Of a stretch of 64,000 nt of DNA, positions 1 to 64,000 are shown piece after piece. Source of the stretch: Haloarcula salinisoli (GTDB lineage Archaea > Halobacteriota > Halobacteria > Halobacteriales > Haloarculaceae); the NCBI RefSeq assembly GCF_019599405.1, contig NZ_RKLQ01000001.1, positions 1,054,001 to 1,118,000 of the forward strand, written 5' to 3'. A program made the position numbers and the translations under genes. Below the pieces are notes generated by a model. The model saw only the letters and a list, made by a program, of their open reading frames with translations, made no database searches and was not told the origin of the DNA. Each line of letters opens with the position of its first letter. Positions within the stretch are counted from its first letter, which is position 1.

Positions 1-2
1 AT

Positions 3-17
3 ACAACAGCTGTTGCA
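3..17. promoter_or_regulatory. Palindromic possible operator
   Basis: Bases 4-15 read CAACAGCTGTTG, a perfect 12-base palindrome. It shares the ACAAC-AGCT core with the element at 14320-14335 ahead of the sugar ABC operon, so it may be a weaker copy of the same site acting on a gene left of the window. The gene that follows runs on the minus strand and ends here, so this is not its promoter. Confidence 0.3.
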
Positions 18-175
18 AACAAAACTCTCCCCTCCCAGGGACCCCACAATACGACCGAGTGATTTAGCGGTCGCTCGTGGCGCCGGCGGCATCGAAAGAA
101 TCCGCAGAAACTCCTGCTCTCGGACGTTATCCTTCGTCGAATGCCGTGGAGCGAAGATTTTCGAGCCCGACGAAG

Positions 176-1426
176 CTACGCTTCGTCGAAGAGGGTGTCG
201 CCGTCGACCATGTGTTCCTCGACGGCGTCCATGTCGAGGGTCACGCCCAGTCCCGGCTCCTCGGGAATCTCGATGTAGCCGTCCTCGATGACAGTCTCCT
301 CGACCAGGTCGTCCCACCAGCCCAGCTCGTAGGAGTGGTACTCGACGGCCAGGGAGTTCGGCACGGCGGCGCCGACCTGTGCGCTGGCCATCGTCGCGAC
401 CGGCGAGGCGACGTTGTGCATCGCGACCGGGATGTAGTACTGGTTGGCCACGTCTGCGATTTTGCGGGTCTCGCGCATCCCGCCGACCTTCGGGAGGTCG
501 GGCGCGACCATGTCGACGGCCTGGTTCTCGACGAGCCGTCGCTCCTCGGTCACGCGGTATCGGTTCTCGCCGACCGTGATGGGCGTCGTCGTCGACTTGG
601 TGACCTCCTCCTGCACTTCGAGATTCTCCGGCGGGACGGGGTCTTCCAGCCACCAGACGTCGTAGTCCTCGATGGCCTCGGCCAGTCGCTTCGCGGAGCC
701 ACCGGAGAAGGTCCAGTGGCAGTCGAAGGCCACGTCGGCCTCGTCTTTGACTTCCTCCGTGACCTTCTCGACGATCTCGGCCTTGTGGCGTATCTCGCCC
801 GAGCGGAGGTGACGGTTCGCGCGGTCTTTCTCCAGACCGCTCGGGACGTCGAGGTCGAACTTCAGCGCGTCGTAGCCCAGCTCGTCGACGACACGACGGG
901 CTTCGGCGGCGCAGGCGTCGGCGTCGGCCTCCTCCTCGGTGTGACAGTCACAGTAGACCCGCATCTCGTCGCGGTACTTCCCGCCCAGCAGCTGGTAGGC
1001 CGGCACCTCCAGAATCTTGCCGGCGAGGTCGTGGAGCGCGATTTCGATGCCGGAGATAGCGGTGACCGTGACGCCTTCGACGGAGCCCTCGCCGGACATC
1101 TTCTGGACGAGGTGTTCGTAGAGCCGGTCGATGTCGAGCGGGTTCTCGCCGATGACGAAGGGCTTCATCCGCTCGATGAGCTCGGGGACGCCGGCGCCCC
1201 AGTAGGCCTCGCCGGTCCCGACGATACCGGCGTCGGTGTAGATGCGGACCAGCGTCCACGGGAAGTTCCCGTCGACCATCGTCGTCTGGACGTCGGTGAT
1301 CTCCACGTCCCGACCGCCGCCCCGCTTGGCCGTGACCCCCATCGTCTCCGCGGACAGCTCGCGCATCGTGTACTCCGCGTTGGGGTCGTGCAGGTCGGCG
1401 TAGTCGATATCGTTCGCTTTTCCCAT
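176..1426 (-). CDS. gnaD: D-gluconate dehydratase, enolase superfamily
   Basis: This is a 416-residue mandelate racemase/muconate lactonizing-type enzyme that would dehydrate D-gluconate to 2-keto-3-deoxygluconate in the cytoplasm. Visible catalytic features are Lys189 in a KFD motif, metal ligands Asp235 (FDCHW), Glu261 (LEDP) and Glu287 (GENR), and His337. The N-terminus, starting MGKANDIDYADLHDP, resembles haloarchaeal gluconate dehydratases. The start ATG at 1426 leaves no room for a longer N-terminal domain. The assignment to gluconate rather than another sugar acid is inferred from family resemblance and from glucose dehydrogenase being encoded 19 kb downstream; xylonate or galactonate are alternatives. 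Confidence 0.75.
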   Translation of the reverse strand: MGKANDIDYADLHDPNAEYTMRELSAETMGVTAKRGGGRDVEITDVQTTMVDGNFPWTLVRIYTDAGIVGTGEAYWGAGVPELIERMKPFVIGENPLDIDRLYEHLVQKMSGEGSVEGVTVTAISGIEIALHDLAGKILEVPAYQLLGGKYRDEMRVYCDCHTEEEADADACAAEARRVVDELGYDALKFDLDVPSGLEKDRANRHLRSGEIRHKAEIVEKVTEEVKDEADVAFDCHWTFSGGSAKRLAEAIEDYDVWWLEDPVPPENLEVQEEVTKSTTTPITVGENRYRVTEERRLVENQAVDMVAPDLPKVGGMRETRKIADVANQYYIPVAMHNVASPVATMASAQVGAAVPNSLAVEYHSYELGWWDDLVEETVIEDGYIEIPEEPGLGVTLDMDAVEEHMVDGDTLFDEA

Positions 1427-1454
1427 GCGAGTGGCTTGCCTGCCGCCTCACAAA

Positions 1455-1478
1455 AGTCTACAGGATAGCAGTCTACAG
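1455..1478. promoter_or_regulatory. Direct repeat in the gnaD promoter
   Basis: AGTCTACAG occurs twice, at 1455-1463 and 1470-1478, a 15-base period. The pair lies 29-52 bases upstream of the gnaD start on the minus strand, where a haloarchaeal regulator would touch the BRE/TATA region. The regulator is unknown. Confidence 0.35.
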
Positions 1479-1487
1479 CCGTTGTGC

Positions 1488-3248
1488 TCAACGTGCTGAC
1501 TGTATCTCGAACCGTGCGCCGCCGTCCTGGCTGGCCGTCACGGTCGTCTCCCAGCCGTGGACACTCGCGACCTGGTCGACTATCATCAGGCCGAGCCCCG
1601 TCCCCGCGTCGGTTCCGGAGACGCCTTCGTCGAAAAGGTCGGCTCGCTCGGACTCGGGGATACCGACGCCGTCGTCTTCGACGAAAAAGCCGTCGCCGAG
1701 TGGCCCGACCGTCACCGTCACCGGGTCGCGGTTGTGCTCGACGGCGTCGTCGGCCCCCGGCCGACTGCCCGTGGAACCGTGTTCCACGCTGTCATCGGGA
1801 CACGGCGCGTCCCGATTGCCAGTCGAGCCGTGCTCGACCGAGTTGCGAAACAGATTCTCGAACAGCTGCATGAGGAGTGTCCGCTTGGCCGGGAGCGTCC
1901 ACTCCCCGACGACCTCGAGCGTCGAGGCGTCGGTCTCGACGTTGCTCCAGGCTGCCTGTGCCACCGCACCGATGGACACCGGCGTCAGTTCGATATCGTC
2001 CCCACCGGTCCGGGTCAGCGTGAGCACGTCCGAGATGAGCCGTTCCATCCGATGTAGCGAGTCGTCGATATCGGAGAGATAGTCGTCATCGCGGGTCTGT
2101 CTGAACAGTTCGAGTTTGCCAGAGGCCACCGTCAGTGGGTTCCGGAGGTCGTGGCTCACGACGCTGGCGAACCGGTCGAGCTGTTCGTTCCGCTGTCGGA
2201 GCTCACGTTGCTGTTGGACCTGTTCGGTGACGTCGTTGACGAGGACGACCCGGCCGGCCAGCAGGTCACGCTGGTCGTACAGCGGGGAGATGCGGACGGT
2301 GAAGGTCCGGCCGTTCAACGTCGTCTCGAAGGTCGCGTCTGTCCTCGCGGTCGTGATGCTTTCGACGAGCGCCGCCGTCTCCGGGAACGGGTCGAGCAAC
2401 GCGCTGACCGGCTCACCGGTGACCGACCGCTCGCCGACCCCGAGCAGCTGTCTCCCCTGGTCGTTGATATCGACGAGTCGGCCGTCCGTGTCGATGACGA
2501 ACACCGCTGCCTGGAGCGTCTCGACGACCCTGTTGCGGGCGACTGGCGTGATATCCAGGAAGCCGACGGAGGTGATGGCATACCCCAGCGAGATACCTGT
2601 GACGGCAAAGCCCACCTGCGAGAGGTCGTACTGGACGGGGGTGAAGATGTAGAGGACGTTCCCGATCCAGGGGACGAAGATGGCAAACAGGAACGCGACG
2701 ACCTGCTTCTGGTAGAGGAAATCCGACCGCACCGCGAACAGGCCGAGCATATACACCGCCACGACGAGCAAGGCGTAGGAGTACAGCGTATGCACCAGGA
2801 ACCCAGCCTGGAACGTCCGCACCACGCCGTACACCGCCGTCGGGTCCAGCGCCGTCTCGGTCCACATGAGTTCGTGGTAGCCGTTCGTGAGCACGACGAC
2901 GGTAGTCAGTATCGGCTGGACGGACAGGACGGCGAGCGTCCGTCGTGTGAGATACTCGCCCCGACCGGTGTACTCCAGCGTGAACGCGAACAGGCCGAAG
3001 ACGCCGACGGTCACGAACACGATGACGAGTCTGAGGGAGACGAACGACCACGGCGACGCCCCGAGAAACGTCGGGAGGAGCGTAAACAGCGTCCAGAAGA
3101 CGATACCGACGTTCATCACAGCCAGGTACGCGGCGCCCGGTTCCTCCCGCCGGCGCCACGCTCGCACGGCGACGCCGCCGGTCGCGATGCAGACGACGAC
3201 GAGGACACCCTGATATACCAGGAGTGTCGGCTCCATACACGGTAACAA
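1488..3248 (-). CDS. Membrane sensor histidine kinase (7TM-PAS-HisKA-HATPase)
   Basis: This 586-residue signalling kinase starts with about seven hydrophobic segments (residues 8-225, the HisK_N 7TM type), followed by a PAS domain (about 230-345). The HisKA domain carries the phospho-acceptor His366 in VSHDLRNP, and the ATPase domain has its N-box at Asn469 and a DDGVGIP box. The odd feature is a low-complexity expansion inside the N-box: VEHG-type units recur at residues 471, 488 and 503, inserting about 35 residues in the ATP lid region. No response regulator is adjacent, so this is an orphan kinase. The signal is unknown. The start ATG at 3248 directly precedes the first membrane segment. 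Confidence 0.88.
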   Translation of the reverse strand: MLPCMEPTLLVYQGVLVVVCIATGGVAVRAWRRREEPGAAYLAVMNVGIVFWTLFTLLPTFLGASPWSFVSLRLVIVFVTVGVFGLFAFTLEYTGRGEYLTRRTLAVLSVQPILTTVVVLTNGYHELMWTETALDPTAVYGVVRTFQAGFLVHTLYSYALLVVAVYMLGLFAVRSDFLYQKQVVAFLFAIFVPWIGNVLYIFTPVQYDLSQVGFAVTGISLGYAITSVGFLDITPVARNRVVETLQAAVFVIDTDGRLVDINDQGRQLLGVGERSVTGEPVSALLDPFPETAALVESITTARTDATFETTLNGRTFTVRISPLYDQRDLLAGRVVLVNDVTEQVQQQRELRQRNEQLDRFASVVSHDLRNPLTVASGKLELFRQTRDDDYLSDIDDSLHRMERLISDVLTLTRTGGDDIELTPVSIGAVAQAAWSNVETDASTLEVVGEWTLPAKRTLLMQLFENLFRNSVEHGSTGNRDAPCPDDSVEHGSTGSRPGADDAVEHNRDPVTVTVGPLGDGFFVEDDGVGIPESERADLFDEGVSGTDAGTGLGLMIVDQVASVHGWETTVTASQDGGARFEIQSAR

Positions 3249-3379
3249 CGGCCGATATATATAAATTCCCCAGCAGGCGAGGGGCTGGATTGTACCACGG
3301 CCGTCTGCGAACGGTTCGGCGCCGCCAGCCCCGGCCCGTCAGGCGGTGTCGATAGGGTAGATTACCGCCGACGCCCGTG

Positions 3380-3387
3380 TTTTTATC
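3380..3387 (+). promoter_or_regulatory. TATA box, leaderless promoter
   Basis: TTTTTATC ends 25 bases before the ATG at 3412. This is the usual haloarchaeal distance for a message that begins at, or a base or two before, the start codon. A CTGTTGTAG stretch lies between the box and the start. Confidence 0.5.
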
Positions 3388-3411
3388 ACACCACCTGTTG
3401 TAGCTCGGCAC

Positions 3412-4380
3412 ATGGATATTGGTGTGCTGACAGTCCCGCTCGGTGACCAGCCACTCGAAGACGCCCTCTCGTACCTCGACGGTATCGGCGTCGACGCCGT
3501 CGAAATCGGTTGTGGTGGCTACCCAGGGTCGGACCACCTCGACCGCGGCGAACTACTGGACGACGAGGCCGCACAGGCGGAGCTGCACGACCTGCTCGAG
3601 GACCACGGGATGCGAGTGAGCGCGCTCGCGACGCACAACAACCCGCTCCATCCCGACGACGACCGGGCCGAGACGGCCGACACCGAACTTCGGGAGGCCA
3701 TCACGCTGGCCGACCAGCTCGACGTGAACACCGTCACGTGCTTCTCGGGGCTGCCCGCCGGCGGCCCGAACGACGAGGTCCCCAACTGGGTCACCGCGCC
3801 CTGGCCCCAGGAACACGCCGACGCCCACGACTACCAGTGGGACGTCGCGACGGAGTACTGGAGTGACCTGGCCGCCCACGCCGCTCACCACGGCGTCGAC
3901 GTGGCCATCGAGATGCATCCCAACATGCTCGTCTACGAGCCCCACGGCATGCTGGAACTGCGCGATGCGACTAACGAGTACGTCGGCGCGAACTTCGACC
4001 CCTCGCATCTGTACTGGCAGGGCATCGACGTGCCCGCGGCCATCAGACTGCTGGGCGAACACGGTGCCATCCACCACTTCCACGCCAAGGACACCAAGGT
4101 GTACGACGACCGTGCCCGCGAGAAGGGCGTCCTCGATACGACACCGTACACCCACGAGCCCGACCGCTCGTGGCTGTTCCGCTCTATCGGCTATGGCCAC
4201 GGCGAGGGCCACTGGAAGGACGTGGTCTCCACGTTGCGGATGGTCGGCTACGACGGCGCCCTCTCCATCGAGCACGAGGACTCCCTGACGAGCGCTCGGG
4301 AAGGGCTGGAGAAGGCCGTCGACGTGCTGGACCGGGCCGTCTTCGAGACGCAACCGGGCGACGCCTACTGGGCCGAATAA
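3412..4380 (+). CDS. Sugar phosphate isomerase/epimerase-like TIM barrel protein
   Basis: This 322-residue protein of the xylose isomerase-like/AP endonuclease family 2 fold probably isomerizes or epimerizes a sugar or sugar derivative using a divalent metal. Expected barrel-edge motifs are present: VEIGCGGY near residue 30, AIEMHP near 170, NFDPSHLYWQG near 196, HHFHAKD near 222, and SIEHED near the end, which supply the usual Glu/Asp/His metal ligands. It is followed by a Gfo/Idh oxidoreductase on the same strand. That pairing is typical of inositol and unusual-sugar catabolism, so the two probably act in one pathway. The substrate cannot be named from sequence. Confidence 0.8.
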   Translation: MDIGVLTVPLGDQPLEDALSYLDGIGVDAVEIGCGGYPGSDHLDRGELLDDEAAQAELHDLLEDHGMRVSALATHNNPLHPDDDRAETADTELREAITLADQLDVNTVTCFSGLPAGGPNDEVPNWVTAPWPQEHADAHDYQWDVATEYWSDLAAHAAHHGVDVAIEMHPNMLVYEPHGMLELRDATNEYVGANFDPSHLYWQGIDVPAAIRLLGEHGAIHHFHAKDTKVYDDRAREKGVLDTTPYTHEPDRSWLFRSIGYGHGEGHWKDVVSTLRMVGYDGALSIEHEDSLTSAREGLEKAVDVLDRAVFETQPGDAYWAE

Positions 4381-4382
4381 CA

Positions 4383-4430
4383 ATGGTCGAAGACCCACTC
4401 GACATCGGCGTGCTGGGCTACAGATTTATG
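4383..4430 (+). pseudogene. Truncated duplicate of the next gene's start
   Basis: An ATG at 4383 opens a reading frame whose codons match the first 15 or so of the oxidoreductase at 4562. Bases 4395-4430 and 4574-4609 are identical over 36 positions. The match stops abruptly at 4431, after which the frame runs into unrelated GC-rich sequence. It looks like the original 5' end of the gene, cut off by a 143-base insertion and re-created downstream. Confidence 0.75.
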
Positions 4431-4573
4431 CGCAACCACCTTTTTCATCGTCGGGTGTCCTCGGCCGCTTCGCGCCCTGCGGGCACCACTCCTCGAAAAA
4501 CGTGGGCGAAAAAGGCCGCTCGCGAGCTTACGGCTCGCTCGCGGTACAGTGGAGGTAACCGATGACCGATACA
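4431..4573. repeat. Insertion between duplicated gene starts, hairpin-rich
   Basis: This 143-base stretch separates the two 36-base copies. It ends in GCTCGCGAGC followed by GGCTCGCTCGCGG, which can fold on itself. It contains no gene and no recognisable transposase end. It also supplies the last bases before the functional start, including GGAGG at 4553-4557, which could serve as a ribosome binding site for the ATG at 4562. Confidence 0.45.
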
Positions 4574-5671
4574 CCACTCGACATCGGCGTGCTGGGCTAC
4601 AGATTTATGGGAAAGGCCCACGCGAACGCATTCGCGCGGCTCCCGATGTTCTTCGAGGACGCCCCCGAGGTGAACCGCGAGGTCATCGTCGGCCGCGACG
4701 AGGACGCGCTGGCCGACGCCGCCGAGCGGCTCGGGTTCGAACGCACCGCGACCGACTGGCGCGACGTGGTCGAGGAGGTGGACGTGTTCTACAACCTCGG
4801 GCCGAACCACGTCCACGCCGAGCCGTCTATCGCCGCCCTGGAGGCCGGAACGCCGACCTTCTGCGAGAAACCGCTCGCGCCGACACTCGACGACGCCCGG
4901 GCGATGGCCGACGCGGCGAGTGACGCCGGGGTCCCAGCCGGCGTCGCGTTCAACTATCGGTTCGTCCCGGCCATCCAGTACGCGAAGAACCTCATCGACG
5001 CGGGCGAACTCGGTGAGCTACACCACTTCCGCGGGCGCTACCTGCAGGACTGGCTCGTCGACCCCGAGGCGCCGTGGTCCTGGCGCAACGACGCCGAGAT
5101 GGCCGGCAGCGGAGCGCTGGGCGACCTCGGTGCCCACACCATCGACCTCGCGCGGTTCCTCGTCGGCGACATCTCGGAGGTGTCCGGTCACCTCCGGACT
5201 TTCGTCGACGAGCGGCCTGTGGACGGGAGCGACGAAACGAAGCCGGTCACCGTCGACGACGCCTATAGCGCGCAGGTCGACTTCGAGAACGGCGTGATGG
5301 GAACCCTGGAGGCCTCCCGCTTTGCCAACGGCCGAAAGAACGACCACACCATCGAGATAGAGGGCTCGAAGGGGAGCCTGCGGTTCTCGCTGGAGCGGCT
5401 GAACGAACTGGAACTGCTGCGCGAGGACTCCCGTGGCTACGAGACGATTCTGGTCACCGACGCCGAGGACCCCTACGTCGACCACTGGTGGCCGCCGGGC
5501 CACGTCATCGGCTGGGAGCACACGTTCGTCCACGAGAACTACGAGTTCCTCTCGGCGGTCGCCGAGGGCGGAGCCTACGAGCCGAGCTTCGACGACGGGC
5601 TGGCGGTCCAGCGAGTCCTCGATGCCGTCGAGCGAAGCGACGAGCGCGGCGAGCGGGTCGTCGTGAATTAA
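4562..5671 (+). CDS. Gfo/Idh/MocA family NAD(P)-dependent oxidoreductase
   Basis: This 369-residue sugar or polyol dehydrogenase has an N-terminal Rossmann fold (GVLGYRFMGKAHANAF, residues 9-24), the CEKPLAP motif near residue 105 with the catalytic lysine, and a C-terminal alpha/beta substrate domain (FRGRYLQDW, GALGDLGAHTIDLARFL). It lies directly after the TIM barrel isomerase and would oxidise or reduce the related sugar. The start is set by GGAGG five bases before the ATG. Its 5' end has been duplicated (see 4383-4430), so this copy may have lost its original promoter and now depend on read-through or the inserted sequence. The substrate is unknown. Confidence 0.85.
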   Translation: MTDTPLDIGVLGYRFMGKAHANAFARLPMFFEDAPEVNREVIVGRDEDALADAAERLGFERTATDWRDVVEEVDVFYNLGPNHVHAEPSIAALEAGTPTFCEKPLAPTLDDARAMADAASDAGVPAGVAFNYRFVPAIQYAKNLIDAGELGELHHFRGRYLQDWLVDPEAPWSWRNDAEMAGSGALGDLGAHTIDLARFLVGDISEVSGHLRTFVDERPVDGSDETKPVTVDDAYSAQVDFENGVMGTLEASRFANGRKNDHTIEIEGSKGSLRFSLERLNELELLREDSRGYETILVTDAEDPYVDHWWPPGHVIGWEHTFVHENYEFLSAVAEGGAYEPSFDDGLAVQRVLDAVERSDERGERVVVN

Positions 5672-5874
5672 GTAGTGACGGAGAAAACGAGATATACTTT
5701 CGTATATCGAAGTAATTGGCCCGAGTGTCCCTATCAGGCCACTGTATAATTCTCGTCACAGTTCAGTGTTCTATCCGTCTCAAACTCACGGGAACAGATA
5801 CAGCTTCAGAGACCGACACCCTCCGGCGACACTGATACCGAAGGCGACTCCCCACAGAAAACGACGCTGTTTTT

Positions 5875-6480
5875 TCAAACTTCCGTGGCCGTTAGCTCCA
5901 CTTCGACCTCAGCCGGGTTCTCTACACCGTCTGTTGGTGGTTCTGCCTCGCCTGCTGTGGAATTGTCGACCAGTAGAACAAGGTCGTCCCGGGGGCTAAC
6001 CACGCTAGTCGATTCGGCGAATGTACTGTTTTCCACGCTCAGAGCACTATTGAATCCGAACCTGTTGCCTTGCTTGTATTCTTCGAGTTCGGCAGAAGTC
6101 GTGAGATAGATATCAACTGCTGGGCCACTCCTCACGATTGCCGTGAGTGATAGTTCGACTTCGGTGTTAATCGTGAACGGCCATTGATAATAACCGCTAT
6201 CTGGCGCTGTCTGGGTCTCGTCAATCAGGGTCGTGACATTTCCACTACTGGACACATCGTCGGACGAACCCCCGGAACTACCTCCTGAATCACCATTTGA
6301 CGAACCCCCGAGCTCGCCGCTTGATGAACCATCTAAATCAGTCGCGGGAGTACTGGTGCTGTCAGTGTCTCCGTTACTTCCTTCGCTGTTGCTGTCGGCT
6401 ATCTCGTCATCTGATGAGCAACCAGCCAGAAGTACAGCGCCTGCAGCCCCAAGGATACTCCGCCGGGTTCGTCTGGTCAT
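5875..6480 (-). CDS. Putative Tat-exported lipoprotein of unknown function
   Basis: This 201-residue protein has a short twin-arginine-like start (RRTRRSILG) and a lipobox LLAGC with Cys21 as the predicted lipid anchor. A long Ser/Gly/Asp-rich linker (about 22-82) is followed by a beta-rich domain of about 115 residues (VELSLTAIVRSGPAVDIYLTT) that resembles small extracellular beta-sandwich domains. No catalytic motif is visible. The gene and its flanks (about 5690-6640) are clearly more AT-rich than the rest of the window, and its codons use A/T third positions more freely, suggesting recent transfer. The 203 bases before it (5672-5874) hold nothing else recognisable. Confidence 0.7.
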   Translation of the reverse strand: MTRRTRRSILGAAGAVLLAGCSSDDEIADSNSEGSNGDTDSTSTPATDLDGSSSGELGGSSNGDSGGSSGGSSDDVSSSGNVTTLIDETQTAPDSGYYQWPFTINTEVELSLTAIVRSGPAVDIYLTTSAELEEYKQGNRFGFNSALSVENSTFAESTSVVSPRDDLVLLVDNSTAGEAEPPTDGVENPAEVEVELTATEV

Positions 6481-6664
6481 ACTATACTCCGTAGACGAAT
6501 TGTTAAATTACTATTGGATACATACCATCTACTATCACTCTATATAGGGTATCTGTATTGTGCCAGTGACATTTACTACTCATAATATAAAAAATCTGAA
6601 AAATTAACCTACTTCTATTGCTCTTATCGCGCGGTTTTAATCGGGCCCACCCCGTTGGGCCGCT

Positions 6665-7747
6665 ATGTCACTCACCGCCCGACTCGACGCGTATCTGGAG
6701 CGACTGGACCTCGCCGCGATATGGTTCGCGCGACCGAACAGCTTCGCCTGGCTGACCGGGGGCGGCGACAACGTCGTCGACCGTGGTGGCGATATCGGTG
6801 TTGGGGCGGTGGGTTACGACGGCGACGGACTCACGGTCGTCACGGACGATATCGAGGCCCCCCGGCTTCGCGAGGAGGAACTCGCCGCCGACGTCGAGGT
6901 CGAGAGCTACGTCTGGCACGAGGACGACCTGGCGTCGGCCGTCGCCGAGGCGAGTCCGTCGCCGGCCGCCGCCGACTTCGACGTGCCTGGCTTCGAAGGC
7001 CTGGACGCGTCGGCGCTTCGACAACCCCTGACCGAGCGCCAGCAAGCGTCCTACCGGGAGCTGAGTGCTGAGGTCGCAGCGGCGGTCGAGACGGTCGCTC
7101 GGCGGGTCGACGAGTCGGCTACCGAGCGGGTCGTCGCGGCGGCACTCCAGGCGGAACTCGCTGGGGCTGGCATCGACTCGCCGGTCGTCCTCGTCGGCGG
7201 GGCCGAGCGGGCACAGCAGTACCGCCACTACACCCCGAAAGCGGAGCCGCTGGGCGAGTACGCCCTGCTCTCGGTGACCGCCGAGCGCGACGGTCTCTAC
7301 ACCAGCTGTACCCGCACCGTCGCGTTCGACGCGCCCGACTGGCTCCACGACCGGACCGAAGCGGCGATGCGGGTCGAAGCCACGGCGCTGGCCGCGACGC
7401 GGGCCGTGGGCCGCGACGAGGGCACTGCCGGGGACGTGTTCGGAGCTATCCGGGACGCGTACGACGCCGTCGGGTGGGAGGGCGAGTGGCGGAACCACCA
7501 CCAGGGCGGCGCGGCGGGCTACGCTGGCCGGGAGTGGATAGCCACGCCCGACAGCGACGAGCGCGTCGTCCTCCCCCAGGGGTACGCCTGGAACCCGACC
7601 GTCCAGGGCGCCAAGAGCGAGGACACCCATTTAGTCACCACCGACGGCATCGAACTGCTCTCTGCAACGGGCGAGTGGCCGACCGAGCGCGTCGAGGCAG
7701 TCGGGTACGACAGCGCCGTCGAGCGACACGCCGTGCTCGAGCGATGA
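6665..7747 (+). CDS. M24 peptidase-fold protein with most metal ligands missing
   Basis: This 360-residue protein has a creatinase/Xaa-Pro peptidase layout: a creatinase-like N-terminal domain (about 1-125) and a pita-bread C-terminal domain. In active M24 enzymes two Asp, one His and two Glu bind metals. Here the first Asp positions are replaced (LLSVTAERDGLYTSCTRTVAF), the His region reads NHHQGGAAGY, and the EPG region reads AWNPTVQGAKSEDT, leaving only a late Glu. It is therefore probably not a peptidase. A TATA-like TTTTAAT at about 6634 suits a leaderless start at 6665. It sits immediately before the alpha-glucosidases, so a role in sugar metabolism or regulation is possible. Confidence 0.75.
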   Translation: MSLTARLDAYLERLDLAAIWFARPNSFAWLTGGGDNVVDRGGDIGVGAVGYDGDGLTVVTDDIEAPRLREEELAADVEVESYVWHEDDLASAVAEASPSPAAADFDVPGFEGLDASALRQPLTERQQASYRELSAEVAAAVETVARRVDESATERVVAAALQAELAGAGIDSPVVLVGGAERAQQYRHYTPKAEPLGEYALLSVTAERDGLYTSCTRTVAFDAPDWLHDRTEAAMRVEATALAATRAVGRDEGTAGDVFGAIRDAYDAVGWEGEWRNHHQGGAAGYAGREWIATPDSDERVVLPQGYAWNPTVQGAKSEDTHLVTTDGIELLSATGEWPTERVEAVGYDSAVERHAVLER

Positions 7748-7775
7748 CTGGTTCCTCTCACGGTACGAGCCATTT

Positions 7776-7791
7776 ACAACACCCATTGTTA
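7776..7791 (+). promoter_or_regulatory. ACAAC-N4-ATTGTTA element upstream of alpha-glucosidase
   Basis: The site reads ACAAC, ACCC, ATTGTTA. It lies just upstream of a TATA-like TTTTAA (7804-7809), itself 28 bases before the ATG at 7837. The position suits an activator that helps TFB/TBP bind. The same element is found at 12851-12866 and, inverted, at 14320-14335, all within the sugar cluster next to TrmB genes. Confidence 0.55.
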
Positions 7792-7836
7792 GTATTGAAC
7801 TAGTTTTAAGTTCGGCTTCGCAGTAGCAGTACGCAT

Positions 7837-9495
7837 ATGAACGAACAGCGAGCCTGGTGGAAGGAGGCAGTCGTCTACCAGATATATCCGAAGAGTTTCG
7901 CGGACAGCGACGGCGACGGTGTCGGCGACCTCCAGGGCGTCATCGACCGACTGGACTACGTCGCCTCGCTGGGCGTCGACGTCATCTGGCTGAATCCGGT
8001 GTACGAGTCGCCACAGCACGACAACGGGTACGACATCAGTGACTACCGGGCCATCCACGAGGCCTACGGGACGATGGAAGACTGGGAGCGACTCCTCGAG
8101 GAAGTCCACGCCCAGGACATGAAACTCATCATGGACCTCGTGGTCAACCACACCTCGACCGACCACGAGTGGTTCCAGCGGTCCCGCCGCGACGAGGACG
8201 GCTACCGCGAGTACTACATCTGGCACGAGGGTGAGGAGCCACCGAACAACTGGTCGAGCGGTTTCGGCGGCTCGGCCTGGGAGTACGACGACGAGGTCGG
8301 CACACAGTATCTCCACCTGTTCGACGAGACGCAGGCGGACCTGAACTGGGACGACGAGGCCGTCCGCGAGGACGTCTACGAGATGATGAACTGGTGGCTG
8401 GAGAAGGGTATCGACGGCTTCCGCATGGACGTCATCAACATGGTCTCCAAACCTGAGGGGCTCCCCGACGGCGACCCCGACAAAGACTGGGTCGGTATCG
8501 AACAGTTCACAAACGGCCCCGACGCCGTCGAGTATCTCGGCGAGATGGCCGAGGCGACGTACGACGACTACGAGGCGATGACCGTCGGGGAGTGTGTCAA
8601 CGTCGACCCGGAGACCGCGAGCGACTACGTCAGCGCCGAGGGGCCGATGGATATGCTCTTTCACTTCGAACACATGTCCGTCGACCACGGCGACCGGTGG
8701 CTCTCGCCCTCGGAGTGGGAGCTCACCGACCTCAAAGCCGTTATGTCGGAGTGGCAGACCGACCTCGACGGCTGGAACTCGCTGTATCTGACCAACCACG
8801 ACCAGCCCCGCATCGTCTCGCGCTTCGGCGACGATGGCGAGTACCGCCGTGAGTCCGCCAAACTGCTGGGCACGCTCCTGTTTACGCTCTCGGGGACACC
8901 CTACGTCTACCAGGGCCAGGAACTGGGGATGACGAACTATCCGTGGTCGAGCCTGGACGAACTCGACGACCTCCAGTCCATCGGCAAGGTCGAGGCTGCC
9001 ATCGAGTCCGGCGAGATAGACGAGTTCGAGGACGTGCAACAGGCCGTCCGGGACAAGTCACGGGACAACGCCCGGACGCCGATGCAGTGGGACGACGGTG
9101 AACACGCCGGCTTCACCGACGGCGAGCCCTGGCTCCCGGTCAACTCCAACTACGAGGAGATCAACGTGGCGGCCGCAGAGGCCGACCCGAATTCGGTGCT
9201 GCACTACTATCGCGACCTCGTGGAGCTGCGTACGGACCACGAAGTCCTGGTATACGGTGACTATAACCTTCTGCTTCCGGACCATGAATCGGTGTGGGCC
9301 TACCGGATGGAGCTGGACGACGACGCCGTTCTGGTGGCCCTGAACGTCGACGACACCGAGACATCGGTGACCCTCGACGACGCGGCCCGGACCGAGGAAC
9401 TGCTGTGCTCGAACTACGACCCGCCGAGCGAGACGGACGCCGCGCTGACACTGCGCCCATACGAAGCGCGCGTCTACCGATTGGAGGAAGCATGA
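7837..9495 (+). CDS. Alpha-glucosidase, GH13 (oligo-1,6-glucosidase-like)
   Basis: This 552-residue cytoplasmic enzyme would release glucose from the non-reducing end of imported alpha-glucosides. The four GH13 regions are visible: DLVVNHTS (about 102-109), GFRMDVIN with the nucleophile Asp (about 195-202), TVGECVN with the acid/base Glu (about 249-255), and LTNHDQPR with the transition-state Asp. Val directly after the nucleophile is the residue known in Bacillus enzymes to favour alpha-1,6 (isomaltose-type) over alpha-1,4 bonds. No signal peptide is present, consistent with uptake first through the nearby ABC importer. It overlaps the next paralogous gene by four bases (ATGA), so the two are co-translated. 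Confidence 0.92.
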   Translation: MNEQRAWWKEAVVYQIYPKSFADSDGDGVGDLQGVIDRLDYVASLGVDVIWLNPVYESPQHDNGYDISDYRAIHEAYGTMEDWERLLEEVHAQDMKLIMDLVVNHTSTDHEWFQRSRRDEDGYREYYIWHEGEEPPNNWSSGFGGSAWEYDDEVGTQYLHLFDETQADLNWDDEAVREDVYEMMNWWLEKGIDGFRMDVINMVSKPEGLPDGDPDKDWVGIEQFTNGPDAVEYLGEMAEATYDDYEAMTVGECVNVDPETASDYVSAEGPMDMLFHFEHMSVDHGDRWLSPSEWELTDLKAVMSEWQTDLDGWNSLYLTNHDQPRIVSRFGDDGEYRRESAKLLGTLLFTLSGTPYVYQGQELGMTNYPWSSLDELDDLQSIGKVEAAIESGEIDEFEDVQQAVRDKSRDNARTPMQWDDGEHAGFTDGEPWLPVNSNYEEINVAAAEADPNSVLHYYRDLVELRTDHEVLVYGDYNLLLPDHESVWAYRMELDDDAVLVALNVDDTETSVTLDDAARTEELLCSNYDPPSETDAALTLRPYEARVYRLEEA

Positions 9496-11207
9496 CCGAC
9501 ACACCACAACAGACCAGCCATCCCGTCCCCCCGGATGAGCGCACGTGGTGGAAAGAGTCGGTCGTCTACCAGATATATCCGCGGAGCTTCGCCGACAGCG
9601 ACGGGGACGGCATCGGTGACATCCCCGGCATCATCGAGCGGCTGGACCACGTCGCCGACCTGGGCGTCGACGTCATCTGGCTGAACCCGGTGTACGAGTC
9701 ACCACAGCGGGACAACGGCTACGACATCAGCGACTACCGCTCTATCCACCACGAGTACGGGACGATGGCCGACTGGGAGGAACTGCTCGCGCAGGTCCAC
9801 GAGCGGGATATGCGACTGGTGATGGACCTCGTGGTCAACCACACCTCCGTCGACCACGAGTGGTTCCAGCGGTCTCGTCGCGGTGACCCTGAATACGAGG
9901 ATTACTATATCTGGCGCGAGGCCGAGGGTGAGGGGCCGCCGAACAACTGGGAGTCATTCTTCGGGGGCTCGGCCTGGTCGTACGACGAGGTACGCGAGGC
10001 ATACTATCTCCATCTCTACGACGAATCCCAGCCCGACCTGAACTGGCGGAATCCGGCGGTGCGACAGGATATCTTCGATACGATGGCGTGGTGGCTGGAG
10101 AAGGATATCGACGGCTTCCGGATGGACGTCATCAATCTGCTCTCGAAGGCTCCGGGGTTGCCCGACGGTGACCCCGACAGCGAGTGGGTCGGTGCCGAAC
10201 ACTTTGTCGACGGTCCGCGGATACTCGACTATCTGGCGGCGATGGACGAGCAGGTCCTCTCGAACTACGACATCCTCACCGTCGGCGAGATGCCACGGCT
10301 GACCGTCGAGACAGCCCGTGAGTACGCCGGCGAGGACGGCCCGCTGGACATGGCGTTTCACTTCCAGCACACCAAACTGGACTACGACGGCGACGAGCGC
10401 TGGAGCGTCGGCGACTGGGACCTGCCGGAGCTCAAGGAGATAACCCGTCGGTGGCACGACGGGCTCGCCGACGATGGCTGGAACGCCCTCTACTGGGAGA
10501 ACCACGACCAGCCCCGGGTGGTCTCTCGCTACGGCGACCCGGAGGAGTACCACCGCGAGTCGGCGACGCTGCTTGGAACCTATATCCTGACCCGCTCCGG
10601 GACGCCCTACGTCTACCAGGGCCAGGAGCTGGGCATGACGAACGCCCAGTGGGAGGACAGAGAGAGCCTGGCCGACGTCGACGCCAGACGCACGGCCCGG
10701 GAGCTGCTCGACTCCGAACAGCACGATTCCTTCGAGGACATCGCCGATATCGTCGGCTACCGGTCGCGGGACAACGCCCGGACGCCGATGCAGTGGGACG
10801 ATAGCGAACACGCCGGCTTCACGGAGGGAGACCCGTGGCTCCAGGTCAACAGCAACTACGAACAGATAAACGTCGCCGCCGCCCGGGAGGGCGACTCCGT
10901 CAGGGAGTACTACCGGTCGCTCATCGACCTTCGAACCGAGTACGACGCGTTCGTCTACGGCACCTACAGCGACCTCCACCCGGACCACGAGCGCCTCGCC
11001 GCCTACACGCAGACGCTCGAACACCCCGACGGCCGCGTCAGCGAGCGGATGCTCTCGGTCCTTAACTTCTCGGATACGACAGCGTCGGTGGACCTCTCGA
11101 CGACGGTCGAGAACGCCGACCTGCTACTCTCGAACTACGACCGGGACACGATTGGGCCCACCAGTGACCACGAGCCATACGAGGCCCGTATCTACCGGCT
11201 GGAGTAA
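9492..11207 (+). CDS. Second GH13 alpha-glucosidase
   Basis: This 571-residue paralog of the preceding enzyme has the same GH13 motifs: DLVVNHTS, GFRMDVINLLSK, TVGEMPR and WENHDQPR. The ATG at 9492 overlaps the TGA of the upstream gene (ATGA) and is preferred over an upstream in-frame extension that lies inside the previous gene. The first 15 residues are extra relative to the paralog. The catalytic regions are nearly identical but the C-terminal beta domains have diverged, so the pair is an old tandem duplication that may divide substrates by linkage or chain length. No signal peptide is present. Confidence 0.92.
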   Translation: MTDTPQQTSHPVPPDERTWWKESVVYQIYPRSFADSDGDGIGDIPGIIERLDHVADLGVDVIWLNPVYESPQRDNGYDISDYRSIHHEYGTMADWEELLAQVHERDMRLVMDLVVNHTSVDHEWFQRSRRGDPEYEDYYIWREAEGEGPPNNWESFFGGSAWSYDEVREAYYLHLYDESQPDLNWRNPAVRQDIFDTMAWWLEKDIDGFRMDVINLLSKAPGLPDGDPDSEWVGAEHFVDGPRILDYLAAMDEQVLSNYDILTVGEMPRLTVETAREYAGEDGPLDMAFHFQHTKLDYDGDERWSVGDWDLPELKEITRRWHDGLADDGWNALYWENHDQPRVVSRYGDPEEYHRESATLLGTYILTRSGTPYVYQGQELGMTNAQWEDRESLADVDARRTARELLDSEQHDSFEDIADIVGYRSRDNARTPMQWDDSEHAGFTEGDPWLQVNSNYEQINVAAAREGDSVREYYRSLIDLRTEYDAFVYGTYSDLHPDHERLAAYTQTLEHPDGRVSERMLSVLNFSDTTASVDLSTTVENADLLLSNYDRDTIGPTSDHEPYEARIYRLE

Positions 11208-11251
11208 TCGGCGAAAATCAGCTACAGACTGCTCGGTCCGCGCGGCGCTCG

Positions 11252-11893
11252 CTAGCTCGAGGATTCCTCGCTGCCCACCCGGATGACCTGCAACAGCGAG
11301 TACACCGGGACGCCGTGGATGTCCTCGATGCCGCGTTTGTCGGCCAGCACGACGCAGGCGACGGGGTTGCCGCCCTGTTGCTGGATGGCCTCGACCGTCT
11401 CGGACATCGTGTTGCCGCTGGTGATGGTGTCGTCGACGACGTAGCAGTCCCGGTCGCGAATCTGGGCGAAGTTACGGGAGAACGAGCCATCGGACGTGTC
11501 GCTCTCGTCGTCGTCCCACTGGTGTTTCGAGGGGGCGTAGGTCCCGAGGTCGGTGTCCAGTTCCCGCGCGACTGTCGTCGCCAGCGGCGCGCCGGCCTTC
11601 TCGATACCGATGGTGAGGTCGACGTCTTCGCCCTGTTTCGAGAGCAGGTCGGCCATCGCACAGCCGATGTGGTGGAGGCGGCTGCTGTCTCGGCCCAGTG
11701 CGGACCAGTCGACGTGGATGTCGTGGGGTCCGCTCTTGGGGACCTCCTTCGGTGCCGCGCCGGTGCCGCTGCGCTCGACCAGCCAGCTCGCTGTCTCCCG
11801 TGAGACGTTCAGTTCGTCGGCGATTTCACCCTTGGAGAGCCCCCGCTCGGCGAGGTCCGCTGCACTCTCGACGAGGTCGTCGATGTTCTTCAT
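11252..11893 (-). CDS. gfcR: Transcriptional regulator GfcR (HTH plus phosphoribosyltransferase-like)
   Basis: This 213-residue protein has an N-terminal helix-turn-helix (GEIADELNVSRETASWL, residues 22-38) followed by an orotate phosphoribosyltransferase-like domain. The PRPP-binding signature YVVDDTITSGNTMSET is at about 145-160. GfcR of Haloferax volcanii activates genes of glucose and fructose breakdown through the semi-phosphorylative Entner-Doudoroff pathway, and the layout here is the same. The PRT domain probably senses a phosphorylated metabolite rather than making nucleotides. It converges with the alpha-glucosidase pair. A true pyrE is the main alternative, but the HTH domain argues against it. 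Confidence 0.85.
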   Translation of the reverse strand: MKNIDDLVESAADLAERGLSKGEIADELNVSRETASWLVERSGTGAAPKEVPKSGPHDIHVDWSALGRDSSRLHHIGCAMADLLSKQGEDVDLTIGIEKAGAPLATTVARELDTDLGTYAPSKHQWDDDESDTSDGSFSRNFAQIRDRDCYVVDDTITSGNTMSETVEAIQQQGGNPVACVVLADKRGIEDIHGVPVYSLLQVIRVGSEESSS

Positions 11894-11983
11894 ACGTTGA
11901 CTTCTGTCCGGTGGGGCTTAATAGGCAACGCCTTTGTACCGCGTTCACAGCCGGACAGCCGGGTCCCGTGGCCGGTGGTGTTC

Positions 11984-12778
11984 TCAGGTCGGTATCGTGA
12001 ACAGACGCTGTTCGCAGCTCGGACAGACCAGCACGTCCTCCGGTTTGGTCTGGGGGTCGGTGTACCCGCCACAGCAGGAGACGGCCGACGATTCGACCAG
12101 CTCCGTCCCGCAGTCGGGACAGCTATCCAGGAACATCCGGAAGGCGCGAGCGCCCGCGAGCCGGACCTGCTGGTCCTCGACCGTCCCGGCAAGCGCCAGG
12201 TAGGCCGCGAGCTCCGCGACGACGACGGGCCGAGCGACCAGTCCGCCGTCGACGACGAGCCACTCGCCGTTCTCGTCGACGTGGGTATCGAGTTCGTCCA
12301 TGGTGGGCACCGTCTCGGCTGCGTCCCGGGCGAGCGCTGCGAGCGGTTCGGCCGCGAGTCGGTCCATCTGGCCGCGCCACTCCCTGTCGACGGCTGCCGT
12401 CGGCCGTATCAGGTCGCCGTCCGCCTCGATGGCCCCGGCCGCAGCGAGCTCCTGGAGCACCGCCGTCCCGTCGAGGTCTGTCCCCGTGAGAGAGGCACTC
12501 TCGGGGATGTCTCGCTCTGGGCCTTTCCCGAACGGGTCGCCTGGAAGCGGGAGCGTTTCGACGAGTCGCGGCGCGAACTGGGGCGTGTACGGGACCACGT
12601 ACCCCCGGACTGCAACAGCGGCGACGCCGATGGCAGCCGCCGCCAGGGCCCCGACCCGCCGGTCCCGTCGGTAGAGCCACAGCGCGACCAGTCCGACGAG
12701 GCCCAGATTCACCGACGTACAGGGCCAGCACCTGTTCGCCCCGGTGTACTCCGAGCGGCGGATATCGTCCCACTTCAT
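11984..12778 (-). CDS. Conserved haloarchaeal membrane protein with zinc ribbon
   Basis: This 264-residue protein starts MKWDDIRRSEYTGANRCWPC, a start conserved in haloarchaea, so the ATG at 12778 is preferred over one 33 codons upstream. There are one or two hydrophobic segments at about 21-60 (LVGLVALWLY, ALAAAAIGVAAVAV), a soluble middle, and a C-terminal zinc-ribbon-like cluster with two Cys pairs, CPDCG and CPSCE, flanking a CCGG. Function is unknown. It lies divergently from the TrmB gene across 236 bases that contain one ACAAC-N4-ATTGTTA element. Confidence 0.7.
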   Translation of the reverse strand: MKWDDIRRSEYTGANRCWPCTSVNLGLVGLVALWLYRRDRRVGALAAAAIGVAAVAVRGYVVPYTPQFAPRLVETLPLPGDPFGKGPERDIPESASLTGTDLDGTAVLQELAAAGAIEADGDLIRPTAAVDREWRGQMDRLAAEPLAALARDAAETVPTMDELDTHVDENGEWLVVDGGLVARPVVVAELAAYLALAGTVEDQQVRLAGARAFRMFLDSCPDCGTELVESSAVSCCGGYTDPQTKPEDVLVCPSCEQRLFTIPT

Positions 12779-12850
12779 CGGTCGCCACCCGCGCGTCGTG
12801 TCTCTCCTCCCGTCGTCCTCATACGGTGACGGTTCATGCGTTAGTATTTT

Positions 12851-12866
12851 ACAACGTGCATTGTTA
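12851..12866 (+). promoter_or_regulatory. ACAAC-N4-ATTGTTA element between divergent genes
   Basis: The site reads ACAAC, GTGC, ATTGTTA, matching 7776-7791. It lies 73 bases from the start of the minus-strand zinc-ribbon gene and 149 bases from the TrmB gene start. The minus strand reads AAAATAC just past the site, a plausible TATA region. The remaining bases of this 236-base gap show nothing else. Confidence 0.45.
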
Positions 12867-13014
12867 TTGAATTGCACGGATTACCCACGCGACGACTGTC
12901 TGTGGCGTACCGAAGTATGGAAGTATCCACAATCACGTCTGAAAAATAACCGCACGGGGTGTGAAAGATGGAATCAAGAGACAGATATCAACCGACAACC
13001 GAGCAGGGACACGA

Positions 13015-14091
13015 ATGGACGACGACGAACTGACCGAGGTACTGGAAGACGCCGGCCTCTCCCCCTATCAGGCGGAGGCCTACGTCGCGTTGCTGGGACT
13101 TGGCACGGCCTCTGCGACGGATATCGCGGATGCCTCCGAGGTACCGGACCCGCGGATTTACGACGTGTTGCGGGACCTCGAATCGAAGGGATACATCGAG
13201 ACCTTCCAGCAGGACTCGCTCACGGCGCGGGCCCACGACCCCCAGGGTGTCCTCGAGAACCTCCGGTCGCAGTCGAGCAAGTATCTCGACGCCGCGTCGG
13301 ACATCGAGGAGCGGTGGAACGAGCCGGAGATGACCGACCACGAGGTGAGCATCGTCAAACGGTTCGACACGGTGCTCAAGCGGGCCAAAGAACTCATCTC
13401 GTCGGCGGAACAGCAGATTCAGCTCGGCGTCGACACCGAGCAGTTCCGCGCGCTCCGGTCGGAACTGGCCGCGGCCCACGACCGGGGCGTCAATATCAAG
13501 CTCAGCATCTGTACGACTCCCGACGACGACATCCCCGACGGCGCGGAGATAGAGGGCACCTGCACCGAGGCCCGCCATCGGGATATCCCCTCCCCGTTCC
13601 TGGTGCTGGTCGACCGTCGCTGGACCTGCTTTGCGCCCCACCAACAGTCCGTCAACGAGTACGGCGTCCTCGTCAACGACCGCACGCACACCTACCTGTT
13701 CCACTGGTTTTTCCTGACCTGTCTCTGGGAGATATGGGAGACGGTGTACACGATTCGGACGCCCGAGACGCCGACGACCTACGTGGACCTGCGCCACGCG
13801 GTCCGTGACCTGGAACCGATTCTGGGGAAGGGCGCGACGGTCCAGGCACGTGTCCAGGGGTACGAGACAGAGACCAAAGAGCCGGTCGACCTGACCGGGC
13901 GGGTCGTCGACATCGACTACACCGGGAGTTCCATGGGCCGACAGGAGCCAGTGCCGCTGGCCCAGCTGGCGGGCCGTATCACGCTCACTCTCGAAGCCGA
14001 CGGCGAAGTGTACGACATCGGCGGCTGGGGGGCCGTCCTCGAGACCATCGAAGCCACCGAAATCACGATAACCGACGTCCGATACGACTAG
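13015..14091 (+). CDS. TrmB-family sugar-responsive regulator
   Basis: This 358-residue protein has an N-terminal winged helix (LSPYQAEAYVALLGLGTASATDIADASEVPDPRIYDVLRDL, about 12-52), a linker, and a C-terminal TrmB sugar-binding region with a phospholipase-D-like fold and a late beta-sandwich. TrmB proteins bind sugars and repress or activate transporter and enzyme genes depending on where the operator lies. Start: the ATG at 13015, 18 codons inside the longest frame, gives the conserved MDDDELTEVLEDAGLSPYQ. It stands directly before the sugar ABC operon and is the leading candidate for the regulator of ACAAC-N4-ATTGTTA sites. Confidence 0.88.
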   Translation: MDDDELTEVLEDAGLSPYQAEAYVALLGLGTASATDIADASEVPDPRIYDVLRDLESKGYIETFQQDSLTARAHDPQGVLENLRSQSSKYLDAASDIEERWNEPEMTDHEVSIVKRFDTVLKRAKELISSAEQQIQLGVDTEQFRALRSELAAAHDRGVNIKLSICTTPDDDIPDGAEIEGTCTEARHRDIPSPFLVLVDRRWTCFAPHQQSVNEYGVLVNDRTHTYLFHWFFLTCLWEIWETVYTIRTPETPTTYVDLRHAVRDLEPILGKGATVQARVQGYETETKEPVDLTGRVVDIDYTGSSMGRQEPVPLAQLAGRITLTLEADGEVYDIGGWGAVLETIEATEITITDVRYD

Positions 14092-14291
14092 TCGGCCAGC
14101 GTCCGGGATTGGGCTGCACTCCCGCCATACCACTTTTCCGACCAGGGCGACGCTCGTCCACCGCCGTTTTGCGAGTCGGTCACGCTGTGTCGCCCGTCTC
14201 GCGCGCGAGAAATAAACAGTAATACAGTTCACGCGTTTAAGCGTCCGTCGCCGCCGTGGCGGTCGCAGCGTTCCGGGTCGTTTATATAATG

Positions 14292-14392
14292 ATTGTTGAC
14301 TTCAATCGGTATTTATCAGTAACAATAGCTGTTGTCCCCTCTCAGAGGAGTTGTTAACAACGACTGTGGTTAATTATGGGCAATAGTTAAGT
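14292..14392 (+). promoter_or_regulatory. Operator cluster and promoter of the sugar ABC operon
   Basis: The 328 bases between the TrmB gene and the ABC operon hold no gene. Within them are ATTGTTGAC at 14292, an inverted copy of the ACAAC-N4-ATTGTTA element (TAACAAT-AGCT-GTTGT) at 14320-14335, and the perfect palindrome GTTGTTAACAAC at 14350-14361. GTTAAGTA at 14385-14392 is a likely TATA box, 27 bases before the ATG at 14420. The remaining upstream part (14092-14290) shows no recognisable feature. Confidence 0.55.
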
Positions 14393-14419
14393 ACTACCCC
14401 ACGTCAGAACTGAACAGAT

Positions 14420-15901
14420 ATGTCGCAGGATGACACACGCGGCGTTCGTTCGTCAGGAGTATCGCGACGGCGGTTCGTTCAGGCTGCCGGAGTATCGGGA
14501 CTGACGGCCGGGTTGGCCGGCTGTGCAGACCTCATCGGTGGTGGCGGCCGAGGCGGTTCGGGCCGGACAGTAACGTGGGGTTTCGACCCCGTCGCGGTCC
14601 AGAACAACGGTGACGCTATCAAGGACGCCCTCTACGAAAACGGGCTCTCGGAGGACATCACGGTCGAGTTCGTCCCACGAGACCAGGACACTGGCGCGGC
14701 CCGGTCGAACTACAACCGCCTCCTGAACGCCGGGGAGACCGACCCCGACATGTTCCTGATGGACAACGGCTGGACGAACATCTTCATCCAGCGCGGCCAG
14801 CTCCAGAACCTCTCGGAGGCACTCCCCGAGGAACTGGTCAGCGACGTCGCGGACAACTACTTCAGTGCATTCACCGACACGGCACGAGACCCGGGGAGTG
14901 GTGACCTCTTCGGCGTGCCGGTGTTCCCGGACTTCCCGACGATGCAGTACCGCAAGGACCTCGTCGAGGAAGCCGGCTACAATCCCGAGGGCGAAAACTG
15001 GGCTACGGAGCCCATGACGTGGGAACGGTGGTCGAACATCGCCGAGGATGTCAACGACAACGCCGACACCGACTACGGCTTCACAACCCAGTGGGACATC
15101 TACGAGGGGACCGCCTGCTGTACGTTCAACGAGATTATGTCCTCGTGGGGCGGTGCCTACTTCGGCGGCCGCGAGAACCTCTTTGGCCCCATCGGCGACC
15201 GCCCGGTCACGGTCAACGAGCCCGAGACCATCAGCGCGCTGAACATGATGCGGAAGTTCGTCCACGACGAGGACGCCGAAGACCAGTTCAGCAGCTACGG
15301 TGGCGGCTTTACGCCGACCAACATCCTCGGCTGGATCGAAGAGGCGTCCCGCGCGCCGTTCGCGGAGGGCAACTCCGTCTTCCACCGCAACTGGCCCTAC
15401 TCGCTCGCACTGACCGGTCGGAACCCGGACAATACGGAGGACCCCGCCCTGGGCGAGAATCTCGGCGCGATGCCGATGCCGTACGCGGTCTCCGAGAGCG
15501 ACGCCGCCCAGCCCGGCACCGGCGGCACCACGTCGGCCCTCGGTGGCTGGCACATGACCGTCAACCCGAACATCAACAACCAGGAGGACGTCGTCTCGGT
15601 CATCCGCGCCGCGATGGAGCCGGAGTTCCAGCTCGAACTGCTGTCCATCCAGGGGTGGCTGCCGCCACGTCCCGAGCTGTTCAACTCCAGCGACGCCCAG
15701 AACGTCGACGTCGTGGGCCGCTACATGGACACGCTGCAGGTCGCCGGTAACAACACGATGGCCCGACCCGTGACGGCCGTCTGGAGCGACCAGTCGACGA
15801 ACATCGCTCAGCAAGCCAACCGCGCCGTCGGTCAGGAGGCCTCCTCGGCCGACGCCATGGCCACGCTCCAGAGCGCGCTCGAAGACACCGAGTCGCAGTA
15901 A
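14420..15901 (+). CDS. Sugar ABC transporter substrate-binding lipoprotein
   Basis: This 493-residue family 1 extracellular solute-binding protein has a twin-arginine signal (SRRRFVQAAG) and lipobox LAGC with Cys35 as the lipid anchor. Two alpha/beta lobes follow, as in maltose/trehalose-binding proteins. Polar and aromatic residues expected for sugar contact are abundant (MDNGW, FPDFPTMQYRKDL, GGWHMTVNP). It captures the sugar outside the cell and hands it to the permeases encoded next. It is the first gene of a run of at least five on the same strand. The presence of alpha-glucosidases suggests glucose oligomers or glucose as ligand; this is inference. Confidence 0.9.
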   Translation: MSQDDTRGVRSSGVSRRRFVQAAGVSGLTAGLAGCADLIGGGGRGGSGRTVTWGFDPVAVQNNGDAIKDALYENGLSEDITVEFVPRDQDTGAARSNYNRLLNAGETDPDMFLMDNGWTNIFIQRGQLQNLSEALPEELVSDVADNYFSAFTDTARDPGSGDLFGVPVFPDFPTMQYRKDLVEEAGYNPEGENWATEPMTWERWSNIAEDVNDNADTDYGFTTQWDIYEGTACCTFNEIMSSWGGAYFGGRENLFGPIGDRPVTVNEPETISALNMMRKFVHDEDAEDQFSSYGGGFTPTNILGWIEEASRAPFAEGNSVFHRNWPYSLALTGRNPDNTEDPALGENLGAMPMPYAVSESDAAQPGTGGTTSALGGWHMTVNPNINNQEDVVSVIRAAMEPEFQLELLSIQGWLPPRPELFNSSDAQNVDVVGRYMDTLQVAGNNTMARPVTAVWSDQSTNIAQQANRAVGQEASSADAMATLQSALEDTESQ

Positions 15902-15973
15902 GCGTCGACAGATTGAAGCGAAAACCAATTAATTAATCATTATGGTAACGACCGCTTACGGAGGGTCACACAG

Positions 15974-16954
15974 ATGAGCACCGAGACGGGACGTGAGTCG
16001 CGCCGCTCGGGCGTGCTCGTCGACGCGATGCGCTGGATGGAGAATCTGAGCGACACGCAGTACGCGTATCTGTTGCTCATCCCCGTGTTCGTCCTCCTCG
16101 GTGTCGTCGCGCTGTACCCGCTACTCCGAACCTTCGAACTGTCGCTGTACGCGACGTCGCTGGACCTGACCGGCAGGAGTTTCGTCGGCATCGACAACTA
16201 CGTCCAGCTGTTCACCGGTGGGAAGAACCGCTTCCTGCCCGGCGGAACGACGTTTATCCCGTCGTCGCTGTCGCTGAACGCCCTGCTCAACAGTGCGCTC
16301 GTCGTGACGATTATCTTTGCCGTGGTGAGTGTCGCCTTCGAGACAGTTATCGGACTCGGGCAAGCGCTCATCCTCGACCAGGATTTCTCCGGACGGAAAT
16401 GGGTCCGTGCGGCTATCATCATCCCGTGGGCGGTGCCAATCGTCATCCAGGGGATGGTTTTCTTCCTGATGTTCAACTCGAACGTCGGGTTCGCGACGGC
16501 CCCACTCGCAGACCTCGGATTGCTGGCACCGACGAACACGCTGAACGACACCGCGAGCGCGACGTTCATCATCATCGTCGCCGACATCTGGAAGACCTCG
16601 GCCTTTATGGCACTGCTCATCCTCGCCGGGCTCCAGAGCATCGACCGCGGGCTCTACGACGTGGCGAAGGTCGCGGGCGCGAGCAAGTGGCAGCAGTTCA
16701 AGCTCATCACGTTCCCGCTCATCCTGCCGACCATCGGCGTCGCCGTACTCTTCCGCTCCGTGCAGGCGATGCGGGTCTACGGTATCATCGACACCGTGTC
16801 GAGCTGTTCGGTCGTCCCGTCGCTGTCCTGTATGGTCGTGGCGACGTTCAACACCCGCGAAGGGACCGCTGCGGCAATCGCTTTCGTCACGGCAGCCATC
16901 ATCGGCGTCGCCGTGATGGGACTCATCGCCTGGCAAGGGGAGGACGCGATCTAA
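15974..16954 (+). CDS. Sugar ABC transporter permease (MalF/UgpA type)
   Basis: This 326-residue inner-membrane permease has about six transmembrane helices after a 38-residue cytoplasmic start. The EAA loop that docks on the ATPase reads VAGASKWQQFKLITFPLILP at about 233-252. GGAGGG at 15960 gives a ribosome binding site ahead of the ATG at 15974. It pairs with the MalG-type permease that begins two bases after its stop. The last cytoplasmic stretch (WQGEDAI) is short. Confidence 0.9.
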   Translation: MSTETGRESRRSGVLVDAMRWMENLSDTQYAYLLLIPVFVLLGVVALYPLLRTFELSLYATSLDLTGRSFVGIDNYVQLFTGGKNRFLPGGTTFIPSSLSLNALLNSALVVTIIFAVVSVAFETVIGLGQALILDQDFSGRKWVRAAIIIPWAVPIVIQGMVFFLMFNSNVGFATAPLADLGLLAPTNTLNDTASATFIIIVADIWKTSAFMALLILAGLQSIDRGLYDVAKVAGASKWQQFKLITFPLILPTIGVAVLFRSVQAMRVYGIIDTVSSCSVVPSLSCMVVATFNTREGTAAAIAFVTAAIIGVAVMGLIAWQGEDAI

Positions 16955-16955
16955 C

Positions 16956-17954
16956 ATGGCTACCACAACAGACGACGACAACAGTAGCGAGGGACCACTG
17001 GCACGGTGGACGCAGTCGGCCATCCAGAACCCGGAGAAGGTGTACCGAGCGCTGTTCTACGTCGCGATGGTATTCTTCCTCGTGACGACGCTGTTCCCGT
17101 TCTACTGGCTGCTCGTACTGGCGGTGACACCCTCGGGCCGCCTGCTCTCCGGGAGCTTCCTGCCGAGCGTCGACCTCTTCGGCGTCAGCGCGACGTTCCC
17201 GCTGCCGGTCCCGAAGGGGTTCAACCCGGAGGCCTTTATCACCGTCTTCGAGCAGGTCCCGTTCCACCTGTACATGCTGAACAGCTTCGCGCTGGCTGTG
17301 ACGACGACGGTCATCGTCATCGTCGTGGCGAGTCTCGCGGGGTATGTCTTCGGCCGACTGCGCTTCCCCGGGCGGGCGTTCCTGATGCTCGGGATTCTGG
17401 CTGTCAGCTACTTCCCGCCCGCGGCCTTCGTCATCCCGCTGTTCCAGGCCTTCGCCGGGAACGCGCCGATAACGCTGCCCTTTACCGAGATTCCGCTGTT
17501 CACGCCGCCGCGCCTGCTGAACACGCCGGGGTCGATGGTGTTGCCATTTAGCGCGCTGTTCATGCCGCTGTCTATCTTCATCCTCACGACGTTCTACGGC
17601 CAGATTCCGGACGGCCTGGAGGACGCCGCTCGCGTCGAGGGGACGACCAGGCTGGGCGCGTTGTTCCGGGTCATCATGCCGCTGTCGGCTCCCGGTGTAG
17701 CGACGGCCGCCGTGTTGACCTTCATCGCCGTCTACAACGAGTACTTCTTCAGCTCGATAATGGCGACCTCGACGGAGGCGGCCAGGTGGTCGCCCATCGT
17801 CGGCGGTATCCTCAGCTATCAGACCCAGTACACCACCCAGTACAACCTCATGGCGGCCGCGAGCATCATCGGCGTCCTGCCGGTCGTGATACTCGTCATC
17901 GTCGCTCAGGAGCGCATCGTCAGCGGACTCACCTCAGGCGCACTCAAGGAATAA
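16956..17954 (+). CDS. Sugar ABC transporter permease (MalG type)
   Basis: This 332-residue second permease has six predicted helices. The EAA loop reads DAARVEGTTRLGALFRVIMPLSAPG at about 223-247. A charged N-terminal 38 residues precede the first helix, and an extended external loop (GRLLSGSFLPSVDLFGVSATF) follows it. The start ATG lies one base after the previous stop, and its own stop is two bases before the ATPase start, so the three are tightly co-translated. It forms the translocation pore with its MalF-type partner. Confidence 0.9.
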   Translation: MATTTDDDNSSEGPLARWTQSAIQNPEKVYRALFYVAMVFFLVTTLFPFYWLLVLAVTPSGRLLSGSFLPSVDLFGVSATFPLPVPKGFNPEAFITVFEQVPFHLYMLNSFALAVTTTVIVIVVASLAGYVFGRLRFPGRAFLMLGILAVSYFPPAAFVIPLFQAFAGNAPITLPFTEIPLFTPPRLLNTPGSMVLPFSALFMPLSIFILTTFYGQIPDGLEDAARVEGTTRLGALFRVIMPLSAPGVATAAVLTFIAVYNEYFFSSIMATSTEAARWSPIVGGILSYQTQYTTQYNLMAAASIIGVLPVVILVIVAQERIVSGLTSGALKE

Positions 17955-17956
17955 CA

Positions 17957-19153
17957 ATGGCAAAACTCAAACTCGAAAACGTCACGAAACGCTACGACGA
18001 CCAGGGAGATGTAGTCACCGCGGTCGACGACATGAACCTCGATATCGACCACGGGGAGTTCATCTGCTTCGTCGGTCCCTCCGGCTGTGGGAAGTCGACC
18101 ACCATGGAGACCATCGCCGGACTGACCATCCCCACCGAGGGGACGATACACATCGGCGACCGCGACGTCACGAACCTCCCCCCGAAGGACCGCGGCATCG
18201 CGATGGTGTTCCAGAACATCGCGCTCTTTCCGCACATGGACGTCTACGACAACATCTCCTTTGGACTGCGGCTCCGGGACTACCCCACCGAGGAGATCGA
18301 CCGCCGCGTCGAGCGCGCGGCCGACATCGTCCAGCTAGAGGGGATGCTCGGGCGGATGCCCGAGGAGATGTCCGGCGGCCAGCGCCAGCGTGTCGCCATC
18401 GCCCGCGCCATCGTTCGCGAACCGGACGTCTTCCTGATGGACGAGCCCCTGGCGAACTTGGACGCCAAGCTCAAGGTCCACATGCGGACCGAACTCCAGC
18501 GCCTGCACAAGGAGCTTGACACCACCATCATCTACGTCACCCACGACCAGGAGGAGGCGATGACGCTCTCGGACCGCATCGCCGTCCTCAACAGCGGCAG
18601 TCTCCAGCAGATAGCCCCGCCGCTGACCTGTTACAACGAGCCGGACAACCTCTTCGTCGCCGGCTTCATCGGCTCCCCGTCGATGAACTTCGTCGAGGGG
18701 ACAGTCGAGAACGACCAAATCGAGACGAAGAACTTCTCGATCGCGTTCGACCCGTCGACCGTCGACGGCGTCGGTGTCGGCGACAGCGTGACCATCGGAA
18801 TCCGGCCGGAGGACATCTACCCGGGTGCGCTGCGCGACGAGGTATCCGACCCCTCCTCGCTCATCGACACCCGGACGGACATCCTCGAACCGATGGGCGA
18901 CGAGATATTCGCCTACATGCTGCTGGGCCAGGGCGAGACGTCGATGTCACAGGAGCAGGCCACCAACGACCAGCTGCTGATGAGCATCGACCCCGACTCG
19001 GACATCGCCGAAGACGAGGATATGCAAGTGGTCATCGACCGGAGCAACGTCCACCTGTTCGACACCGCAACGGGGGAGGCCATCACCCACTCGCTCGAGG
19101 CGGCCTGGAACAGCGAGAGCGTGACCGAGGGCGAGGCCGAATCGGACGACTAA
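17957..19153 (+). CDS. Sugar ABC transporter ATP-binding protein (MalK/UgpC type)
   Basis: This 398-residue ATPase of the CUT1 class has Walker A GPSGCGKST (residues 40-48), the signature MSGGQRQR (about 137), Walker B FLMDEPLANLD, and an H-loop in VTHDQEEAM. A C-terminal regulatory TOBE/OB domain runs from about residue 240. It is followed by an acidic tail with an insert around 320-350 (LLGQGETSMSQEQATNDQ) of a type seen in haloarchaeal versions. The start ATG at 17957 is two bases past the permease stop; an upstream in-frame extension lies within that gene and is rejected. It powers the importer. Confidence 0.93.
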   Translation: MAKLKLENVTKRYDDQGDVVTAVDDMNLDIDHGEFICFVGPSGCGKSTTMETIAGLTIPTEGTIHIGDRDVTNLPPKDRGIAMVFQNIALFPHMDVYDNISFGLRLRDYPTEEIDRRVERAADIVQLEGMLGRMPEEMSGGQRQRVAIARAIVREPDVFLMDEPLANLDAKLKVHMRTELQRLHKELDTTIIYVTHDQEEAMTLSDRIAVLNSGSLQQIAPPLTCYNEPDNLFVAGFIGSPSMNFVEGTVENDQIETKNFSIAFDPSTVDGVGVGDSVTIGIRPEDIYPGALRDEVSDPSSLIDTRTDILEPMGDEIFAYMLLGQGETSMSQEQATNDQLLMSIDPDSDIAEDEDMQVVIDRSNVHLFDTATGEAITHSLEAAWNSESVTEGEAESDD

Positions 19154-19155
19154 TC

Positions 19156-19362
19156 ATGGCATCGACACTCGTAGCGACGGTCTACTGGGGCGGGATGGTA
19201 CTGCTGTTTTTCTTCTGGGCCTACGGTATCGCGTCGTTCGCCCTGGACCTGAAGAACAAGATTATCCCCGGAATCGTCCGATATCGCCGCGGTCGACGGG
19301 CCGAGAAAGCTGAAGCGGAACGCGAGCAGGAACGTGACGAGCGCGAACAACAGTTGTACTAA
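19156..19362 (+). CDS. Small membrane protein in the sugar ABC operon
   Basis: This 68-residue protein has one strong transmembrane helix (about 8-33, YWGGMVLLFFFWAYGIASFAL) and a highly charged cytoplasmic tail of about 25 residues (RGRRAEKAEAEREQERDEREQQ) likely to form a helix. It begins two bases after the ATPase stop, so it is translated with the importer. It may stabilise or tune the transporter, but no function is known. The last codons contain ACAACAGTTGT, which resembles the sugar operator half-site and lies 50 bases before the next gene. Confidence 0.75.
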   Translation: MASTLVATVYWGGMVLLFFFWAYGIASFALDLKNKIIPGIVRYRRGRRAEKAEAEREQERDEREQQLY

Positions 19363-19400
19363 CCGGAGTAATATCAGTCTCCGGTTCCTTTCCTAACATA

Positions 19401-20468
19401 ATGAACGAGGAACATTCAATCAAACTGGGCGTTATCGGTCTCGGAAATATCGCCCGACTGCACTGTGACCGCCTTCAGAAGGCTGGCTACGGCGACGTCA
19501 TCGCTGCCGGACTGGACGTCGACCCAGATGCGCGTGGGCGCTTTGCCGCCCAGTACGACGCGACCGTCTACGAACAACAGGCCGACCTCTATGCGGACGT
19601 CGACGCGGTGCTGGTGACGACACCCAACAAGTTCCACGAGGAGTACGTCGTCGGCGCGCTCGAAGCGGGCCTGGACGTGTTCGTGGAGAAACCGCTGGCC
19701 CACACCGTCGGTAGCGCCGAGCGAATTGCCGAGGCCGCTCAGGCGGCCGACGGCTTCTGCATGGTCGGATTCCACAACCGCTTTCGGAACCCGGTCCAGG
19801 CCCTGCTGGGCTACCGCGACGACGGGACGATGGGCCAGCTCGACCACATCGAAGCCAACTACCTCCGCCGACGCGGCGTCCCCGGCCGCGGGTCGTGGTT
19901 CACACGCAAGGCGCTGGCCGGCGGCGGCGCGCTCATCGACATCGGCGTCCACGCTATCGACCTCTCGCTGTTTCTGCTCGACTTTCCGGAGGTGGTCGAG
20001 GTCTCCGGCCAGACCCGAGCGACCTTCGGCACCCGCTCGGAGTACGCTTACGTGAATATGTGGGGTGAAGACCACGGCTCGTCGGGGTTCGACGTAGACG
20101 ACTCGGCCTCTGCATTTATCCGGTGTGCCGACGGCTCCACCATCGCCCTCGAGGTGGCCTGGGCCTCGAACCGCCCTGACAGCCAGGAGTACGTCGTCCG
20201 TGGCACCGACGCGGGTGCCAAACTCGACCTGAGTAGCGACGAGATGGAGCTCTACGAGACCGTCTCGACCGGCGTGAACCACCACCGGACGTCCCAGGTC
20301 GAGACGGCGGCCGACGACGCCCACGGCATCGAGCTAGAGGAGTTCGTCGAAAGTGCCACGGCCGGTGAACCACCCGGAACCAACACCGTCGAACAGGCCC
20401 TGACCGTCCAGCGGGTGCTGGACGCCATCTACCGCTCCAGTGAGGAGGGGCGGGCCATATCTCTGTGA
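19401..20468 (+). CDS. Gfo/Idh/MocA family oxidoreductase
   Basis: This 355-residue protein has an N-terminal Rossmann fold (GVIGLGNIARLHCDRLQ, about 9-25), the VEKPLAHT lysine motif near residue 97, and a C-terminal substrate domain (GGGALIDIGVHAIDLSLFLL). It lies between the sugar importer and glucose dehydrogenase on the same strand, so it probably processes an imported sugar or sugar alcohol with NAD(P). It is only distantly similar to the paralog at 4562. The exact substrate is unknown. Confidence 0.87.
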   Translation: MNEEHSIKLGVIGLGNIARLHCDRLQKAGYGDVIAAGLDVDPDARGRFAAQYDATVYEQQADLYADVDAVLVTTPNKFHEEYVVGALEAGLDVFVEKPLAHTVGSAERIAEAAQAADGFCMVGFHNRFRNPVQALLGYRDDGTMGQLDHIEANYLRRRGVPGRGSWFTRKALAGGGALIDIGVHAIDLSLFLLDFPEVVEVSGQTRATFGTRSEYAYVNMWGEDHGSSGFDVDDSASAFIRCADGSTIALEVAWASNRPDSQEYVVRGTDAGAKLDLSSDEMELYETVSTGVNHHRTSQVETAADDAHGIELEEFVESATAGEPPGTNTVEQALTVQRVLDAIYRSSEEGRAISL

Positions 20469-20500
20469 CCACCATGGACAATTTTAACCATGCCTCCACG

Positions 20501-20505
20501 GAGGT
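20501..20505 (+). promoter_or_regulatory. Ribosome binding site of gdh
   Basis: GGAGG lies six bases before the ATG at 20512, a clear Shine-Dalgarno site in a genome where many messages look leaderless. A TTTTAA at about 20483-20488 could be a TATA box, but a start that close would leave little room for this site, so read-through from upstream is likely. Confidence 0.5.
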
Positions 20506-20511
20506 TCAGGT

Positions 20512-21576
20512 ATGAAGGCTATCGGTGTCACTCGCGAGGGCGAGGGTGTGGAGCGACTCGACGTAGAGCGCCCGGTTCCGACCGAGGGTGAGGCACTGGT
20601 CAGGACGTTACGCGTCGGGGTCGACGGCACCGACCACGAGGTCGTCGCCGGCTCACACGGCGGGTACCCCGAGGATTCGGACCACATGATTCTGGGCCAC
20701 GAGGCCGTCGGCGTCGTCGAAGACGGCAACGGCTCCGGGCTCGAAGCGGGACAGGTCGTCGTGCCGACCGTCCGGCGGAAACCCAACGGGGAGACAAACG
20801 AGTACTTCCGACGCGGCGAGCCCGATATGGCACCCGACGGCGAGTACGTCGAGCGCGGTATCGTCGGCGACCACGGGTTCATGGCGGAGTATTTCACCTC
20901 GCCCGCCGACACCCTCGTCCCGATTCCCGAGGCGCTGGCCGAATACGGGATGCTGGTCGAACCCATCTCCATCGCCGAGAAGGCCAACGACCACGCGTTC
21001 TCGACCCGGGAGCCCTTCGAGTGGCGGCCCGAATCGGCCTGTGTGCTGGGCAACGGAACCCTGGGCCTGCTGACGCTGTGGATGCTCGGCCGCGACTTCG
21101 ACCGTACCTACTGTGTCGGCCGTCGGGACCGCCCCGACCCGACTATCGATATCATCGACGAACTCGGTGCGACCTACGTCGACTCCCGCGAGACCAGCGT
21201 CGAGGCGCTTCCCGACGCCCACGAGGCCGTCGACTACGTCTTCGAGGCGACGGGGTATGCGCCCCACGCCGTCCAGACCGTCCACGCGCTCGCACCCAAC
21301 GGCGTCGGCGCCCTGCTCGGTATCCCCGGCCCCTGGGAGTTCGAAATCGACGGCGGGACCCTCCACAAGGAGATCGTCCTGCACAACAAGTGTCTCATCG
21401 GCACGGTCAACTCCCACGTCAAGCACTTCGAGGCCGCCGTCGACACCCTCGCGGAGATGCCCGACTGGCTACTCGACGACCTCGTGACGACGGTCGTGGG
21501 TCCGGAGAACCTCGAGGCGGCCTTCGAGGACGACGACGACCAGATAAAGGGCGTCGTCGAGTTCGACACGCTGTAG
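20512..21576 (+). CDS. gdh: Glucose 1-dehydrogenase (zinc-dependent MDR family)
   Basis: This 354-residue enzyme oxidises glucose to gluconolactone with NAD(P), the first step of the semi-phosphorylative Entner-Doudoroff route. It closely resembles the Haloferax mediterranei enzyme. Catalytic zinc ligands Asp38 (GVDGTDHEV) and His63 (LGHEAVG) are at the same positions, and an EPISIAEKA segment near residue 148 carries the Glu ligand. The nucleotide motif GNGTLGLLTLW is near 182, followed by GRRDRPDPTIDII. Together with gnaD it would give KDG. It lies directly downstream of the importer and Gfo/Idh gene and upstream of a second TrmB regulator. Confidence 0.94.
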   Translation: MKAIGVTREGEGVERLDVERPVPTEGEALVRTLRVGVDGTDHEVVAGSHGGYPEDSDHMILGHEAVGVVEDGNGSGLEAGQVVVPTVRRKPNGETNEYFRRGEPDMAPDGEYVERGIVGDHGFMAEYFTSPADTLVPIPEALAEYGMLVEPISIAEKANDHAFSTREPFEWRPESACVLGNGTLGLLTLWMLGRDFDRTYCVGRRDRPDPTIDIIDELGATYVDSRETSVEALPDAHEAVDYVFEATGYAPHAVQTVHALAPNGVGALLGIPGPWEFEIDGGTLHKEIVLHNKCLIGTVNSHVKHFEAAVDTLAEMPDWLLDDLVTTVVGPENLEAAFEDDDDQIKGVVEFDTL

Positions 21577-21680
21577 AACGACCAATCGGGAAACGTCTGC
21601 CGGTTTTTCGATCGCCACCGTATCGGGTACAGACCATGGTGGTCCGAACTTCTTTGTAGCGCTCCGGCCAACCGTCTCGC

Positions 21681-22733
21681 ATGCCAACCGACGAGCTTGA
21701 GGCGGCACTCGACGGGGTCATCTCGCGGTTCAACCTCGGCGAGTACGAGATAACCGCGTATCTGGCCGTGCTCCAGCACGGGGAGCTGACCGCCTCGGAG
21801 ATCGCCGAGCGGACGGACATCCCCCAGCCCAGGGTGTACGACACCGTCCGGAGCCTCGGCGACGTCGGACTCGTCGAACTCAAGGAATCCCGGCCGATGA
21901 AGGTCCTCGCCATCGACCCGCGCGAGTCCTTCGGCGACATCCAGAACTCGCTGGACGACCTGGTCGAGGACCTCTCCGCTCGCTACACTGCGCCTGCCCG
22001 CGAGCCCGAAGCCGTCTCCCTCGTCAAGTCCAGACCCACTATCTTGCGCTATCTGGAGGACATCATCGACGCCGCCGAGTACGAACTCATGCTCTCGCTG
22101 ACGCCGTCGCTGCTTTCGCGCTTCGAGAGTACCCTCCGGAGTCGGCGGGAAGCGGGAATCGCCACGGAAATCCTGCTGTCGCCGGCCGCAGACGCCCCCG
22201 ACCCGGCCGATTTTGACTACGACGCCGTCGCGACCAGGGTGAAGGGACGCCGGGGTATCACGACGCCGGTCGCGGCGGTCGCCGACGGGGACTATTCGAT
22301 GTACGCGACCCGGGAGTCGGTCCGTGGCGCAGCCGAACGCTACGGCGTCATATTCAACCGCTCGGAGCTGGGATTCCTGGTCTCGGCCTTCCTCAACACC
22401 GTCCTCTGGACGACCGCCGACGAGATAGCCAGCGACGATTCGGAGCTTCCCTTCCCGCGGCGCTACGGCACCATCCGGCGGTGTATCTCCGACCTGGCCG
22501 ACCTCGACGGGGAGTTCTACGCCACTATCGAGGGCCGCGAGGTCGAGTCGGGCGAGAGCTGGGTCGTCGAGGGCCGTGTCGAGGAGGTGTCGTTCGGACC
22601 GAACCGCGAGGTGGCGACGCTGGTCGTCATGACCGAGGACGGGCCGGTCGACATCGGCGGCCAGGTCGCAGCCTACGAGGACATCGAAGCCTACGAGATT
22701 CGGGTCGGCAGAGACGCCCCGCCGACGGTGTGA
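21681..22733 (+). CDS. Second TrmB-family regulator
   Basis: This 350-residue protein has an N-terminal winged helix (LGEYEITAYLAVLQHGELTASEIAERTDIPQPRVYDTVRSL, about 19-59) and a C-terminal TrmB effector domain (about 110-345, ending DIGGQVAAYEDIEAYEIRV). It is about 300 residues shifted in sequence from the paralog at 13015 but has the same domain plan. Its place next to gdh suggests control of glucose oxidation or of the whole sugar cluster. No clear operator was seen in its own 104-base upstream gap. Confidence 0.87.
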   Translation: MPTDELEAALDGVISRFNLGEYEITAYLAVLQHGELTASEIAERTDIPQPRVYDTVRSLGDVGLVELKESRPMKVLAIDPRESFGDIQNSLDDLVEDLSARYTAPAREPEAVSLVKSRPTILRYLEDIIDAAEYELMLSLTPSLLSRFESTLRSRREAGIATEILLSPAADAPDPADFDYDAVATRVKGRRGITTPVAAVADGDYSMYATRESVRGAAERYGVIFNRSELGFLVSAFLNTVLWTTADEIASDDSELPFPRRYGTIRRCISDLADLDGEFYATIEGREVESGESWVVEGRVEEVSFGPNREVATLVVMTEDGPVDIGGQVAAYEDIEAYEIRVGRDAPPTV

Positions 22734-22769
22734 GTGGTGCCGGCCCAGATGTCGGCCCACTGACGATAA

Positions 22770-22785
22770 TTTTGGCGAACCTAAA
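22770..22785 (+). promoter_or_regulatory. Iron-box-like palindrome upstream of GT2 gene
   Basis: TTTTGG-CGAA-CCTAAA differs at one position from the perfect palindrome TTTAGG-N4-CCTAAA seen four more times in the window. It directly abuts AAAATACTAAAA, the likely TATA region, 33-48 bases before the ATG at 22818, so a bound repressor would block the promoter. DtxR/IdeR-family iron regulators bind similar TTAGG-type palindromes. Confidence 0.55.
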
Positions 22786-22817
22786 AATACTAAAACCCCC
22801 GCGAGAGAGGTAGCGTA

Positions 22818-23528
22818 ATGAGTTCACAGCAGTCCAGCGAGACAGATTCGGCGTTCACGTTCGACGACCTCGCCGTCGTGATGGGCACCTACAACGAGGA
22901 AGACGCCATCGCCACTGTCCTCGAAGACATCGACTCGGTCACCGACGGCCGAGCGGAAGTGGTCTGTGTCGACGGCTCCAGCGACCGTACGCCCGAAATC
23001 GCCCGCGAGCACGGCGCGACGGTCATCGAGCAGGAGCCACAGGGCTACGGCGTCGCCGTCCGTGCGGCCGTCCTGGCGCCGGAGCGGCCGGTCGTCGTCA
23101 CCACCGACTGCGACGACACTTACCCGATGGAGCGTCTGCCCGACTTCCTCGCGGAGATAAACGACGGCGCCGACGTCGTCAGCGGCGACCGGCTCTACTA
23201 CGGGGCCGAGGAGATGCCGGGGCTGAACAAGCTCGGCAACGAGCTGTTCGCGCTGCTTGCCTCAGTCGCGATGGGCAAGCGCGTCCACGACACGACCACC
23301 GGGATGCGGGCCTACCGGCGCGGCCTCCTCCACCAGATACGCTGGACCGAGAACACCGGCCTCTCGGCGGAGCTGCTGATGCGGCCGCTGATGCGTGGCT
23401 ACGACGTGCGCGAACGGCCCATCGAGTACGACGAGCGCAAGGGCGAGACGAAACTGGACCCCTTCGAGGGCGGCGCGGCCATCGCCAAGTCCATCCTGAA
23501 AGTCGCGTTCGAAGAGCGGCTTCGATAG
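22818..23528 (+). CDS. GT2 glycosyltransferase (dolichol-phosphate sugar synthase-like)
   Basis: This 236-residue GT-A enzyme probably moves a sugar from a nucleotide donor to dolichol phosphate or a glycan. The donor-binding start reads VVMGTYNEEDAIATVL (about 20-35), the metal-binding motif is DCDDTYP (about 97-103), and an acceptor-side TTTGMRAYRRG is near 158. There is no membrane anchor beyond a weakly hydrophobic ALLASVAMG stretch. It converges on a five-gene minus-strand operon that contains a GT39-like enzyme, and both have iron-box-like sites. The exact sugar is unknown. Confidence 0.85.
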   Translation: MSSQQSSETDSAFTFDDLAVVMGTYNEEDAIATVLEDIDSVTDGRAEVVCVDGSSDRTPEIAREHGATVIEQEPQGYGVAVRAAVLAPERPVVVTTDCDDTYPMERLPDFLAEINDGADVVSGDRLYYGAEEMPGLNKLGNELFALLASVAMGKRVHDTTTGMRAYRRGLLHQIRWTENTGLSAELLMRPLMRGYDVRERPIEYDERKGETKLDPFEGGAAIAKSILKVAFEERLR

Positions 23529-23559
23529 GCGGTCGGGCTGGGCGTCGACAGTCGGTCGC

Positions 23560-24099
23560 TCACCTGCCGTCGGGCGGTTGCTGGTAGCTCTCGGTCCCGC
23601 CGGGGTAGCCCTGCGGGTTCTCGATACCGACGAGCTCCCCGCCAGTGGGCGAGCTGTAGAGCCCGTACACCAGTTCGTTGACCAGATAGTAGCGCACGCG
23701 CTCCCGGGCTGCGCCGTCAGGAATCGGGTCTGCCTCGGCGACGCCCATCGCCCGGAGCGTCTCGTCCCGCTTCTGTGCCGTCAGGTCGGGAAAGGTGGCG
23801 TCTTCCCAGTCCAGCGCGTAGCTGTTCAGCTCCGACAGCGCGTCGATGACGCTGTCGGCGCGGTCCGTATCGGCTCGCAACCGCCGGGACATGTAGCCGT
23901 CGACGAACGATTCGACGCCGCTGACCTCGCTCGGGTAGACGGTCGTCGCGACCGCGTGGAGCGTGCGGCGCTGGTGGTCGGTGACGAGCGGCTCGCCATC
24001 CTCGTCGTCGGCCCATTCGAGCAGCGCCGCGCCACCGCCGACGGTGATGCCGGCTGCGCCGAGCGCTGTCAACACGTCGCGTCTGTCGAGTTCTCTCAT
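23560..24099 (-). CDS. Gluconate 2-dehydrogenase subunit 3-like Tat protein
   Basis: This 179-residue protein has a twin-arginine start (LDRRDVLTALGAAGITVGGG), followed by a mostly helical domain typical of the small subunit of membrane gluconate/sugar dehydrogenases (HQRRTLHAVATTVYPSEVSGVESFVDGYM). In other organisms this subunit chaperones or exports a GMC-type FAD dehydrogenase, but no such catalytic subunit is encoded in the window. Its start overlaps the GT39-like stop by four bases (ATGA), so it is the last gene of the iron transporter operon. Its role here is unclear. Confidence 0.8.
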   Translation of the reverse strand: MRELDRRDVLTALGAAGITVGGGAALLEWADDEDGEPLVTDHQRRTLHAVATTVYPSEVSGVESFVDGYMSRRLRADTDRADSVIDALSELNSYALDWEDATFPDLTAQKRDETLRAMGVAEADPIPDGAARERVRYYLVNELVYGLYSSPTGGELVGIENPQGYPGGTESYQQPPDGR

Positions 24100-26108
24100 C
24101 CTTGTGTCACCCTGGCCTCGAGTGTGATTTCGTCACCGTGGCTTCTGGGAACGTAGGCGGCCTGCCCGCCACAGAGCCGTTCGGACCAGCACACCTCCAT
24201 CCGTGGTGTCAGCGCCCGGACGCCCGTGCCCGTCTCGTTTACCGGAAGGGCCCAGCGGTACTTTACCGCTCTGTCTGCGCCGTAATCGACGAAGGCGACG
24301 ACCGTCACTGTGCCCCGCTCCGGTGTCGGCACGGCGATGCTCTCCTCGATGGCGTCGCCGCTGAGTCGGCTCCGGTTCGCGTCGGTGTCCAGTCGCAAGG
24401 AGAGTTCCGTCACGTCGGGTGTGGTGGTGTACTCGTTCGCGCTGGTGTTTGCCGTCCCGTTGTTGATCTGGACGGTGACCGACTCCGCCGCTTCGGGTAC
24501 CGTGGCAGTTATCTCCGTCGTGACCGAGTCGCCGCTCGTCACCCGAACCCGCTGGAGCCGCGGCTCGACCGACTGGTCCAGGAACGGCGCCCACTGACCC
24601 CGGTAGACGTAGCGGTAGTAGGTCCGGTCGGGATAGCTGTCGACGACGGCGAACTGCTGGCGCTGCATGGCATACACCGTCTCGCCGTCGAACCCGGGGT
24701 CGTTGCGAAGCATCTGGAACGGGTGATTGAGCCAGTTGCCGTAGGTCTGTGGGAGGAAGACGACGGTGTCGTCCAGCTCCCGGCCGTCGAAGGGTTCGTA
24801 GGCCTGTTCGTACTGCTGGGTCACGTCGTAGTTCTCTTCGACCGGCGCAGCGACGGCGGCGACGGCGACACTGCCAGCCACGGCCGCGCCAACGAGCAAC
24901 AGTGCGGTCACGGCCGGTCCCGCGCGCTCGGCGCTCACGTGGTCCGGGAGCGTCTCGCGGCCCCACTCGACGGCGGCAAGCAGCCCGACCGCACCGAAGG
25001 CGACGACCGGGACGAGCAGGTCGGTGTGGTAGTACGGTCCGAAGAAGGAGACGAGACCGTCCGAGGGGTCCGCGAGTTCACCGAGGATGTTCAGGTTCCC
25101 CCAGAAGAGGAGGTTCCCCAGGGGGACGGTGACGGCGATGCCCGCGAGCGCGAGCTGGCGGTCGTCGAACCCGCGCTGTCGGACGGTCCACAGGCCCACC
25201 AGCGCGGCGAGTATCCCGAACGGGCCGGCGACGACCCACTCTGTCGCGAACAGCACGAGCACCTCGGCGTTGGCCCGCAGCGACAGCTGTGGCGTGAAGG
25301 TCCGCGAGTAGCCCGCAATCTCCCGGTAGCCAAAGCCCAGCCCGTCAAGCGGCGCGAACGCCTGGTAGGGGAAGACGGTCGGGTGGCCGGTCAGCACGGC
25401 GTTGTACCCCAGCGTGACCGCGACGCCGACCAGGCCGAACAGCGCGGTCAACCCGACCCGGTCGAGGGCCCCACGCCCCTGTTCGCGGAGCGTCCAGAGC
25501 GCGTGCAGGATAAACGGCGTCGCGAACAGCACCGCCGTGTAGGGCCGGGTGAAGAAGGCGATACCGACGGCGAGTCCCGCGAGCGTCGCGGTCCGGCGAC
25601 TGCCGGTCCGGTCGGCGTGGAGGTACGACGCCCCAAAGGTGAGGTTCCAGAACAGTGCCGGCACGTACGAGAGGAAGATGGAGGCTTCCACGACGAACAG
25701 CGGCGACGCGAGCATCAGTATCGTCGCGACGACGCCGGTCCGGGCGTCGAAGGCCTCCCGGACAGTGTGGTAGGTCCCAACCAGCGCACCGGTCGCGATG
25801 AGGCCGAGTGCGATACGGTACCCACCCAGCAGCTTGCCGACGGCGAACATCGCCGCTGTCGGTGGCGTGTACTTCGAGTACAGGCCCTGCCCGCTCTCGA
25901 CGAAGAACCACGGCCGGAACGGCCCGTCGACCGGCGGGCGCAAGAAGAGCTGCCCCTCCAGCAACATCGCTGCCTGCTGGAGGTAGACCGCTTCGTCGTG
26001 GTTGCTCGTGTGGTACGGAAAGACGACGTGTGCGAGCGTATAGACGACGACCCCGCCCAGGAGCGCGACGAGCGCCGCCTGCACGCGGGGTCGTCGCAGG
26101 CGGTTCAT
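24096..26108 (-). CDS. GT39-like multi-spanning glycosyltransferase
   Basis: This 670-residue membrane protein of the ArnT/PMT (GT-C) type has about 10-12 hydrophobic segments between residues 10 and 430. Its first external loop carries the acidic pair expected for catalysis (NHDEAVYLQQAA, about 37-48). A C-terminal extracellular domain of about 230 residues is beta-rich. Such enzymes use polyprenyl-phosphate sugars to glycosylate lipids or proteins on the outer face. It overlaps by four bases both the iron ABC ATPase upstream and the subunit-3-like gene downstream, which puts glycosylation and iron uptake in one transcript. The acceptor is unknown. Confidence 0.82.
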   Translation of the reverse strand: MNRLRRPRVQAALVALLGGVVVYTLAHVVFPYHTSNHDEAVYLQQAAMLLEGQLFLRPPVDGPFRPWFFVESGQGLYSKYTPPTAAMFAVGKLLGGYRIALGLIATGALVGTYHTVREAFDARTGVVATILMLASPLFVVEASIFLSYVPALFWNLTFGASYLHADRTGSRRTATLAGLAVGIAFFTRPYTAVLFATPFILHALWTLREQGRGALDRVGLTALFGLVGVAVTLGYNAVLTGHPTVFPYQAFAPLDGLGFGYREIAGYSRTFTPQLSLRANAEVLVLFATEWVVAGPFGILAALVGLWTVRQRGFDDRQLALAGIAVTVPLGNLLFWGNLNILGELADPSDGLVSFFGPYYHTDLLVPVVAFGAVGLLAAVEWGRETLPDHVSAERAGPAVTALLLVGAAVAGSVAVAAVAAPVEENYDVTQQYEQAYEPFDGRELDDTVVFLPQTYGNWLNHPFQMLRNDPGFDGETVYAMQRQQFAVVDSYPDRTYYRYVYRGQWAPFLDQSVEPRLQRVRVTSGDSVTTEITATVPEAAESVTVQINNGTANTSANEYTTTPDVTELSLRLDTDANRSRLSGDAIEESIAVPTPERGTVTVVAFVDYGADRAVKYRWALPVNETGTGVRALTPRMEVCWSERLCGGQAAYVPRSHGDEITLEARVTQG

Positions 26109-27238
26109 TCGGCGGGATACCAGGCCAGCTCGTGGTCGGCGACCAGGTCGACCTCGACCGGCTGGCCGGCCTCGAACGTCTCGACGTGGTTGTGCATGCA
26201 GTGGACCACGTCGCCGCTGTGCAGCTCGACCCGGTAGATGAAGTTGGGGCCGTTGTACTGTCGGTGGACGACGTAGCCGTCGGCTTTCGGCTCGCTGGTC
26301 GGCATCGCCTGCAGGTCGTCGGGGCGCACCAGCACGTCTATCATCGCGCCGTCGTAGGCCTCGATTGGGCCGTTGAGCAGTTCGAGACCGAAACTGCCCA
26401 GCCCGGTCTCGAGCCTGTCGGTGACGCGGGCCGAGAGGAAACTCGCCTGCCCGAGGAAGCTCGCGACGAAGCGACTCTCCGGGTTCTCGAACACCTCGCC
26501 GGGGTTGCCCACCTGGGCGATGTCGCCGTCGTTCATGATGGCGACGCGGTCGCTGATGGAGAGGGCCTCCTCCTGGTCGTGGGTCACCGAGATGGCGGTG
26601 ACGCCGGCCCGCTTGAGGATGCGCCGGACCTCCTCGCGCATCTCGACGCGAAGGCGGACATCGAGGTTCGAGAACGGCTCGTCGAGCAGGAGGACGTCCG
26701 GCTCGGGGGCCAGCGACCGGGCCAGCGCGACCCGCTGTTGCTGGCCGCCAGAGAGCTGACTGGGCATCTTTGCCTCGTGGGCCTCCAGGTCGACCAGTTC
26801 CAGCAGCTCGGCGACCCTGGCGTCGGTCTCGTCGCTGTCGAGCTCGTCCAGTCCGAAGGCGATGTTCTCGCCGACGGTGAGATGGGGGAAGAGGGCGTAG
26901 TCCTGGAAGACGATGCCCACGTCGCGCTCCTCGGGCTTTCTGAACGGGCCGTCCGCGTCGGCGGTCACCGTCTCCCCGGCGATACTGATGGTTCCCGAGG
27001 ACGGTTCTTCGAGCCCCGCGATCATCCGGAGCGTGGTCGTCTTCCCACAGCCAGAGGGCCCCAGCAGGGTCAGCAGCTCCCCGTCCTTGACCGACAGCGA
27101 GAGTTCCTCGACGGCGGTCTCACGGCCGTACTCTTTCGACACACCGTCGATAGAGAGGACGGTCCGTTCGGGGTCGTCGACCGCCGTCTCTACCGTTTCG
27201 AACTCGGAAATCCGCTGTGATGGTTTCTGTGTTCCCAT
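26105..27238 (-). CDS. fbpC: Fe(III)-type ABC transporter ATP-binding protein
   Basis: This 377-residue ATPase has Walker A GPSGCGKTTT (about 59-68), the LSGGQQQR signature near 160, Walker B VLLLDEPFSNLD and VTHDQEEAL. C-terminal TOBE repeats run from about 265. An N-terminal 28-residue extension precedes the ATPase fold. It is separated from the permease gene by one base and overlaps the GT39-like gene, so it belongs to the same operon. FbpC-like proteins serve iron, thiosulfate or polyamine importers; iron is favoured here by the paired FbpA-like protein and upstream box. Confidence 0.85.
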   Translation of the reverse strand: MGTQKPSQRISEFETVETAVDDPERTVLSIDGVSKEYGRETAVEELSLSVKDGELLTLLGPSGCGKTTTLRMIAGLEEPSSGTISIAGETVTADADGPFRKPEERDVGIVFQDYALFPHLTVGENIAFGLDELDSDETDARVAELLELVDLEAHEAKMPSQLSGGQQQRVALARSLAPEPDVLLLDEPFSNLDVRLRVEMREEVRRILKRAGVTAISVTHDQEEALSISDRVAIMNDGDIAQVGNPGEVFENPESRFVASFLGQASFLSARVTDRLETGLGSFGLELLNGPIEAYDGAMIDVLVRPDDLQAMPTSEPKADGYVVHRQYNGPNFIYRVELHSGDVVHCMHNHVETFEAGQPVEVDLVADHELAWYPAE

Positions 27239-27239
27239 A

Positions 27240-28853
27240 TTAGGCCTCCTGTCTGAGGATGATGAGCATCGAGAGTCCCGAGACGCCGACGAGAATCAGC
27301 GCCGGGACGGCCGCCTGTCCTTGATATGCTGCTCCGCGGACCAGCCAGATGTACGTTACGATGGTCTCGAAGCCGATAGGCCGTAACATTAGCGTCGCCG
27401 GCAGCTCTTTCATCGTCGTCAGGAAGACGAGCGCCGCGCCGGCGGCGATACCGGGCGCGACCAGCGGCAGGACGACCTTTCGGAACGACGTTATCGGCCC
27501 GTAGCCCAGCGAGCGGGCCGCCTCGATGTAGCTGGGGTCGACCTGTAACACCGAGGACTCCGTTGTACCGACGGCCTGGGGGAGAAAACGGACGACGTAC
27601 GCGAACACGAGGACGAACAGGCTCTGGTAGAGGAACGGGACGAAACGCAGCGCGAGGTAGATGAGCGAGAGCCCGATGACGACGCCGGGGACGGCATAGC
27701 CGACGTAGGACACCCGCTCGGGCAGCGAGGAGAGCCGCCCGTCGCCCCGGGCCGAGAGATAGGCGATGGGGAGCGCGACGACGACACAGAGCGCGGCCGC
27801 GCCGGCCGCGAGCGTGACCGAGTTCGTGACGTGCTGGGCCTCGAAGACGAACCCCGCGGGCGCCGCTGCCGTCGACCGGACCAGCCAGAGCCCGAGGATG
27901 CCGATGGGCAGCGCCAGACAGAGCGTGGCGATGAGGGCACAGAACCCCATCGCCGGTAGTTTCCAGTAGCCCAGTTTGATTTCGCCGGCGCGGCGGTCCC
28001 CGCTGGAGACGTACGCGCCGTCGCGGCTGGCACCGATGCGTGACTCGACGGCGAGGATGGCCATCGCCATGACGAGCAGGAGTAGGGAGAGGACGGCGGC
28101 GGCGTCTAAGTTTCTGGCCTGCTCCTCGACGAATATCATGCGCGTGAACACGTCGTAGCGCATAATCGCGGGCGTCCCGAAGTCCGAGAGCGTGTACAGC
28201 GCCACCAGGAGGGCGCCGGCGGCGATGCCCGGTAGAATCTGGGGGAGCGTGACGCGTTTGAACGCGTCCCAGCGGCTGGCGTTCAGCGTCCGGGCGGCTT
28301 CGACGGCCGTCCCGTCGAAGGATATGAGCGACGCTCGCGTCGTCAGGAAGACGTAGGGGTACGTAAACAGCGTCAACACGAGGACTGCCCCTGGGAGCCC
28401 GTAGATGGTCGGTAGCGACTCGATTCCCAGCGGCGCGAGCAGGTCCGCCAGTTCCCCACGGGGGCCAAAGGCCGAGACGAACGCAAAGGCGCCGATGTAA
28501 CTGGGCACCACCAGCGGGAGCGCCGCGGTGACAGTCCAGAACCGTTTGAACGGGAGGTCGGTCTGGACCGTCAGCAGCGCCAGCGGGACGCCGATACACA
28601 CCGACATGGCGGTGACGGCGGCAACCAGCACGAGCGTGTTGAGAGTGACCGTCGTCGTCGTATCGCTGACGACGAGTTCGACCAGCCGGTCGGTCGGCAT
28701 CTCGCTGGCCTCGATGAGGACCCAGGCGATTGGCGAGAGCAAGAGCAAGGAGATGGCGGTGACGACGAGTGCAAGGACCGTCGGCTCGTCGGCGTCGCGG
28801 TCGGCGACGCTCGCTCGCTCGCGAATCCGGTCCAGACGGTCGCTCGCACCCAT
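27240..28853 (-). CDS. fbpB: Fe(III)-type ABC transporter permease (duplicated domain)
   Basis: This 537-residue permease is made of two fused six-helix halves, as in FbpB/SfuB. Each half has an EAA loop: EAARTLNASRWDAFKRVTLPQILPG near 185-209 and EAARSLGYGPITSFRKVVLPLVAPG near 442-466. The two halves form a complete pore in a single chain. The start at 28853 follows the FbpA stop with one base between. The first 28 residues are charged and cytoplasmic. Confidence 0.88.
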   Translation of the reverse strand: MGASDRLDRIRERASVADRDADEPTVLALVVTAISLLLLSPIAWVLIEASEMPTDRLVELVVSDTTTTVTLNTLVLVAAVTAMSVCIGVPLALLTVQTDLPFKRFWTVTAALPLVVPSYIGAFAFVSAFGPRGELADLLAPLGIESLPTIYGLPGAVLVLTLFTYPYVFLTTRASLISFDGTAVEAARTLNASRWDAFKRVTLPQILPGIAAGALLVALYTLSDFGTPAIMRYDVFTRMIFVEEQARNLDAAAVLSLLLLVMAMAILAVESRIGASRDGAYVSSGDRRAGEIKLGYWKLPAMGFCALIATLCLALPIGILGLWLVRSTAAAPAGFVFEAQHVTNSVTLAAGAAALCVVVALPIAYLSARGDGRLSSLPERVSYVGYAVPGVVIGLSLIYLALRFVPFLYQSLFVLVFAYVVRFLPQAVGTTESSVLQVDPSYIEAARSLGYGPITSFRKVVLPLVAPGIAAGAALVFLTTMKELPATLMLRPIGFETIVTYIWLVRGAAYQGQAAVPALILVGVSGLSMLIILRQEA

Positions 28854-28854
28854 C

Positions 28855-30006
28855 TCAGAGGACGCCGGCGTCGCGCATCAGCTCGACGGTCCCCGAGACG
28901 TCCGCGAGTTCGGTGAGGTCGATATCCGGCGGGTTCAGCTCGTCGATGCGCGGGAGGCCGCCGACCGGCGGGACGCCCTCGATCATCGGATAGGCGAACG
29001 CGCGGGTCGCGAAGAACTCCTGGGCCTCCGAGGAGAGGACGTGTCGGACGAAGTTACCCGCGAGCTCGCCCTTCTGCGTTCCGTTCAGTATCTCCAGACC
29101 GGAGACGTTCACCAGCGCACCGGCGTCGCCCTCGGTGAAGTACAGGTCGAGCGGCGCGTTTTGACGCCCACTGCGGACACGGAGTGAGTAGTAGTGGTTC
29201 GCGAACCCGGCCGCGAGCTCGCCGTCCGCGGCGCTGTTGGAAACGGCGAACTCGTTGCCGTACTCGGTGATGCCGTGGTTTTGCATCGATTCCAGCCACG
29301 AGCGGGCAGCGTCGTCGGAGCGGTTCAGCCGCATCGCCGTGATAAAGGACTGGAACGCGCCGTAAGTGGGCGCCCACCCCATCGTCCCCTCCAGCACGCC
29401 GCTGTTGGGGAACTCGCTGACTTTGTTCGGAATGTCAGACGGGGAGAGCTGGTTCGTGTTGTACGGGATGGCACGGGCGCGGCCAGCGAAGCCGACCCAG
29501 CGGCCGTCGCCGTCCTGAAAGCTCCCGGGAACCGCGTTCAGCGCCTCGCTGGGGAGGGACTGGGTCGCACCGGCGTTGGCGACGGCGCCGAGCGAGCCAG
29601 CGTCGACGGACATGAACACGTCGGCGCGGGTCGCGTTGTTGTCGTTTTCCTCGATGATGGTGTTGGCGAGACTGCTGGACCCCTCGACGCGCTGGTTGAC
29701 CGAGAAGCCGTCGTAGGCCTGCTCGAAGAGCTTGAGCAGGTCGAGATAGAGGCCCCCTTCGCCGCCGCCGACGTAGACGGTCAGTTCGCCTTCGAGCGGA
29801 GGCAGGTCCTTGATGGAGGTCCCGCCGGGCTGGCCGCGGGATTCGACCAGCGGGCCGGAGCCCCGGAAGTCCGAGAGCGAAACGCCCACCTGGTTGCTGT
29901 TGTCGTTGCTGAAGAGGCCGAAACAGCCGGCGAGCGAGCCGGCAGCGGTCGCACCGCCCAGCGCGAGGAAACGTCGTCGGGAGGAACTGGTGTTTGAATC
30001 AGTCAT
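28855..30006 (-). CDS. fbpA: Fe(III)-type ABC transporter substrate-binding lipoprotein
   Basis: This 383-residue extracellular protein has a twin-arginine start (SSRRRFLALGG) and lipobox LAGC with Cys28. The conserved neighbouring tyrosines Tyr272-Tyr273 in NHYYSLRV are the iron ligands of FbpA/FutA-type ferric-ion-binding proteins, which is the main reason for the iron call. It is the first gene of a five-gene operon and has a perfect TTTAGG-N4-CCTAAA palindrome 17-32 bases before its start, suggesting induction at low iron. Confidence 0.87.
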   Translation of the reverse strand: MTDSNTSSSRRRFLALGGATAAGSLAGCFGLFSNDNSNQVGVSLSDFRGSGPLVESRGQPGGTSIKDLPPLEGELTVYVGGGEGGLYLDLLKLFEQAYDGFSVNQRVEGSSSLANTIIEENDNNATRADVFMSVDAGSLGAVANAGATQSLPSEALNAVPGSFQDGDGRWVGFAGRARAIPYNTNQLSPSDIPNKVSEFPNSGVLEGTMGWAPTYGAFQSFITAMRLNRSDDAARSWLESMQNHGITEYGNEFAVSNSAADGELAAGFANHYYSLRVRSGRQNAPLDLYFTEGDAGALVNVSGLEILNGTQKGELAGNFVRHVLSSEAQEFFATRAFAYPMIEGVPPVGGLPRIDELNPPDIDLTELADVSGTVELMRDAGVL

Positions 30007-30022
30007 GGTTGGTTGAATTTGT

Positions 30023-30038
30023 TTTAGGTTTGCCTAAA
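30023..30038. promoter_or_regulatory. Perfect iron-box palindrome upstream of fbpA
   Basis: TTTAGG-TTTG-CCTAAA lies between the fbpA start (30006) and the stop of the GT75-like gene (30051). On the minus strand it covers the spot where TATA/initiation sequences are expected, so a DtxR/IdeR-type repressor bound with Fe(II) would shut off the transporter operon. The family of regulator is inferred from the motif. Confidence 0.7.
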
Positions 30039-30050
30039 TGGTTTGCGTTT

Positions 30051-31226
30051 TCAGTCGTCGGCGGCTGGCGGTGCCGGCTCGGCCGTTTCTCGGGACGAGG
30101 CTTCCAGCGCGGCCAGACAGTCGAGCCAGTCGCGCATGTACTCGCCGCAGTGGTTGAGGAAGGCGCCGTTCTCCCACTCGGAGTAGTCCCCGTCGGCGAG
30201 CCGGTCGGCCATCGCCTGGAAGACCTCGCGGTAGGAGTCGGCGTCGTCGCCGACCGCGTCGACCTCTTCCCAGACGTGCTCGTTGAGTTCGAGCCCGTGA
30301 ACCTCGTTCGTGAGGTCCGAGAACGTCGACCGCGGGGCCTTGTTGTGCTCACACAGCGGGTCGCCGTTGTATATCTTCCCGCCCAGTACGTCGCAGGCGC
30401 GTTTGAGGAAGAGTCCAGACCAGATGTCGTCGAAGCGACCCACGTCCCACTCGTTGTCGTCCATCGGGAGCTGGTAGAACGCGGGGACGACCTCCCGGCG
30501 GAAGGCCAGATTCATCGAACAGACAGTGAGGTAGTTCCCCTCGGCGGCGACGAAATCGCCGTCGAAGTCAGCCGCGGAGGTGCGGGTCTGGGCCTGGCCC
30601 TGCAGGTCGCCGTCCATCAGGATACGCACGGCGTCCAGGTCCGGGACGTTCGTCCACAGTCCCTGTGAGGCGACGACGCGCTCGACCTCGGCGGTGTCGG
30701 TCTCGACGGTCTCGTCCATCGCCGCGTAGGGGTAGCCACGTGGGTAGAGCCCGTGGTCGTCCTCGTTCTGGTAGAGGACGTTCACCCAGTGCTCGTCGGA
30801 CTGGACACGTTCGATTTCGCCCTCGAAGGCGAGGTTATCCATGTGGGTGCCGAAGAAGTCGACGGTCTCGTGGGGCGCGGTGTCGTCGTCGATGAAGACC
30901 CCGTAATCGTAGTCCTGGGCCCAGAGATACAGCAGGCCGAAAGAGGTCTGGGCGTGACTCGCTGCGGGAACGAGATGCGAGAACTCGCTGATGCCGTGCT
31001 CGTCGTACCACTCGCCGCGAGCGCTCTCGTCGAAGACCGTCCCGTCGACGCCCTCCTCGTCGAGCATCGCCTGCATGGACTCGCTGTCACAGAAGTCCTC
31101 GGTGATGAGGACCACGAACAGTCGGTCCAGGTCGAACCCGTGTTCGCGGGCGTTGTCGAAGTATTCGCGCATACACTCGGGGTTCCGTATCGTCGGAACC
31201 ATGACACAGATGTCCTGGCCTGTCAT
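30051..31226 (-). CDS. GT75-like reversibly glycosylated protein family glycosyltransferase
   Basis: This 391-residue protein is related to reversibly glycosylated polypeptides (often labelled alpha-1,4-glucan-protein synthase or UDP-arabinose mutase in plants). The GT-A-like fold starts with VMVPTIRNPECM (about 8-19). An acidic metal site FIDDDTAPHE lies near 117, and later regions include NLAFRREVVPAFY and DRFDDIWSGLFLKRACD-like stretches containing the WSGLF motif. There is no signal peptide or membrane helix. It has its own promoter with two iron-box-like sites and precedes the iron transporter operon on the same strand. In haloarchaea its substrate is unknown. Confidence 0.78.
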   Translation of the reverse strand: MTGQDICVMVPTIRNPECMREYFDNAREHGFDLDRLFVVLITEDFCDSESMQAMLDEEGVDGTVFDESARGEWYDEHGISEFSHLVPAASHAQTSFGLLYLWAQDYDYGVFIDDDTAPHETVDFFGTHMDNLAFEGEIERVQSDEHWVNVLYQNEDDHGLYPRGYPYAAMDETVETDTAEVERVVASQGLWTNVPDLDAVRILMDGDLQGQAQTRTSAADFDGDFVAAEGNYLTVCSMNLAFRREVVPAFYQLPMDDNEWDVGRFDDIWSGLFLKRACDVLGGKIYNGDPLCEHNKAPRSTFSDLTNEVHGLELNEHVWEEVDAVGDDADSYREVFQAMADRLADGDYSEWENGAFLNHCGEYMRDWLDCLAALEASSRETAEPAPPAADD

Positions 31227-31237
31227 GGTGTCGAATC

Positions 31238-31280
31238 TTTAGGCCACCCTAAAGAACGTTCTGTTTTAGGTCGGCCAAAT
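31238..31280. promoter_or_regulatory. Two iron-box sites upstream of the GT75-like gene
   Basis: A perfect TTTAGG-CCAC-CCTAAA at 31238-31253 sits 12 bases before the start at 31226, and a degenerate TTTAGG-TCGG-CCAAAT at 31265-31280 sits over the expected TATA region. This two-site layout (one near the start, one about 27-35 bases further up) is repeated at 35373-35423 and 42810-42851. Confidence 0.65.
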
Positions 31281-31442
31281 AATTCGGGCGTCCGGTTGAA
31301 CATCTCAATATATTTCCTACGTGAGTAATTATAGGACGCTCGTCTGTGAAGGGATGGCACGGTGATAATATTCTCGTCTCGGTGTTTACCCTCGTTTAAG
31401 GCGAACTATTATCTGGCTGTGCTTTGGGTCACTAGTCGAGCA

Positions 31443-31481
31443 ATGACTACAGGAATCGACGGGGGTCGTCCTACGGGATGA
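31443..31481 (+). CDS. Possible 12-codon leader peptide
   Basis: An ATG at 31443 opens a 12-residue frame (MTTGIDGGRPTG) whose TGA overlaps the ATG of the following reductase as ATGA. A TATA-like CTATTATC lies about 30 bases upstream, so a leaderless message could begin at this ATG. It could couple translation of the reductase. It may also be chance. Confidence 0.3.
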   Translation: MTTGIDGGRPTG

Positions 31482-32221
31482 ACCTCGAAAACCAGACCTG
31501 CGTGGTCACTGGCTCCTCTCGGGGCATCGGTCGCGGCATCGCGACCGACCTCGGCGAGCACGGGGCCAACGTCGTGGTCAACTACCGCTCTTCGGAGGCC
31601 GAGGCCCAGGCGGTCGTCGAGGAGATTCGCGAGAGCGGCGGCGACGCCATGGCGGCACAGGCCGACGTGGCCAAGGGTGCGGAGGTACAGGCGATGCGAG
31701 AGGAGGTCAACGACGAGTTCGGCAACGTCGACGTCCTCGTCAACAACGCGGGTATCACCATCGACAAGAAGTTCGAGAAGATGACCCGGGAGGACTGGGA
31801 CACGGTGATGAACGTCAACCTCGGTGGGGTGTTCAACTGCACCGACGCCTTCTACGAGGACCTCAAGCGCGCGGACCACGGGCGTCTCATCAACATCTCC
31901 AGTGTCGTGGGCCAGCAGGGGAACATCGGCCAGGCCAACTACGCGACCACCAAGTCGGGCCTGTTCGGGTTCACCCGCACACTCGCACTCGAACTCGCAC
32001 ACACGGGCGCGACAGCCAACTGCGTGGCGCCGGGATTCGTCGAGACGGATATGCTGGAGGAGGTACCCGAGCGCGTTCAGGAGAAGATTCTCCGAAATAT
32101 CCCGCTTGACCGCTTTGCCACGGTCCAGGACATCGCGGGCATCGTCCGCTTCGTCGCCAGCGAGGAATCGAGCTACATGACCGGCCAGGTGCTCGGCGTC
32201 AACGGTGGGATGGAGTGGTAA
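31478..32221 (+). CDS. 3-oxoacyl-ACP/acetoacetyl-CoA reductase, SDR family
   Basis: This 247-residue short-chain dehydrogenase has the cofactor motif TGSSRGIGRGIA (about 11-22), NNAG near 87, the catalytic Ser in NISSVVGQQG near 140 and YATTK with Tyr and Lys near 153-157. It ends with the TGQVLGVNGGMEW signature typical of FabG/PhaB. It reduces a 3-ketoacyl thioester with NAD(P)H. It is followed after one base by an acyl-CoA carboxylase gene. Haloarchaea lack fatty acid synthase but many make polyhydroxyalkanoates, so a PhaB-like role is plausible; fatty acid breakdown is the alternative. Confidence 0.85.
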   Translation: MNLENQTCVVTGSSRGIGRGIATDLGEHGANVVVNYRSSEAEAQAVVEEIRESGGDAMAAQADVAKGAEVQAMREEVNDEFGNVDVLVNNAGITIDKKFEKMTREDWDTVMNVNLGGVFNCTDAFYEDLKRADHGRLINISSVVGQQGNIGQANYATTKSGLFGFTRTLALELAHTGATANCVAPGFVETDMLEEVPERVQEKILRNIPLDRFATVQDIAGIVRFVASEESSYMTGQVLGVNGGMEW

Positions 32222-32222
32222 G

Positions 32223-33803
32223 ATGAGCCAACAGGAAGAAGACGAGACGCCAGATACGGCCGACGACCCGATCGAGGAGCTCCGCGAGAAGCGCCGCGAG
32301 GCCGAACTCGGCGGGGGGCAGTCCCGCATCGAGTCCCAGCACGAGAAAGGGAAGATGACGGCCCGCGAGCGCATCGACTTCCTCGTCGACGACGACTCCT
32401 TTACCGAGGTCGACCCGTTCGTCGAGCACCGGTCGACGAACTTCGGAATGGAAGACAAGAAGTACCCCGGCGACGCGGTCGTCACCGGTTACGGCGAGGT
32501 CGACGGTCGCAAGGTGTTCCTCTTCGCCCACGACTTCACCGTCCTCGGTGGCTCCGTGGGCGAGGTCGTCGCCGACAAGATATGCAAGGTGATGGACAAG
32601 GCCATCGAGAACGGCGTCCCCGTCATCGGGCTGAACGACTCCGGCGGGGCCCGCATTCAGGAGGGCGTCGACTCGCTGGTCGGCTTCGCGAAAATCTTCG
32701 AGCGCAACACGACAGCCAGTGGACTCATCCCACAGATCTCGGCTATCATGGGGCCCTGTGCCGGCGGGGCGACCTACTCGCCCGCGCTGACGGACTTTAC
32801 CTTCATGGTGCAGGACACCAGCCACATGTTCATCACCGGGCCGAACGTCATCGAGACGGTCACCGGTGAGCAGGTCTCCAAAGAGGAGCTGGGCGGGGCG
32901 AGTTCTCACTCCACGAAGTCGGGCGTCGCGCACTTCTCCTACCCCTCCGAGGAGGAGGCTCTAGAGAACATCCGCCGCCTGCTCTCCTATCTGCCCCAGA
33001 ACAACATGGAGGACCCCCCGCGGGTCAAGCCGTGGGACGAGCCGGACAGGGAAGTGCCGGAGATCACCGACATCGTCCCCTCGGCGCCACGCAAGCCCTA
33101 CGATATGTCCAAGGTCGTCGGGCGCATCGTCGACGAGGAGTCGTTCTTCGAGGTGCACAAGAACTGGGCACGCAACGTCATCACTGGCTTCGCCCGGATG
33201 GACGGCCAGTCGGTCGGTATCGTCGCCAACCAGCCCCGCGTGAGCGCGGGAACGCTCGACATCGACGCCGCCGAGAAGGGGGCCCGATTCGTCCGCTTCT
33301 GTGATTCGTTCAACATCCCGATACTGACCTTCGTGGACGTGCCCGGCTTCATGCCCGGCACCGACCAGGAGCACAACGGTATCATCCGCCGGGGCGCGAA
33401 GCTCATCTACGCCTACGCCGAGGCGACGGTCCCGCTGCTCTCGGTCGTCGTCCGCAAAGCGTACGGTGGCGCCTACATCGTCATGTCCTCGAAGTTCCTG
33501 GGCAGCGACGTCAACTACGCGTGGCCGGGCTCAGAGATGGCCGTTCTGGGTCCGCGGGGTGCCGTCAACATCCTCTACCGCAACGAAATCGCCGACGCGG
33601 ACGACCCCGACGCCAAGCGCCAGGAACTGATGGACGACTTCCGCGAGGAGTTCGCCCATCCCTATGGCCCGGCCAAGCGGGGCTACCTCGACGACGTCAT
33701 CGAACCGAAGGACACGCGCAAGCGGCTCATCGACGACCTGGACCTGCTTTCCCGCAAGCGCGAGGACAGCCCACCGAAAGACCACGGCAACATCCCACTG
33801 TAA
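32223..33803 (+). CDS. pccB: Acyl-CoA carboxylase carboxyltransferase (beta) subunit
   Basis: This 526-residue subunit carboxylates propionyl- or acetyl-CoA using carboxybiotin. It has the two crotonase-like halves of PccB: N-terminal [45 protein letters not shown] (about 142) and [16 protein letters not shown], and C-terminal [12 protein letters not shown] and [14 protein letters not shown]. The ATG at 32223 is favoured over an alternative six codons upstream because that lies within the previous gene's stop. It overlaps the small PccX-like gene (TAATG). The biotin carboxylase/BCCP subunit is not in the window. Confidence 0.9.
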
Positions 33804-34129
33804 TGTCATCACTGGAAACTCCCGAAGACGGGACCCACTCCGAGGAGGCGGAGACACCGGCCCAGGCGGCCGCCGAGACGACCCTCACGGTGTCGATTCC
33901 GGACGACGCGACCGAGGCCGAGGCGGCGGCTATCTCGGCGGCGGTCAGCGCACACATCACCGACCGACAGCGCGCTGCCGCGGCGGCAGCGGCCGCGAGC
34001 GACTCGCCCGACTACGTCGACGAGTGGACGATGGCCGGCCGGCTGGCCCGGTTCGGCAAGAAGCGTCGACCCCGCAACGTCGAACGGGGCGAGGAGTGGA
34101 AGGCAGCGGCGCGGGCGCGATATCGATAG
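33803..34129 (+). CDS. pccX: Small acyl-CoA carboxylase subunit (PccX-like)
   Basis: This 108-residue protein starts at an ATG overlapping the pccB stop. The N-terminal half is low in complexity and Ala/Glu-rich. The region [24 protein letters not shown] is followed by a short C-terminal block [32 protein letters not shown] that resembles epsilon-type subunits of actinobacterial acyl-CoA carboxylases. In Haloferax mediterranei a small PccX is required for propionyl-CoA carboxylase activity and is encoded next to pccB. The call rests on this context and the C-terminal motif. Confidence 0.72.
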
Positions 34130-34190
34130 GCGACCCGGTTTTCGTATTAATTCAACAGTCTTATGGATAATATTTCGAATAACAACAGCC

Positions 34191-35081
34191 ATGGCAACGA
34201 TTCAGTCGTTGACGGAGTCGTTCGGCGTATTGAAACGTAATCCCGTGGTGTTCGGGGTTGGGCTGCTGTACGCGGTCATCCTCCTCCCGCAGACGGCGCT
34301 TTCGCTAATGAATATCCCCCTGGTCCCCCAGGCACTCCAGGCTGTCACCTTCTTCATCACGCCATTCGTCCTCGCCGGACTGCTGGGGATGGTGTACGAG
34401 GGGCGAGTCAGGTCTACGGGTATCGGAACGTTCGTCGATATAGGGAAATCCAAGTACCTCTCGCTGCTGGGTGCGAACCTGATTCAGGTCGCCCTCGCCA
34501 TCATCTTCGGCATCATCTCGTTTTTCGTGTTGCTGCTGGTGGTTTTCGTCCTGGGGATAGGGGTCGCAACCGCGAGTCCAGAGTCCGGATTAGCTGCCTT
34601 CGGCATCACATTTGCCGTAGCCGTTGTCGGATTGGTGCTCGTCTTCCTGCTCGTCCAGTTTTTCCTGCAGTTTTTCGCCCCGGCAATCGTCGTCGACAAC
34701 GTCGGTGTCATGGGGGGCTACCGTCGTAGCGTCGGGCTCGTGAAACGCAATATCGTCCAGACGCTGGGTTTCAGTCTAGTGAATCTCCTGCTGGCTCTGT
34801 TGCTCATATCGCCGGGCATCCTCCTCGTCGTGGCCGCGTTCCTCGGTCTGGGTCCCTTTGCCGGCGCCGGTCCCGCTGGGCCAGGAGCCGCCGGTGCCGG
34901 CACTGCCGGTGCCAGCGGTATCTCCAGTACGACCGGGCCGGGGGCTGAGACCGGGTTTGGGGTTGCAGTGAAAGGGGGTATTGTCGCGTACTCGTTCCTC
35001 ACGACGGTTATAATGACACCGTTCCGGACGGCGTTCGCGGTGTCGTTCTACGACAACCACCGGCCATCCCACTGGGATTGA
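34191..35081 (+). CDS. Multi-spanning membrane protein, DUF7847-like
   Basis: This 296-residue integral membrane protein has about five or six hydrophobic segments, among them VVFGVGLLYAVILLP, FVLAGLLGMVY, ALAIIFGIISFFVLLLVVFVLG, GLVLVFLLVQFFLQF and LALLLISPGILLVVAAFLGLG. A repeated GVMGGYRRSVGLVKRN-type motif lies near 180. A Gly/Ala/Pro-rich loop (about 228-250) precedes the last helix. No catalytic motif is visible. It resembles a haloarchaeal family related to the membrane part of glycerophosphodiester phosphodiesterases. It stands alone between unrelated genes. Confidence 0.7.
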   Translation: MATIQSLTESFGVLKRNPVVFGVGLLYAVILLPQTALSLMNIPLVPQALQAVTFFITPFVLAGLLGMVYEGRVRSTGIGTFVDIGKSKYLSLLGANLIQVALAIIFGIISFFVLLLVVFVLGIGVATASPESGLAAFGITFAVAVVGLVLVFLLVQFFLQFFAPAIVVDNVGVMGGYRRSVGLVKRNIVQTLGFSLVNLLLALLLISPGILLVVAAFLGLGPFAGAGPAGPGAAGAGTAGASGISSTTGPGAETGFGVAVKGGIVAYSFLTTVIMTPFRTAFAVSFYDNHRPSHWD

Positions 35082-35128
35082 GCCGGAGTATCGCGGTGAT
35101 TTCCGCTACAACAACCCGTCTGGACAGG

Positions 35129-35311
35129 CTAGGCGTGGAACTCCCGCAGTAGTTCGAGGTCGCGGGCGGTCTTCATGAACTCCGAGAGCGACCGCTCCGC
35201 ACCGCAGCCGTCACAGGAAAACTGTGTGTCCGGGCTGGGGAGGTCCGTCGGCGTCGCTTCCCAGTGTTTGGTACAGTCAGGGCAACGGAGCTGAAGCCAG
35301 GCCTCCTGCAT
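35129..35311 (-). CDS. Small zinc-ribbon protein, DUF7836-like
   Basis: This 60-residue protein has two Cys pairs, CPDC near residues 10-13 and CDGCG near 33-37, forming a likely zinc ribbon. A short C-terminal helix (SLSEFMKTARDLELLREFHA) follows. Small proteins of this plan are widespread and unexplored in haloarchaea. It has its own unit divergent from the siderophore importer. Confidence 0.7.
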   Translation of the reverse strand: MQEAWLQLRCPDCTKHWEATPTDLPSPDTQFSCDGCGAERSLSEFMKTARDLELLREFHA

Positions 35312-35372
35312 GTGTCAGTGTGACAATGGGGCGAACATATATTTTGTGTCGGTCTCTCACGAACGTCCATGA

Positions 35373-35423
35373 TTTAGGGTTGCCTAAACATGGGAAGTTT
35401 TTTGAGCATTAGGTGAGCCTAAA
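35373..35423 (+). promoter_or_regulatory. Two iron boxes upstream of the siderophore importer
   Basis: A perfect TTTAGG-GTTG-CCTAAA at 35373-35388 and a near-perfect ATTAGG-TGAG-CCTAAA at 35408-35423 lie 42-57 and 7-22 bases before the ATG at 35430. One covers the expected TATA/BRE and the other the transcription start, an arrangement for tight iron repression. Confidence 0.72.
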
Positions 35424-35429
35424 CCAGAC

Positions 35430-36524
35430 ATGCAACGTCGCGATTTCGTGAAAGCTGGTACTGTCGCCGCGACAGGCGCGCTCGCTGGCTGTGGCGGACT
35501 GTTCTCCGACTCCGACGAACCCGAATACACAGTGAATATGGCTCCGGTCGGGGAGGTCGGTTTCCAGAGCGTTCCCGAGTCCTGGACGACGTACACGCCC
35601 GGCTACGCGGAGATGGGTATCGCGCTCGGACAGGCCGACGGTCTCAAGAGCATCGGTTTCAAGCCCCGCTTCTATACGGACTGGTACACTGACTTCGGCG
35701 TCGATATCGACAAGGGATCGCTGACACAACTCTACGAGAGCGGCGTCGGCAAGGAGCAGTTCTACAGCATAGACGCCGACGTCCAGATAATCGACCCCAA
35801 CTGGCTCATCAACAACTTCAAAGGGTGGGAGGAGTCGGACATCGACAACATCGTCGAGGAGACGGGGCCGTTCATCGGTAACGCAATCTTTCGACAGACC
35901 GACAAGTGGCACGATTACAAGTACTACTCGATGTACGAGGCCTTCGAGAAGATATCGCAGGTCTTCCAGCAGCAAGACCGGTACGACGCCTTCTCGACCA
36001 TGCACGAGGAGTACGTCAGAGGCAGTGTCGCCGACAACCTGCCGCCCGAGTCCGAGCGGCCGGCGGCGATGCTCGTCTACGCTGCGAGTAACGAGCCGAC
36101 AGAGTTCGCCCCCTACCCGCTCAAGACCACTGGGACCGGTGCCAAACATCTCCGTGACCTGGGCGTCAAGGACGCAGTCGAGGGGAACGACGTGGAGGGG
36201 CTCAGTTCGACCAACCGGACGAAAATCGACTTCGAAACGATGCTCGAGGTCGACCCGGACGTCATCCTGATAAAGGGCCACGAGACCCAGTCCGCCCAGG
36301 AGTTCAGCGACACGGTGGTCACGTATCTGCAGAACGACGACGTCGCCAGCGAGCTGACCGCTGTCCAGAACGGCCGGGTCTACCGTGGGGGCCCGGTGTA
36401 TCAGGGCCCGCTGTCGAACTTCCTGCTGGTCGAACGCACCGCCAAGAACCTCTATCCGGACAGCTTCTCCGGTGAGCTGTTCGACCGCCAGCGGGTCGCA
36501 GACATCATCAGCGGGAACAACTGA
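35430..36524 (+). CDS. Siderophore/cobalamin-type ABC substrate-binding lipoprotein
   Basis: This 364-residue cell-surface protein has a twin-arginine start (MQRRDFVKAG) and lipobox LAGC with Cys21. The body has the two-lobe TroA/BtuF-like fold linked by a long helix (about 170-195, FEKISQVFQQQDRYDAFSTM). The late motif VDPDVILIKG is typical of Fe-siderophore binding proteins. With the following FecCD permease and FepC ATPase it forms a complete class II importer. The two iron boxes ahead of it point to a ferric chelate as ligand rather than vitamin B12. Confidence 0.85.
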   Translation: MQRRDFVKAGTVAATGALAGCGGLFSDSDEPEYTVNMAPVGEVGFQSVPESWTTYTPGYAEMGIALGQADGLKSIGFKPRFYTDWYTDFGVDIDKGSLTQLYESGVGKEQFYSIDADVQIIDPNWLINNFKGWEESDIDNIVEETGPFIGNAIFRQTDKWHDYKYYSMYEAFEKISQVFQQQDRYDAFSTMHEEYVRGSVADNLPPESERPAAMLVYAASNEPTEFAPYPLKTTGTGAKHLRDLGVKDAVEGNDVEGLSSTNRTKIDFETMLEVDPDVILIKGHETQSAQEFSDTVVTYLQNDDVASELTAVQNGRVYRGGPVYQGPLSNFLLVERTAKNLYPDSFSGELFDRQRVADIISGNN

Positions 36525-36530
36525 CCCGCG

Positions 36531-37829
36531 ATGGCGAGCGAGACCGAACAGACGGGCCTCGGGAGGCTTTCGGACGGCGGGGACTGGATAGACGCGTCGC
36601 TGGTCTCGCTCATCGTCGCGAGTGTCGCGGTGACCGTGCTCGCGGGACTCGTTCAGGTCAGCTACGGGACGCTGGAGATGACGTTCGTGGAGACCTGGCG
36701 GGCCGTATTCAACCCCGCAGTAATCTTCGACCTCACTGCCTGGCGGGCGTTACTGCTCGGTGGGGAGTTCCCGGACGTGCGCACCCAGTCGGTCGTGGTC
36801 TGGCTCCTCAGACTCCCCCGGGTGTTCACCGGTATCTTCGTCGGCGTGAACCTGGCGATTGCAGGGGCTATCTTCCAGGCAGTCACACGCAACGAACTCG
36901 CGAGCTCGCAGACGCTCGGCGTCAACGCCGGCGCCGGGCTGGCCGTGCTGTTGACGCTCGTCGTCTACACCGAACTCGCCTATCTGCTCCCGCTCGTGGC
37001 GGCCCTCGGTGGTGCCGTCGCCTTCGGAATCGTCTACGCGATATCGTGGAACGGTGGGACCAGCCCAGTTCGCCTGATTCTGGCCGGGATTATCGTCGCG
37101 ACCGTGTTCAACTCACTCCAGACGGCGCTGTTTTTCTTCGCGAGTGACCTCGCCGTGGTCCAGTCCGCGCTCCAGTGGACGACCGGCTCGCTCATCGGGG
37201 TCGACTGGGAACAGGTCCGCATCATCCTCCCGTGGACGGTCGTGCTGGTCCCGGTCGCACTCGTCGGCGGTCGGCATCTCAACGTGCTTGTTCTCGGAGA
37301 GAAAACCGCGCAGTCTCTCGGCATGAACGTCGAGCGAATGCGCTTTGGCCTCTCGGGCATCGCTATCCTGGCCGCGAGTTCAGCCATCGCGGTCGCCGGC
37401 GTCGTCGGCTTCGTCGGGCTCATCGTCCCCCATCTGGTCCGGACTATCGTCGGCAGCGACTACCGGCGTGTCCTCCTGGGCTCGGTGTTCGTCGGCCCCG
37501 CGCTGATGACCGTCGCCGACATGGGTGCACGGCTCGGCCCCGCAGTCCTCGGGTTCGGCATCGGAGTCGCTGCCGTGGTTCTGGGCCTGACTGTGCTCGG
37601 CGGCGGCCGTGCCGGCTGGCACCGCGTCGAGGTGACTGTCGGAGACAGCTATCGTCGGTTCGGCACGAGCTCGGTGGTTGTCGGCGGCGTCGCACTCGCG
37701 CTCGTGTTCGCTACCGGCGGGCTGACGATAGCCGACACGCAGCTCCCTGTGGGGGTCGTCACGGGGCTCATCGGCGGCCCCTACTTCCTCTATCTGATGC
37801 GGCGACGCGAAAACATGGGTGATATCTGA
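36531..37829 (+). CDS. FecCD-family ABC permease
   Basis: This 432-residue permease has about ten helices. FecCD family motifs are visible: RLPRVFTGIFVGVNLAIAGAIFQAVTRNELASSQTLGVNAGAGLAV (about 87-133) and VGFVGLIVPHLVRTIVGSDYRRVL (about 291-314). An extra C-terminal part (about 360-432) adds two helices. It forms a homodimeric pore for the siderophore. The start is six bases after the binding protein stop, and its own stop overlaps the ATPase ATG. Confidence 0.9.
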   Translation: MASETEQTGLGRLSDGGDWIDASLVSLIVASVAVTVLAGLVQVSYGTLEMTFVETWRAVFNPAVIFDLTAWRALLLGGEFPDVRTQSVVVWLLRLPRVFTGIFVGVNLAIAGAIFQAVTRNELASSQTLGVNAGAGLAVLLTLVVYTELAYLLPLVAALGGAVAFGIVYAISWNGGTSPVRLILAGIIVATVFNSLQTALFFFASDLAVVQSALQWTTGSLIGVDWEQVRIILPWTVVLVPVALVGGRHLNVLVLGEKTAQSLGMNVERMRFGLSGIAILAASSAIAVAGVVGFVGLIVPHLVRTIVGSDYRRVLLGSVFVGPALMTVADMGARLGPAVLGFGIGVAAVVLGLTVLGGGRAGWHRVEVTVGDSYRRFGTSSVVVGGVALALVFATGGLTIADTQLPVGVVTGLIGGPYFLYLMRRRENMGDI

Positions 37830-38677
37830 TGGCATCACAACAGACGGACGGTACGAGTCACAGTGCAGTGAAGAGGGCGACCGACGCTTCGTCGGCGGAC
37901 AGCGCTCTGTCGGCGACGGACCTCCAGCTCAGCTATCCCAGCACCGACGGGCCGGTCGTAACCGTCGACCGCCTCGATATCCCCGAGGGGGAGATAACGG
38001 CGCTTGTCGGCCCGAACGGGAGCGGGAAGAGTACAATCGTCAAGGCCCTCGCGGACCAGCTGGGGCCGGACACCGGGGAGATACTCCTCGAGGGCGAGGA
38101 TATCGCCAGCTACGGACGCAAGGAGCTGGCCCGGGAGCTTGGCCACCTGTCCCAGGAGAACGACGCGCCCCAGTCGGTCAGCGTCGAGGACCTCGTCTAT
38201 CACGGTCGCTACCCCTACCGGGGTTTCTTCGGCGCAGTGGACGCGGACGACCGCGAAGCCGTCGAGCGGGCCATCGAACTCGCCGGGGTCGACCATCTCC
38301 GCGAGGAGAACGTCGGCAACCTCTCGGGCGGGCAGAAACAGCTCGCCTTCATCGCGATGGTGCTGGCCCAGGAGACGGACGTCCTCCTGCTCGACGAGCC
38401 GACGACGTATCTGGATCTCCACCACCAACTGCGCGTGATGGAGACCGTCGAGCGGCTGAACGCGGAGCGTGACGTCACCGTCGCCGTGGTGTTACACGAC
38501 ATCGCACAGGCGTCGCGCTTTGCCGATTACCTCATCGCGCTGGACGACGGCGAGGTGTACGACTGGGGCCCTCCGACCGACGTCGTGACTGAAGAACTGC
38601 TTCGGGACGTCTTCGACGTGGAAGCGGCCGTCCGCTACACGCCCGAGCCGGAGATAACGCCCAAACACTCGCTGTGA
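37829..38677 (+). CDS. Siderophore ABC transporter ATP-binding protein (FepC type)
   Basis: This 282-residue ATPase has Walker A GPNGSGKST (about 63-71), signature LSGGQKQLAFIAMVLAQ (about 167-183), Walker B VLLLDEPTTYLDLHHQ and an H-loop in VLHDIAQASRFAD. The first 30 residues are a Ser/Thr-rich extension. The ATG overlaps the permease stop (TGATGG), so the two are co-translated. It energises import of the ferric chelate. Confidence 0.92.
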   Translation: MASQQTDGTSHSAVKRATDASSADSALSATDLQLSYPSTDGPVVTVDRLDIPEGEITALVGPNGSGKSTIVKALADQLGPDTGEILLEGEDIASYGRKELARELGHLSQENDAPQSVSVEDLVYHGRYPYRGFFGAVDADDREAVERAIELAGVDHLREENVGNLSGGQKQLAFIAMVLAQETDVLLLDEPTTYLDLHHQLRVMETVERLNAERDVTVAVVLHDIAQASRFADYLIALDDGEVYDWGPPTDVVTEELLRDVFDVEAAVRYTPEPEITPKHSL

Positions 38678-38679
38678 CC

Positions 38680-39507
38680 ATGGTGGGACCCGGGCTCTCG
38701 GATATCAGAGCGCGCCTGGACGACCTCTCGGTCGCCGTCGGTCCCTACCGGGTCGTCAGCGCCAAGACGGGCGACGGGCCCTTCCCGGTGACCGGGCTGC
38801 AGTTCCCGGACCGGGGGACGGCGGCCGAAGGCGCGACCGTCGCCTCGGCCTACCGGCGTGCCTTCCGTCGGTACGACCCGCGTGTCACCGTTCACGACCT
38901 CCTGGTCACGGAGGCGACGACACTGGGTGCCACGACCCCTAGGCCCCCACGGACGGTCCCCGAATACTGCCACGCCGTCGCCGGGGCGCTGTTCGAGACG
39001 CTCTCGGACCGGCACGGGCCGGTCGAGCGGACGGTCATGGACGCGTATCTCGAGGCTGCAGAGCGGACGAGCGACCGCGACCGGCTCTGTCTGACGATGC
39101 TGGAACGTGCCGCCGAGGCCCTCGATACCCGGTTGTCCACCAGTGAGCAGGCCTCGGCCCTGCTGGCGACGGCGGGCCGGCTCCCGCCACGGAGCGTGGA
39201 CGATGAACCACTCGCTGACGCTCTCCAGACGCTCCAGACCACCGGACTCCTGGCGGAGTACGCTCTCGAATCGACTCCCTGCGGACCGGGTCGTCGCGCC
39301 CAACGTGTCAGACTCGACGGGTATCGGCCGTCACTCTCGGCCGACCGCTGCCCGGTCTTGCCCGTCGTCGTCGAGTTGCTCCGCCGGACTGCGGTGGCGC
39401 CCCGTATCACGGACGCGACGCGGACGGCGAGTGGCTGGACGTTCCTCGTCACCACGACGGGTGACGCGCCCGCCGCCGGACTTTCTGTCACCGAATCGAC
39501 CATTTAA
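38680..39507 (+). CDS. Haloarchaeal conserved protein, DUF7551-like
   Basis: This 275-residue soluble protein starts at ATG 38680, three bases after the ATPase stop; a GTG two codons upstream is an alternative. The N-terminal 90 residues (VGPYRVVSAKTGDGPFPVTGLQFP, AYRRAFRRYDPRVTVHDLLVTE) match a haloarchaeal family of unknown function. The middle is a helical bundle and the end a small beta domain. No motif for catalysis or binding is evident. Position suggests co-transcription with the siderophore importer, so a role in handling the imported chelate can be imagined but not shown. Confidence 0.68.
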   Translation: MVGPGLSDIRARLDDLSVAVGPYRVVSAKTGDGPFPVTGLQFPDRGTAAEGATVASAYRRAFRRYDPRVTVHDLLVTEATTLGATTPRPPRTVPEYCHAVAGALFETLSDRHGPVERTVMDAYLEAAERTSDRDRLCLTMLERAAEALDTRLSTSEQASALLATAGRLPPRSVDDEPLADALQTLQTTGLLAEYALESTPCGPGRRAQRVRLDGYRPSLSADRCPVLPVVVELLRRTAVAPRITDATRTASGWTFLVTTTGDAPAAGLSVTESTI

Positions 39508-39570
39508 AATTTCCCTCGGGGGAACTGGTGGACCGTAACGAATACACGACACCCCTGAGACGTCCGAGAT

Positions 39571-40722
39571 ATGGGAGTCGCAGTAATCGGCGCGTCGATG
39601 ACGAAGTTCGGGCAGCGCGACGCCTGGCTCCAGGAACTCCTCTCACAGGCGGGCGAAGAGTGTCTGGACGATGCCGGCGTCACACCGAACGAGGTAGAGC
39701 ACCTGTACGTCTCGAACATGGCCAGCGGCGAGTTCGAGGGCCAGACGGGCGTGATGAACGCGTTGGCACACGACCTCGGGGTCATGCCGGCGTACAGCGA
39801 ACGAGTCGACCAGACCTCCTCGTCCGGTGGTGCTGGCATCTACGAGGCCTGGCAGTCGGTCGCTTCCGGCGCGAGCGAGATGACGCTGCTCGTCGGCGGG
39901 GAGAAGATGACCCACAAGACGACCGGCCAGGCGACGGACATCATCGCCTCCATCACGCATCCGGCGGAGTACAAACACGGTGTCACGCTCCCCTCCTTCG
40001 CCGGGCTGACCGCTCGGCACTATCTGGAACGCTTCGACGCCCCGCGTGAGTCTCTCGCACGCGTCGCCGTCAAGAACCACAAGAACGGTGTGGACAACCC
40101 CAAGGCGCAGTTCCAGAAGGAGATTACGATGGAGAAAGCGCTGGAATCGCCCATCATCGCGGACCCGCTTCGACTCTATGACTTCTGTCCGATAACGGAC
40201 GGGAGCGCCGCCATGATGTTCACGACCGAGGAGCGCGCACAGGAGATAACCGACGAGTACGCCGTCATCTCCGGTATCGGCGGGGCCACGGACACCCAGG
40301 TCGTCCACGAACGCGACGACCCGACCATCATGGGCGGGGTCGTCGAGTCGAGCAAAGAGGCCTACGAGATGGCTGGTCTGGGGCCGGCAGACCTGGACGT
40401 CGCGGAACTGCACGATATGTTCACTATCCTCGAGTTCCTGCAGCTGGAGGGTATCGGCGTCGCCGACCAGGGTACGGCCTGGGAACTCGCGATGGACGGC
40501 ACGACCCAGAAGGACGGCGACCTGCCCATCAACACCTCTGGCGGACTCAAGTCCAAAGGCCACCCGCTGGGTGCCAGCGGCGTCGCCCAGGGCGTCGAGA
40601 TATACGAACAGCTCGTCGGCGAGGCCGGCCCCCGACAGGTAGAGGCCGACACCGCGCTGGCGTGTAACGTCGGCGGCTTTGGGAACTGTGTCATCACCAC
40701 CATCATGGAGGCCGCAGAATGA
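39571..40722 (+). CDS. Thiolase-like protein lacking the nucleophilic cysteine
   Basis: This 383-residue protein has the thiolase fold. Conserved later residues are present: AELHDMF (His near 287), GGLKSKGHPLGASG (His near 332) and CNVGGFGN (Cys near 369). At the site where thiolases carry the acyl-accepting cysteine (CASGG), this protein reads QTSSSGGAG near residue 88, so Ser replaces Cys. SCP2-thiolase-like aldolases such as Ltp2 also lack the cysteine and work with a DUF35 partner, and here a DUF35 gene overlaps the stop by four bases. The product may therefore be an aldolase or condensing-type enzyme rather than a thiolase. Confidence 0.85.
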   Translation: MGVAVIGASMTKFGQRDAWLQELLSQAGEECLDDAGVTPNEVEHLYVSNMASGEFEGQTGVMNALAHDLGVMPAYSERVDQTSSSGGAGIYEAWQSVASGASEMTLLVGGEKMTHKTTGQATDIIASITHPAEYKHGVTLPSFAGLTARHYLERFDAPRESLARVAVKNHKNGVDNPKAQFQKEITMEKALESPIIADPLRLYDFCPITDGSAAMMFTTEERAQEITDEYAVISGIGGATDTQVVHERDDPTIMGGVVESSKEAYEMAGLGPADLDVAELHDMFTILEFLQLEGIGVADQGTAWELAMDGTTQKDGDLPINTSGGLKSKGHPLGASGVAQGVEIYEQLVGEAGPRQVEADTALACNVGGFGNCVITTIMEAAE

Positions 40723-41102
40723 CCCTCGAAGCCGGAATCTGTCCGAACGGCCACGTATCGTACCCAACGCATCCGCGCTGTCCGAACTGCGGCGAACCCC
40801 AGGACGAACGGATGGACCTCTCCGAGGAACGGGCTGAGGTAGTCACGTGGACCAAATCGACGGCGACGCCCCCTGGCGTTCGCGAGCCAAACACCATGGC
40901 CATCGTCGAGTTCGACATCTCGCATCTGGATCTGGAAGACACGTTCGTCCGGGCGCTGGGCCAGGTGACGACCGAGGACGTCGAGACCGGCGACGTGGTC
41001 GAACCGGTGTACGTCGAGGAACTGCGGGACCCCGACGTGGGACTCAAGAGCGGGAACCCCGAGAGCCAGGACTGGGACGGCTATCGCTGGGACCCGATCT
41101 GA
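40719..41102 (+). CDS. DUF35 Zn-ribbon/OB-fold partner protein
   Basis: This 127-residue protein has an N-terminal rubredoxin-like zinc site (CPNGHVSYPTHPRCPNCGE, residues 8-26) and a C-terminal OB-fold (about 45-110, TWTKSTATPPGVREPNTMAIVEF, FVRALGQVT). DUF35 proteins bind thiolase-fold enzymes and help hold or pass the CoA substrate. The ATGA overlap with the thiolase-like gene and the matching family pairing make it the dedicated partner of that protein. Confidence 0.9.
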   Translation: MTLEAGICPNGHVSYPTHPRCPNCGEPQDERMDLSEERAEVVTWTKSTATPPGVREPNTMAIVEFDISHLDLEDTFVRALGQVTTEDVETGDVVEPVYVEELRDPDVGLKSGNPESQDWDGYRWDPI

Positions 41103-41132
41103 GGCGCCGGACGGTCCAGCCACCGGTCGGAC

Positions 41133-41579
41133 CTAGCCCTTGGCGAGCGTGAGGGGCTCACCGCTCAGTAGTGCGGCTTCGATTCTGTCCAGTCCGTCGG
41201 CGACAGTGCAGTGGCCACAGGGCCCCGCGTGGGGGTAGACGCCCAAGAGGTCGTCGTCCTCCCAGTAGGCCACGCAGGCGACGGGCAACGTGACGACGGA
41301 GTCCTCGCCCGTGAACGCGCTGTGTCGGTCGTGCCGGTCGAAGGCCGGCACGAGCGAGCAGCCGCTATCGGTCGCCCACTGCTCCATCGCCTCGATTTCT
41401 GATGTCTCGCGGGGGTCTACACCCGTCGAGAGCCGATTCCAGTACGTAACGACGACCTCGTCGACGAGGCGCTGCTGGCGGAGTGTGTCGGCCCGGCCGA
41501 GAACACTGGTCTGGCGCCGTTCGGTCCCGTCAGCGACCGGCCGGCGTAGATACACCGCTATCCGTCTGTTGTGACTCAT
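41133..41579 (-). CDS. Haloarchaeal HTH-like regulatory protein (paralog 1)
   Basis: This 148-residue protein is of a family found only in haloarchaea. An N-terminal ferredoxin-like or HTH-related region (RRIAVYLRRPVADG, LRQQRLVDEVVVTYW) is followed by MEQWATDSGCSLVPAFDRHD, LPVACVAYWEDDDLLGVYPH and a final helix VADGLDRIEAAL. The layout is the same as the next gene, of which it is a paralog. Several members are annotated as HTH-domain proteins. No target is known. Confidence 0.6.
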   Translation of the reverse strand: MSHNRRIAVYLRRPVADGTERRQTSVLGRADTLRQQRLVDEVVVTYWNRLSTGVDPRETSEIEAMEQWATDSGCSLVPAFDRHDRHSAFTGEDSVVTLPVACVAYWEDDDLLGVYPHAGPCGHCTVADGLDRIEAALLSGEPLTLAKG

Positions 41580-41651
41580 GATACTGTACTCCCGATGAGT
41601 GCCCTACGACGAGTCTGCTGATAGCCGTATCGGTGTACATATCAACTATCC

Positions 41652-42149
41652 TCAATCAGCGGTGGAGGCGGTGACTGTTCCAGCAGGCATTGGTTCCCGA
41701 CCCGCTTCGAGGTCGTCGAGACACTCCTCGATGGAGTGTGGCGTGCCTCCACGGGCGAACGGAGCGACCTGGACGAGTTCGTCGTCCTCGTAGCAGGCGA
41801 GACACAGTGCGGGCATGACCAGCTCCGTGCGCTTCTCGGCGGTCTGCCAGCTGTAACAGAGTCGCGTATCGAAGAAGGGTGAAAGCGACGCGCCCGCCTC
41901 GGTCGCCCAGTCGCGGAACTCCTCGTACCGGGTCCGCTCGGGACAGTCTTCGTCTCCGACCGGGACACGTTTCTCCCAGACCGTGGTCTCGAAGCCGTCG
42001 ATAACTCCCGCACACTGCAGCTCTTGCAGACGGTTCTCGACGGCAACTCGTCGGTGCTCCGAGGGTGTCGGCAGGTCAGCTCTGACGAACAGCTCCGCGC
42101 GACGGGTCTGTGGACACTCTGTGTTGGGCATCGGTACCGGATGGTGCAC
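41652..42149 (-). CDS. Haloarchaeal HTH-like regulatory protein (paralog 2)
   Basis: This 165-residue paralog of the preceding gene has aligned blocks RRAELFVRADLP, FRDWATEAGASLSPFFDTR, MPALCLACYEDDELVQVAPFARGGTPHSIEECLDDLE. Start ATGs at 42149 and six codons later (MPNTEC) are both possible. It is encoded tandemly on the same strand with 72 bases between, so the pair arose by duplication. AT-rich AATAATAAAACG just upstream (about 42155-42175) is a likely promoter. Confidence 0.6.
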   Translation of the reverse strand: MHHPVPMPNTECPQTRRAELFVRADLPTPSEHRRVAVENRLQELQCAGVIDGFETTVWEKRVPVGDEDCPERTRYEEFRDWATEAGASLSPFFDTRLCYSWQTAEKRTELVMPALCLACYEDDELVQVAPFARGGTPHSIEECLDDLEAGREPMPAGTVTASTAD

Positions 42150-42203
42150 CTCTACAATAATAAAACGTTATGTTTTTTAAGTTATGTTTATTCTCCACAC
42201 ACG

Positions 42204-42767
42204 TCAGTTGCCGTCATCGCCGTTCCCGTCGCTCACGTCGTCGATATCGTCCTTGATAGACCGGAGTTCGGCGTCGACGTCGACCGGGACCTCGGTGGCT
42301 TCGCCAGTGTCGAAGTCGCCGTCGACCGACTCGCTCTCGGCCAGCTGCTCGGCCAGCGACTCGCGAAGCTGTCGGGCCTCGGTCAATAGCTCTCTGGCTT
42401 CGGCGTCAGGCGGCCGACCCTCGACTGCGCCCTGGAGGTCCGAGAGCGCGTCGTCCAGCCGCGCGAGCGTCGCCCGGCTCAGCTGCGTCGCGCGTTCCTG
42501 CACGCCCCCGCCGCTCGACGCTGTCGCCGGTCGACCCTCGGCCAGGCGGAGCGCTCGGCGCAGCAGCTTCAGCGCCTCGATGTTCGTCTTCAGAACGAGG
42601 ATGGCGGCCGGAATCGTCACGTCGCTGGTAAAGCGAAGGAGTTCCTCCGGGGTCGGCGGGCGCGGGCGGCCACGTTCGGTGCGTGGTTCCACCTCCGTCT
42701 GAAGGTCCTGTAGTGTCCTGACGAGCTCCGCAAGCAGGGCGGAGACGTCCTCTTCGGTGTCGGCCAT
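42204..42767 (-). CDS. Helical haloarchaeal protein, DUF7547-like
   Basis: This 187-residue acidic protein is predicted almost entirely helical. Blocks include VSALLAELVRTLQDLQTEVEP, PPTPEELLRFTSDVTIPAAILVLKTNIEALKLLRRALRLAEG and ATLARLDDALSDLQGAVEG, then a disordered acidic tail. The ATG at 42767 is preferred to a GTG eight codons upstream. Function is unknown. It reads away from a small gene across 92 bases that contain two iron-box-like sites, so it may be iron-regulated. Confidence 0.62.
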   Translation of the reverse strand: MADTEEDVSALLAELVRTLQDLQTEVEPRTERGRPRPPTPEELLRFTSDVTIPAAILVLKTNIEALKLLRRALRLAEGRPATASSGGGVQERATQLSRATLARLDDALSDLQGAVEGRPPDAEARELLTEARQLRESLAEQLAESESVDGDFDTGEATEVPVDVDAELRSIKDDIDDVSDGNGDDGN

Positions 42768-42809
42768 ACGCACAGTTGGACTGTCGGACACAAAAGCCCG
42801 CCGCGAAGG

Positions 42810-42851
42810 ATTAGGCGTACCAAAACCCTTTTTACTTTAGGCAGACCTAAT
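42810..42851. promoter_or_regulatory. Two iron-box-like sites between divergent small genes
   Basis: ATTAGG-CGTA-CCAAAA (42810-42825, degenerate) and TTTAGG-CAGA-CCTAAT (42836-42851, near-perfect) lie 9 and 35 bases before the ATG at 42860. They lie 43 and 69 bases from the divergent start at 42767. Spacing matches the site pair before the GT75-like gene. Confidence 0.6.
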
Positions 42852-42859
42852 CGTCGGTA

Positions 42860-43024
42860 ATGGCAACACAGGGCGAAGTAGTTCGGGTCCCCGACGAGGC
42901 GGAGTCCGACGAGCGACCGACGGTGACGGCACACGAGAGCCGGACCGACCGGACGGTATTCACTGAATCGGGGAACAAAGAAGGGTGGATTGCGACCGAC
43001 CTCACCGTCGAACGCTGGCTGTAA
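42860..43024 (+). CDS. Small acidic haloarchaeal protein (54 residues)
   Basis: This 54-residue product starts MATQGEVVRVPDEAESDE and has a conserved-looking end, TVFTESGNKEGWIATDLTVERWL. Small haloarchaeal proteins (DUF7331-like) share a similar Val-Phe-Thr-Glu...Trp-Ile-x-Thr-Asp ending. No cysteines or membrane segment are present. The near-perfect iron-box nine bases ahead of the ATG supports it as a real, iron-regulated gene. It converges on dpsA with 26 bases between. Confidence 0.6.
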   Translation: MATQGEVVRVPDEAESDERPTVTAHESRTDRTVFTESGNKEGWIATDLTVERWL

Positions 43025-43050
43025 GCGGTATACGGTATTTTTCCTGCCTT

Positions 43051-43584
43051 CTAATCCATCACGAGCGTGTCGCCCGCGAGGTAGTGCTCGATGTGGTGGG
43101 CGTCTTCCTCTGTCTGGACCAGAATCTCGCGCAGAATCTGGGCCGTCGCGTGGTCGCCGAGGTTCTCGGCCAGTTCGATGTGGTCCCGCGTCGCCTCGAT
43201 GATGTCGCCGTACACCTCGAGGTCGTGTTCGAGCGAGGTGCGGATATTGTAGATATCCTGGCCCTCGTAGTCGACCGAGGCGTGTTCCTCCTGTGCGGCC
43301 GGCCCGGAGATGGGCGTGCCGCCCAGCGCCTGTGCGCGCTCGGCCAGCTCGTCGGCCGCCTCTTCGAGGTTCATCGCCGCGTCGCCGAGGAACAGGTGGA
43401 GGTCACGGAACTCCGCCCCCTCGACGTTCCAGTGGTGCTTCTTGACCTGGTGGTAGAGGACGTAGACGTTCGCGAGGTCCTGGTTCAGGGCGTCGATAAT
43501 CTGCTCGGACTTCTCTACGTCGAGTCGGAGGTCGTTCTCTTCGACGGTTCCGAACTCGCGACTGACGTGTTCTTGCGTAGCCAT
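43051..43584 (-). CDS. dpsA: DNA-protecting ferritin-like protein DpsA
   Basis: This 177-residue ferritin-like protein forms a dodecamer that stores iron and protects DNA from peroxide. The ferroxidase site residues are in the first helices (KKHHWNVEGAEFRDLHLFLGD, about 49-69, His and Asp/Glu). The family end is TEEDAHHIEHYLAGD. It is very close to the Halobacterium DpsA. The ATG at 43584 (MATQEHVSREFG) is chosen over a TTG two codons upstream. It lies beside the small iron-box gene pair and has its own palindrome upstream. Confidence 0.93.
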   Translation of the reverse strand: MATQEHVSREFGTVEENDLRLDVEKSEQIIDALNQDLANVYVLYHQVKKHHWNVEGAEFRDLHLFLGDAAMNLEEAADELAERAQALGGTPISGPAAQEEHASVDYEGQDIYNIRTSLEHDLEVYGDIIEATRDHIELAENLGDHATAQILREILVQTEEDAHHIEHYLAGDTLVMD

Positions 43585-43638
43585 TGTCAACTCAATATAC
43601 TCACGGAAGCTACTTAAAACCTGCCTTGTAGGAAAACA

Positions 43639-43659
43639 ATTTTTTGGTGTACAAAAAAT
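43639..43659. promoter_or_regulatory. Inverted repeat upstream of dpsA
   Basis: ATTTTTTG, then five bases, then CAAAAAAT form a perfect inverted repeat with eight-base arms, 55-75 bases before the dpsA start. It differs from the TTTAGG iron boxes, so dpsA is probably under another control, for example an oxidant or starvation signal. It may also act as an AT-rich promoter element. Confidence 0.5.
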
Positions 43660-43694
43660 AGTTCCGCGTTAGGAAAACAGTCTCGACCGGTCAG

Positions 43695-44075
43695 TCACTC
43701 ACGGGCGACGAGGAGCGGCGCCCGGTCCGAGACGAGCGACGACGCCGAAACCGCATCAGTGCGCACGGTCTGTTCGGCGTGAACGGCTGCGACGGCTGGC
43801 AACACGCCGTCTTCGAACTCGAGGTAGTTGGCGTACTCCTCCCAGACAGTTGGCGGGAGCGCGAGGATGAACACGTCCGGCGTGCGGACGAGCACCGGGT
43901 CGTCGTACTGCTTGCGCCACTCGTAGACCACGTCCTCGACCCCGGGGTTCTCCCGCATCGTCCGCTGATGGGCGGCGAGTGCGTCCCGCAACACGCCTTC
44001 CTCGACGTCGTTGCGCTGGGCTGTCGTCCGTATCACTGCCAGGTCGAACGGCGCGAGGAGCTCGTCGTCTGTCAT
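43695..44075 (-). CDS. Conserved haloarchaeal protein of unknown function
   Basis: This 126-residue acidic protein begins MTDDELLAPFDLAVIRTTAQRNDV; an ATG nine codons upstream (44102) is an alternative. It is mostly helical at the start (VEEGVLRDALAAHQRTM), then a mixed region (VEDVVYEWRKQYDDPVLVRTPDVFILALPPTVWEEYANYL). No known motif is seen. It lies alone between dpsA and the acetate-CoA ligase gene. Confidence 0.6.
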   Translation of the reverse strand: MTDDELLAPFDLAVIRTTAQRNDVEEGVLRDALAAHQRTMRENPGVEDVVYEWRKQYDDPVLVRTPDVFILALPPTVWEEYANYLEFEDGVLPAVAAVHAEQTVRTDAVSASSLVSDRAPLLVARE

Positions 44076-44204
44076 AGGGCCGGGTTCGTGTTCCGGACAC
44101 ATAGCCCCTGCTCATGACACTCCGCTATTATACCCGATTAAGCCTGTTAATCCCCGTGGTTCGGCAGCTATTTCCACGCGGAATCGAAATTTCAGACGAG
44201 AGGA

Positions 44205-46310
44205 ATGGGACGATTATCGACACTGTTTGGGCCGGAACGGGTCGCCGTGATCGGCGCGTCAGAATCGGAGGGTTCTGTCGGACGGGCCATCACGGAGAAC
44301 CTGCTTGCATCGTACGAGGGAGAGGTCCTGGCGGTCAATCCGAACGCCGAGGAGGTCCTCGGGCTCACATGTTACGACGGTATCGCCGAGGTCGACTCGC
44401 CGGGGACCGTCGACGTAGCCGTCGTCGTCGTACCGCCACATATCGCCGTCGACGCCATCCGCCAGTCCGGCGAGGTCGGCATCGAGAACGTCGTCGTCAT
44501 CACCGCCGGCTTCGGTGAGACCGGCAGCGACGGGGCCGCCCGTGAACGCGAGCTCCGCGAGGTCGCTGAGGAGTACGACCTCAACCTCGTGGGCCCCAAC
44601 AGCCTCGGCGTCATGTCGACGCCAAAGGGGCTCAACGCCACCTTCGGCAACGAGATGGCGACCGAGGGGGACGTCTCCTTCATGAGCCAGTCCGGCGCCT
44701 TTGTCACCGCGGTCCTGGACTGGGCCGCCGAACGGGACGTCGGGTTCAAGGATATCGTCTCCCTGGGGAACAAGGCTATCCTCGACGAGGGTGACTTCGT
44801 CGCGGAGTGGGGCGAGGACCCCGACACCGACGTCATTCTGGGCTATCTGGAGGACATCGACGACGGGGAGGAGTTCATCAGAACCGCCCGTGAAGTGACA
44901 CAGGACACGCCAATCGTCCTCGTCAAATCCGGCCGGACCGACGCCGGGGCCTCGGCCGCCGCTTCACACACCGGGGCGATGGCCGGCTCCGAGCGGGCCT
45001 ACGAGGCCGGCCTCGAACAGGCCGGGACCCTCCGCGTGGAATCCGTCCAGGAGCTGTTCGACTACGCGCAGATTCTGTCGGGCCAGCCCCTGCCCGACGG
45101 CGAGGAGATAGCCATCGTCACCAACGCCGGCGGTCCCGGCGTGATGACGACCGACGCCGTGGGTGACTCGGACCTCTCGCTCGCCGAGTTCACCGACGAG
45201 ACCTTCGAGACACTCAGGGAGACGATGCCCGAGGCGGCCAACATCTACAACCCGGTCGACATCATCGGCGACGCGCCAGCCGAGCGCTTCGAGTCGGCCC
45301 TCGAGACCGTCCTCGCGGACGAGAACGTCTCGATGGCTGTCGTCGTCGCCTGTCCGACCGCCGTGCTCTCCTTCGAAGAGCTGGCCGAGGTCGTCGTCGA
45401 ACAACAGCAACAGAGCGGCCTGCCGGTCGCGACGACGCTGATGGGCGGCAAGTCCGTCGGCGCCGGCCAGGAAATTCTCGCGCAAGCGGGCATCCCGCAG
45501 TACTTCGACCCCGCCCGCGCCGTCGGCAGTCTGGACGCGCTGACGGAGTACCGGAACATCTCCGAGCGGGAGTTCCAGGCGCCGGATACTTTCGACGTAG
45601 ACCGGGAGCGCGCCCGGGAGGTTCTTCAGGGGGCGAGCCGCCGGGACACCAACCGCCTCGGCGTCGAGGCGATGGAGCTGCTCGACGCCTACGGCATCCC
45701 GACCCCGCAGGGTGACGTCGTCGACTCACCGGGTGACGCCGAAGCCATCGCCGAGGAAATCGGCGAGGACGTCGTGATGAAGATCGTCAGCCCGGACATC
45801 CTCCACAAATCGGACATCGGTGGCGTCGAGGTCGGTGTCCCGCCCGAGGAGGTCCGGGACACCTACGAGGACCTCGTCGTTCGCGCGCGCAACTACCAGT
45901 CCGACGCGACCATCCTGGGCGTGCAGGTCCAGGAGATGGTCGACCTCGAGACCGGGACAGAGACCATCCTCGGAATGAACCGGGACCCGCAGTTTGGCCC
46001 ACTCTTGCTCTTTGGCCTCGGTGGTATTTTCGTGGAGGTGCTCGAAGATACCACTGTCAGGGTCGCGCCGGTGAGCGAACCCGAAGCCAGTGCAATGCTC
46101 GACGACATCGAATCCGCGCCGCTACTGCAGGGCGCCCGAGGCCGCGAGCCGGTCGACCGGGCAGCCCTCGTCGAGACGGTCCAGCGGCTCTCACAGCTCG
46201 TCACGGACTTCCCGGCCATCGTGGAACTGGACATCAACCCGCTCGTCGCGACGCCCGACGGCGTCACGGCGGTCGACCTGCGGCTCACCCTCGACCAGGA
46301 GGAACTATGA
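44205..46310 (+). CDS. acd: ADP-forming acetate-CoA ligase (fused alpha-beta)
   Basis: This 701-residue enzyme converts acetyl-CoA, ADP and phosphate to acetate, CoA and ATP (reversibly), the main acetate-forming route in haloarchaea. A CoA-binding Rossmann domain (GPERVAVIGASESEGSVGRAI, about 6-26) and a succinyl-CoA ligase-like flavodoxin domain come first, with the phospho-accepting His in ASHTGAMAGS near residue 254. A C-terminal ATP-grasp domain follows (VMKIVSPDILHKSDIGGVEVGV, about 525-546; LLLFGLGGIFVEVLEDT). In Haloferax the fused form is the rule. The stop overlaps the next ATG by four bases. Confidence 0.92.
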   Translation: MGRLSTLFGPERVAVIGASESEGSVGRAITENLLASYEGEVLAVNPNAEEVLGLTCYDGIAEVDSPGTVDVAVVVVPPHIAVDAIRQSGEVGIENVVVITAGFGETGSDGAARERELREVAEEYDLNLVGPNSLGVMSTPKGLNATFGNEMATEGDVSFMSQSGAFVTAVLDWAAERDVGFKDIVSLGNKAILDEGDFVAEWGEDPDTDVILGYLEDIDDGEEFIRTAREVTQDTPIVLVKSGRTDAGASAAASHTGAMAGSERAYEAGLEQAGTLRVESVQELFDYAQILSGQPLPDGEEIAIVTNAGGPGVMTTDAVGDSDLSLAEFTDETFETLRETMPEAANIYNPVDIIGDAPAERFESALETVLADENVSMAVVVACPTAVLSFEELAEVVVEQQQQSGLPVATTLMGGKSVGAGQEILAQAGIPQYFDPARAVGSLDALTEYRNISEREFQAPDTFDVDRERAREVLQGASRRDTNRLGVEAMELLDAYGIPTPQGDVVDSPGDAEAIAEEIGEDVVMKIVSPDILHKSDIGGVEVGVPPEEVRDTYEDLVVRARNYQSDATILGVQVQEMVDLETGTETILGMNRDPQFGPLLLFGLGGIFVEVLEDTTVRVAPVSEPEASAMLDDIESAPLLQGARGREPVDRAALVETVQRLSQLVTDFPAIVELDINPLVATPDGVTAVDLRLTLDQEEL

Positions 46311-47377
46311 CCGACACGCTACTCGTAACCTCAACCGAAGAAGGAATCGGCAAGACAGCAATCACCATCGCCCTCGCGAAGGCCGCACAGGAGGCCGGCA
46401 ACGAGGTCGGCTACATGAAACCGAAGGGGACACGGCTCCAGAGCGCCGTCGGGAAGACCCGCGACGAGGACCCCATGCTCGCCCGCGAGCTGCTGGATTT
46501 CGACGCCGAGATGCACGAGATGGAGCCCATCGTCTACTCGCCGACGTTCATCAAGGAGGCGATCCGTGGCCGCGAGGACACGGACGAACTCCGCGACCGC
46601 GTCGTCGAGAACTTCGAGGCGCTGGCCGAGGACCGCGACACGATGCTCGTCGAGGGGAGCGACCGCCTGGAGACGGGCGGCATCGTCGACCTCACCGACG
46701 CGGACATCGCCGAGTCGATAGACGCCCGCGTCCTGCTTGTCTCTTCATACACCGAACCCGGTGACGCCGACGAGGTGCTGGCCGCGGCCGACCAGCTGGG
46801 CGACCGGCTCGCCGGCGTGCTGTTCAACGGCGTCACCGAGTCGGCGATGGACGAACTCGACGACGACGTCATCCCGTTCCTGGAGAGCCGTGGCGTGTCA
46901 GTGTTCGGTGCACTCCCGCGGGTGCAGGACCTGGCCGGCATCACCGTGGGTGACCTCGCCCGGAGCCTCGGTGCGGACGTGCTCACCAGCGAGGCGTCGA
47001 CCGACGTCCACGTCGAGCGGTTCACCGTCGGCGCGATGGGCGGCAACAAAGCGCTGGACCAGTTCCGCCGCACCCGCGACGCGGTGATGGTCAGCGGGGG
47101 CGACCGCTCGGAGGTCCAGACCGCCGCTCTCGAAGCCTCGGGAATCAAGGCGCTCCTGCTGACCGGCGGCTTCCGACCGGCCAGCGCCGTCCTCGGCCGG
47201 GCCGAGAAGGAGAACGTCCCCATCCTGCTGGTCCAGTCCGACACCCGGACGACCATCGACCGCGTCGAAGACGTGCTCCACTCCGGACGCACCCGCGACG
47301 CCGAGACGGTCACGCGGATGCAGGAACTGCTCGGCGACGGCGTCGACGTCCACTCGCTGCTCCAGCTCTCGGAGTAG
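46307..47377 (+). CDS. Phosphotransacetylase-family protein (P-loop plus DRTGG)
   Basis: This 356-residue protein has an N-terminal dethiobiotin synthetase-like P-loop domain (TSTEEGIGKTAITIALAKA, about 7-25, Walker A) and a C-terminal DRTGG domain (about 220-330, GDRSEVQTAALEASGIKALLLTGGFRPASAVL). This is the N-terminal half of large bacterial Pta enzymes without the catalytic transferase domain. In Pta these domains sense metabolites and set activity. Tight overlap with acd (ATGA) suggests it regulates acetate-CoA ligase. No acetyl-phosphate transferase motif is present. Confidence 0.85.
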   Translation: MTDTLLVTSTEEGIGKTAITIALAKAAQEAGNEVGYMKPKGTRLQSAVGKTRDEDPMLARELLDFDAEMHEMEPIVYSPTFIKEAIRGREDTDELRDRVVENFEALAEDRDTMLVEGSDRLETGGIVDLTDADIAESIDARVLLVSSYTEPGDADEVLAAADQLGDRLAGVLFNGVTESAMDELDDDVIPFLESRGVSVFGALPRVQDLAGITVGDLARSLGADVLTSEASTDVHVERFTVGAMGGNKALDQFRRTRDAVMVSGGDRSEVQTAALEASGIKALLLTGGFRPASAVLGRAEKENVPILLVQSDTRTTIDRVEDVLHSGRTRDAETVTRMQELLGDGVDVHSLLQLSE

Positions 47378-47494
47378 CCACCGTTTCCGCTGCGTACCCA
47401 GGCCATGAATATCAGGGTTAGGGAGGCTAGGTATAGCTATCTCCAGTAGAAACCCACCTCACCTTTTTTATTGTCTGACGCACTCAGCCTAGGT

Positions 47495-47544
47495 GGAGCC
47501 TCTCCGGCTCCGTAGTGTCACACGCTCGGGGACATCAGTCCCCG
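47495..47544. repeat. Pair of hairpins, possible IS200/IS605-type remnant
   Basis: GGAGCC...GGCTCC (47495-47511) and CGGGGAC-ATCA-GTCCCCG (47527-47544) fold into short hairpins within a 207-base gap. The second has the form of the hairpin near the right end of many haloarchaeal IS200/IS605 (TnpB) elements. No transposase or TnpB remains. It could equally be a terminator after the phosphotransacetylase-family gene. The rest of the gap shows nothing. Confidence 0.35.
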
Positions 47545-47584
47545 GCTTGTTCCCTTTGTACGCCCGCCGATTTCACTCACCGTC

Positions 47585-48193
47585 TCAGCCAGCGTCGCCG
47601 ACGTACGAACAAAAGAGTAAGCCGTCAGTCTTCAATTCGTACGCGACGTCGCTCTCGAAGGCGGTGTAGTCGAACGGCGCGGTGACGATGTGATAGCCGT
47701 TCGGCGTCTCGCGGACGAGTCGCACGGTCGTTTCCGCCGTCAGCGCGGATTCGAGACGGTCGGCCTCGGCCTGTGTGGGGTCGTCGAGGTCGAAGATGAA
47801 GTACGAGTCGTCCGCACAAGCGTCTGACTGCAGCACCGATTTGTACTCGCTGTCGACCCGTTTGAACTTCGCCGCAACCTCCTCGTTGCCGTGGAGGCGC
47901 ATCTCCAGCCAGTCGTCCATCCGCCGGCGCAGGTCGAACGTCGCCGCGAGCGCGTCGCGGGCGTTGACGGTGAGATAGAGGCGGTAGGTGGCGTCGAAGC
48001 TGCTTGCGGCGTGGTCGAGCTGGCCGACCGTCTGGGGAAGTTCCTCGGCGTCCGTTACGACCTCGCGAATCGTCGGCCGGTCGCGTTCGTCCGTCGCCGG
48101 GTTCTCTTTCGCCCTGGCGATGGCGACGAGGAGGTAGACGCGGTCCGGGCCGAACTCACAGAACGCCTGCAGTGCGTCGATGTCGACCGTCAT
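47585..48193 (-). CDS. Unrecognised protein, possibly primase-like fold
   Basis: This 202-residue protein has a first half predicted helical (DALQAFCEFGPDRVYLLVAIARAKE, EELPQTVGQLDHAAS). The second half alternates strand and helix: YRLYLTVNARDALAATF, SYFIFDLDDPTQAEADRLESAL, TVRLVRETPNGYHIVTAPFDY. The FDLDD followed by NGYHIV pattern recalls primase-polymerase or related RRM-like nucleic acid enzymes, where acidic residues bind metal and a His contacts phosphate, but no family can be named. It stands as a single gene. A repeat element at 48271 lies just upstream. Confidence 0.62.
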   Translation of the reverse strand: MTVDIDALQAFCEFGPDRVYLLVAIARAKENPATDERDRPTIREVVTDAEELPQTVGQLDHAASSFDATYRLYLTVNARDALAATFDLRRRMDDWLEMRLHGNEEVAAKFKRVDSEYKSVLQSDACADDSYFIFDLDDPTQAEADRLESALTAETTVRLVRETPNGYHIVTAPFDYTAFESDVAYELKTDGLLFCSYVGDAG

Positions 48194-48270
48194 ATCCGAA
48201 GCTCACGCATCTGGACAATAAGACTGCCGTCGGGGTGTCACTCGGTGACCGCCAGCATAGTGGTTATTGG

Positions 48271-48332
48271 AGATTATTTCCAGATAGCGCCGACCCAGGG
48301 GTCGGCGCGTCCCGGTAAATCGCGACAATCAG
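48271..48332. repeat. Hairpin element at the 3' end of bioB
   Basis: AGATTATTTCC, GAT, a strong nine-base-pair hairpin (GCGCCGACC...GGTCGGCGC) and CCGGTAAATC follow one another. The flanks match those of a second element at 55941-55995 while the hairpins differ, so this is a conserved frame with a variable stem. Its end covers the bioB stop codon. It could work as a terminator or a processed 3' RNA for bioB. Confidence 0.55.
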
Positions 48333-49444
48333 TCGTCGGACTGCAGTTCGGACTTGCTCTTTGCGCTGCCGGCCGCGGTCTCGGGGGCGCTCTCGTCGGC
48401 CTCGCGTGCTTTGACCGCCTCGGGGTCGAACTCGTTGGCTTCACGGTTGGGTTCCAGCCCAGCCTGCTCTACGATTTCGATGTCGTCGGCCGGGGACTGA
48501 CCCTCCGTCGTGAGGTAGTCGCCAGTGAGGATGCCGTCCGCACCCGCCTCCAGGGCGGCGACCTGGCCCTCCGTGTCGAGGTTGACCTCGCGGCCGCCGG
48601 TCAGACGCACCCTGGCCTCGGGGTGGAGCAGGCGGTAGACCGCGATGGTCTTGATGACCTCCTCCGTCGTGATATCGGGGAGGCCCCGTTCGGCCAGCGG
48701 CGTCCCCTCGACGGGGTTGAGGATGTTGACGGGGAGCGAGGAGACGCCGATGTCCTGCAGTGCCATCGCGGCCTCGACCCGGTCGGTGGGGGATTCGCCC
48801 ATCCCGAGGATGACGCCGGCACAGAGGTCCATCCCGGCCTCCTTGGCGACCTCCAGCGTCGCGACGCGGTCCTCGAAGCTGTGGGTCTGGACGATTTCGG
48901 GGAAATATCGCGGGGAGGTCTCGATGTTGTGATTGTAGTGATTGAGTCCCTCTTCGGCCAGAATCGCGGCCTCCTCCTCGGTGAGAATGCCGAGGGACGC
49001 GTCGACTTCCACGTCCGTCTCGTCGCGCACGAGTCGGATGGCTTCGAGTACTTCTTCCCACTCTTCGGGCCGTTGCTCCTTCGAGACGCCCTTCTCGGCG
49101 AGGACGATACCGAACCGCTGGGAGCCGTCCCGTTCGGCCCGCTTTGCGGCCTCCAGTATCTTCTCCGGCCCCAGGAAGCCGTAGTTGTCGATGCCGGTGT
49201 CGAAGTGGACGGACTGGGCACAGAAGCCACAGTCCTCGGCGCAGTTGCCGGCCTTCGCGTTGACGATCGAGCAGGCGTCGACAGTGCCGTCGCCCAGCTC
49301 GGAGCGGACGACGTCCGCGCCCGCGGCGAGTGCGTCGACGGGCTGGGCGATAAGTGCCAGCCCGTCCCGTCGGTCGAGTCGCTCTCCGTCCAGTACGCGG
49401 TTCACTGCCTCGTCGACCGTTCTGTTGCCCGTCTCGTAAACCAC
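48329..49444 (-). CDS. bioB: Biotin synthase
   Basis: This 371-residue radical SAM enzyme inserts sulfur into dethiobiotin to make biotin. The CxxxCxxC iron-sulfur motif is NCAEDCGFCAQS (about 56-67). Conserved downstream blocks are LGILTEEEAAIL, HYNHNIETSPRYFP, GVILGMGESP and VRLTGGREV. The start GTG at 49444 gives MVYETGNRTVDEAV, conserved in haloarchaeal BioB, so a much longer in-frame extension through the upstream gene is rejected. A C-terminal tail of about 25 residues is acidic and disordered. Biotin is needed by acyl-CoA carboxylase, whose beta subunit is also encoded here. Confidence 0.92.
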   Translation of the reverse strand: MVYETGNRTVDEAVNRVLDGERLDRRDGLALIAQPVDALAAGADVVRSELGDGTVDACSIVNAKAGNCAEDCGFCAQSVHFDTGIDNYGFLGPEKILEAAKRAERDGSQRFGIVLAEKGVSKEQRPEEWEEVLEAIRLVRDETDVEVDASLGILTEEEAAILAEEGLNHYNHNIETSPRYFPEIVQTHSFEDRVATLEVAKEAGMDLCAGVILGMGESPTDRVEAAMALQDIGVSSLPVNILNPVEGTPLAERGLPDITTEEVIKTIAVYRLLHPEARVRLTGGREVNLDTEGQVAALEAGADGILTGDYLTTEGQSPADDIEIVEQAGLEPNREANEFDPEAVKAREADESAPETAAGSAKSKSELQSDD

Positions 49445-49500
49445 GTTCTGACTGTCTGTTGACGGCCCGATAAAGATTCGGGTGCCGCGGCTCGGTGGGC

Positions 49501-50316
49501 TCACTCCTCGCGGAAGTCCCGGGCCGTCGGCCCGCTCCGGACGACGTGGCCGTAGCGCAGGAGCGCTACGAAAACCGTTCCGCCGACGGTATTCCCGACC
49601 GTCGAGAGCAGGAGAAATCGACCGAACACTGTCGGCCCCAGTTCGGGGCTCACGAGCACCCCGGCGACTACCTCGACGGTGCCGGCGATACAGTGTGGGA
49701 GGTGGGCCATACCGATGGCGGAAGCGATGAGCCAGACGACCAGCAGTCTGGCGCCGGTGCTGTCGGCCGCGGCGACGAGCCAGGAGAGCAGGCCCATCAG
49801 CCAGCCCGCGAGCACGCCCGCCCCCAGCATGCCCACGACGGGCTGGTCCGTGTACACCCGGGCCAGCGAGACGATGGCCGACGGCTCGACGACGTCGATG
49901 GACGGCCCGACCACGACGATTAGTCCCCCGAACACCGTCGCTCCGACGAGGTTCCCGATGTAGACGATGCCCCAGAGCCGGGCCAGCCGGGCCACCGAAG
50001 CCTGCCCGTCGAGCACGGGCAACACCGCGAGGGTCGTGTGTTCGGTATAGAGCTCCGACCGACCGAGCACGACGAGTATGAAGCCGACCCCGTACGCGAT
50101 TCCCACCAGCAGTTCCGTCGCCAGTTCCCCGGTCCCGGCCACGCCCGCCGTCGTCAGTATCACACCCATCAACAGCGGCCCGAAGCCGACGTCCAGCCCG
50201 GCCGACAGCGCCGACAGGGAGAGCCCCGACGTCGGGCGCCACAGCTCGCTGAGGCCGCGTCGTATCTGGATATCGAGTATGTCCTCACCCTCGGCCTGTG
50301 CCTCTTCGGAGGCCAT
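49501..50316 (-). CDS. Formate/nitrite transporter (FNT) family channel
   Basis: This 271-residue membrane channel protein has six predicted helices after a 38-residue cytoplasmic start (MASEEAQAEGEDIL). FNT-type repeats are visible: LTTAGVAGTGELATELLVGIAYGVGFILVVLGRSELYTEH (about 60-100) and SAIGMAHLPHCIAGTVEVVAGVL. In the second, His in AHLPHCIAG is at the family's central selectivity position. It moves small monovalent anions such as formate, nitrite or hydrosulfide. The ATG at 50316 is preferred over one eight codons upstream. It lies just upstream of bioB on the same strand with 57 bases between. Confidence 0.85.
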   Translation of the reverse strand: MASEEAQAEGEDILDIQIRRGLSELWRPTSGLSLSALSAGLDVGFGPLLMGVILTTAGVAGTGELATELLVGIAYGVGFILVVLGRSELYTEHTTLAVLPVLDGQASVARLARLWGIVYIGNLVGATVFGGLIVVVGPSIDVVEPSAIVSLARVYTDQPVVGMLGAGVLAGWLMGLLSWLVAAADSTGARLLVVWLIASAIGMAHLPHCIAGTVEVVAGVLVSPELGPTVFGRFLLLSTVGNTVGGTVFVALLRYGHVVRSGPTARDFREE

Positions 50317-50385
50317 TGAGAACCCATCACCCCTTGACACGGTCCCTGCTTCAGTGTCGGGTCGTTACCGCCGGATAATCTCCGA

Positions 50386-51201
50386 TTACCCGCTGTAGAG
50401 GTCGTCGAGGTCCTCGGCGGTGTTCGCGTGTCGCTGGCCGGGGAAATCGCCGGATTCGACGGCCTCGACGTAGTCATCGACGGCAGATTCGACCTCCCCG
50501 CGAACGTCGCCGAACTGCTCGGCGAAGGGCGGCGAGGACTCCGCGAGGCCGACCACGTCGGTGAAGACGAGCACCTGTCCGTCGCAGTCGCCGCCCGCGC
50601 CGATACCGATAGTCGGGATATCGAGCGCCTCGGTCACCTGGGCCGCGAGGTTCGCGGGGACGTGTTCGAGCACGAGCGCGAACGCGCCGGCGTCCTCGTG
50701 GGCTCGTGCGAGGTCGAGTATCTCCTTTGCCTCCTCGCGGTCGCTCGCCTGCTGCGTGTAGCCGGTCTGATTGACGCTCTGTGGCGTCAGTCCGAGGTGG
50801 GCCATCACCGGGATACCCAGGTCGGCGAGCCGTTCGGTCAGGGAAACGGTGTGGGGCCCCGATTCCAGTTTGACGGCGTTTGCGCCCTCCTCTTTGAGCA
50901 TCCGCCCGCAGTTCTTGACGCTCTCGGCCTCGTCGGCTCCAAAGGAGAGAAACGGCATGTCGGCGACGACCAGGGCGTCGTCGGTCCCCCTGGCCACGGC
51001 ACCGACGCGGGAGGCCATCTCGTCGACGGTCACGGGAAGGGTGTCCTCGTGGCCCAGCACGGCGTTGCCCATGCTGTCGCCGACGAGGACGACGTCCACC
51101 CCGGCGCTCTCGACGAGCGCCGCCGTCACGGCATCGTAGGCCGTCAGCATCGTTATCGGTTCGTCACCGGCCATCGCCTGCAGGTCCCGAACGGTGGTCA
51201 T
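50386..51201 (-). CDS. panB: 3-methyl-2-oxobutanoate hydroxymethyltransferase
   Basis: This 271-residue TIM-barrel enzyme makes ketopantoate from 2-oxoisovalerate and methylene-tetrahydropterin, for pantothenate and CoA synthesis. Motifs: LTAYDAVTAALVESAGVDVVLVGDSMGNAVLGHEDTLPVTVDEM (about 19-62, with metal ligand Asp in VGDS), GANAVKLESG near 110, LGLTPQSVN near 138, and GIGAGGDCDGQVLVFTD near 200. Full family length. It is a single gene with an AT-poor upstream region. Confidence 0.93.
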   Translation of the reverse strand: MTTVRDLQAMAGDEPITMLTAYDAVTAALVESAGVDVVLVGDSMGNAVLGHEDTLPVTVDEMASRVGAVARGTDDALVVADMPFLSFGADEAESVKNCGRMLKEEGANAVKLESGPHTVSLTERLADLGIPVMAHLGLTPQSVNQTGYTQQASDREEAKEILDLARAHEDAGAFALVLEHVPANLAAQVTEALDIPTIGIGAGGDCDGQVLVFTDVVGLAESSPPFAEQFGDVRGEVESAVDDYVEAVESGDFPGQRHANTAEDLDDLYSG

Positions 51202-51226
51202 GTGCGTGGCCGGGCGCTCCGGGGTA

Positions 51227-51448
51227 TTACGTGTTCGGGTCGTCGTCGAACAGTCCCATCTCCCGGCCGAGCTGGTCGGTCAGCGCGTCCAGCACGTCTG
51301 GGTCGACCTCAGCGATGGCCTCGCCGTCGTGGAGCTGTTCGTTGTGTCTGGCCACGGCCCTTTCGACATCCTCGAAGGGCACCTGTGTCCGCGTCTCACA
51401 GGCCGTACAGACGACCGGTATCTCCGGCATGTCTTCCTCTGGAGTCAT
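51227..51448 (-). CDS. Small protein with a zinc-knuckle-like CxxC
   Basis: This 73-residue protein has an N-terminal strand-rich segment containing VVCTACETRTQVPF, with a single CxxC pair, and a helical second half (DVERAVARHNEQLHDGEAIAEVDPDVLDALTDQLGREMGLFDDD). It may dimerise to complete a zinc site. The ATG at 51448 gives a start (MTPEEDMPEIPVV) better than an Arg-rich upstream extension. Function is unknown. Confidence 0.55.
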   Translation of the reverse strand: MTPEEDMPEIPVVCTACETRTQVPFEDVERAVARHNEQLHDGEAIAEVDPDVLDALTDQLGREMGLFDDDPNT

Positions 51449-51534
51449 AGCGCGTCGTTTGCGAGGGGTCGTGAAATAAGAGTCGGTCGCCGAGAACCGC
51501 AACCGCCTTGCCACACCGCTCTGAAGCGTCGCCT

Positions 51535-51762
51535 GTGCCAGCAGTCGAGCAAACGGACCCGGACGGCGTCGACTTCGGCTGGGTGATGCAGGTCACCTTC
51601 GTCACCACAATCCTCCTTGGGTCCCCCATCGTCGCCGCGGCCTCGCTGGGGACGCGGCTCCCGACCTGGACCAGCCGAGCGATGTTCGCCGTTCGGGTCG
51701 GTGCGGTCATCTGGATACTGACGGCGGCCGCGGTATACCTCTACGCGCGGTATCGACGCTGA
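51535..51762 (+). CDS. Small membrane protein, DUF5822-like
   Basis: This 75-residue protein, starting at GTG 51535 (MPAVEQTDPDGVDFGWVMQ), has two transmembrane helices: VMQVTFVTTILLGSPIVAAASLG (about 16-38) and AMFAVRVGAVIWILTAAAVYLYA (about 49-71). The pattern DPDGVDFGWVMQ-TF matches a conserved haloarchaeal family of unknown function. An ATG nine codons upstream is an alternative start. It converges on a HAD phosphatase gene with overlapping ends. Confidence 0.7.
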   Translation: MPAVEQTDPDGVDFGWVMQVTFVTTILLGSPIVAAASLGTRLPTWTSRAMFAVRVGAVIWILTAAAVYLYARYRR

Positions 51763-52283
51763 TCGAAGTCGCTGGCCCACGCGAAGTCGGTGCCGGCCCG
51801 GCGCGCCGTCTCGGCGTCCCGCTCCGAATCTCCGACGAACACCGCGGACTCGGGGTCGGCCTGCAGTTCGTCGACAACCGTCAGTAACCCCTCGGGGTCT
51901 GGTTTCTCGGAGCCTTCCGAGTCACGGCCGACGACCGGGCCGACGGCGTGGGCTATCTCGTGGACCTCCAGCGCCAATCGACAGGCTGTCTCGGCGTTCA
52001 GCGAACAGACCCCAACGGGGACGTCGTGGGGCAGACCGTCGGCCAGCGACAACCGTGTCGACTCCCGGGCACCCGTCCGCTCGTATTCGCTGATGGTCGC
52101 CTCGACGACGTCGCGGTGGCCGGTCGTCTCGGACAGTTCCAGCATCCCCCAGAGGCTCGCCGTATCGGGCTCTACGTCGTGCTCTCTGAGGACGGCGGCG
52201 ACGTCACGGGTGACGACATCCCAGTCTACCGCGAGGTCGACCAGGGTCCCGTCGAGGTCGTAGACGACAGCTTCGTGGGTCAC
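51741..52283 (-). CDS. HAD-family hydrolase (phosphoglycolate phosphatase-like)
   Basis: This 180-residue haloacid dehalogenase-type phosphatase has motif I VYDLDGTLVD near residue 7 with the nucleophilic Asp, motif II Thr/Ser in VCSLNAE, motif III Lys in SEKPDPEGL near 131, and motif IV VFVGDSERD near 150. The small helical cap lies between motifs I and II. GTG at 52283 is taken as start; an upstream ATG extension of 32 codons is unlike the family. The 3' end overlaps that of the convergent DUF5822-like gene by 22 bases. Confidence 0.85.
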   Translation of the reverse strand: MTHEAVVYDLDGTLVDLAVDWDVVTRDVAAVLREHDVEPDTASLWGMLELSETTGHRDVVEATISEYERTGARESTRLSLADGLPHDVPVGVCSLNAETACRLALEVHEIAHAVGPVVGRDSEGSEKPDPEGLLTVVDELQADPESAVFVGDSERDAETARRAGTDFAWASDFDQRRYRA

Positions 52284-52427
52284 AGGCACCCTACGGTCGC
52301 AGTCAGCAAATGGGCTTCGGCGGACGCCGACCGTCGTTTCCACCTGTCCCGAGTGATTTCCAGCGAACGTATATATCATTTACACAATATTCAGTGGATT
52401 TAATGCCCGCTACTCGGTGGAAACGGT

Positions 52428-53651
52428 ATGTCACGGAGACTGACACGGCGGCGGTATCTGGTGGGACTCGGTGCGACCGCAGCGGTCGGCCTCGCAGGCT
52501 GTTCCGGGGACGGCGACGGCGGGGGCACACCCACATCGACTGGCGGTGCCGGACAGAGCGAGGCCGGACCAGTCTGGCGGATGATGAGTGTCGACGCGGC
52601 CAACTCCGGCACAGTTCCGGACACGACGGGCCCCAGCGAAGCGGTTACGGCCAACTGGACCGTCGAGGTGGACGGCCGACCGTACAAGACGGCAGCCGTG
52701 GTCGACGATACGGTCTACTTCGGGTCAAGTTACACCGGTATCTACGCGGTATCGGCCGCTGATGGCAGCCAACAGTGGCACGTCAACACGAAAAACGACA
52801 TCGAGTCGTCACCAGCCGTCGTGGACGGCACCGTCTACGTCGCCGATGCAGGTTCCGAGAGCACGGAGGGGACCCTGTACGCCCTGTCGGCCGACGACGG
52901 GTCGGAGGAGTGGACGTTCGAGGCCGACAAGGGACTCAGCTCCTCACCAGCCGTCGCAGACGGGACCGTCTATATCGGCGCGGGGAACATACGGTCCGAC
53001 AGCGGGCGCGTGTACGCAATCGACGCCAGTGACGGCAGTGAAAAGTGGCGGGCGCCCGTCGATTCGGGCGTGACCGGCGCGGCCGCGGTTGGCGACGGGA
53101 TGGTCTACTTCGGCGACGGTGACGTCGACGACGGTGGCGGCAACCTCTATGCGTTTTCGACCGATGACGGTTCCGAGGCGTGGCGACACGAGACAGAGAA
53201 CTCCTTTTTCGCGGCCGCCGTCGTGGACGGGACCGTCTACGCAGGCAGTAGAACCGGAGATATGTTCGCGTTTTCTCCCGCGGACGGAACCGTCCAGTGG
53301 TCGGAGTATATCGACCCCGTGCGGTCATCACCGGCAGTAGCCGACGATACGGTGTACGTCGCTGCTTCGGAGAGTATCAAAGCGCTCAGCGCTGCGGACG
53401 GGTCCGAGCAGTGGGTGTTCGAAACTCAGCGAGACGTGACCGAGCCCGTGGCAGTGGTCGACGGCGTCGTCTACGGCGGTGATGGGTACTCGACGAGTGG
53501 CGGCGGGACCGTTTACGCGGTGTCCGCGGACGACGGCTCGGAGCTCTGGCGCTTCGACACCGACGGGCCGGCAGGTGGCCCTGCGGTCATCGACGGAACC
53601 GCCTACGTCGGGGACGCAGGCGGCAATATGTACGCCCTCACCGAAAAGTAA
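52428..53651 (+). CDS. Exported PQQ-repeat beta-propeller lipoprotein
   Basis: This 407-residue surface protein has a twin-arginine signal (LTRRRYLVGLG) and lipobox LAGC with Cys25, then a linker. About seven or eight repeats of the form DGTVYVG...DGSEEW make a beta-propeller related to BamB and PQQ enzymes. Quinoprotein catalytic residues (Asp-Glu, Cys-Cys) are not evident, so a scaffold or binding role is more likely. A TATA-like TTTACACAATATTCA lies about 40-55 bases before the start. The surrounding bases share partial similarity with the hairpin elements at 48271 and 55941. Confidence 0.8.
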   Translation: MSRRLTRRRYLVGLGATAAVGLAGCSGDGDGGGTPTSTGGAGQSEAGPVWRMMSVDAANSGTVPDTTGPSEAVTANWTVEVDGRPYKTAAVVDDTVYFGSSYTGIYAVSAADGSQQWHVNTKNDIESSPAVVDGTVYVADAGSESTEGTLYALSADDGSEEWTFEADKGLSSSPAVADGTVYIGAGNIRSDSGRVYAIDASDGSEKWRAPVDSGVTGAAAVGDGMVYFGDGDVDDGGGNLYAFSTDDGSEAWRHETENSFFAAAVVDGTVYAGSRTGDMFAFSPADGTVQWSEYIDPVRSSPAVADDTVYVAASESIKALSAADGSEQWVFETQRDVTEPVAVVDGVVYGGDGYSTSGGGTVYAVSADDGSELWRFDTDGPAGGPAVIDGTAYVGDAGGNMYALTEK

Positions 53652-53737
53652 CGGCCAGACAGATAGGAGAGAGGAGTTGGTGTCTCCCGTGGTACTATCG
53701 TCGGTCCTACAGTTCGTCTCGGCAGTACACGTCTGTG

Positions 53738-54238
53738 TCACCGGGAGTCCGCGAGTTCGATATCCAGAAACTTCTCGAGGGCAACGATAGTCGAGCCCTT
53801 GACGTTGGCCTGAACCGCCCGACCCTGCTCTACGGCCAGGACGTCGTCCTCTGAGAGCTCCAGTTCGTCGGCGAGTTCGTCCGTCTGGAGGCCCTCCTCC
53901 TGACGGGCTTCGGTGACGCGGGCGCCGTAGTCGCTGACCAGGTACGGAAGCTGGTCGGCGTCGTAGTCGGCGCCGTCCTCCCAGTGGGAGGCGTCGGCGG
54001 ACTGGGAGTCCTGCATCTTCGCGGCGTTCTGGGCCGCGCGACGCTTTCGCTCCTGGTCGTCCGGTGAGTCGCTGCTCGACGGACCTCCGCCGCTCTCGCC
54101 GTGGTTCTGTGCACAGTCGCGACAGAGCTCCAGCGTCGCACCGGCGACGCTTTCGGTCTGTGTGTCGCCAGTGGCGCCACAGAGCTCGCAGCTCCCGCCG
54201 GCGCTGTTGCCCCCGCTGCCGGTCGAGTATTTGGCCAT
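53738..54238 (-). CDS. Archaeal multiprotein bridging factor aMBF1
   Basis: This 166-residue protein starts with a zinc ribbon (CELCGATG ... CRDCA, about 17-42) and ends with a Cro-type HTH (RVTEARQEEGLQTDELADELELSEDDVLAVEQG, about 107-139, followed by VALEKFLDIEL). This is the layout of archaeal MBF1. It probably links regulators to TBP or acts at the ribosome. A flexible Ser/Gly linker separates the domains. It lies beside a tRNA gene, divergent from it. Confidence 0.88.
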   Translation of the reverse strand: MAKYSTGSGGNSAGGSCELCGATGDTQTESVAGATLELCRDCAQNHGESGGGPSSSDSPDDQERKRRAAQNAAKMQDSQSADASHWEDGADYDADQLPYLVSDYGARVTEARQEEGLQTDELADELELSEDDVLAVEQGRAVQANVKGSTIVALEKFLDIELADSR

Positions 54239-54370
54239 GCCCCCGGTAGCGGTTTCGTCATATTTGAAACGTCCGGTTCAGTGGGATGGCACACCCTGTC
54301 GGTGCGGGACGCAAACGAAAGCCCTTTTATCCGACCGCGGGATACGATTTATTGCAGCAAGACGCAGTGC

Positions 54371-54455
<85 letters not shown>

Positions 54456-54534
54456 TTTCTACTGAGCGCGAACGAAAGTGAGCGCTCTGTAAATCGAACG
54501 GACCGGTTCGAGCCCTGGCAGACGAGCGTAGCGA

Positions 54535-54567
54535 GTCTGCCTCCGGTTCGAATCCGGTCCCACGCAT
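54535..54567 (+). repeat. Copy 1 of tRNA-Leu 3' end (att-like)
   Basis: Bases 54543-54567 repeat the final 24 bases of the tRNA-Leu gene and one more. The preceding GTCTGCCT is shared with copy 2, making 33 identical bases. Such partial tRNA copies are left when elements integrate at the tRNA 3' end. The stretch between the tRNA and this copy contains an inverted repeat GGCAGAC...GTCTGCC but no gene. Confidence 0.7.
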
Positions 54568-54659
54568 ATTCTACCGCGAGCAAATCCGCGAGCGGTTGCT
54601 ATGTGCCGGGCGGATTCGAACCCTGGAAGTCGCAGCGGCCGAACGGAGTGAGGCCGACC

Positions 54660-54692
54660 GTCTGCCTCCGGTTCGAATCCGGTCCCACGCAT
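54660..54692 (+). repeat. Copy 2 of tRNA-Leu 3' end (att-like)
   Basis: This is identical over 33 bases to 54535-54567, 125 bases further on, and again ends CCCACGCAT. Between the copies lie a minus-oriented T-arm-like GGATTCGAACC and a short palindromic stretch, with no coding potential. Nested copies suggest more than one integration and loss at the site. Confidence 0.7.
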
Positions 54693-54941
54693 TGTGAACA
54701 GCCTCGTGTGTAGCCGCTCTCGTCTCGCTCTAATGTCACTCCTGATAATTGGACCAAAAGAAATTTTAATGAGGGGAGCCATTGATGCAACATGGCACCA
54801 TTCTGGTGCCACTACCCCCCACCCCCACCCCCACTTTCCGTACTTTTGACTGACGAGCGCGTAGCACGCGGAGCCCTGCATCAGTTCACTGCGCGCCGCC
54901 TAATCGGTGTCGAGGGAGGCGGGATTTCGTTATATCGTGAC

Positions 54942-55045
54942 CCGCTCCTCGGAAAATGGAAGGGGCGGGACCGAGCGAAACCGGAGGTTTCGCGAGGGTC
55001 GAGAGACGCCAGCGGCGTCTCTCGGGATTCGAACCGGAGGAAGAC
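54942..55045. repeat. 104-base perfect direct repeat, copy 1
   Basis: Bases 54942-55045 are identical to 55102-55205, a period of 160. The unit contains GAGAGACGCC-AGC-GGCGTCTCTC, a ten-base-pair hairpin (about 55000-55022), next to GGATTCGAACC, a T-arm-like motif read on the minus strand. A PCR or assembly artefact is unlikely as the 56-base spacer is unique. No protein is encoded. Confidence 0.9.
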
Positions 55046-55101
55046 TCACTTCGTTCGTCTTCCAGGGCTCGAATCCCTAATCGTCCATTTACTCGTCGCG
55101 T

Positions 55102-55205
55102 CCGCTCCTCGGAAAATGGAAGGGGCGGGACCGAGCGAAACCGGAGGTTTCGCGAGGGTCGAGAGACGCCAGCGGCGTCTCTCGGGATTCGAACCGGAGG
55201 AAGAC
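55102..55205. repeat. 104-base perfect direct repeat, copy 2
   Basis: This is an exact copy of 54942-55045. It is followed by GC-rich sequence with several short inverted repeats and TTCGAATCC motifs up to the tRNA-like sequence at 55345. The full absence of differences means the duplication is recent or kept identical by gene conversion. Between about 54693 and 55344 there is no supported gene. Confidence 0.9.
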
Positions 55206-55344
55206 GGTCGGCCTCGCTGCTCGCGGTTTCACCGCTCGCTTTCGAGGCGCTCCTATCGTCGCGCCTCGCATCGCTCGGCCGCTGCGACTTGCGTATTCGA
55301 ATCCCGCTGTATCCACTTGTGACTCACGTACGTTCGTGACAAAG

Positions 55345-55447
55345 TGGAAGGGGCGGGATTCGAACCACGCGGAGCCCTGCGAGGGAAACTACCAGGCCGT
55401 TTTCTGGCATTCTGGCCGGCAGCGCTCTACCACTGAGCCACCCTTCC
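55345..55447 (-). tRNA. Unusual tRNA-like sequence (pseudo-tRNA or intron-containing)
   Basis: On the minus strand GGAAGGG and CCCTTCC form a perfect seven-pair acceptor stem with discriminator A, a normal D arm (GCTC-AGTGGTAG-AGC), and a TTCGAAT T-loop. But the total is 103 bases. The T stem pairs only if one T is bulged (GCG-T-GG/CCCGC). CTGCC/GGTAG would give an anticodon stem closing a 24-base loop without the usual T33. It could contain an intron, or be a recombined and dead tRNA. The anticodon cannot be assigned. Confidence 0.45.
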
Positions 55448-55581
55448 GAACAGCTATCAGTTAGTGGGGGGCGGTAAAATATGTGGCGGGGTTGCCCACT
55501 CATGGAGAGCGGCGAGACTGACAGCACACTCATGTCGACTCCCCGACACGCATTTATTCACACCGTGTGAACACTTTCATC

Positions 55582-55902
55582 GTGAGCTACACCCGAGTCA
55601 ACTACGAGGACGTCGAACCGGTCGGTGGCGCGATGCACTTCATGCGGGACCCGCTTGAGTGTTCGAACCTCGGCGTCACCGTCGTCGAGTGTGAGCCGAA
55701 GTGGACCGGCAAGGAACACGACCACGGCGGCAAGGAACACGAAGAGGTGTACGTACTGGTCGAAGGGGCGGCGACCGTCGACGTGGACGGCGAGTCAGTC
55801 GAGCTGGAGGCGGGCGACGCGCTCAGAATCGACCCAGACGCACGGCGACAGATTCGCAACGGCGACGAGGAGAGTCTGTTCGTGCTCGTGGGCGCGCCGT
55901 AG
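55582..55902 (+). CDS. Cupin-domain protein
   Basis: This 106-residue single-domain cupin has the metal-binding motif HDHGGKEHEEVYVLVEG (about 46-62, His, His, Glu) and a second motif near LRIDPDARRQIRNGDEE where the usual His is replaced. The start GTG at 55582 (MSYTRVNYEDVEPVGGAMHF) matches haloarchaeal relatives and lies about 25 bases after a TTTATT TATA box, so the message is probably leaderless. A GTG five codons upstream is the alternative. Function is unknown. Confidence 0.78.
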   Translation: MSYTRVNYEDVEPVGGAMHFMRDPLECSNLGVTVVECEPKWTGKEHDHGGKEHEEVYVLVEGAATVDVDGESVELEAGDALRIDPDARRQIRNGDEESLFVLVGAP

Positions 55903-55940
55903 AACCGCGAAAAACGTCGTCGGCTCATACGGGTTCTTGT

Positions 55941-55995
55941 AGATTATTTCCGGATTGCACCGATGGTGCATACCGGTATATCACTACAATAATCC
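55941..55995. repeat. Hairpin element downstream of sdhA
   Basis: GATTATT (55942-55948) and AATAATC (55988-55994) form the outer arms of an imperfect palindrome with an inner TGCACC-GAT-GGTGCA stem and CCGG flanks. The frame matches the element at 48271-48332, while the stem sequence differs. It lies between convergent genes (cupin and sdhA), just past the sdhA stop. Confidence 0.6.
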
Positions 55996-55998
55996 GTA

Positions 55999-57825
55999 TC
56001 AGTAGCTGCGCTCTTTTGGCTCGTAGTCCTCTTCGTCGCCCTCGAGGTTGACCGGTTTGTAGTACAGCTCCGGCGTGCCGTCATTCCAGGCCAGCATCGT
56101 GTGTTTGATCCACTCGTCGTCCTTGCGCTCCTGGTGTTCCGCGCGCCAGTGCGCACCGCGGAACTCCTCGCGGGCGAGCGCGCCGAGCGTGATGGCCTCG
56201 GCCACGTCCAGAATGTTGCGCGTTTCGATGGTGTGGATGAGGTCGGTGTTGTAGGTGCGCGAGGGGTCCGACACTGCGACGTTCTCGTACTCTTTGCGAG
56301 CCTCGCGGAGGTCTCGCAGCGCGTCGTTCAGGCTCTCCTCCTCCCGGAAGACGTTGACGTTCTGGGTCATCGTCTCCTGGACGTCCGCGCGGACGTTCGC
56401 GTGGTTGATACCGTCTTCTTCGAGCAGGGTCTCGACGCGTTCGCGCTCGTTCTCGACGGCGTTCTCGATGACGGCGGTCGGTTCGACCGCGGCGCCGTCC
56501 GCGACGACGTCTTCGCTGCTGGCGTCGATGGCACCCGGTTCGACCGGCGGTTCGACGGCGCCGTCCTCGCTCTTTGCGGAGGGACCGGTGCCGATCTCGG
56601 CGGTCTTCATGTCCTTGCCGGCGGCGTGCCAGCCAGCGCGAGCGCCGAAGACGAGCAACTCGGGCAGTGCGTTGCCGCCCAGCCGGTTCGCGCCGTGGAG
56701 CGAGACACAGGCGGTCTCGCCGGCGGCGTAGAGGCCGGAGATACAGGTCTCGCCGTTCTCGTCGCACTCGACACCGCCCATGGCGTAGTGCTGGCCGGGC
56801 TTTACCGGCATCGGCTCGTCCAGCCCGTCGACACCCTCGAAGTCCTCCGCGAGGTGGAGGATGTTCTCCAGACGGTCGAGGATACGGTCCTCGCCGAGGT
56901 GGCGCATGTCGAGGTCGACGTACTCCTCCTCGATACCGCGGCCCTCGTTGATTTCTGTCAGCTCCGCCCGCGAGACCACGTCGCGGGAGGCGAGTTCGCC
57001 GTCGTTGTTCGCGTAGCCGTACTCGAACATGAACCGCTCTTCATCGCCGTTGTAGAGGATACCGCCCTCGCCGCGGACACCCTCGGAGATGAGCACGCCA
57101 GTCGAGGGGAGCGTGGTCGGGTGGAACTGTATCATCTCCATGTCCTCCATCGGCGCACCCGCGCGGTAGGCCATCGCACAGCCGTCGCCGGTGTTGGCGA
57201 CGGCGTTGGTGGTGTGGTCGAAGGCCTGCCCGAGCCCGCCGGTGGCGAGGATGACGCCGTTGTTCGCGCGGAAGCCGTGAAGCTCGCCGGACTTGATGTC
57301 GTAGGCGACACAGCCGTGGCACTCGCGGTCCTCGGGGTCCTCGTGGTCGGTCACGGCGAGGTTTGTGACGTACCACTCGTCGTACACTTCGATGCCGCGC
57401 TTGACCGCCTGCTCGTACATCGTGTGCAGCAGGTGGTGGCCCGTCTCGGCCCCGGCGTAGGTGGTTCGCGGGAACGACATCCCGCCGAAGGGGCGCTGGG
57501 AGACCCGGCCGTCGTCCTCCCGGGAGAAGGGCATTCCCCAGTGTTCTATCTGTATGACTTCCTCGGGTGCGGATTTGGCGAAGGTGTCGACTGCCGGCGC
57601 GTCGGCCAGGTAGTCCGACCCCTTCATCGTGTCGTAGGCGTGGAGGTCCCAGGAGTCGCCATCCCGGAGCGCGGCGTTGATACCGCCCTCGGCCGCGCCC
57701 GTGTGACTGCGGACCGGATGCAGTTTGGTCACGAGGGCCACGTCGGCGCCCTCCTCGTCCGCTGCGATGGCCGCTCGGAGGCCGGCGCCGCCCGCGCCGA
57801 CCACGATAACGTCGTGTTCGTACAT
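55999..57825 (-). CDS. sdhA: Succinate dehydrogenase flavoprotein subunit
   Basis: This 608-residue FAD subunit oxidises succinate to fumarate in the TCA cycle. The FAD-binding start is VIVVGAGGAGLRAAIAADEEG (residues 7-27). HTGAAEGGINAAL near 41 carries the His that binds FAD covalently. HPTTLPSTGVLISEGVRGEGG near 235 holds substrate contacts, and RLGGNALPELLVFGARAG near 380 completes the FAD site. A Glu-rich insert (about 405-445) is typical of halophiles. It is the last gene of sdhCDBA, 33 bases after sdhB. Confidence 0.95.
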   Translation of the reverse strand: MYEHDVIVVGAGGAGLRAAIAADEEGADVALVTKLHPVRSHTGAAEGGINAALRDGDSWDLHAYDTMKGSDYLADAPAVDTFAKSAPEEVIQIEHWGMPFSREDDGRVSQRPFGGMSFPRTTYAGAETGHHLLHTMYEQAVKRGIEVYDEWYVTNLAVTDHEDPEDRECHGCVAYDIKSGELHGFRANNGVILATGGLGQAFDHTTNAVANTGDGCAMAYRAGAPMEDMEMIQFHPTTLPSTGVLISEGVRGEGGILYNGDEERFMFEYGYANNDGELASRDVVSRAELTEINEGRGIEEEYVDLDMRHLGEDRILDRLENILHLAEDFEGVDGLDEPMPVKPGQHYAMGGVECDENGETCISGLYAAGETACVSLHGANRLGGNALPELLVFGARAGWHAAGKDMKTAEIGTGPSAKSEDGAVEPPVEPGAIDASSEDVVADGAAVEPTAVIENAVENERERVETLLEEDGINHANVRADVQETMTQNVNVFREEESLNDALRDLREARKEYENVAVSDPSRTYNTDLIHTIETRNILDVAEAITLGALAREEFRGAHWRAEHQERKDDEWIKHTMLAWNDGTPELYYKPVNLEGDEEDYEPKERSY

Positions 57826-57858
57826 TGTATGGTAAAGGTTGTCTGGCGGTCCTTAGGA

Positions 57859-58743
57859 CTACCAGAACTTGAGGTTGTTCTTGACTGCTTCGCGTTTCAG
57901 CTCCTGGATGTGCTCGGTCAGCGGGATGTCCTTGGGACACACCTCGGTACAGGAGAACTGGGTCTGGCACCGCCAGACGCCGTGTTCCTGTTCGATGATA
58001 CGCAGGCGTTCCTGTTTGCGGTCCTCGCCTTCGCGTTCGTCCATCGCGAACCGGTAGGCCTTGTTGATGGCCGCGGGACCGAGATATTCGTTGTCGCCGG
58101 CGGCGATGTTACAGGAAGACATACAGGCGCCACACCAGATACACCGCGTGGACATCTTCACCTTCTCGCGGTTCTCCCGGCTCTGGCGCTGTTCTTCGAG
58201 CTCGTCTTCGGGCGTCTCGTCGGCGTCGAAGTACGGCTCGACGGCGTGCATCTGGTCGTAGAAGTGCTCCATGTCCACGACGAGGTCCTTGACGACCTCC
58301 TGGTGGGGGAGCGGTTCGATGCGAACCGGCGATTCCAGATCCGCGAGCTGTGTCTTGCAACCCAGCATCTGACTCCCGTTCACGAACAGGGCGTCCGACC
58401 CACACACTGCCTGTCTGCAGGAATGTCGGAAGGTAAGAGAAGAGTCGTACTCGTCCCGGGCGTAGATGAGCGCGTCGAGGACGGTCATCCCCTTGTGGAA
58501 CGGGACGCGGAAGTCGTCGAAGCGCGGTTCCTGCTTGCCCTCGACCTCCGGGTCGTAGCGGAACACTTTGAGGAGCACTGTCTCTTCGTCGTCCAGCGTC
58601 GCTTCCTCTGTCTCACGCTGGGCCTGTCGCTCTGCCTCCCGTTCGCGCTTCTCCGCTCGGCGCCGCTCTCCTGGCGACTCGACGTCCGGTTCCTGCTCTT
58701 CCTGTTCGGTCTCCGTCTCCTGTTGTTCTATCTGTGTACTCAT
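57859..58743 (-). CDS. sdhB: Succinate dehydrogenase iron-sulfur subunit
   Basis: This 294-residue electron-transfer subunit has the [2Fe-2S] cysteines in CRQAVCGSDALFVNGSQMLGC (about 109-129). Two further cluster motifs are CIWCGACMSSCN and CQTQFSCTEVCPKDI. The first 50 residues are a charged Glu/Arg extension (EKREREAERQAQRETEE) likely to be helical and common in haloarchaeal versions. The ATG at 58743 overlaps the sdhD stop (TAATG), so a much longer in-frame extension is rejected. Confidence 0.94.
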   Translation of the reverse strand: MSTQIEQQETETEQEEQEPDVESPGERRRAEKREREAERQAQRETEEATLDDEETVLLKVFRYDPEVEGKQEPRFDDFRVPFHKGMTVLDALIYARDEYDSSLTFRHSCRQAVCGSDALFVNGSQMLGCKTQLADLESPVRIEPLPHQEVVKDLVVDMEHFYDQMHAVEPYFDADETPEDELEEQRQSRENREKVKMSTRCIWCGACMSSCNIAAGDNEYLGPAAINKAYRFAMDEREGEDRKQERLRIIEQEHGVWRCQTQFSCTEVCPKDIPLTEHIQELKREAVKNNLKFW

Positions 58744-59108
58744 TATAGGAACCCGTTCATTGCGAGTGCGACTCTCGTCCCCTGTGCGACCAGCAGCAGA
58801 CTGGCGACGACCAGCACCCACTTGACGGCGGTCTTCTGGGTGCCGTCGATACCCTGGTTGACCAGCGCGTTGTAGACGCCGTTGACGCCGTGGAACGTCG
58901 CCGTCACGAGGAACAGCCACATCGTCGCGAAGTAGCCGACCTGACTCATCCGTGCCTGTGTGCCGGCGAAGGTGATGTCGGCGGCGTGGTTCGCGAAGTG
59001 TAGCAGGAGGAAGTGGAACGCCAGCACACCGATGAGGAACACCGCTGTCAGCCGCTGAAGCAGCCAGCGGCGACCGCCTCGCTCGAAGGAGGAGTAGTGT
59101 TCCGCCAT
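58743..59108 (-). CDS. sdhD: Succinate dehydrogenase membrane subunit D
   Basis: This 121-residue protein has three transmembrane helices: LLQRLTAVFLIGVLAFHFLLLHF (about 16-38), MSQVGYFATMWLFLVTATFHGVNGVYNAL and WVLVVASLLLVAQGTRVALAM. His residues in the first and second helices (FHFLLLHF, TFHGVNG) could bind heme or quinone. The ATG overlaps the sdhC stop and its own stop overlaps the sdhB ATG, both as TAATG, so the operon is co-translated. Confidence 0.9.
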   Translation of the reverse strand: MAEHYSSFERGGRRWLLQRLTAVFLIGVLAFHFLLLHFANHAADITFAGTQARMSQVGYFATMWLFLVTATFHGVNGVYNALVNQGIDGTQKTAVKWVLVVASLLLVAQGTRVALAMNGFL

Positions 59109-59503
59109 TATGCCAGCGGCCCCCCGAGGAAGGTCGGAATGCTCGCGACGGTGATGGCGCCCGTCAGCACCATCGACGCGTAGAAGCTCTTGTCCTGTGC
59201 CTCCAGTCCGACGCCCAGATCGACCATCAGCAGACGGACGCCGTTCAGGATATGGAAGACAGCGACGGCCAGCAGTCCGACTTCGAGGAATCGAACGACC
59301 AGCAAGGCTTCGAGCCCCTGGAGCGTGCTCGTATACAGCTCGGCGCCACCCAGAGAGGTACTCAGGACGGCGATGTGGGTGAACAGGTAGCCCACGAGCA
59401 CCCAGCCGGTGAACTTGTGGAAAATCCAGGCCCACATCCCGGCCGAGAACTCCCGCCACCGCCCGAAGTCCTCGACGGTGCCACGATTGTAAGACTGACT
59501 CAT
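59108..59503 (-). CDS. sdhC: Succinate dehydrogenase cytochrome b subunit C
   Basis: This 131-residue first gene of the operon has the family start [27 protein letters not shown] (about 23-49), in which the two His are heme/quinone ligand candidates. Helices at about 69-91 ([26 protein letters not shown]) and 105-126 follow. With SdhD it anchors the dehydrogenase in the membrane and passes electrons to menaquinone. Confidence 0.9.
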
Positions 59504-59528
59504 ACAGGTGGCTTAGTCCGGGGACAGA

Positions 59529-59540
59529 TAGTAGTTACTA
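59529..59540. promoter_or_regulatory. Inverted repeat in the sdh promoter
   Basis: TAGTA-GT-TACTA lies 26-37 bases before the sdhC start, where the TATA box is expected on the minus strand. It may be the promoter itself or a regulator site overlapping it. Confidence 0.35.
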
Positions 59541-59628
59541 CCGCGCACGCCTTTCGCCGGAATCAGGGCCACCGGCCCCGTCAGGTTGTTTGCATGGAAA
59601 ATAATCGGCCACGAAATCGGGCGTCCGT

Positions 59629-60675
59629 TCACCGCGCTGGGGGGTGTTCAGGGTTGGCACTGAACACCGGTTCTTCGCGGCTCCGTTCGAGCGCGCGAAG
59701 GGTGCGCTCGTCCAGGTGGACGAGGTGACAGAGCGGGTTCCCCGGATACACCAGCGGGTTCTCCAGGACTCCGACCAGCAATCCGGTGAAGGGTGCTCTG
59801 ACGGTGGTGCTGTCGGTCTTGAACGGGTTCGCGATGGTACAGATAATCTCGTCCTCGTAGACCAGCCCGCCCCGCTCGTGGTGCATATCGACGAGGCCGC
59901 CCGCGTCGGCCCGAATCCAGGTCTTCTCGTCGTGGTTTTCGATGACGGTGCGCCAGCCGGGCCAGCGCACGACCTCGGTGTCGAGCATTCCGAACTCCGC
60001 CAGGACAGACCGGACGCTGTCGAGCGCGCTGTCGATAAGCGGCCGCTGGAATCGGTGGGCCTCTCCCATCTCTATCGTGATGGTGGGCGTGTCCATCCGG
60101 CTGGCCTCCCGCCGGAGCGAGCCCGAGGGTCCCTCCGAGGAGATGATGACGTTCGACGCGAAAGCCTTCGCGACCCGGGCAACGGGCCCGTCGTCCATAT
60201 CGGCCCGGACGTGGAGCGTGTTGGTCCGCCCGCGCGTGGAGGTGTGGAAATCCAGTCCGAAGTCACAGGGGGCGACGAAGTTCCGGAACACGCGGTGGGC
60301 CATCCGCTTGGCGCTCGTCGATTCCGGGTCCCCCGGAAACGAGCGGTTGAGGTCGCGGTCGTAGATGGGGAGATACCGCTCCTGTGCCAGAAAGGCCGGC
60401 ACGTTCAGGACGGGGAGACAGACGAGCGTCCCCGCCAGCTCGCCCAGATCCCACTCGTGGGCGACCTCCCGGACGACTTCGATGCCGTTGAGTTCGTCGC
60501 CGTGGGCCGCCGCCGAGAGGAAGCCAGTCGGCCCCGGGCGTTCTCCGTTGATAATCGTCACAGGCATCCGCACGGGGTCTCCGAGATACGTCTCGCTGAC
60601 GGTGTACCGGACGTTCTGTGTCTCGCCCGGGTCCACCCGCCCCCCGTCGTACGTGAACGGTTCGGCCTCGTCCAT
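59629..60675 (-). CDS. Succinylglutamate desuccinylase/aspartoacylase-family zinc hydrolase
   Basis: This 348-residue AstE/AspA-like carboxypeptidase-fold enzyme would hydrolyse an N-acyl or isopeptide bond. Zinc ligands are seen in AAAHGDELNGIEVV (His and Glu, about 61-69) and LDFHTSTRG (His near 146); ITIEMGEAHRFQ holds the catalytic Glu near 207. A C-terminal beta domain (VYEDEIICTIANPFKTDSTTVRAPFTGLLVG) is typical. The ATG at 60675 gives MDEAEPFTYDGG. It is divergent from the RimK fusion gene with an 86-base shared promoter gap, suggesting opposite actions on one substrate. Confidence 0.85.
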   Translation of the reverse strand: MDEAEPFTYDGGRVDPGETQNVRYTVSETYLGDPVRMPVTIINGERPGPTGFLSAAAHGDELNGIEVVREVAHEWDLGELAGTLVCLPVLNVPAFLAQERYLPIYDRDLNRSFPGDPESTSAKRMAHRVFRNFVAPCDFGLDFHTSTRGRTNTLHVRADMDDGPVARVAKAFASNVIISSEGPSGSLRREASRMDTPTITIEMGEAHRFQRPLIDSALDSVRSVLAEFGMLDTEVVRWPGWRTVIENHDEKTWIRADAGGLVDMHHERGGLVYEDEIICTIANPFKTDSTTVRAPFTGLLVGVLENPLVYPGNPLCHLVHLDERTLRALERSREEPVFSANPEHPPAR

Positions 60676-60761
60676 GCAGCTACAACTGTGACACGGCCTA
60701 TATAAACCTCCGGACAGCGGACCCGCCAGACCTTTGCTGGCACCCTCGGAACTAGTGGCCA

Positions 60762-62111
60762 ATGAGTGACGACATCACGGTCGGCGTGTTGAGCCTCCAC
60801 TCCAGCAAGGAGACCAAGGCGATTCTCAATGCCGCCGACGAGATGGGCTACGACACCGCGTGGCTCCGCGAGGAGAACACGACTGTGCGAGCCCGTGCGG
60901 GGAGTATGACCCTGGAACCTGATGTGGACGTCATCGCCAACCGACTCCTCCTCTCGAACGACGAGCATCCCATGGAGGGTGTCGGGCTGGCGCTGACGCT
61001 CTCGAATCTCACCCCGATGCTGAACGAGCCGATGGCGGCGACGACGGCGCTGCACAAGTTCGCCAGTGCCGCGGCGCTGGCCGAGGCCGGGGTCCCGATA
61101 CCCGACGCCGTCCTCGCGCTCTCGAACGAACGGCTCAACGAAGAGCGCGCCCGCTTTGGCGACCGCGCGGTGTACAAGACGGCTATCGGTACCCACGGCG
61201 GCGGTACCTGGATGGTCGAACTCGACGACCCGGTCAACGCACAGGTCGGAGACCGCCACGCCTTCCTGCAGGAGTATCTGGACCACGACGAGCAGCGCCA
61301 CCACGATCTCCGGGTGTACGTCGTCGGCGACCGCATCGTGGCCGCGATGAACCGCTACGCGCCGGAGGGCGAGTGGCGAACCAACGTCGCGCTTGGCGGC
61401 GAAGTCGAGGACATGACCGGACGGCTGCCAACCGAGGTCGGCCAAATGGCGCTCGAGGCCGTCGACGCCATCGGCCTCGACTACGCCGGCGTCGACATCG
61501 TCCAGGGCGAGGACGGCTACTACGTCCTGGAAGTCAACCCGACGGCGGGCTTTCGCGGCCTCTTCGAGGCCAGTGGCGTCTGCCCCGCGCCCTACATCGC
61601 CCAGCGCGCTATCCAGCGAGCAGGTGGGAGTGTCCCCGACAGCGAGGTTGAGCGCCTCGCCGACCGGCTCGACGACTCCCGGCCCGCCGCGATGCCCGCG
61701 AAACCGAAACAGAAGCGCGCAGAGAACGTCGTGGTCGGCTACATCGAGGAGGTCGTCGTCTCCGGCACCAGGGGCAACAAGACCGTACTCGCCAAGTCCG
61801 ACACCGGCGCGACCCGGACGAGTATCGACGCCGAACTCGCCGCAGAAATCGGGACCGGCCCCATCCTCGACATCGTGAAGATAAAGTCGGGCAGCCTCAA
61901 GTCGGGCCGCTCCCGGCCGGTCGTCGACCTCGTCGTCGGCCTGGGCGGCACCCAGCACACCGTCACAGCGAGCGTCGAGGACAGAGCGCACATGGACTAC
62001 CAGGTGTTGCTGGGCCGGGACATCCTCAAGCACTACCAGGTCGACGTCAACCATCGGGCCGACGCCGAGCGCGAGGTCGACACCGAGGAAGAGGAAGACT
62101 CCGAAGAGTAG
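60762..62111 (+). CDS. RimK-type ATP-grasp ligase fused to a retropepsin-like domain
   Basis: This 449-residue protein has an N-terminal RimK/LysX ATP-grasp part (about 1-290, IGTHGGGTWMVE, FLQEYL, DLRVYVVGDRIVAAMNR, GVDIVQGEDGYYVLEVNPTAGF with metal-binding Glu-Val-Asn). It is followed by a basic linker (KPKQKRAENVV). A C-terminal RimB-like aspartic protease domain (about 325-430) has the DTGA active-site motif at Asp347 and LLGRDIL near 420. ATP-grasp enzymes of this group add amino acids, often Glu, to proteins or small molecules. The protease domain and the divergent desuccinylase gene suggest reversible modification. The substrate is unknown. Confidence 0.87.
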   Translation: MSDDITVGVLSLHSSKETKAILNAADEMGYDTAWLREENTTVRARAGSMTLEPDVDVIANRLLLSNDEHPMEGVGLALTLSNLTPMLNEPMAATTALHKFASAAALAEAGVPIPDAVLALSNERLNEERARFGDRAVYKTAIGTHGGGTWMVELDDPVNAQVGDRHAFLQEYLDHDEQRHHDLRVYVVGDRIVAAMNRYAPEGEWRTNVALGGEVEDMTGRLPTEVGQMALEAVDAIGLDYAGVDIVQGEDGYYVLEVNPTAGFRGLFEASGVCPAPYIAQRAIQRAGGSVPDSEVERLADRLDDSRPAAMPAKPKQKRAENVVVGYIEEVVVSGTRGNKTVLAKSDTGATRTSIDAELAAEIGTGPILDIVKIKSGSLKSGRSRPVVDLVVGLGGTQHTVTASVEDRAHMDYQVLLGRDILKHYQVDVNHRADAEREVDTEEEEDSEE

Positions 62112-62251
62112 CGAGGAACGCGAGTTTCAGGAGCGTTCCTCGACGGAACGGTGAACGAAGCGAACCGTGGAGTAGCGAGGTATCGACCGGAGAGATAGCT
62201 CGACACGAGCGAGCGGTGAGTGGAGCGAACCGCGAGCAGCGAAAACTCGTC
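62112..62251. other. Hairpin-rich gap without a gene
   Basis: These 140 bases carry several short palindromes (CGTTCC...GGAACG, CGGT...ACCG) and GAGCGAGCGGTGAGTGGAGC-type stretches. The same style of sequence is seen at 4500-4550, 54520-54660 and 55000-55260. No coding potential or RNA family was recognised. Confidence 0.4.
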
Positions 62252-62863
62252 TCAGTCGGTCTGTACTTCCGCCACACTCTCTGCGATATCCTCCTCCGCC
62301 CGCCAGAGGTATAGCGTCGCGTAACTCCGGTAGGGTGCCCAGCGCTTTGCGTACTCGACCATCTCCGACCGGCTATACCCCTCGCCCACGACGTTCGTGA
62401 ATCCCTTTCGAACCCCGAGGTCGCCGACGGGGAACACGTCCTCGCGACCCAGCGAGAACAGGAGTTGCATATTGGCGGTCCACTCACCGACGCCGGTGAT
62501 TGCCGTGAGTTCGTCCCGGACGGCGTCGTCGGCCAGCCCGTCGAAGTACTCGACCGAGTAGCCCTGTTCCTCGAATGCCGCTGCCACCTCGTTCACGTAG
62601 CGCGTCTTCTGGCGCGAGAGGCCGGCCTCCTCGAGGAGCGTGTCGTCTGCTGCCAGAACGCCGGCTGGCGTCATCTCGACGGCCTCGAACAGCCGGTCGC
62701 GGGTAGCCGCGGCCGACGCCATCGACACCTGCTGGCGACAGATAGAGACGACCAGTCGCCGAAAGAGGTCCTCTGCGGGGTCGAGCGTCAGTTCGCCGTG
62801 GGCGTCGACGAGCGGGCCGATGTCTGGGTCCTCACGCAGGAATTCGTGGGGCGAATCCGTCAT
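62252..62863 (-). CDS. DNA-3-methyladenine glycosylase II (AlkA-like, HhH-GPD)
   Basis: This 203-residue base-excision glycosylase has a helix-hairpin-helix in LTAITGVGEWTANMQLLFSLG (about 116-136) followed by the catalytic Asp in FPVGDLGVRKGF near 147. The N-terminal part includes FRRLVVSICRQQVSMASAAATRDRL. No C-terminal iron-sulfur cysteines are present, which separates it from Nth/MutY. It removes alkylated bases. It is a single gene. Confidence 0.9.
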   Translation of the reverse strand: MTDSPHEFLREDPDIGPLVDAHGELTLDPAEDLFRRLVVSICRQQVSMASAAATRDRLFEAVEMTPAGVLAADDTLLEEAGLSRQKTRYVNEVAAAFEEQGYSVEYFDGLADDAVRDELTAITGVGEWTANMQLLFSLGREDVFPVGDLGVRKGFTNVVGEGYSRSEMVEYAKRWAPYRSYATLYLWRAEEDIAESVAEVQTD

Positions 62864-62950
62864 CAGCGGGTGATAGCGACCAGTCGATGAAGAACCTATT
62901 CCTCTGCTCCGTGGCTCCTACTGGTCGCCGCTTCGCTCCGAGACCTCCCG

Positions 62951-63520
62951 TCAGTCTGCCTCGCTACCGCTCCCGTCAGCGACTGCGGGGGATTGGGGTT
63001 CGGACGTATCGTCGTCGATGGGGCGTGCGGGGTTCCCGACGACCGTCGTCTCCGGGGGGACGTCGTCGACGACGACGGCGCCCGCACCGACCGTCGCGTT
63101 CTCGCCGATGGTGACGGGTCCGATGAGCGTGGCGTTGGCGCCTATCGTGACGCCGTCTTCGAGCGTGGGGTGGCGCTTCTCGCGACGCATGGACTTTCCG
63201 CCCAGCGTCACGCCGTGGTACAGTAACACGTCGTCGCCGACGACGGACGTCTCGCCGATGACGGTGGCCATCCCGTGGTCGATGAACAGTCGGTCGCCGA
63301 CCTCGGCGCCGGGATGTATCTCGACGCCGGTCAGGAGTCGGCTCAGATGTGAGACGAGCCGGGCCGCAAACTCGTGGTCGTTCGCCCACAGCGCGTGGGC
63401 GAGGCGGTACAGCCAGACGGCGTGCAGGCCAGGGTACGTGAGGACGACGGCCGCGGCACTGCTCGCCGCGGGGTCCTTGGCCAGTGCCGTGCGGACGTCG
63501 TCCCTGAGTGTTTCGAACAT
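62951..63520 (-). CDS. cysE: Serine O-acetyltransferase
   Basis: This 189-residue enzyme makes O-acetylserine for cysteine synthesis. An N-terminal helical part contains YPGLHAVWLYRLAHALW (about 29-45). A left-handed beta-helix of hexapeptide repeats follows (IHPGAEVGDRLFIDHGMATVIGETSVVGDDVLLYHGVTLGG), with catalytic His and Asp in FIDHGMA. A C-terminal acidic tail ends the protein. The short N-terminus matches the EpsC/CysE form found in archaea and some bacteria. Confidence 0.92.
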   Translation of the reverse strand: MFETLRDDVRTALAKDPAASSAAAVVLTYPGLHAVWLYRLAHALWANDHEFAARLVSHLSRLLTGVEIHPGAEVGDRLFIDHGMATVIGETSVVGDDVLLYHGVTLGGKSMRREKRHPTLEDGVTIGANATLIGPVTIGENATVGAGAVVVDDVPPETTVVGNPARPIDDDTSEPQSPAVADGSGSEAD

Positions 63521-63710
63521 TGTGGGGTCGGTGGGAGCAATCGACAGCTGTGCTATCGGGGAAAAGACCGACCCTCAACAACAGCGACGCGACTCCGAGC
63601 GGCGTCGCTGACTGCCGATTCGAACCGGCGAGAGATGGCACCCACCGTTCATACGAATATCTCACCGCCGGACGGGCTTAAAAACAGTGGGAACGTAATT
63701 CCCCCGAGAC

Positions 63711-64000
63711 TCACTCGATATCTATCTGGTGACCGCTGTCGAGCGGTTCGACCCTGGAGACGGTGATAGTCAACACCCCGTCGTCCATCGACGCGGAGAT
63801 GGTCTCGGTGTCGGCGTCGCTGGGAAGCGTGATGCGCCGTGACAATGACTGGTGCGTGCGCTCTTGCTGGATATAGTTCGCCTCCTCGGCCACCGTCTCG
63901 TCGCGCTGTTCGGCCTCGATGGCGAGCGTGTTATCGGTGACGTACACCTCGATGTCGTCTTTCCCGAAGCCGGGCATATCGGCGACGACTGTGTACTGCT
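63711..64000 (-). CDS. Hsp20/alpha-crystallin-family chaperone, 5' end outside window
   Basis: The reading frame stays open past the window edge. Residues before the internal ATG at 63977 read QYTVVADMPGF, the standard start of the alpha-crystallin domain, so the true start lies to the right. The visible 96 residues hold DMPGFGKDDIEVYVTDNTLAIEAEQ, FSRR-like LSRRITLPSDADTETISASMDDGVLTITVSR and end in HQIDIE. It is a small heat-shock protein that binds unfolded proteins. Confidence 0.88.
   Translation of the reverse strand, partial: QYTVVADMPGFGKDDIEVYVTDNTLAIEAEQRDETVAEEANYIQQERTHQSLSRRITLPSDADTETISASMDDGVLTITVSRVEPLDSGHQIDIE

Follow-up and report, generated by a model that had tools for sequence, protein, structure and literature searches.

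Polyglutamylation of S6 in Pseudomonas is carried out by RimK-RimB (RimABK), which combines an ATP-grasp ligase with a RimB-type retropepsin carrying a DTG motif (PMC11957791, PMC4741518). The substrate of RimK is RpsF, to whose C-terminus it attaches Glu; in Pseudomonas, the encoded RpsF chain already ends in Glu, and RimB cleaves tails once they reach 5-6 contiguous Glu (PMC11957791). RimK also makes free poly-alpha-glutamate in vitro, a reaction stimulated by RimB, and C-terminal polyglutamylation is described as limited, to date, to bacterial S6 (PMC11957791). A ligase and a retropepsin are joined in one polypeptide in the RimBK hybrid DP2392 of Desulfotalea psychrophila, for which protease activity has been demonstrated (PMC11957791). 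RloABC of Pseudomonas aeruginosa likewise associates a RimB-family retropepsin with an ATP-grasp protein, with separate genes, secreted proteases and an inactive transglutaminase membrane partner (PMC12239564). ATP-grasp enzymes of the same family, ArgX and LysX, use the C-terminal Glu of ArgW or LysW as the attachment point for an amino acid (PMC10433800). These enzymes use a separate EDWGE carrier, recognized through a GSWGR motif, and belong to biosynthetic operons without a protease. In the open-licence literature, the only published ligase-retropepsin fusion found was the reverse-order RimBK, and no papers on a haloarchaeal fusion or an AstE-like third member were found.

The locus described here lies in a 64,000-nucleotide stretch of the Haloarcula salinisoli genome (contig NZ_RKLQ01000001.1), referred to as the window. 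It consists of two divergent genes with the following features:

60762..62111 (+): fusion gene, 449 aa, encoding a RimK-family ATP-grasp ligase, a linker, a RimB-type retropepsin and a Glu-rich tail
60762..61631 (+): ATP-grasp ligase domain, residues 1-290 (PF08443 at 1e-27, AF2 model, Foldseek, residue mapping)
61734..62051 (+): retropepsin-like aspartic protease domain, residues 325-430 (PF05618, profile matches)
61800..61811 (+): DTGA catalytic motif, residues 347-350 (Asp-Thr-Gly in 50/50 aligned orthologs)
62052..62108 (+): Glu-ending C-terminal tail, ...EVDTEEEEDSEE; sequence and length differ among homologs
59629..60675 (-): AstE/AspA-family (M14-type) hydrolase, 348 aa from its ATG (PF24827 at 2e-46)
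60676..60761: divergent promoter gap of 86 bp between the two ATGs

As a sequence-only reading of this DNA had proposed, ligase and protease form one chain within a single open reading frame, DTGA begins at residue 347, and the hydrolase diverges from the fusion across the 86-base gap between the start codons. The minus-strand sequence TTTATATA, ~27 bp upstream of the hydrolase ATG, would be compatible with a leaderless haloarchaeal promoter for the hydrolase. Many genera, though not all, have sdhCDBA (window 55999-59503, on the hydrolase strand) on one side of the pair and an HhH-GPD glycosylase gene (window 62252-62863) on the other. Since the pair is found without sdhCDBA in several genera and on plasmids, these genes are excluded from the system. 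Comparison of the loci revealed no conserved biosynthetic neighbors beyond the pair and no kinase, reductase or aminotransferase genes travelling with it; no RimA was seen in the neighborhood of the fusion.

The ligase domain belongs to the RimK family in a broad sense. PF08443 (RimK ATP-grasp) covers residues 98-272 above its gathering score, and the fusion scores just above the cut-off of the broader RimK subfamily TIGR00768 (146.2 versus 143.4 bits). Against the RimK equivalog NF007764, it reaches 74.6 bits, far under the cut-off of 331, compared with 471.9 bits for a methanogen RimK. It also remains under the cut-off of the LysX_arch equivalog (110.4 versus 275.6 bits) and scores 120 bits against the MptN model. 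An ATP-grasp tree with few rows places the fusion outside the canonical RimK clade and nearest to LysX (modest support, 80/89), which makes the Glu specificity of the ligase less certain. The RimK-type ligase of the sequence-only reading therefore stands at the level of the ATP-grasp family (PF08443, TIGR00768), but a canonical RimK identity is excluded by the equivalog score and the tree.

Residue mapping indicates that the predicted Mg/ATP residues D245, E257 and N259 are kept in the fusion, and that the LysX carrier-binding motif GSWGR is replaced by IGTHGGG. In RimK, the poly-Glu chain is held by S7, R64, S68, R189 and N262 (PMC10092738). Most of these glutamate-chain contacts are shared by the fusion, and two of them, S7 and S68, are missing from LysX and MptN; R8 and S14 of RimK are replaced. 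In the AF2 model, pLDDT is mostly >80 over the ligase part, with weak loops. The best Foldseek match of this model is LysX/ArgX bound to LysW-gamma-AAA, and the first matches also include RimK, the peptide ligase PsnB and RimK with RpsF, with the RimK matches at 1e-17.

PF05618 matches the retropepsin domain over residues 367-432 (5e-10; 39.9 bits against a gathering cut-off of 27) and is matched by 33/33 fusion members. The sequence LLGRD lies at residues 416-420, and profile matches of the domain include 9g59, 9g58 and 2pma. The score against the RimB equivalog NF052261 (15.3 bits, cut-off 200) excludes a canonical RimB identity. Curated RloA models outscore the RimB model on this domain, and the stretch from the DTG strand to the following conserved strand is ~25 residues shorter in the fusion than in RimB. 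Two AF2 predictions from a shallow alignment gave pLDDT <50 here, and the retropepsin fold is for this reason a prediction from sequence.

The partner hydrolase matches PF24827 (AstE_AspA_cat) and keeps the motifs HGDE, DRDLNRSFPG, DFHT and GEAHRF. Among equivalog models, DoeB gives it the highest score (94.5 bits versus a cut-off of 402.7), and it scores 20.5 bits against the AstE equivalog (cut-off 305.65). The AstE-like deacylase of the sequence-only reading is thus an AstE/AspA family member, but by the curated cut-offs it is neither AstE proper nor DoeB proper. Enzymes of the AstE/AspA type free an amino acid with its alpha-carboxylate retained, which is compatible with removal of a terminal Glu; substrates of the AstE/AspA/DoeB family are small N-acyl amino acids. 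A second AstE-like family (L246) is also common in haloarchaea and has SDGDE in place of the AHGDE of the pair's hydrolase, an apparent alteration of the presumed zinc-binding His.

The pair is widespread in haloarchaea. Among 194 genomes of the class (ortholog thresholds of E <1e-100 for the fusion and E <1e-140 for the hydrolase), both genes were found in 176, neither in 15, the hydrolase only in 3 and the fusion only in 0. Lack of conserved pairing in other haloarchaea would have counted against the initial proposal, and these counts show the opposite. The fused architecture recurs in ~90% of the 194 genomes at 47-82% identity, and the DTG and the ligase residues are kept in the aligned orthologs, which argues against a chance fusion. 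In the aligned haloarchaeal forms, the domain order is ligase then protease, and a phylum search found PF05618 in ~450-aa frames only in haloarchaea. In a named collection of 80 loci, the closest is Haloarcula rara (95%), and the hydrolase lies on the opposite strand within the flank in 70; of the other 10 loci, 3 are 5.0-5.5 kb pieces that end before the full flank. Fetched chromosomal loci with both genes (n=41) are divergent in 40 cases, with nothing between the genes in 29. The arrangement is real and widespread, a new form within a known class of systems.

The co-distribution (176/0/3/15) gives a Fisher p of 9e-20, a value that overstates independence because adjoining genes can vanish in one event. 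Better evidence of coupling is persistence of both genes when unlinked (G029, G064, G075, G136 and G175) and the occurrence of divergent pairs in unrelated contexts on plasmids of Halolamina and Halorarius. Further plasmid-borne fusions have no hydrolase beside them, and in two of the 176 genomes, G131 and G124, the counted fusion is a paralog of 47-49% identity located elsewhere. Fusion fragments adjoin an intact hydrolase in two of the hydrolase-only genomes (G110 and G184), which indicates recent loss of the fusion. In G114, the 3' part of the hydrolase alone remains, adjoining sdhC. These three genomes thus hold remnants of a recently lost fusion or hydrolase at the ancestral locus (L091, L093 and L261). 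In one haloarchaeal family (f3), a GNAT acetyltransferase gene, whose product has a zinc-ribbon-like C-terminal part, and a flippase-like membrane protein gene lie between the pair (L046, L056, L062 and others). Confined to that family, they were set aside as parts of the system.

The same three protein families are encoded together elsewhere. In Methanosarcinaceae, RimB-like, canonical RimK and AstE-like proteins are encoded by separate tandem genes (L115-L121), and the RimK scores 525 bits against that of P. aeruginosa. RimB-RimK-AstE triplets also occur on Salinivibrio and Acaryochloris plasmids, so the proposed bacterial adjacency of RimK, RimB and desuccinylase-like genes exists and extends to Methanosarcinaceae. 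In a tree with long branches, the pair's hydrolase groups with the triplet hydrolases, apart from other haloarchaeal AstE-like proteins (90/73), and both share the motifs HGDE, RYLP, GSLR and GEA.RF. Unlike the haloarchaeal pair, the triplets consist of three tandem genes, with a canonical RimK (472 bits) and no Glu-ending tail on the ligase. Judged by domain content and order, the haloarchaeal fusion represents a version of this neighborhood in which ligase and protease are joined and their order is swapped (K-B). The order is likewise opposite to that of the RimBK hybrid, where RimB is N-terminal. RimBK-like fusions on Thioclava and Aureibacter plasmids have no AstE-like neighbor, and their C-termini, unlike that of the haloarchaeal fusion, do not end in Glu. 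The fusion differs from RimABK as a single chain with its own Glu-ending tail and an AstE-like partner, below the RimK and RimB equivalog cut-offs; it differs from RloABC in lacking that system's separate genes, secreted proteases and membrane partner.

The S6 acceptor of RimK was searched for with PF01250. No bS6 (RpsF) was found in any of the 9 archaeal genomes searched, and the family was present in 10 of 14 control genomes, all bacterial. The canonical RimK of methanogens, with its RimB-like and AstE-like genes (L115-L121), also occurs in archaea without detected bS6.

The C-terminal tail of the fusion is a feature that the sequence-only reading had not included. It starts after the last strand of the retropepsin (VDV), and the chain mostly ends 16-40 residues after the GRD motif, with one outlier at 241. 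Of the 153 distinct fusion-type proteins, all but three (150) have a terminal E and 124 a terminal EE; two of the exceptions end in EEEEEEEL and one in ETQEQ. After clustering at 80%, E occupies position -1 in 50/51 (98%), -2 in 39/51 (76%) and -3 in 8/51 (16%). In a background of 677 other genes from the fetched loci, E is the last residue in 12% and EE the last two in 1%, and at least five E within the last 12 residues are found in 60% of fusions versus ~0.1% of the background. These counts exclude a general trait of acidic haloarchaeal proteins. A trait of all RimK-like enzymes is excluded as well: canonical RimK, archaeal and bacterial, has RTRGKG or a similar C-terminus, and terminal Glu is not conserved in a RimK-like family of methanogens (L230). 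One methanogen RimK-like ATP-grasp protein (L230/L278) does carry a run of ten Glu near its C-terminus (FPEEEEEEEEEELKRKKKSL); the run is missing in sister-species orthologs and looks like a recent codon-repeat expansion.

Paralogs at ~45-50% identity keep the terminal Glu, including those with short tails such as ...LDISQTVEE. Two paralogs, each with one apparently inactive half, retain the Glu end. In L133 (3749-5203, -), NPAH replaces DTGA, and in L134 (4167-5546, -), ~36 residues of the ATP-grasp core are missing. Such Glu ends on a protein with a broken ligase or a lost DTG fit recent decay as well as a role other than substrate. Since the tails vary, the last Glu is nearly constant and canonical RimK lacks it, the pattern is specific to the fusion and to its extreme terminus. 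On these alignments and counts, neither general acidity nor a fixed structural position explains it, and the conserved Glu-ending tail is a candidate modification target.

The fused architecture, the intact active-site motifs, the pairing, the kinship with the triplets, the terminal Glu and the lack of detectable bS6 in the tested genomes are observations. From them we infer a possible substrate, self-modification, an order of steps and a physiological role. Tentatively, and at somewhat less than an even chance, the pair may form a haloarchaeal Rim-type system for C-terminal tail modification, with ligation to Glu tails, trimming by the retropepsin and removal by the AstE-like enzyme. At the expense of ATP, the ATP-grasp domain would attach an amino acid, most likely Glu, to the final Glu residue of a tail ending in Glu. 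The fusion's own tail would be the first acceptor to consider, modified either in cis or by another subunit of an oligomer. The retropepsin domain, probably dimeric, would cut extended Glu tails back, and the AstE-like metallohydrolase would take off single C-terminal or side-linked residues and recycle the amino acid. A C-terminal Glu is the acceptor for both RimK and ArgX/LysX, bS6 was not found in the 9 archaeal genomes and the fusion itself ends in Glu, which makes its own tail the simplest candidate acceptor. The fuller version, in which an enzyme carrying its own substrate extends and trims its Glu tail and is reset by the AstE-like hydrolase, perhaps as a sensor of glutamate or energy or as a timer, is somewhat doubtful. 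Fusion tails often have only 2-4 contiguous Glu versus the 5-6 needed by bacterial RimB, so that trimming would require prior extension, which counts against the tail-modification reading as a whole.

Short tails are what would be expected of an uncleaved mimic, and the ligase-deleted paralog retains its terminal E. Both suit a system that modifies another protein in trans, as RimK does (PMC11957791), with the Glu tail serving as a recognition tag or as a pseudo-substrate that holds the enzyme off by occupying the site of the ligase or of the protease. We regard this reading as doubtful: bS6 was not found in the 9 archaeal genomes, no other candidate target was found, and a pseudo-substrate need not sit at the extreme terminus. 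It is unlikely that the fusion makes a small molecule or a free poly-amino acid (e.g., poly-alpha-Glu or an N-acyl or peptidyl amino acid), which the AstE-like enzyme would hydrolyze, with the tail as a primer or incidental. The AstE/AspA/DoeB family does handle small N-acyl amino acids, and the ATP-grasp family includes cofactor ligases such as MptN, but biosynthetic neighbors are not conserved beyond the pair and the terminal Glu would be left unexplained. The RimB-stimulated synthesis of free poly-alpha-glutamate by RimK in vitro is a precedent for such a product (PMC11957791).

The placement of the ligase with LysX (80/89) and its best Foldseek match are also compatible with a tail that acts as an ArgW/LysW-like carrier, on which an amino acid would be parked on the terminal Glu side chain while it is metabolically converted, until released by the AstE-like enzyme, as by LysK/ArgE in the synthesis of lysine and arginine. 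The haloarchaeal arginine pathway uses such a carrier (PMC10433800), and ArgW encoded in the Haloarcula salinisoli genome ends in LEEDWGE and adjoins ArgX. With IGTHGGG in place of GSWGR, a retropepsin superfluous to a carrier, and no kinase, reductase or aminotransferase genes travelling with the pair, this role is quite improbable. Least probable of all is ordinary conserved synteny without functional coupling, with the acidic tail a haloadaptation only. Adjacency does let one deletion remove both genes, as the hydrolase 3' end beside sdhC in G114 illustrates, but pairs move as a unit to plasmids and new contexts, both genes are retained in the five genomes where they are unlinked, the same partners are in tandem in other phyla, and EE ends are rare among haloarchaeal background proteins.

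Returning to the Rim-type system of tail modification, a near-universal haloarchaeal Rim-like system without a found S6 implies either another archaeal protein target or self-modification, and the Glu-ending tail offers a concrete place to look for the modification. Haloferax volcanii has a PF05618 match and thus provides a tractable genetic model for tests. If true, the own-tail cycle would be, to our knowledge, without precedent in Archaea as a self-contained cycle of C-terminal tagging.
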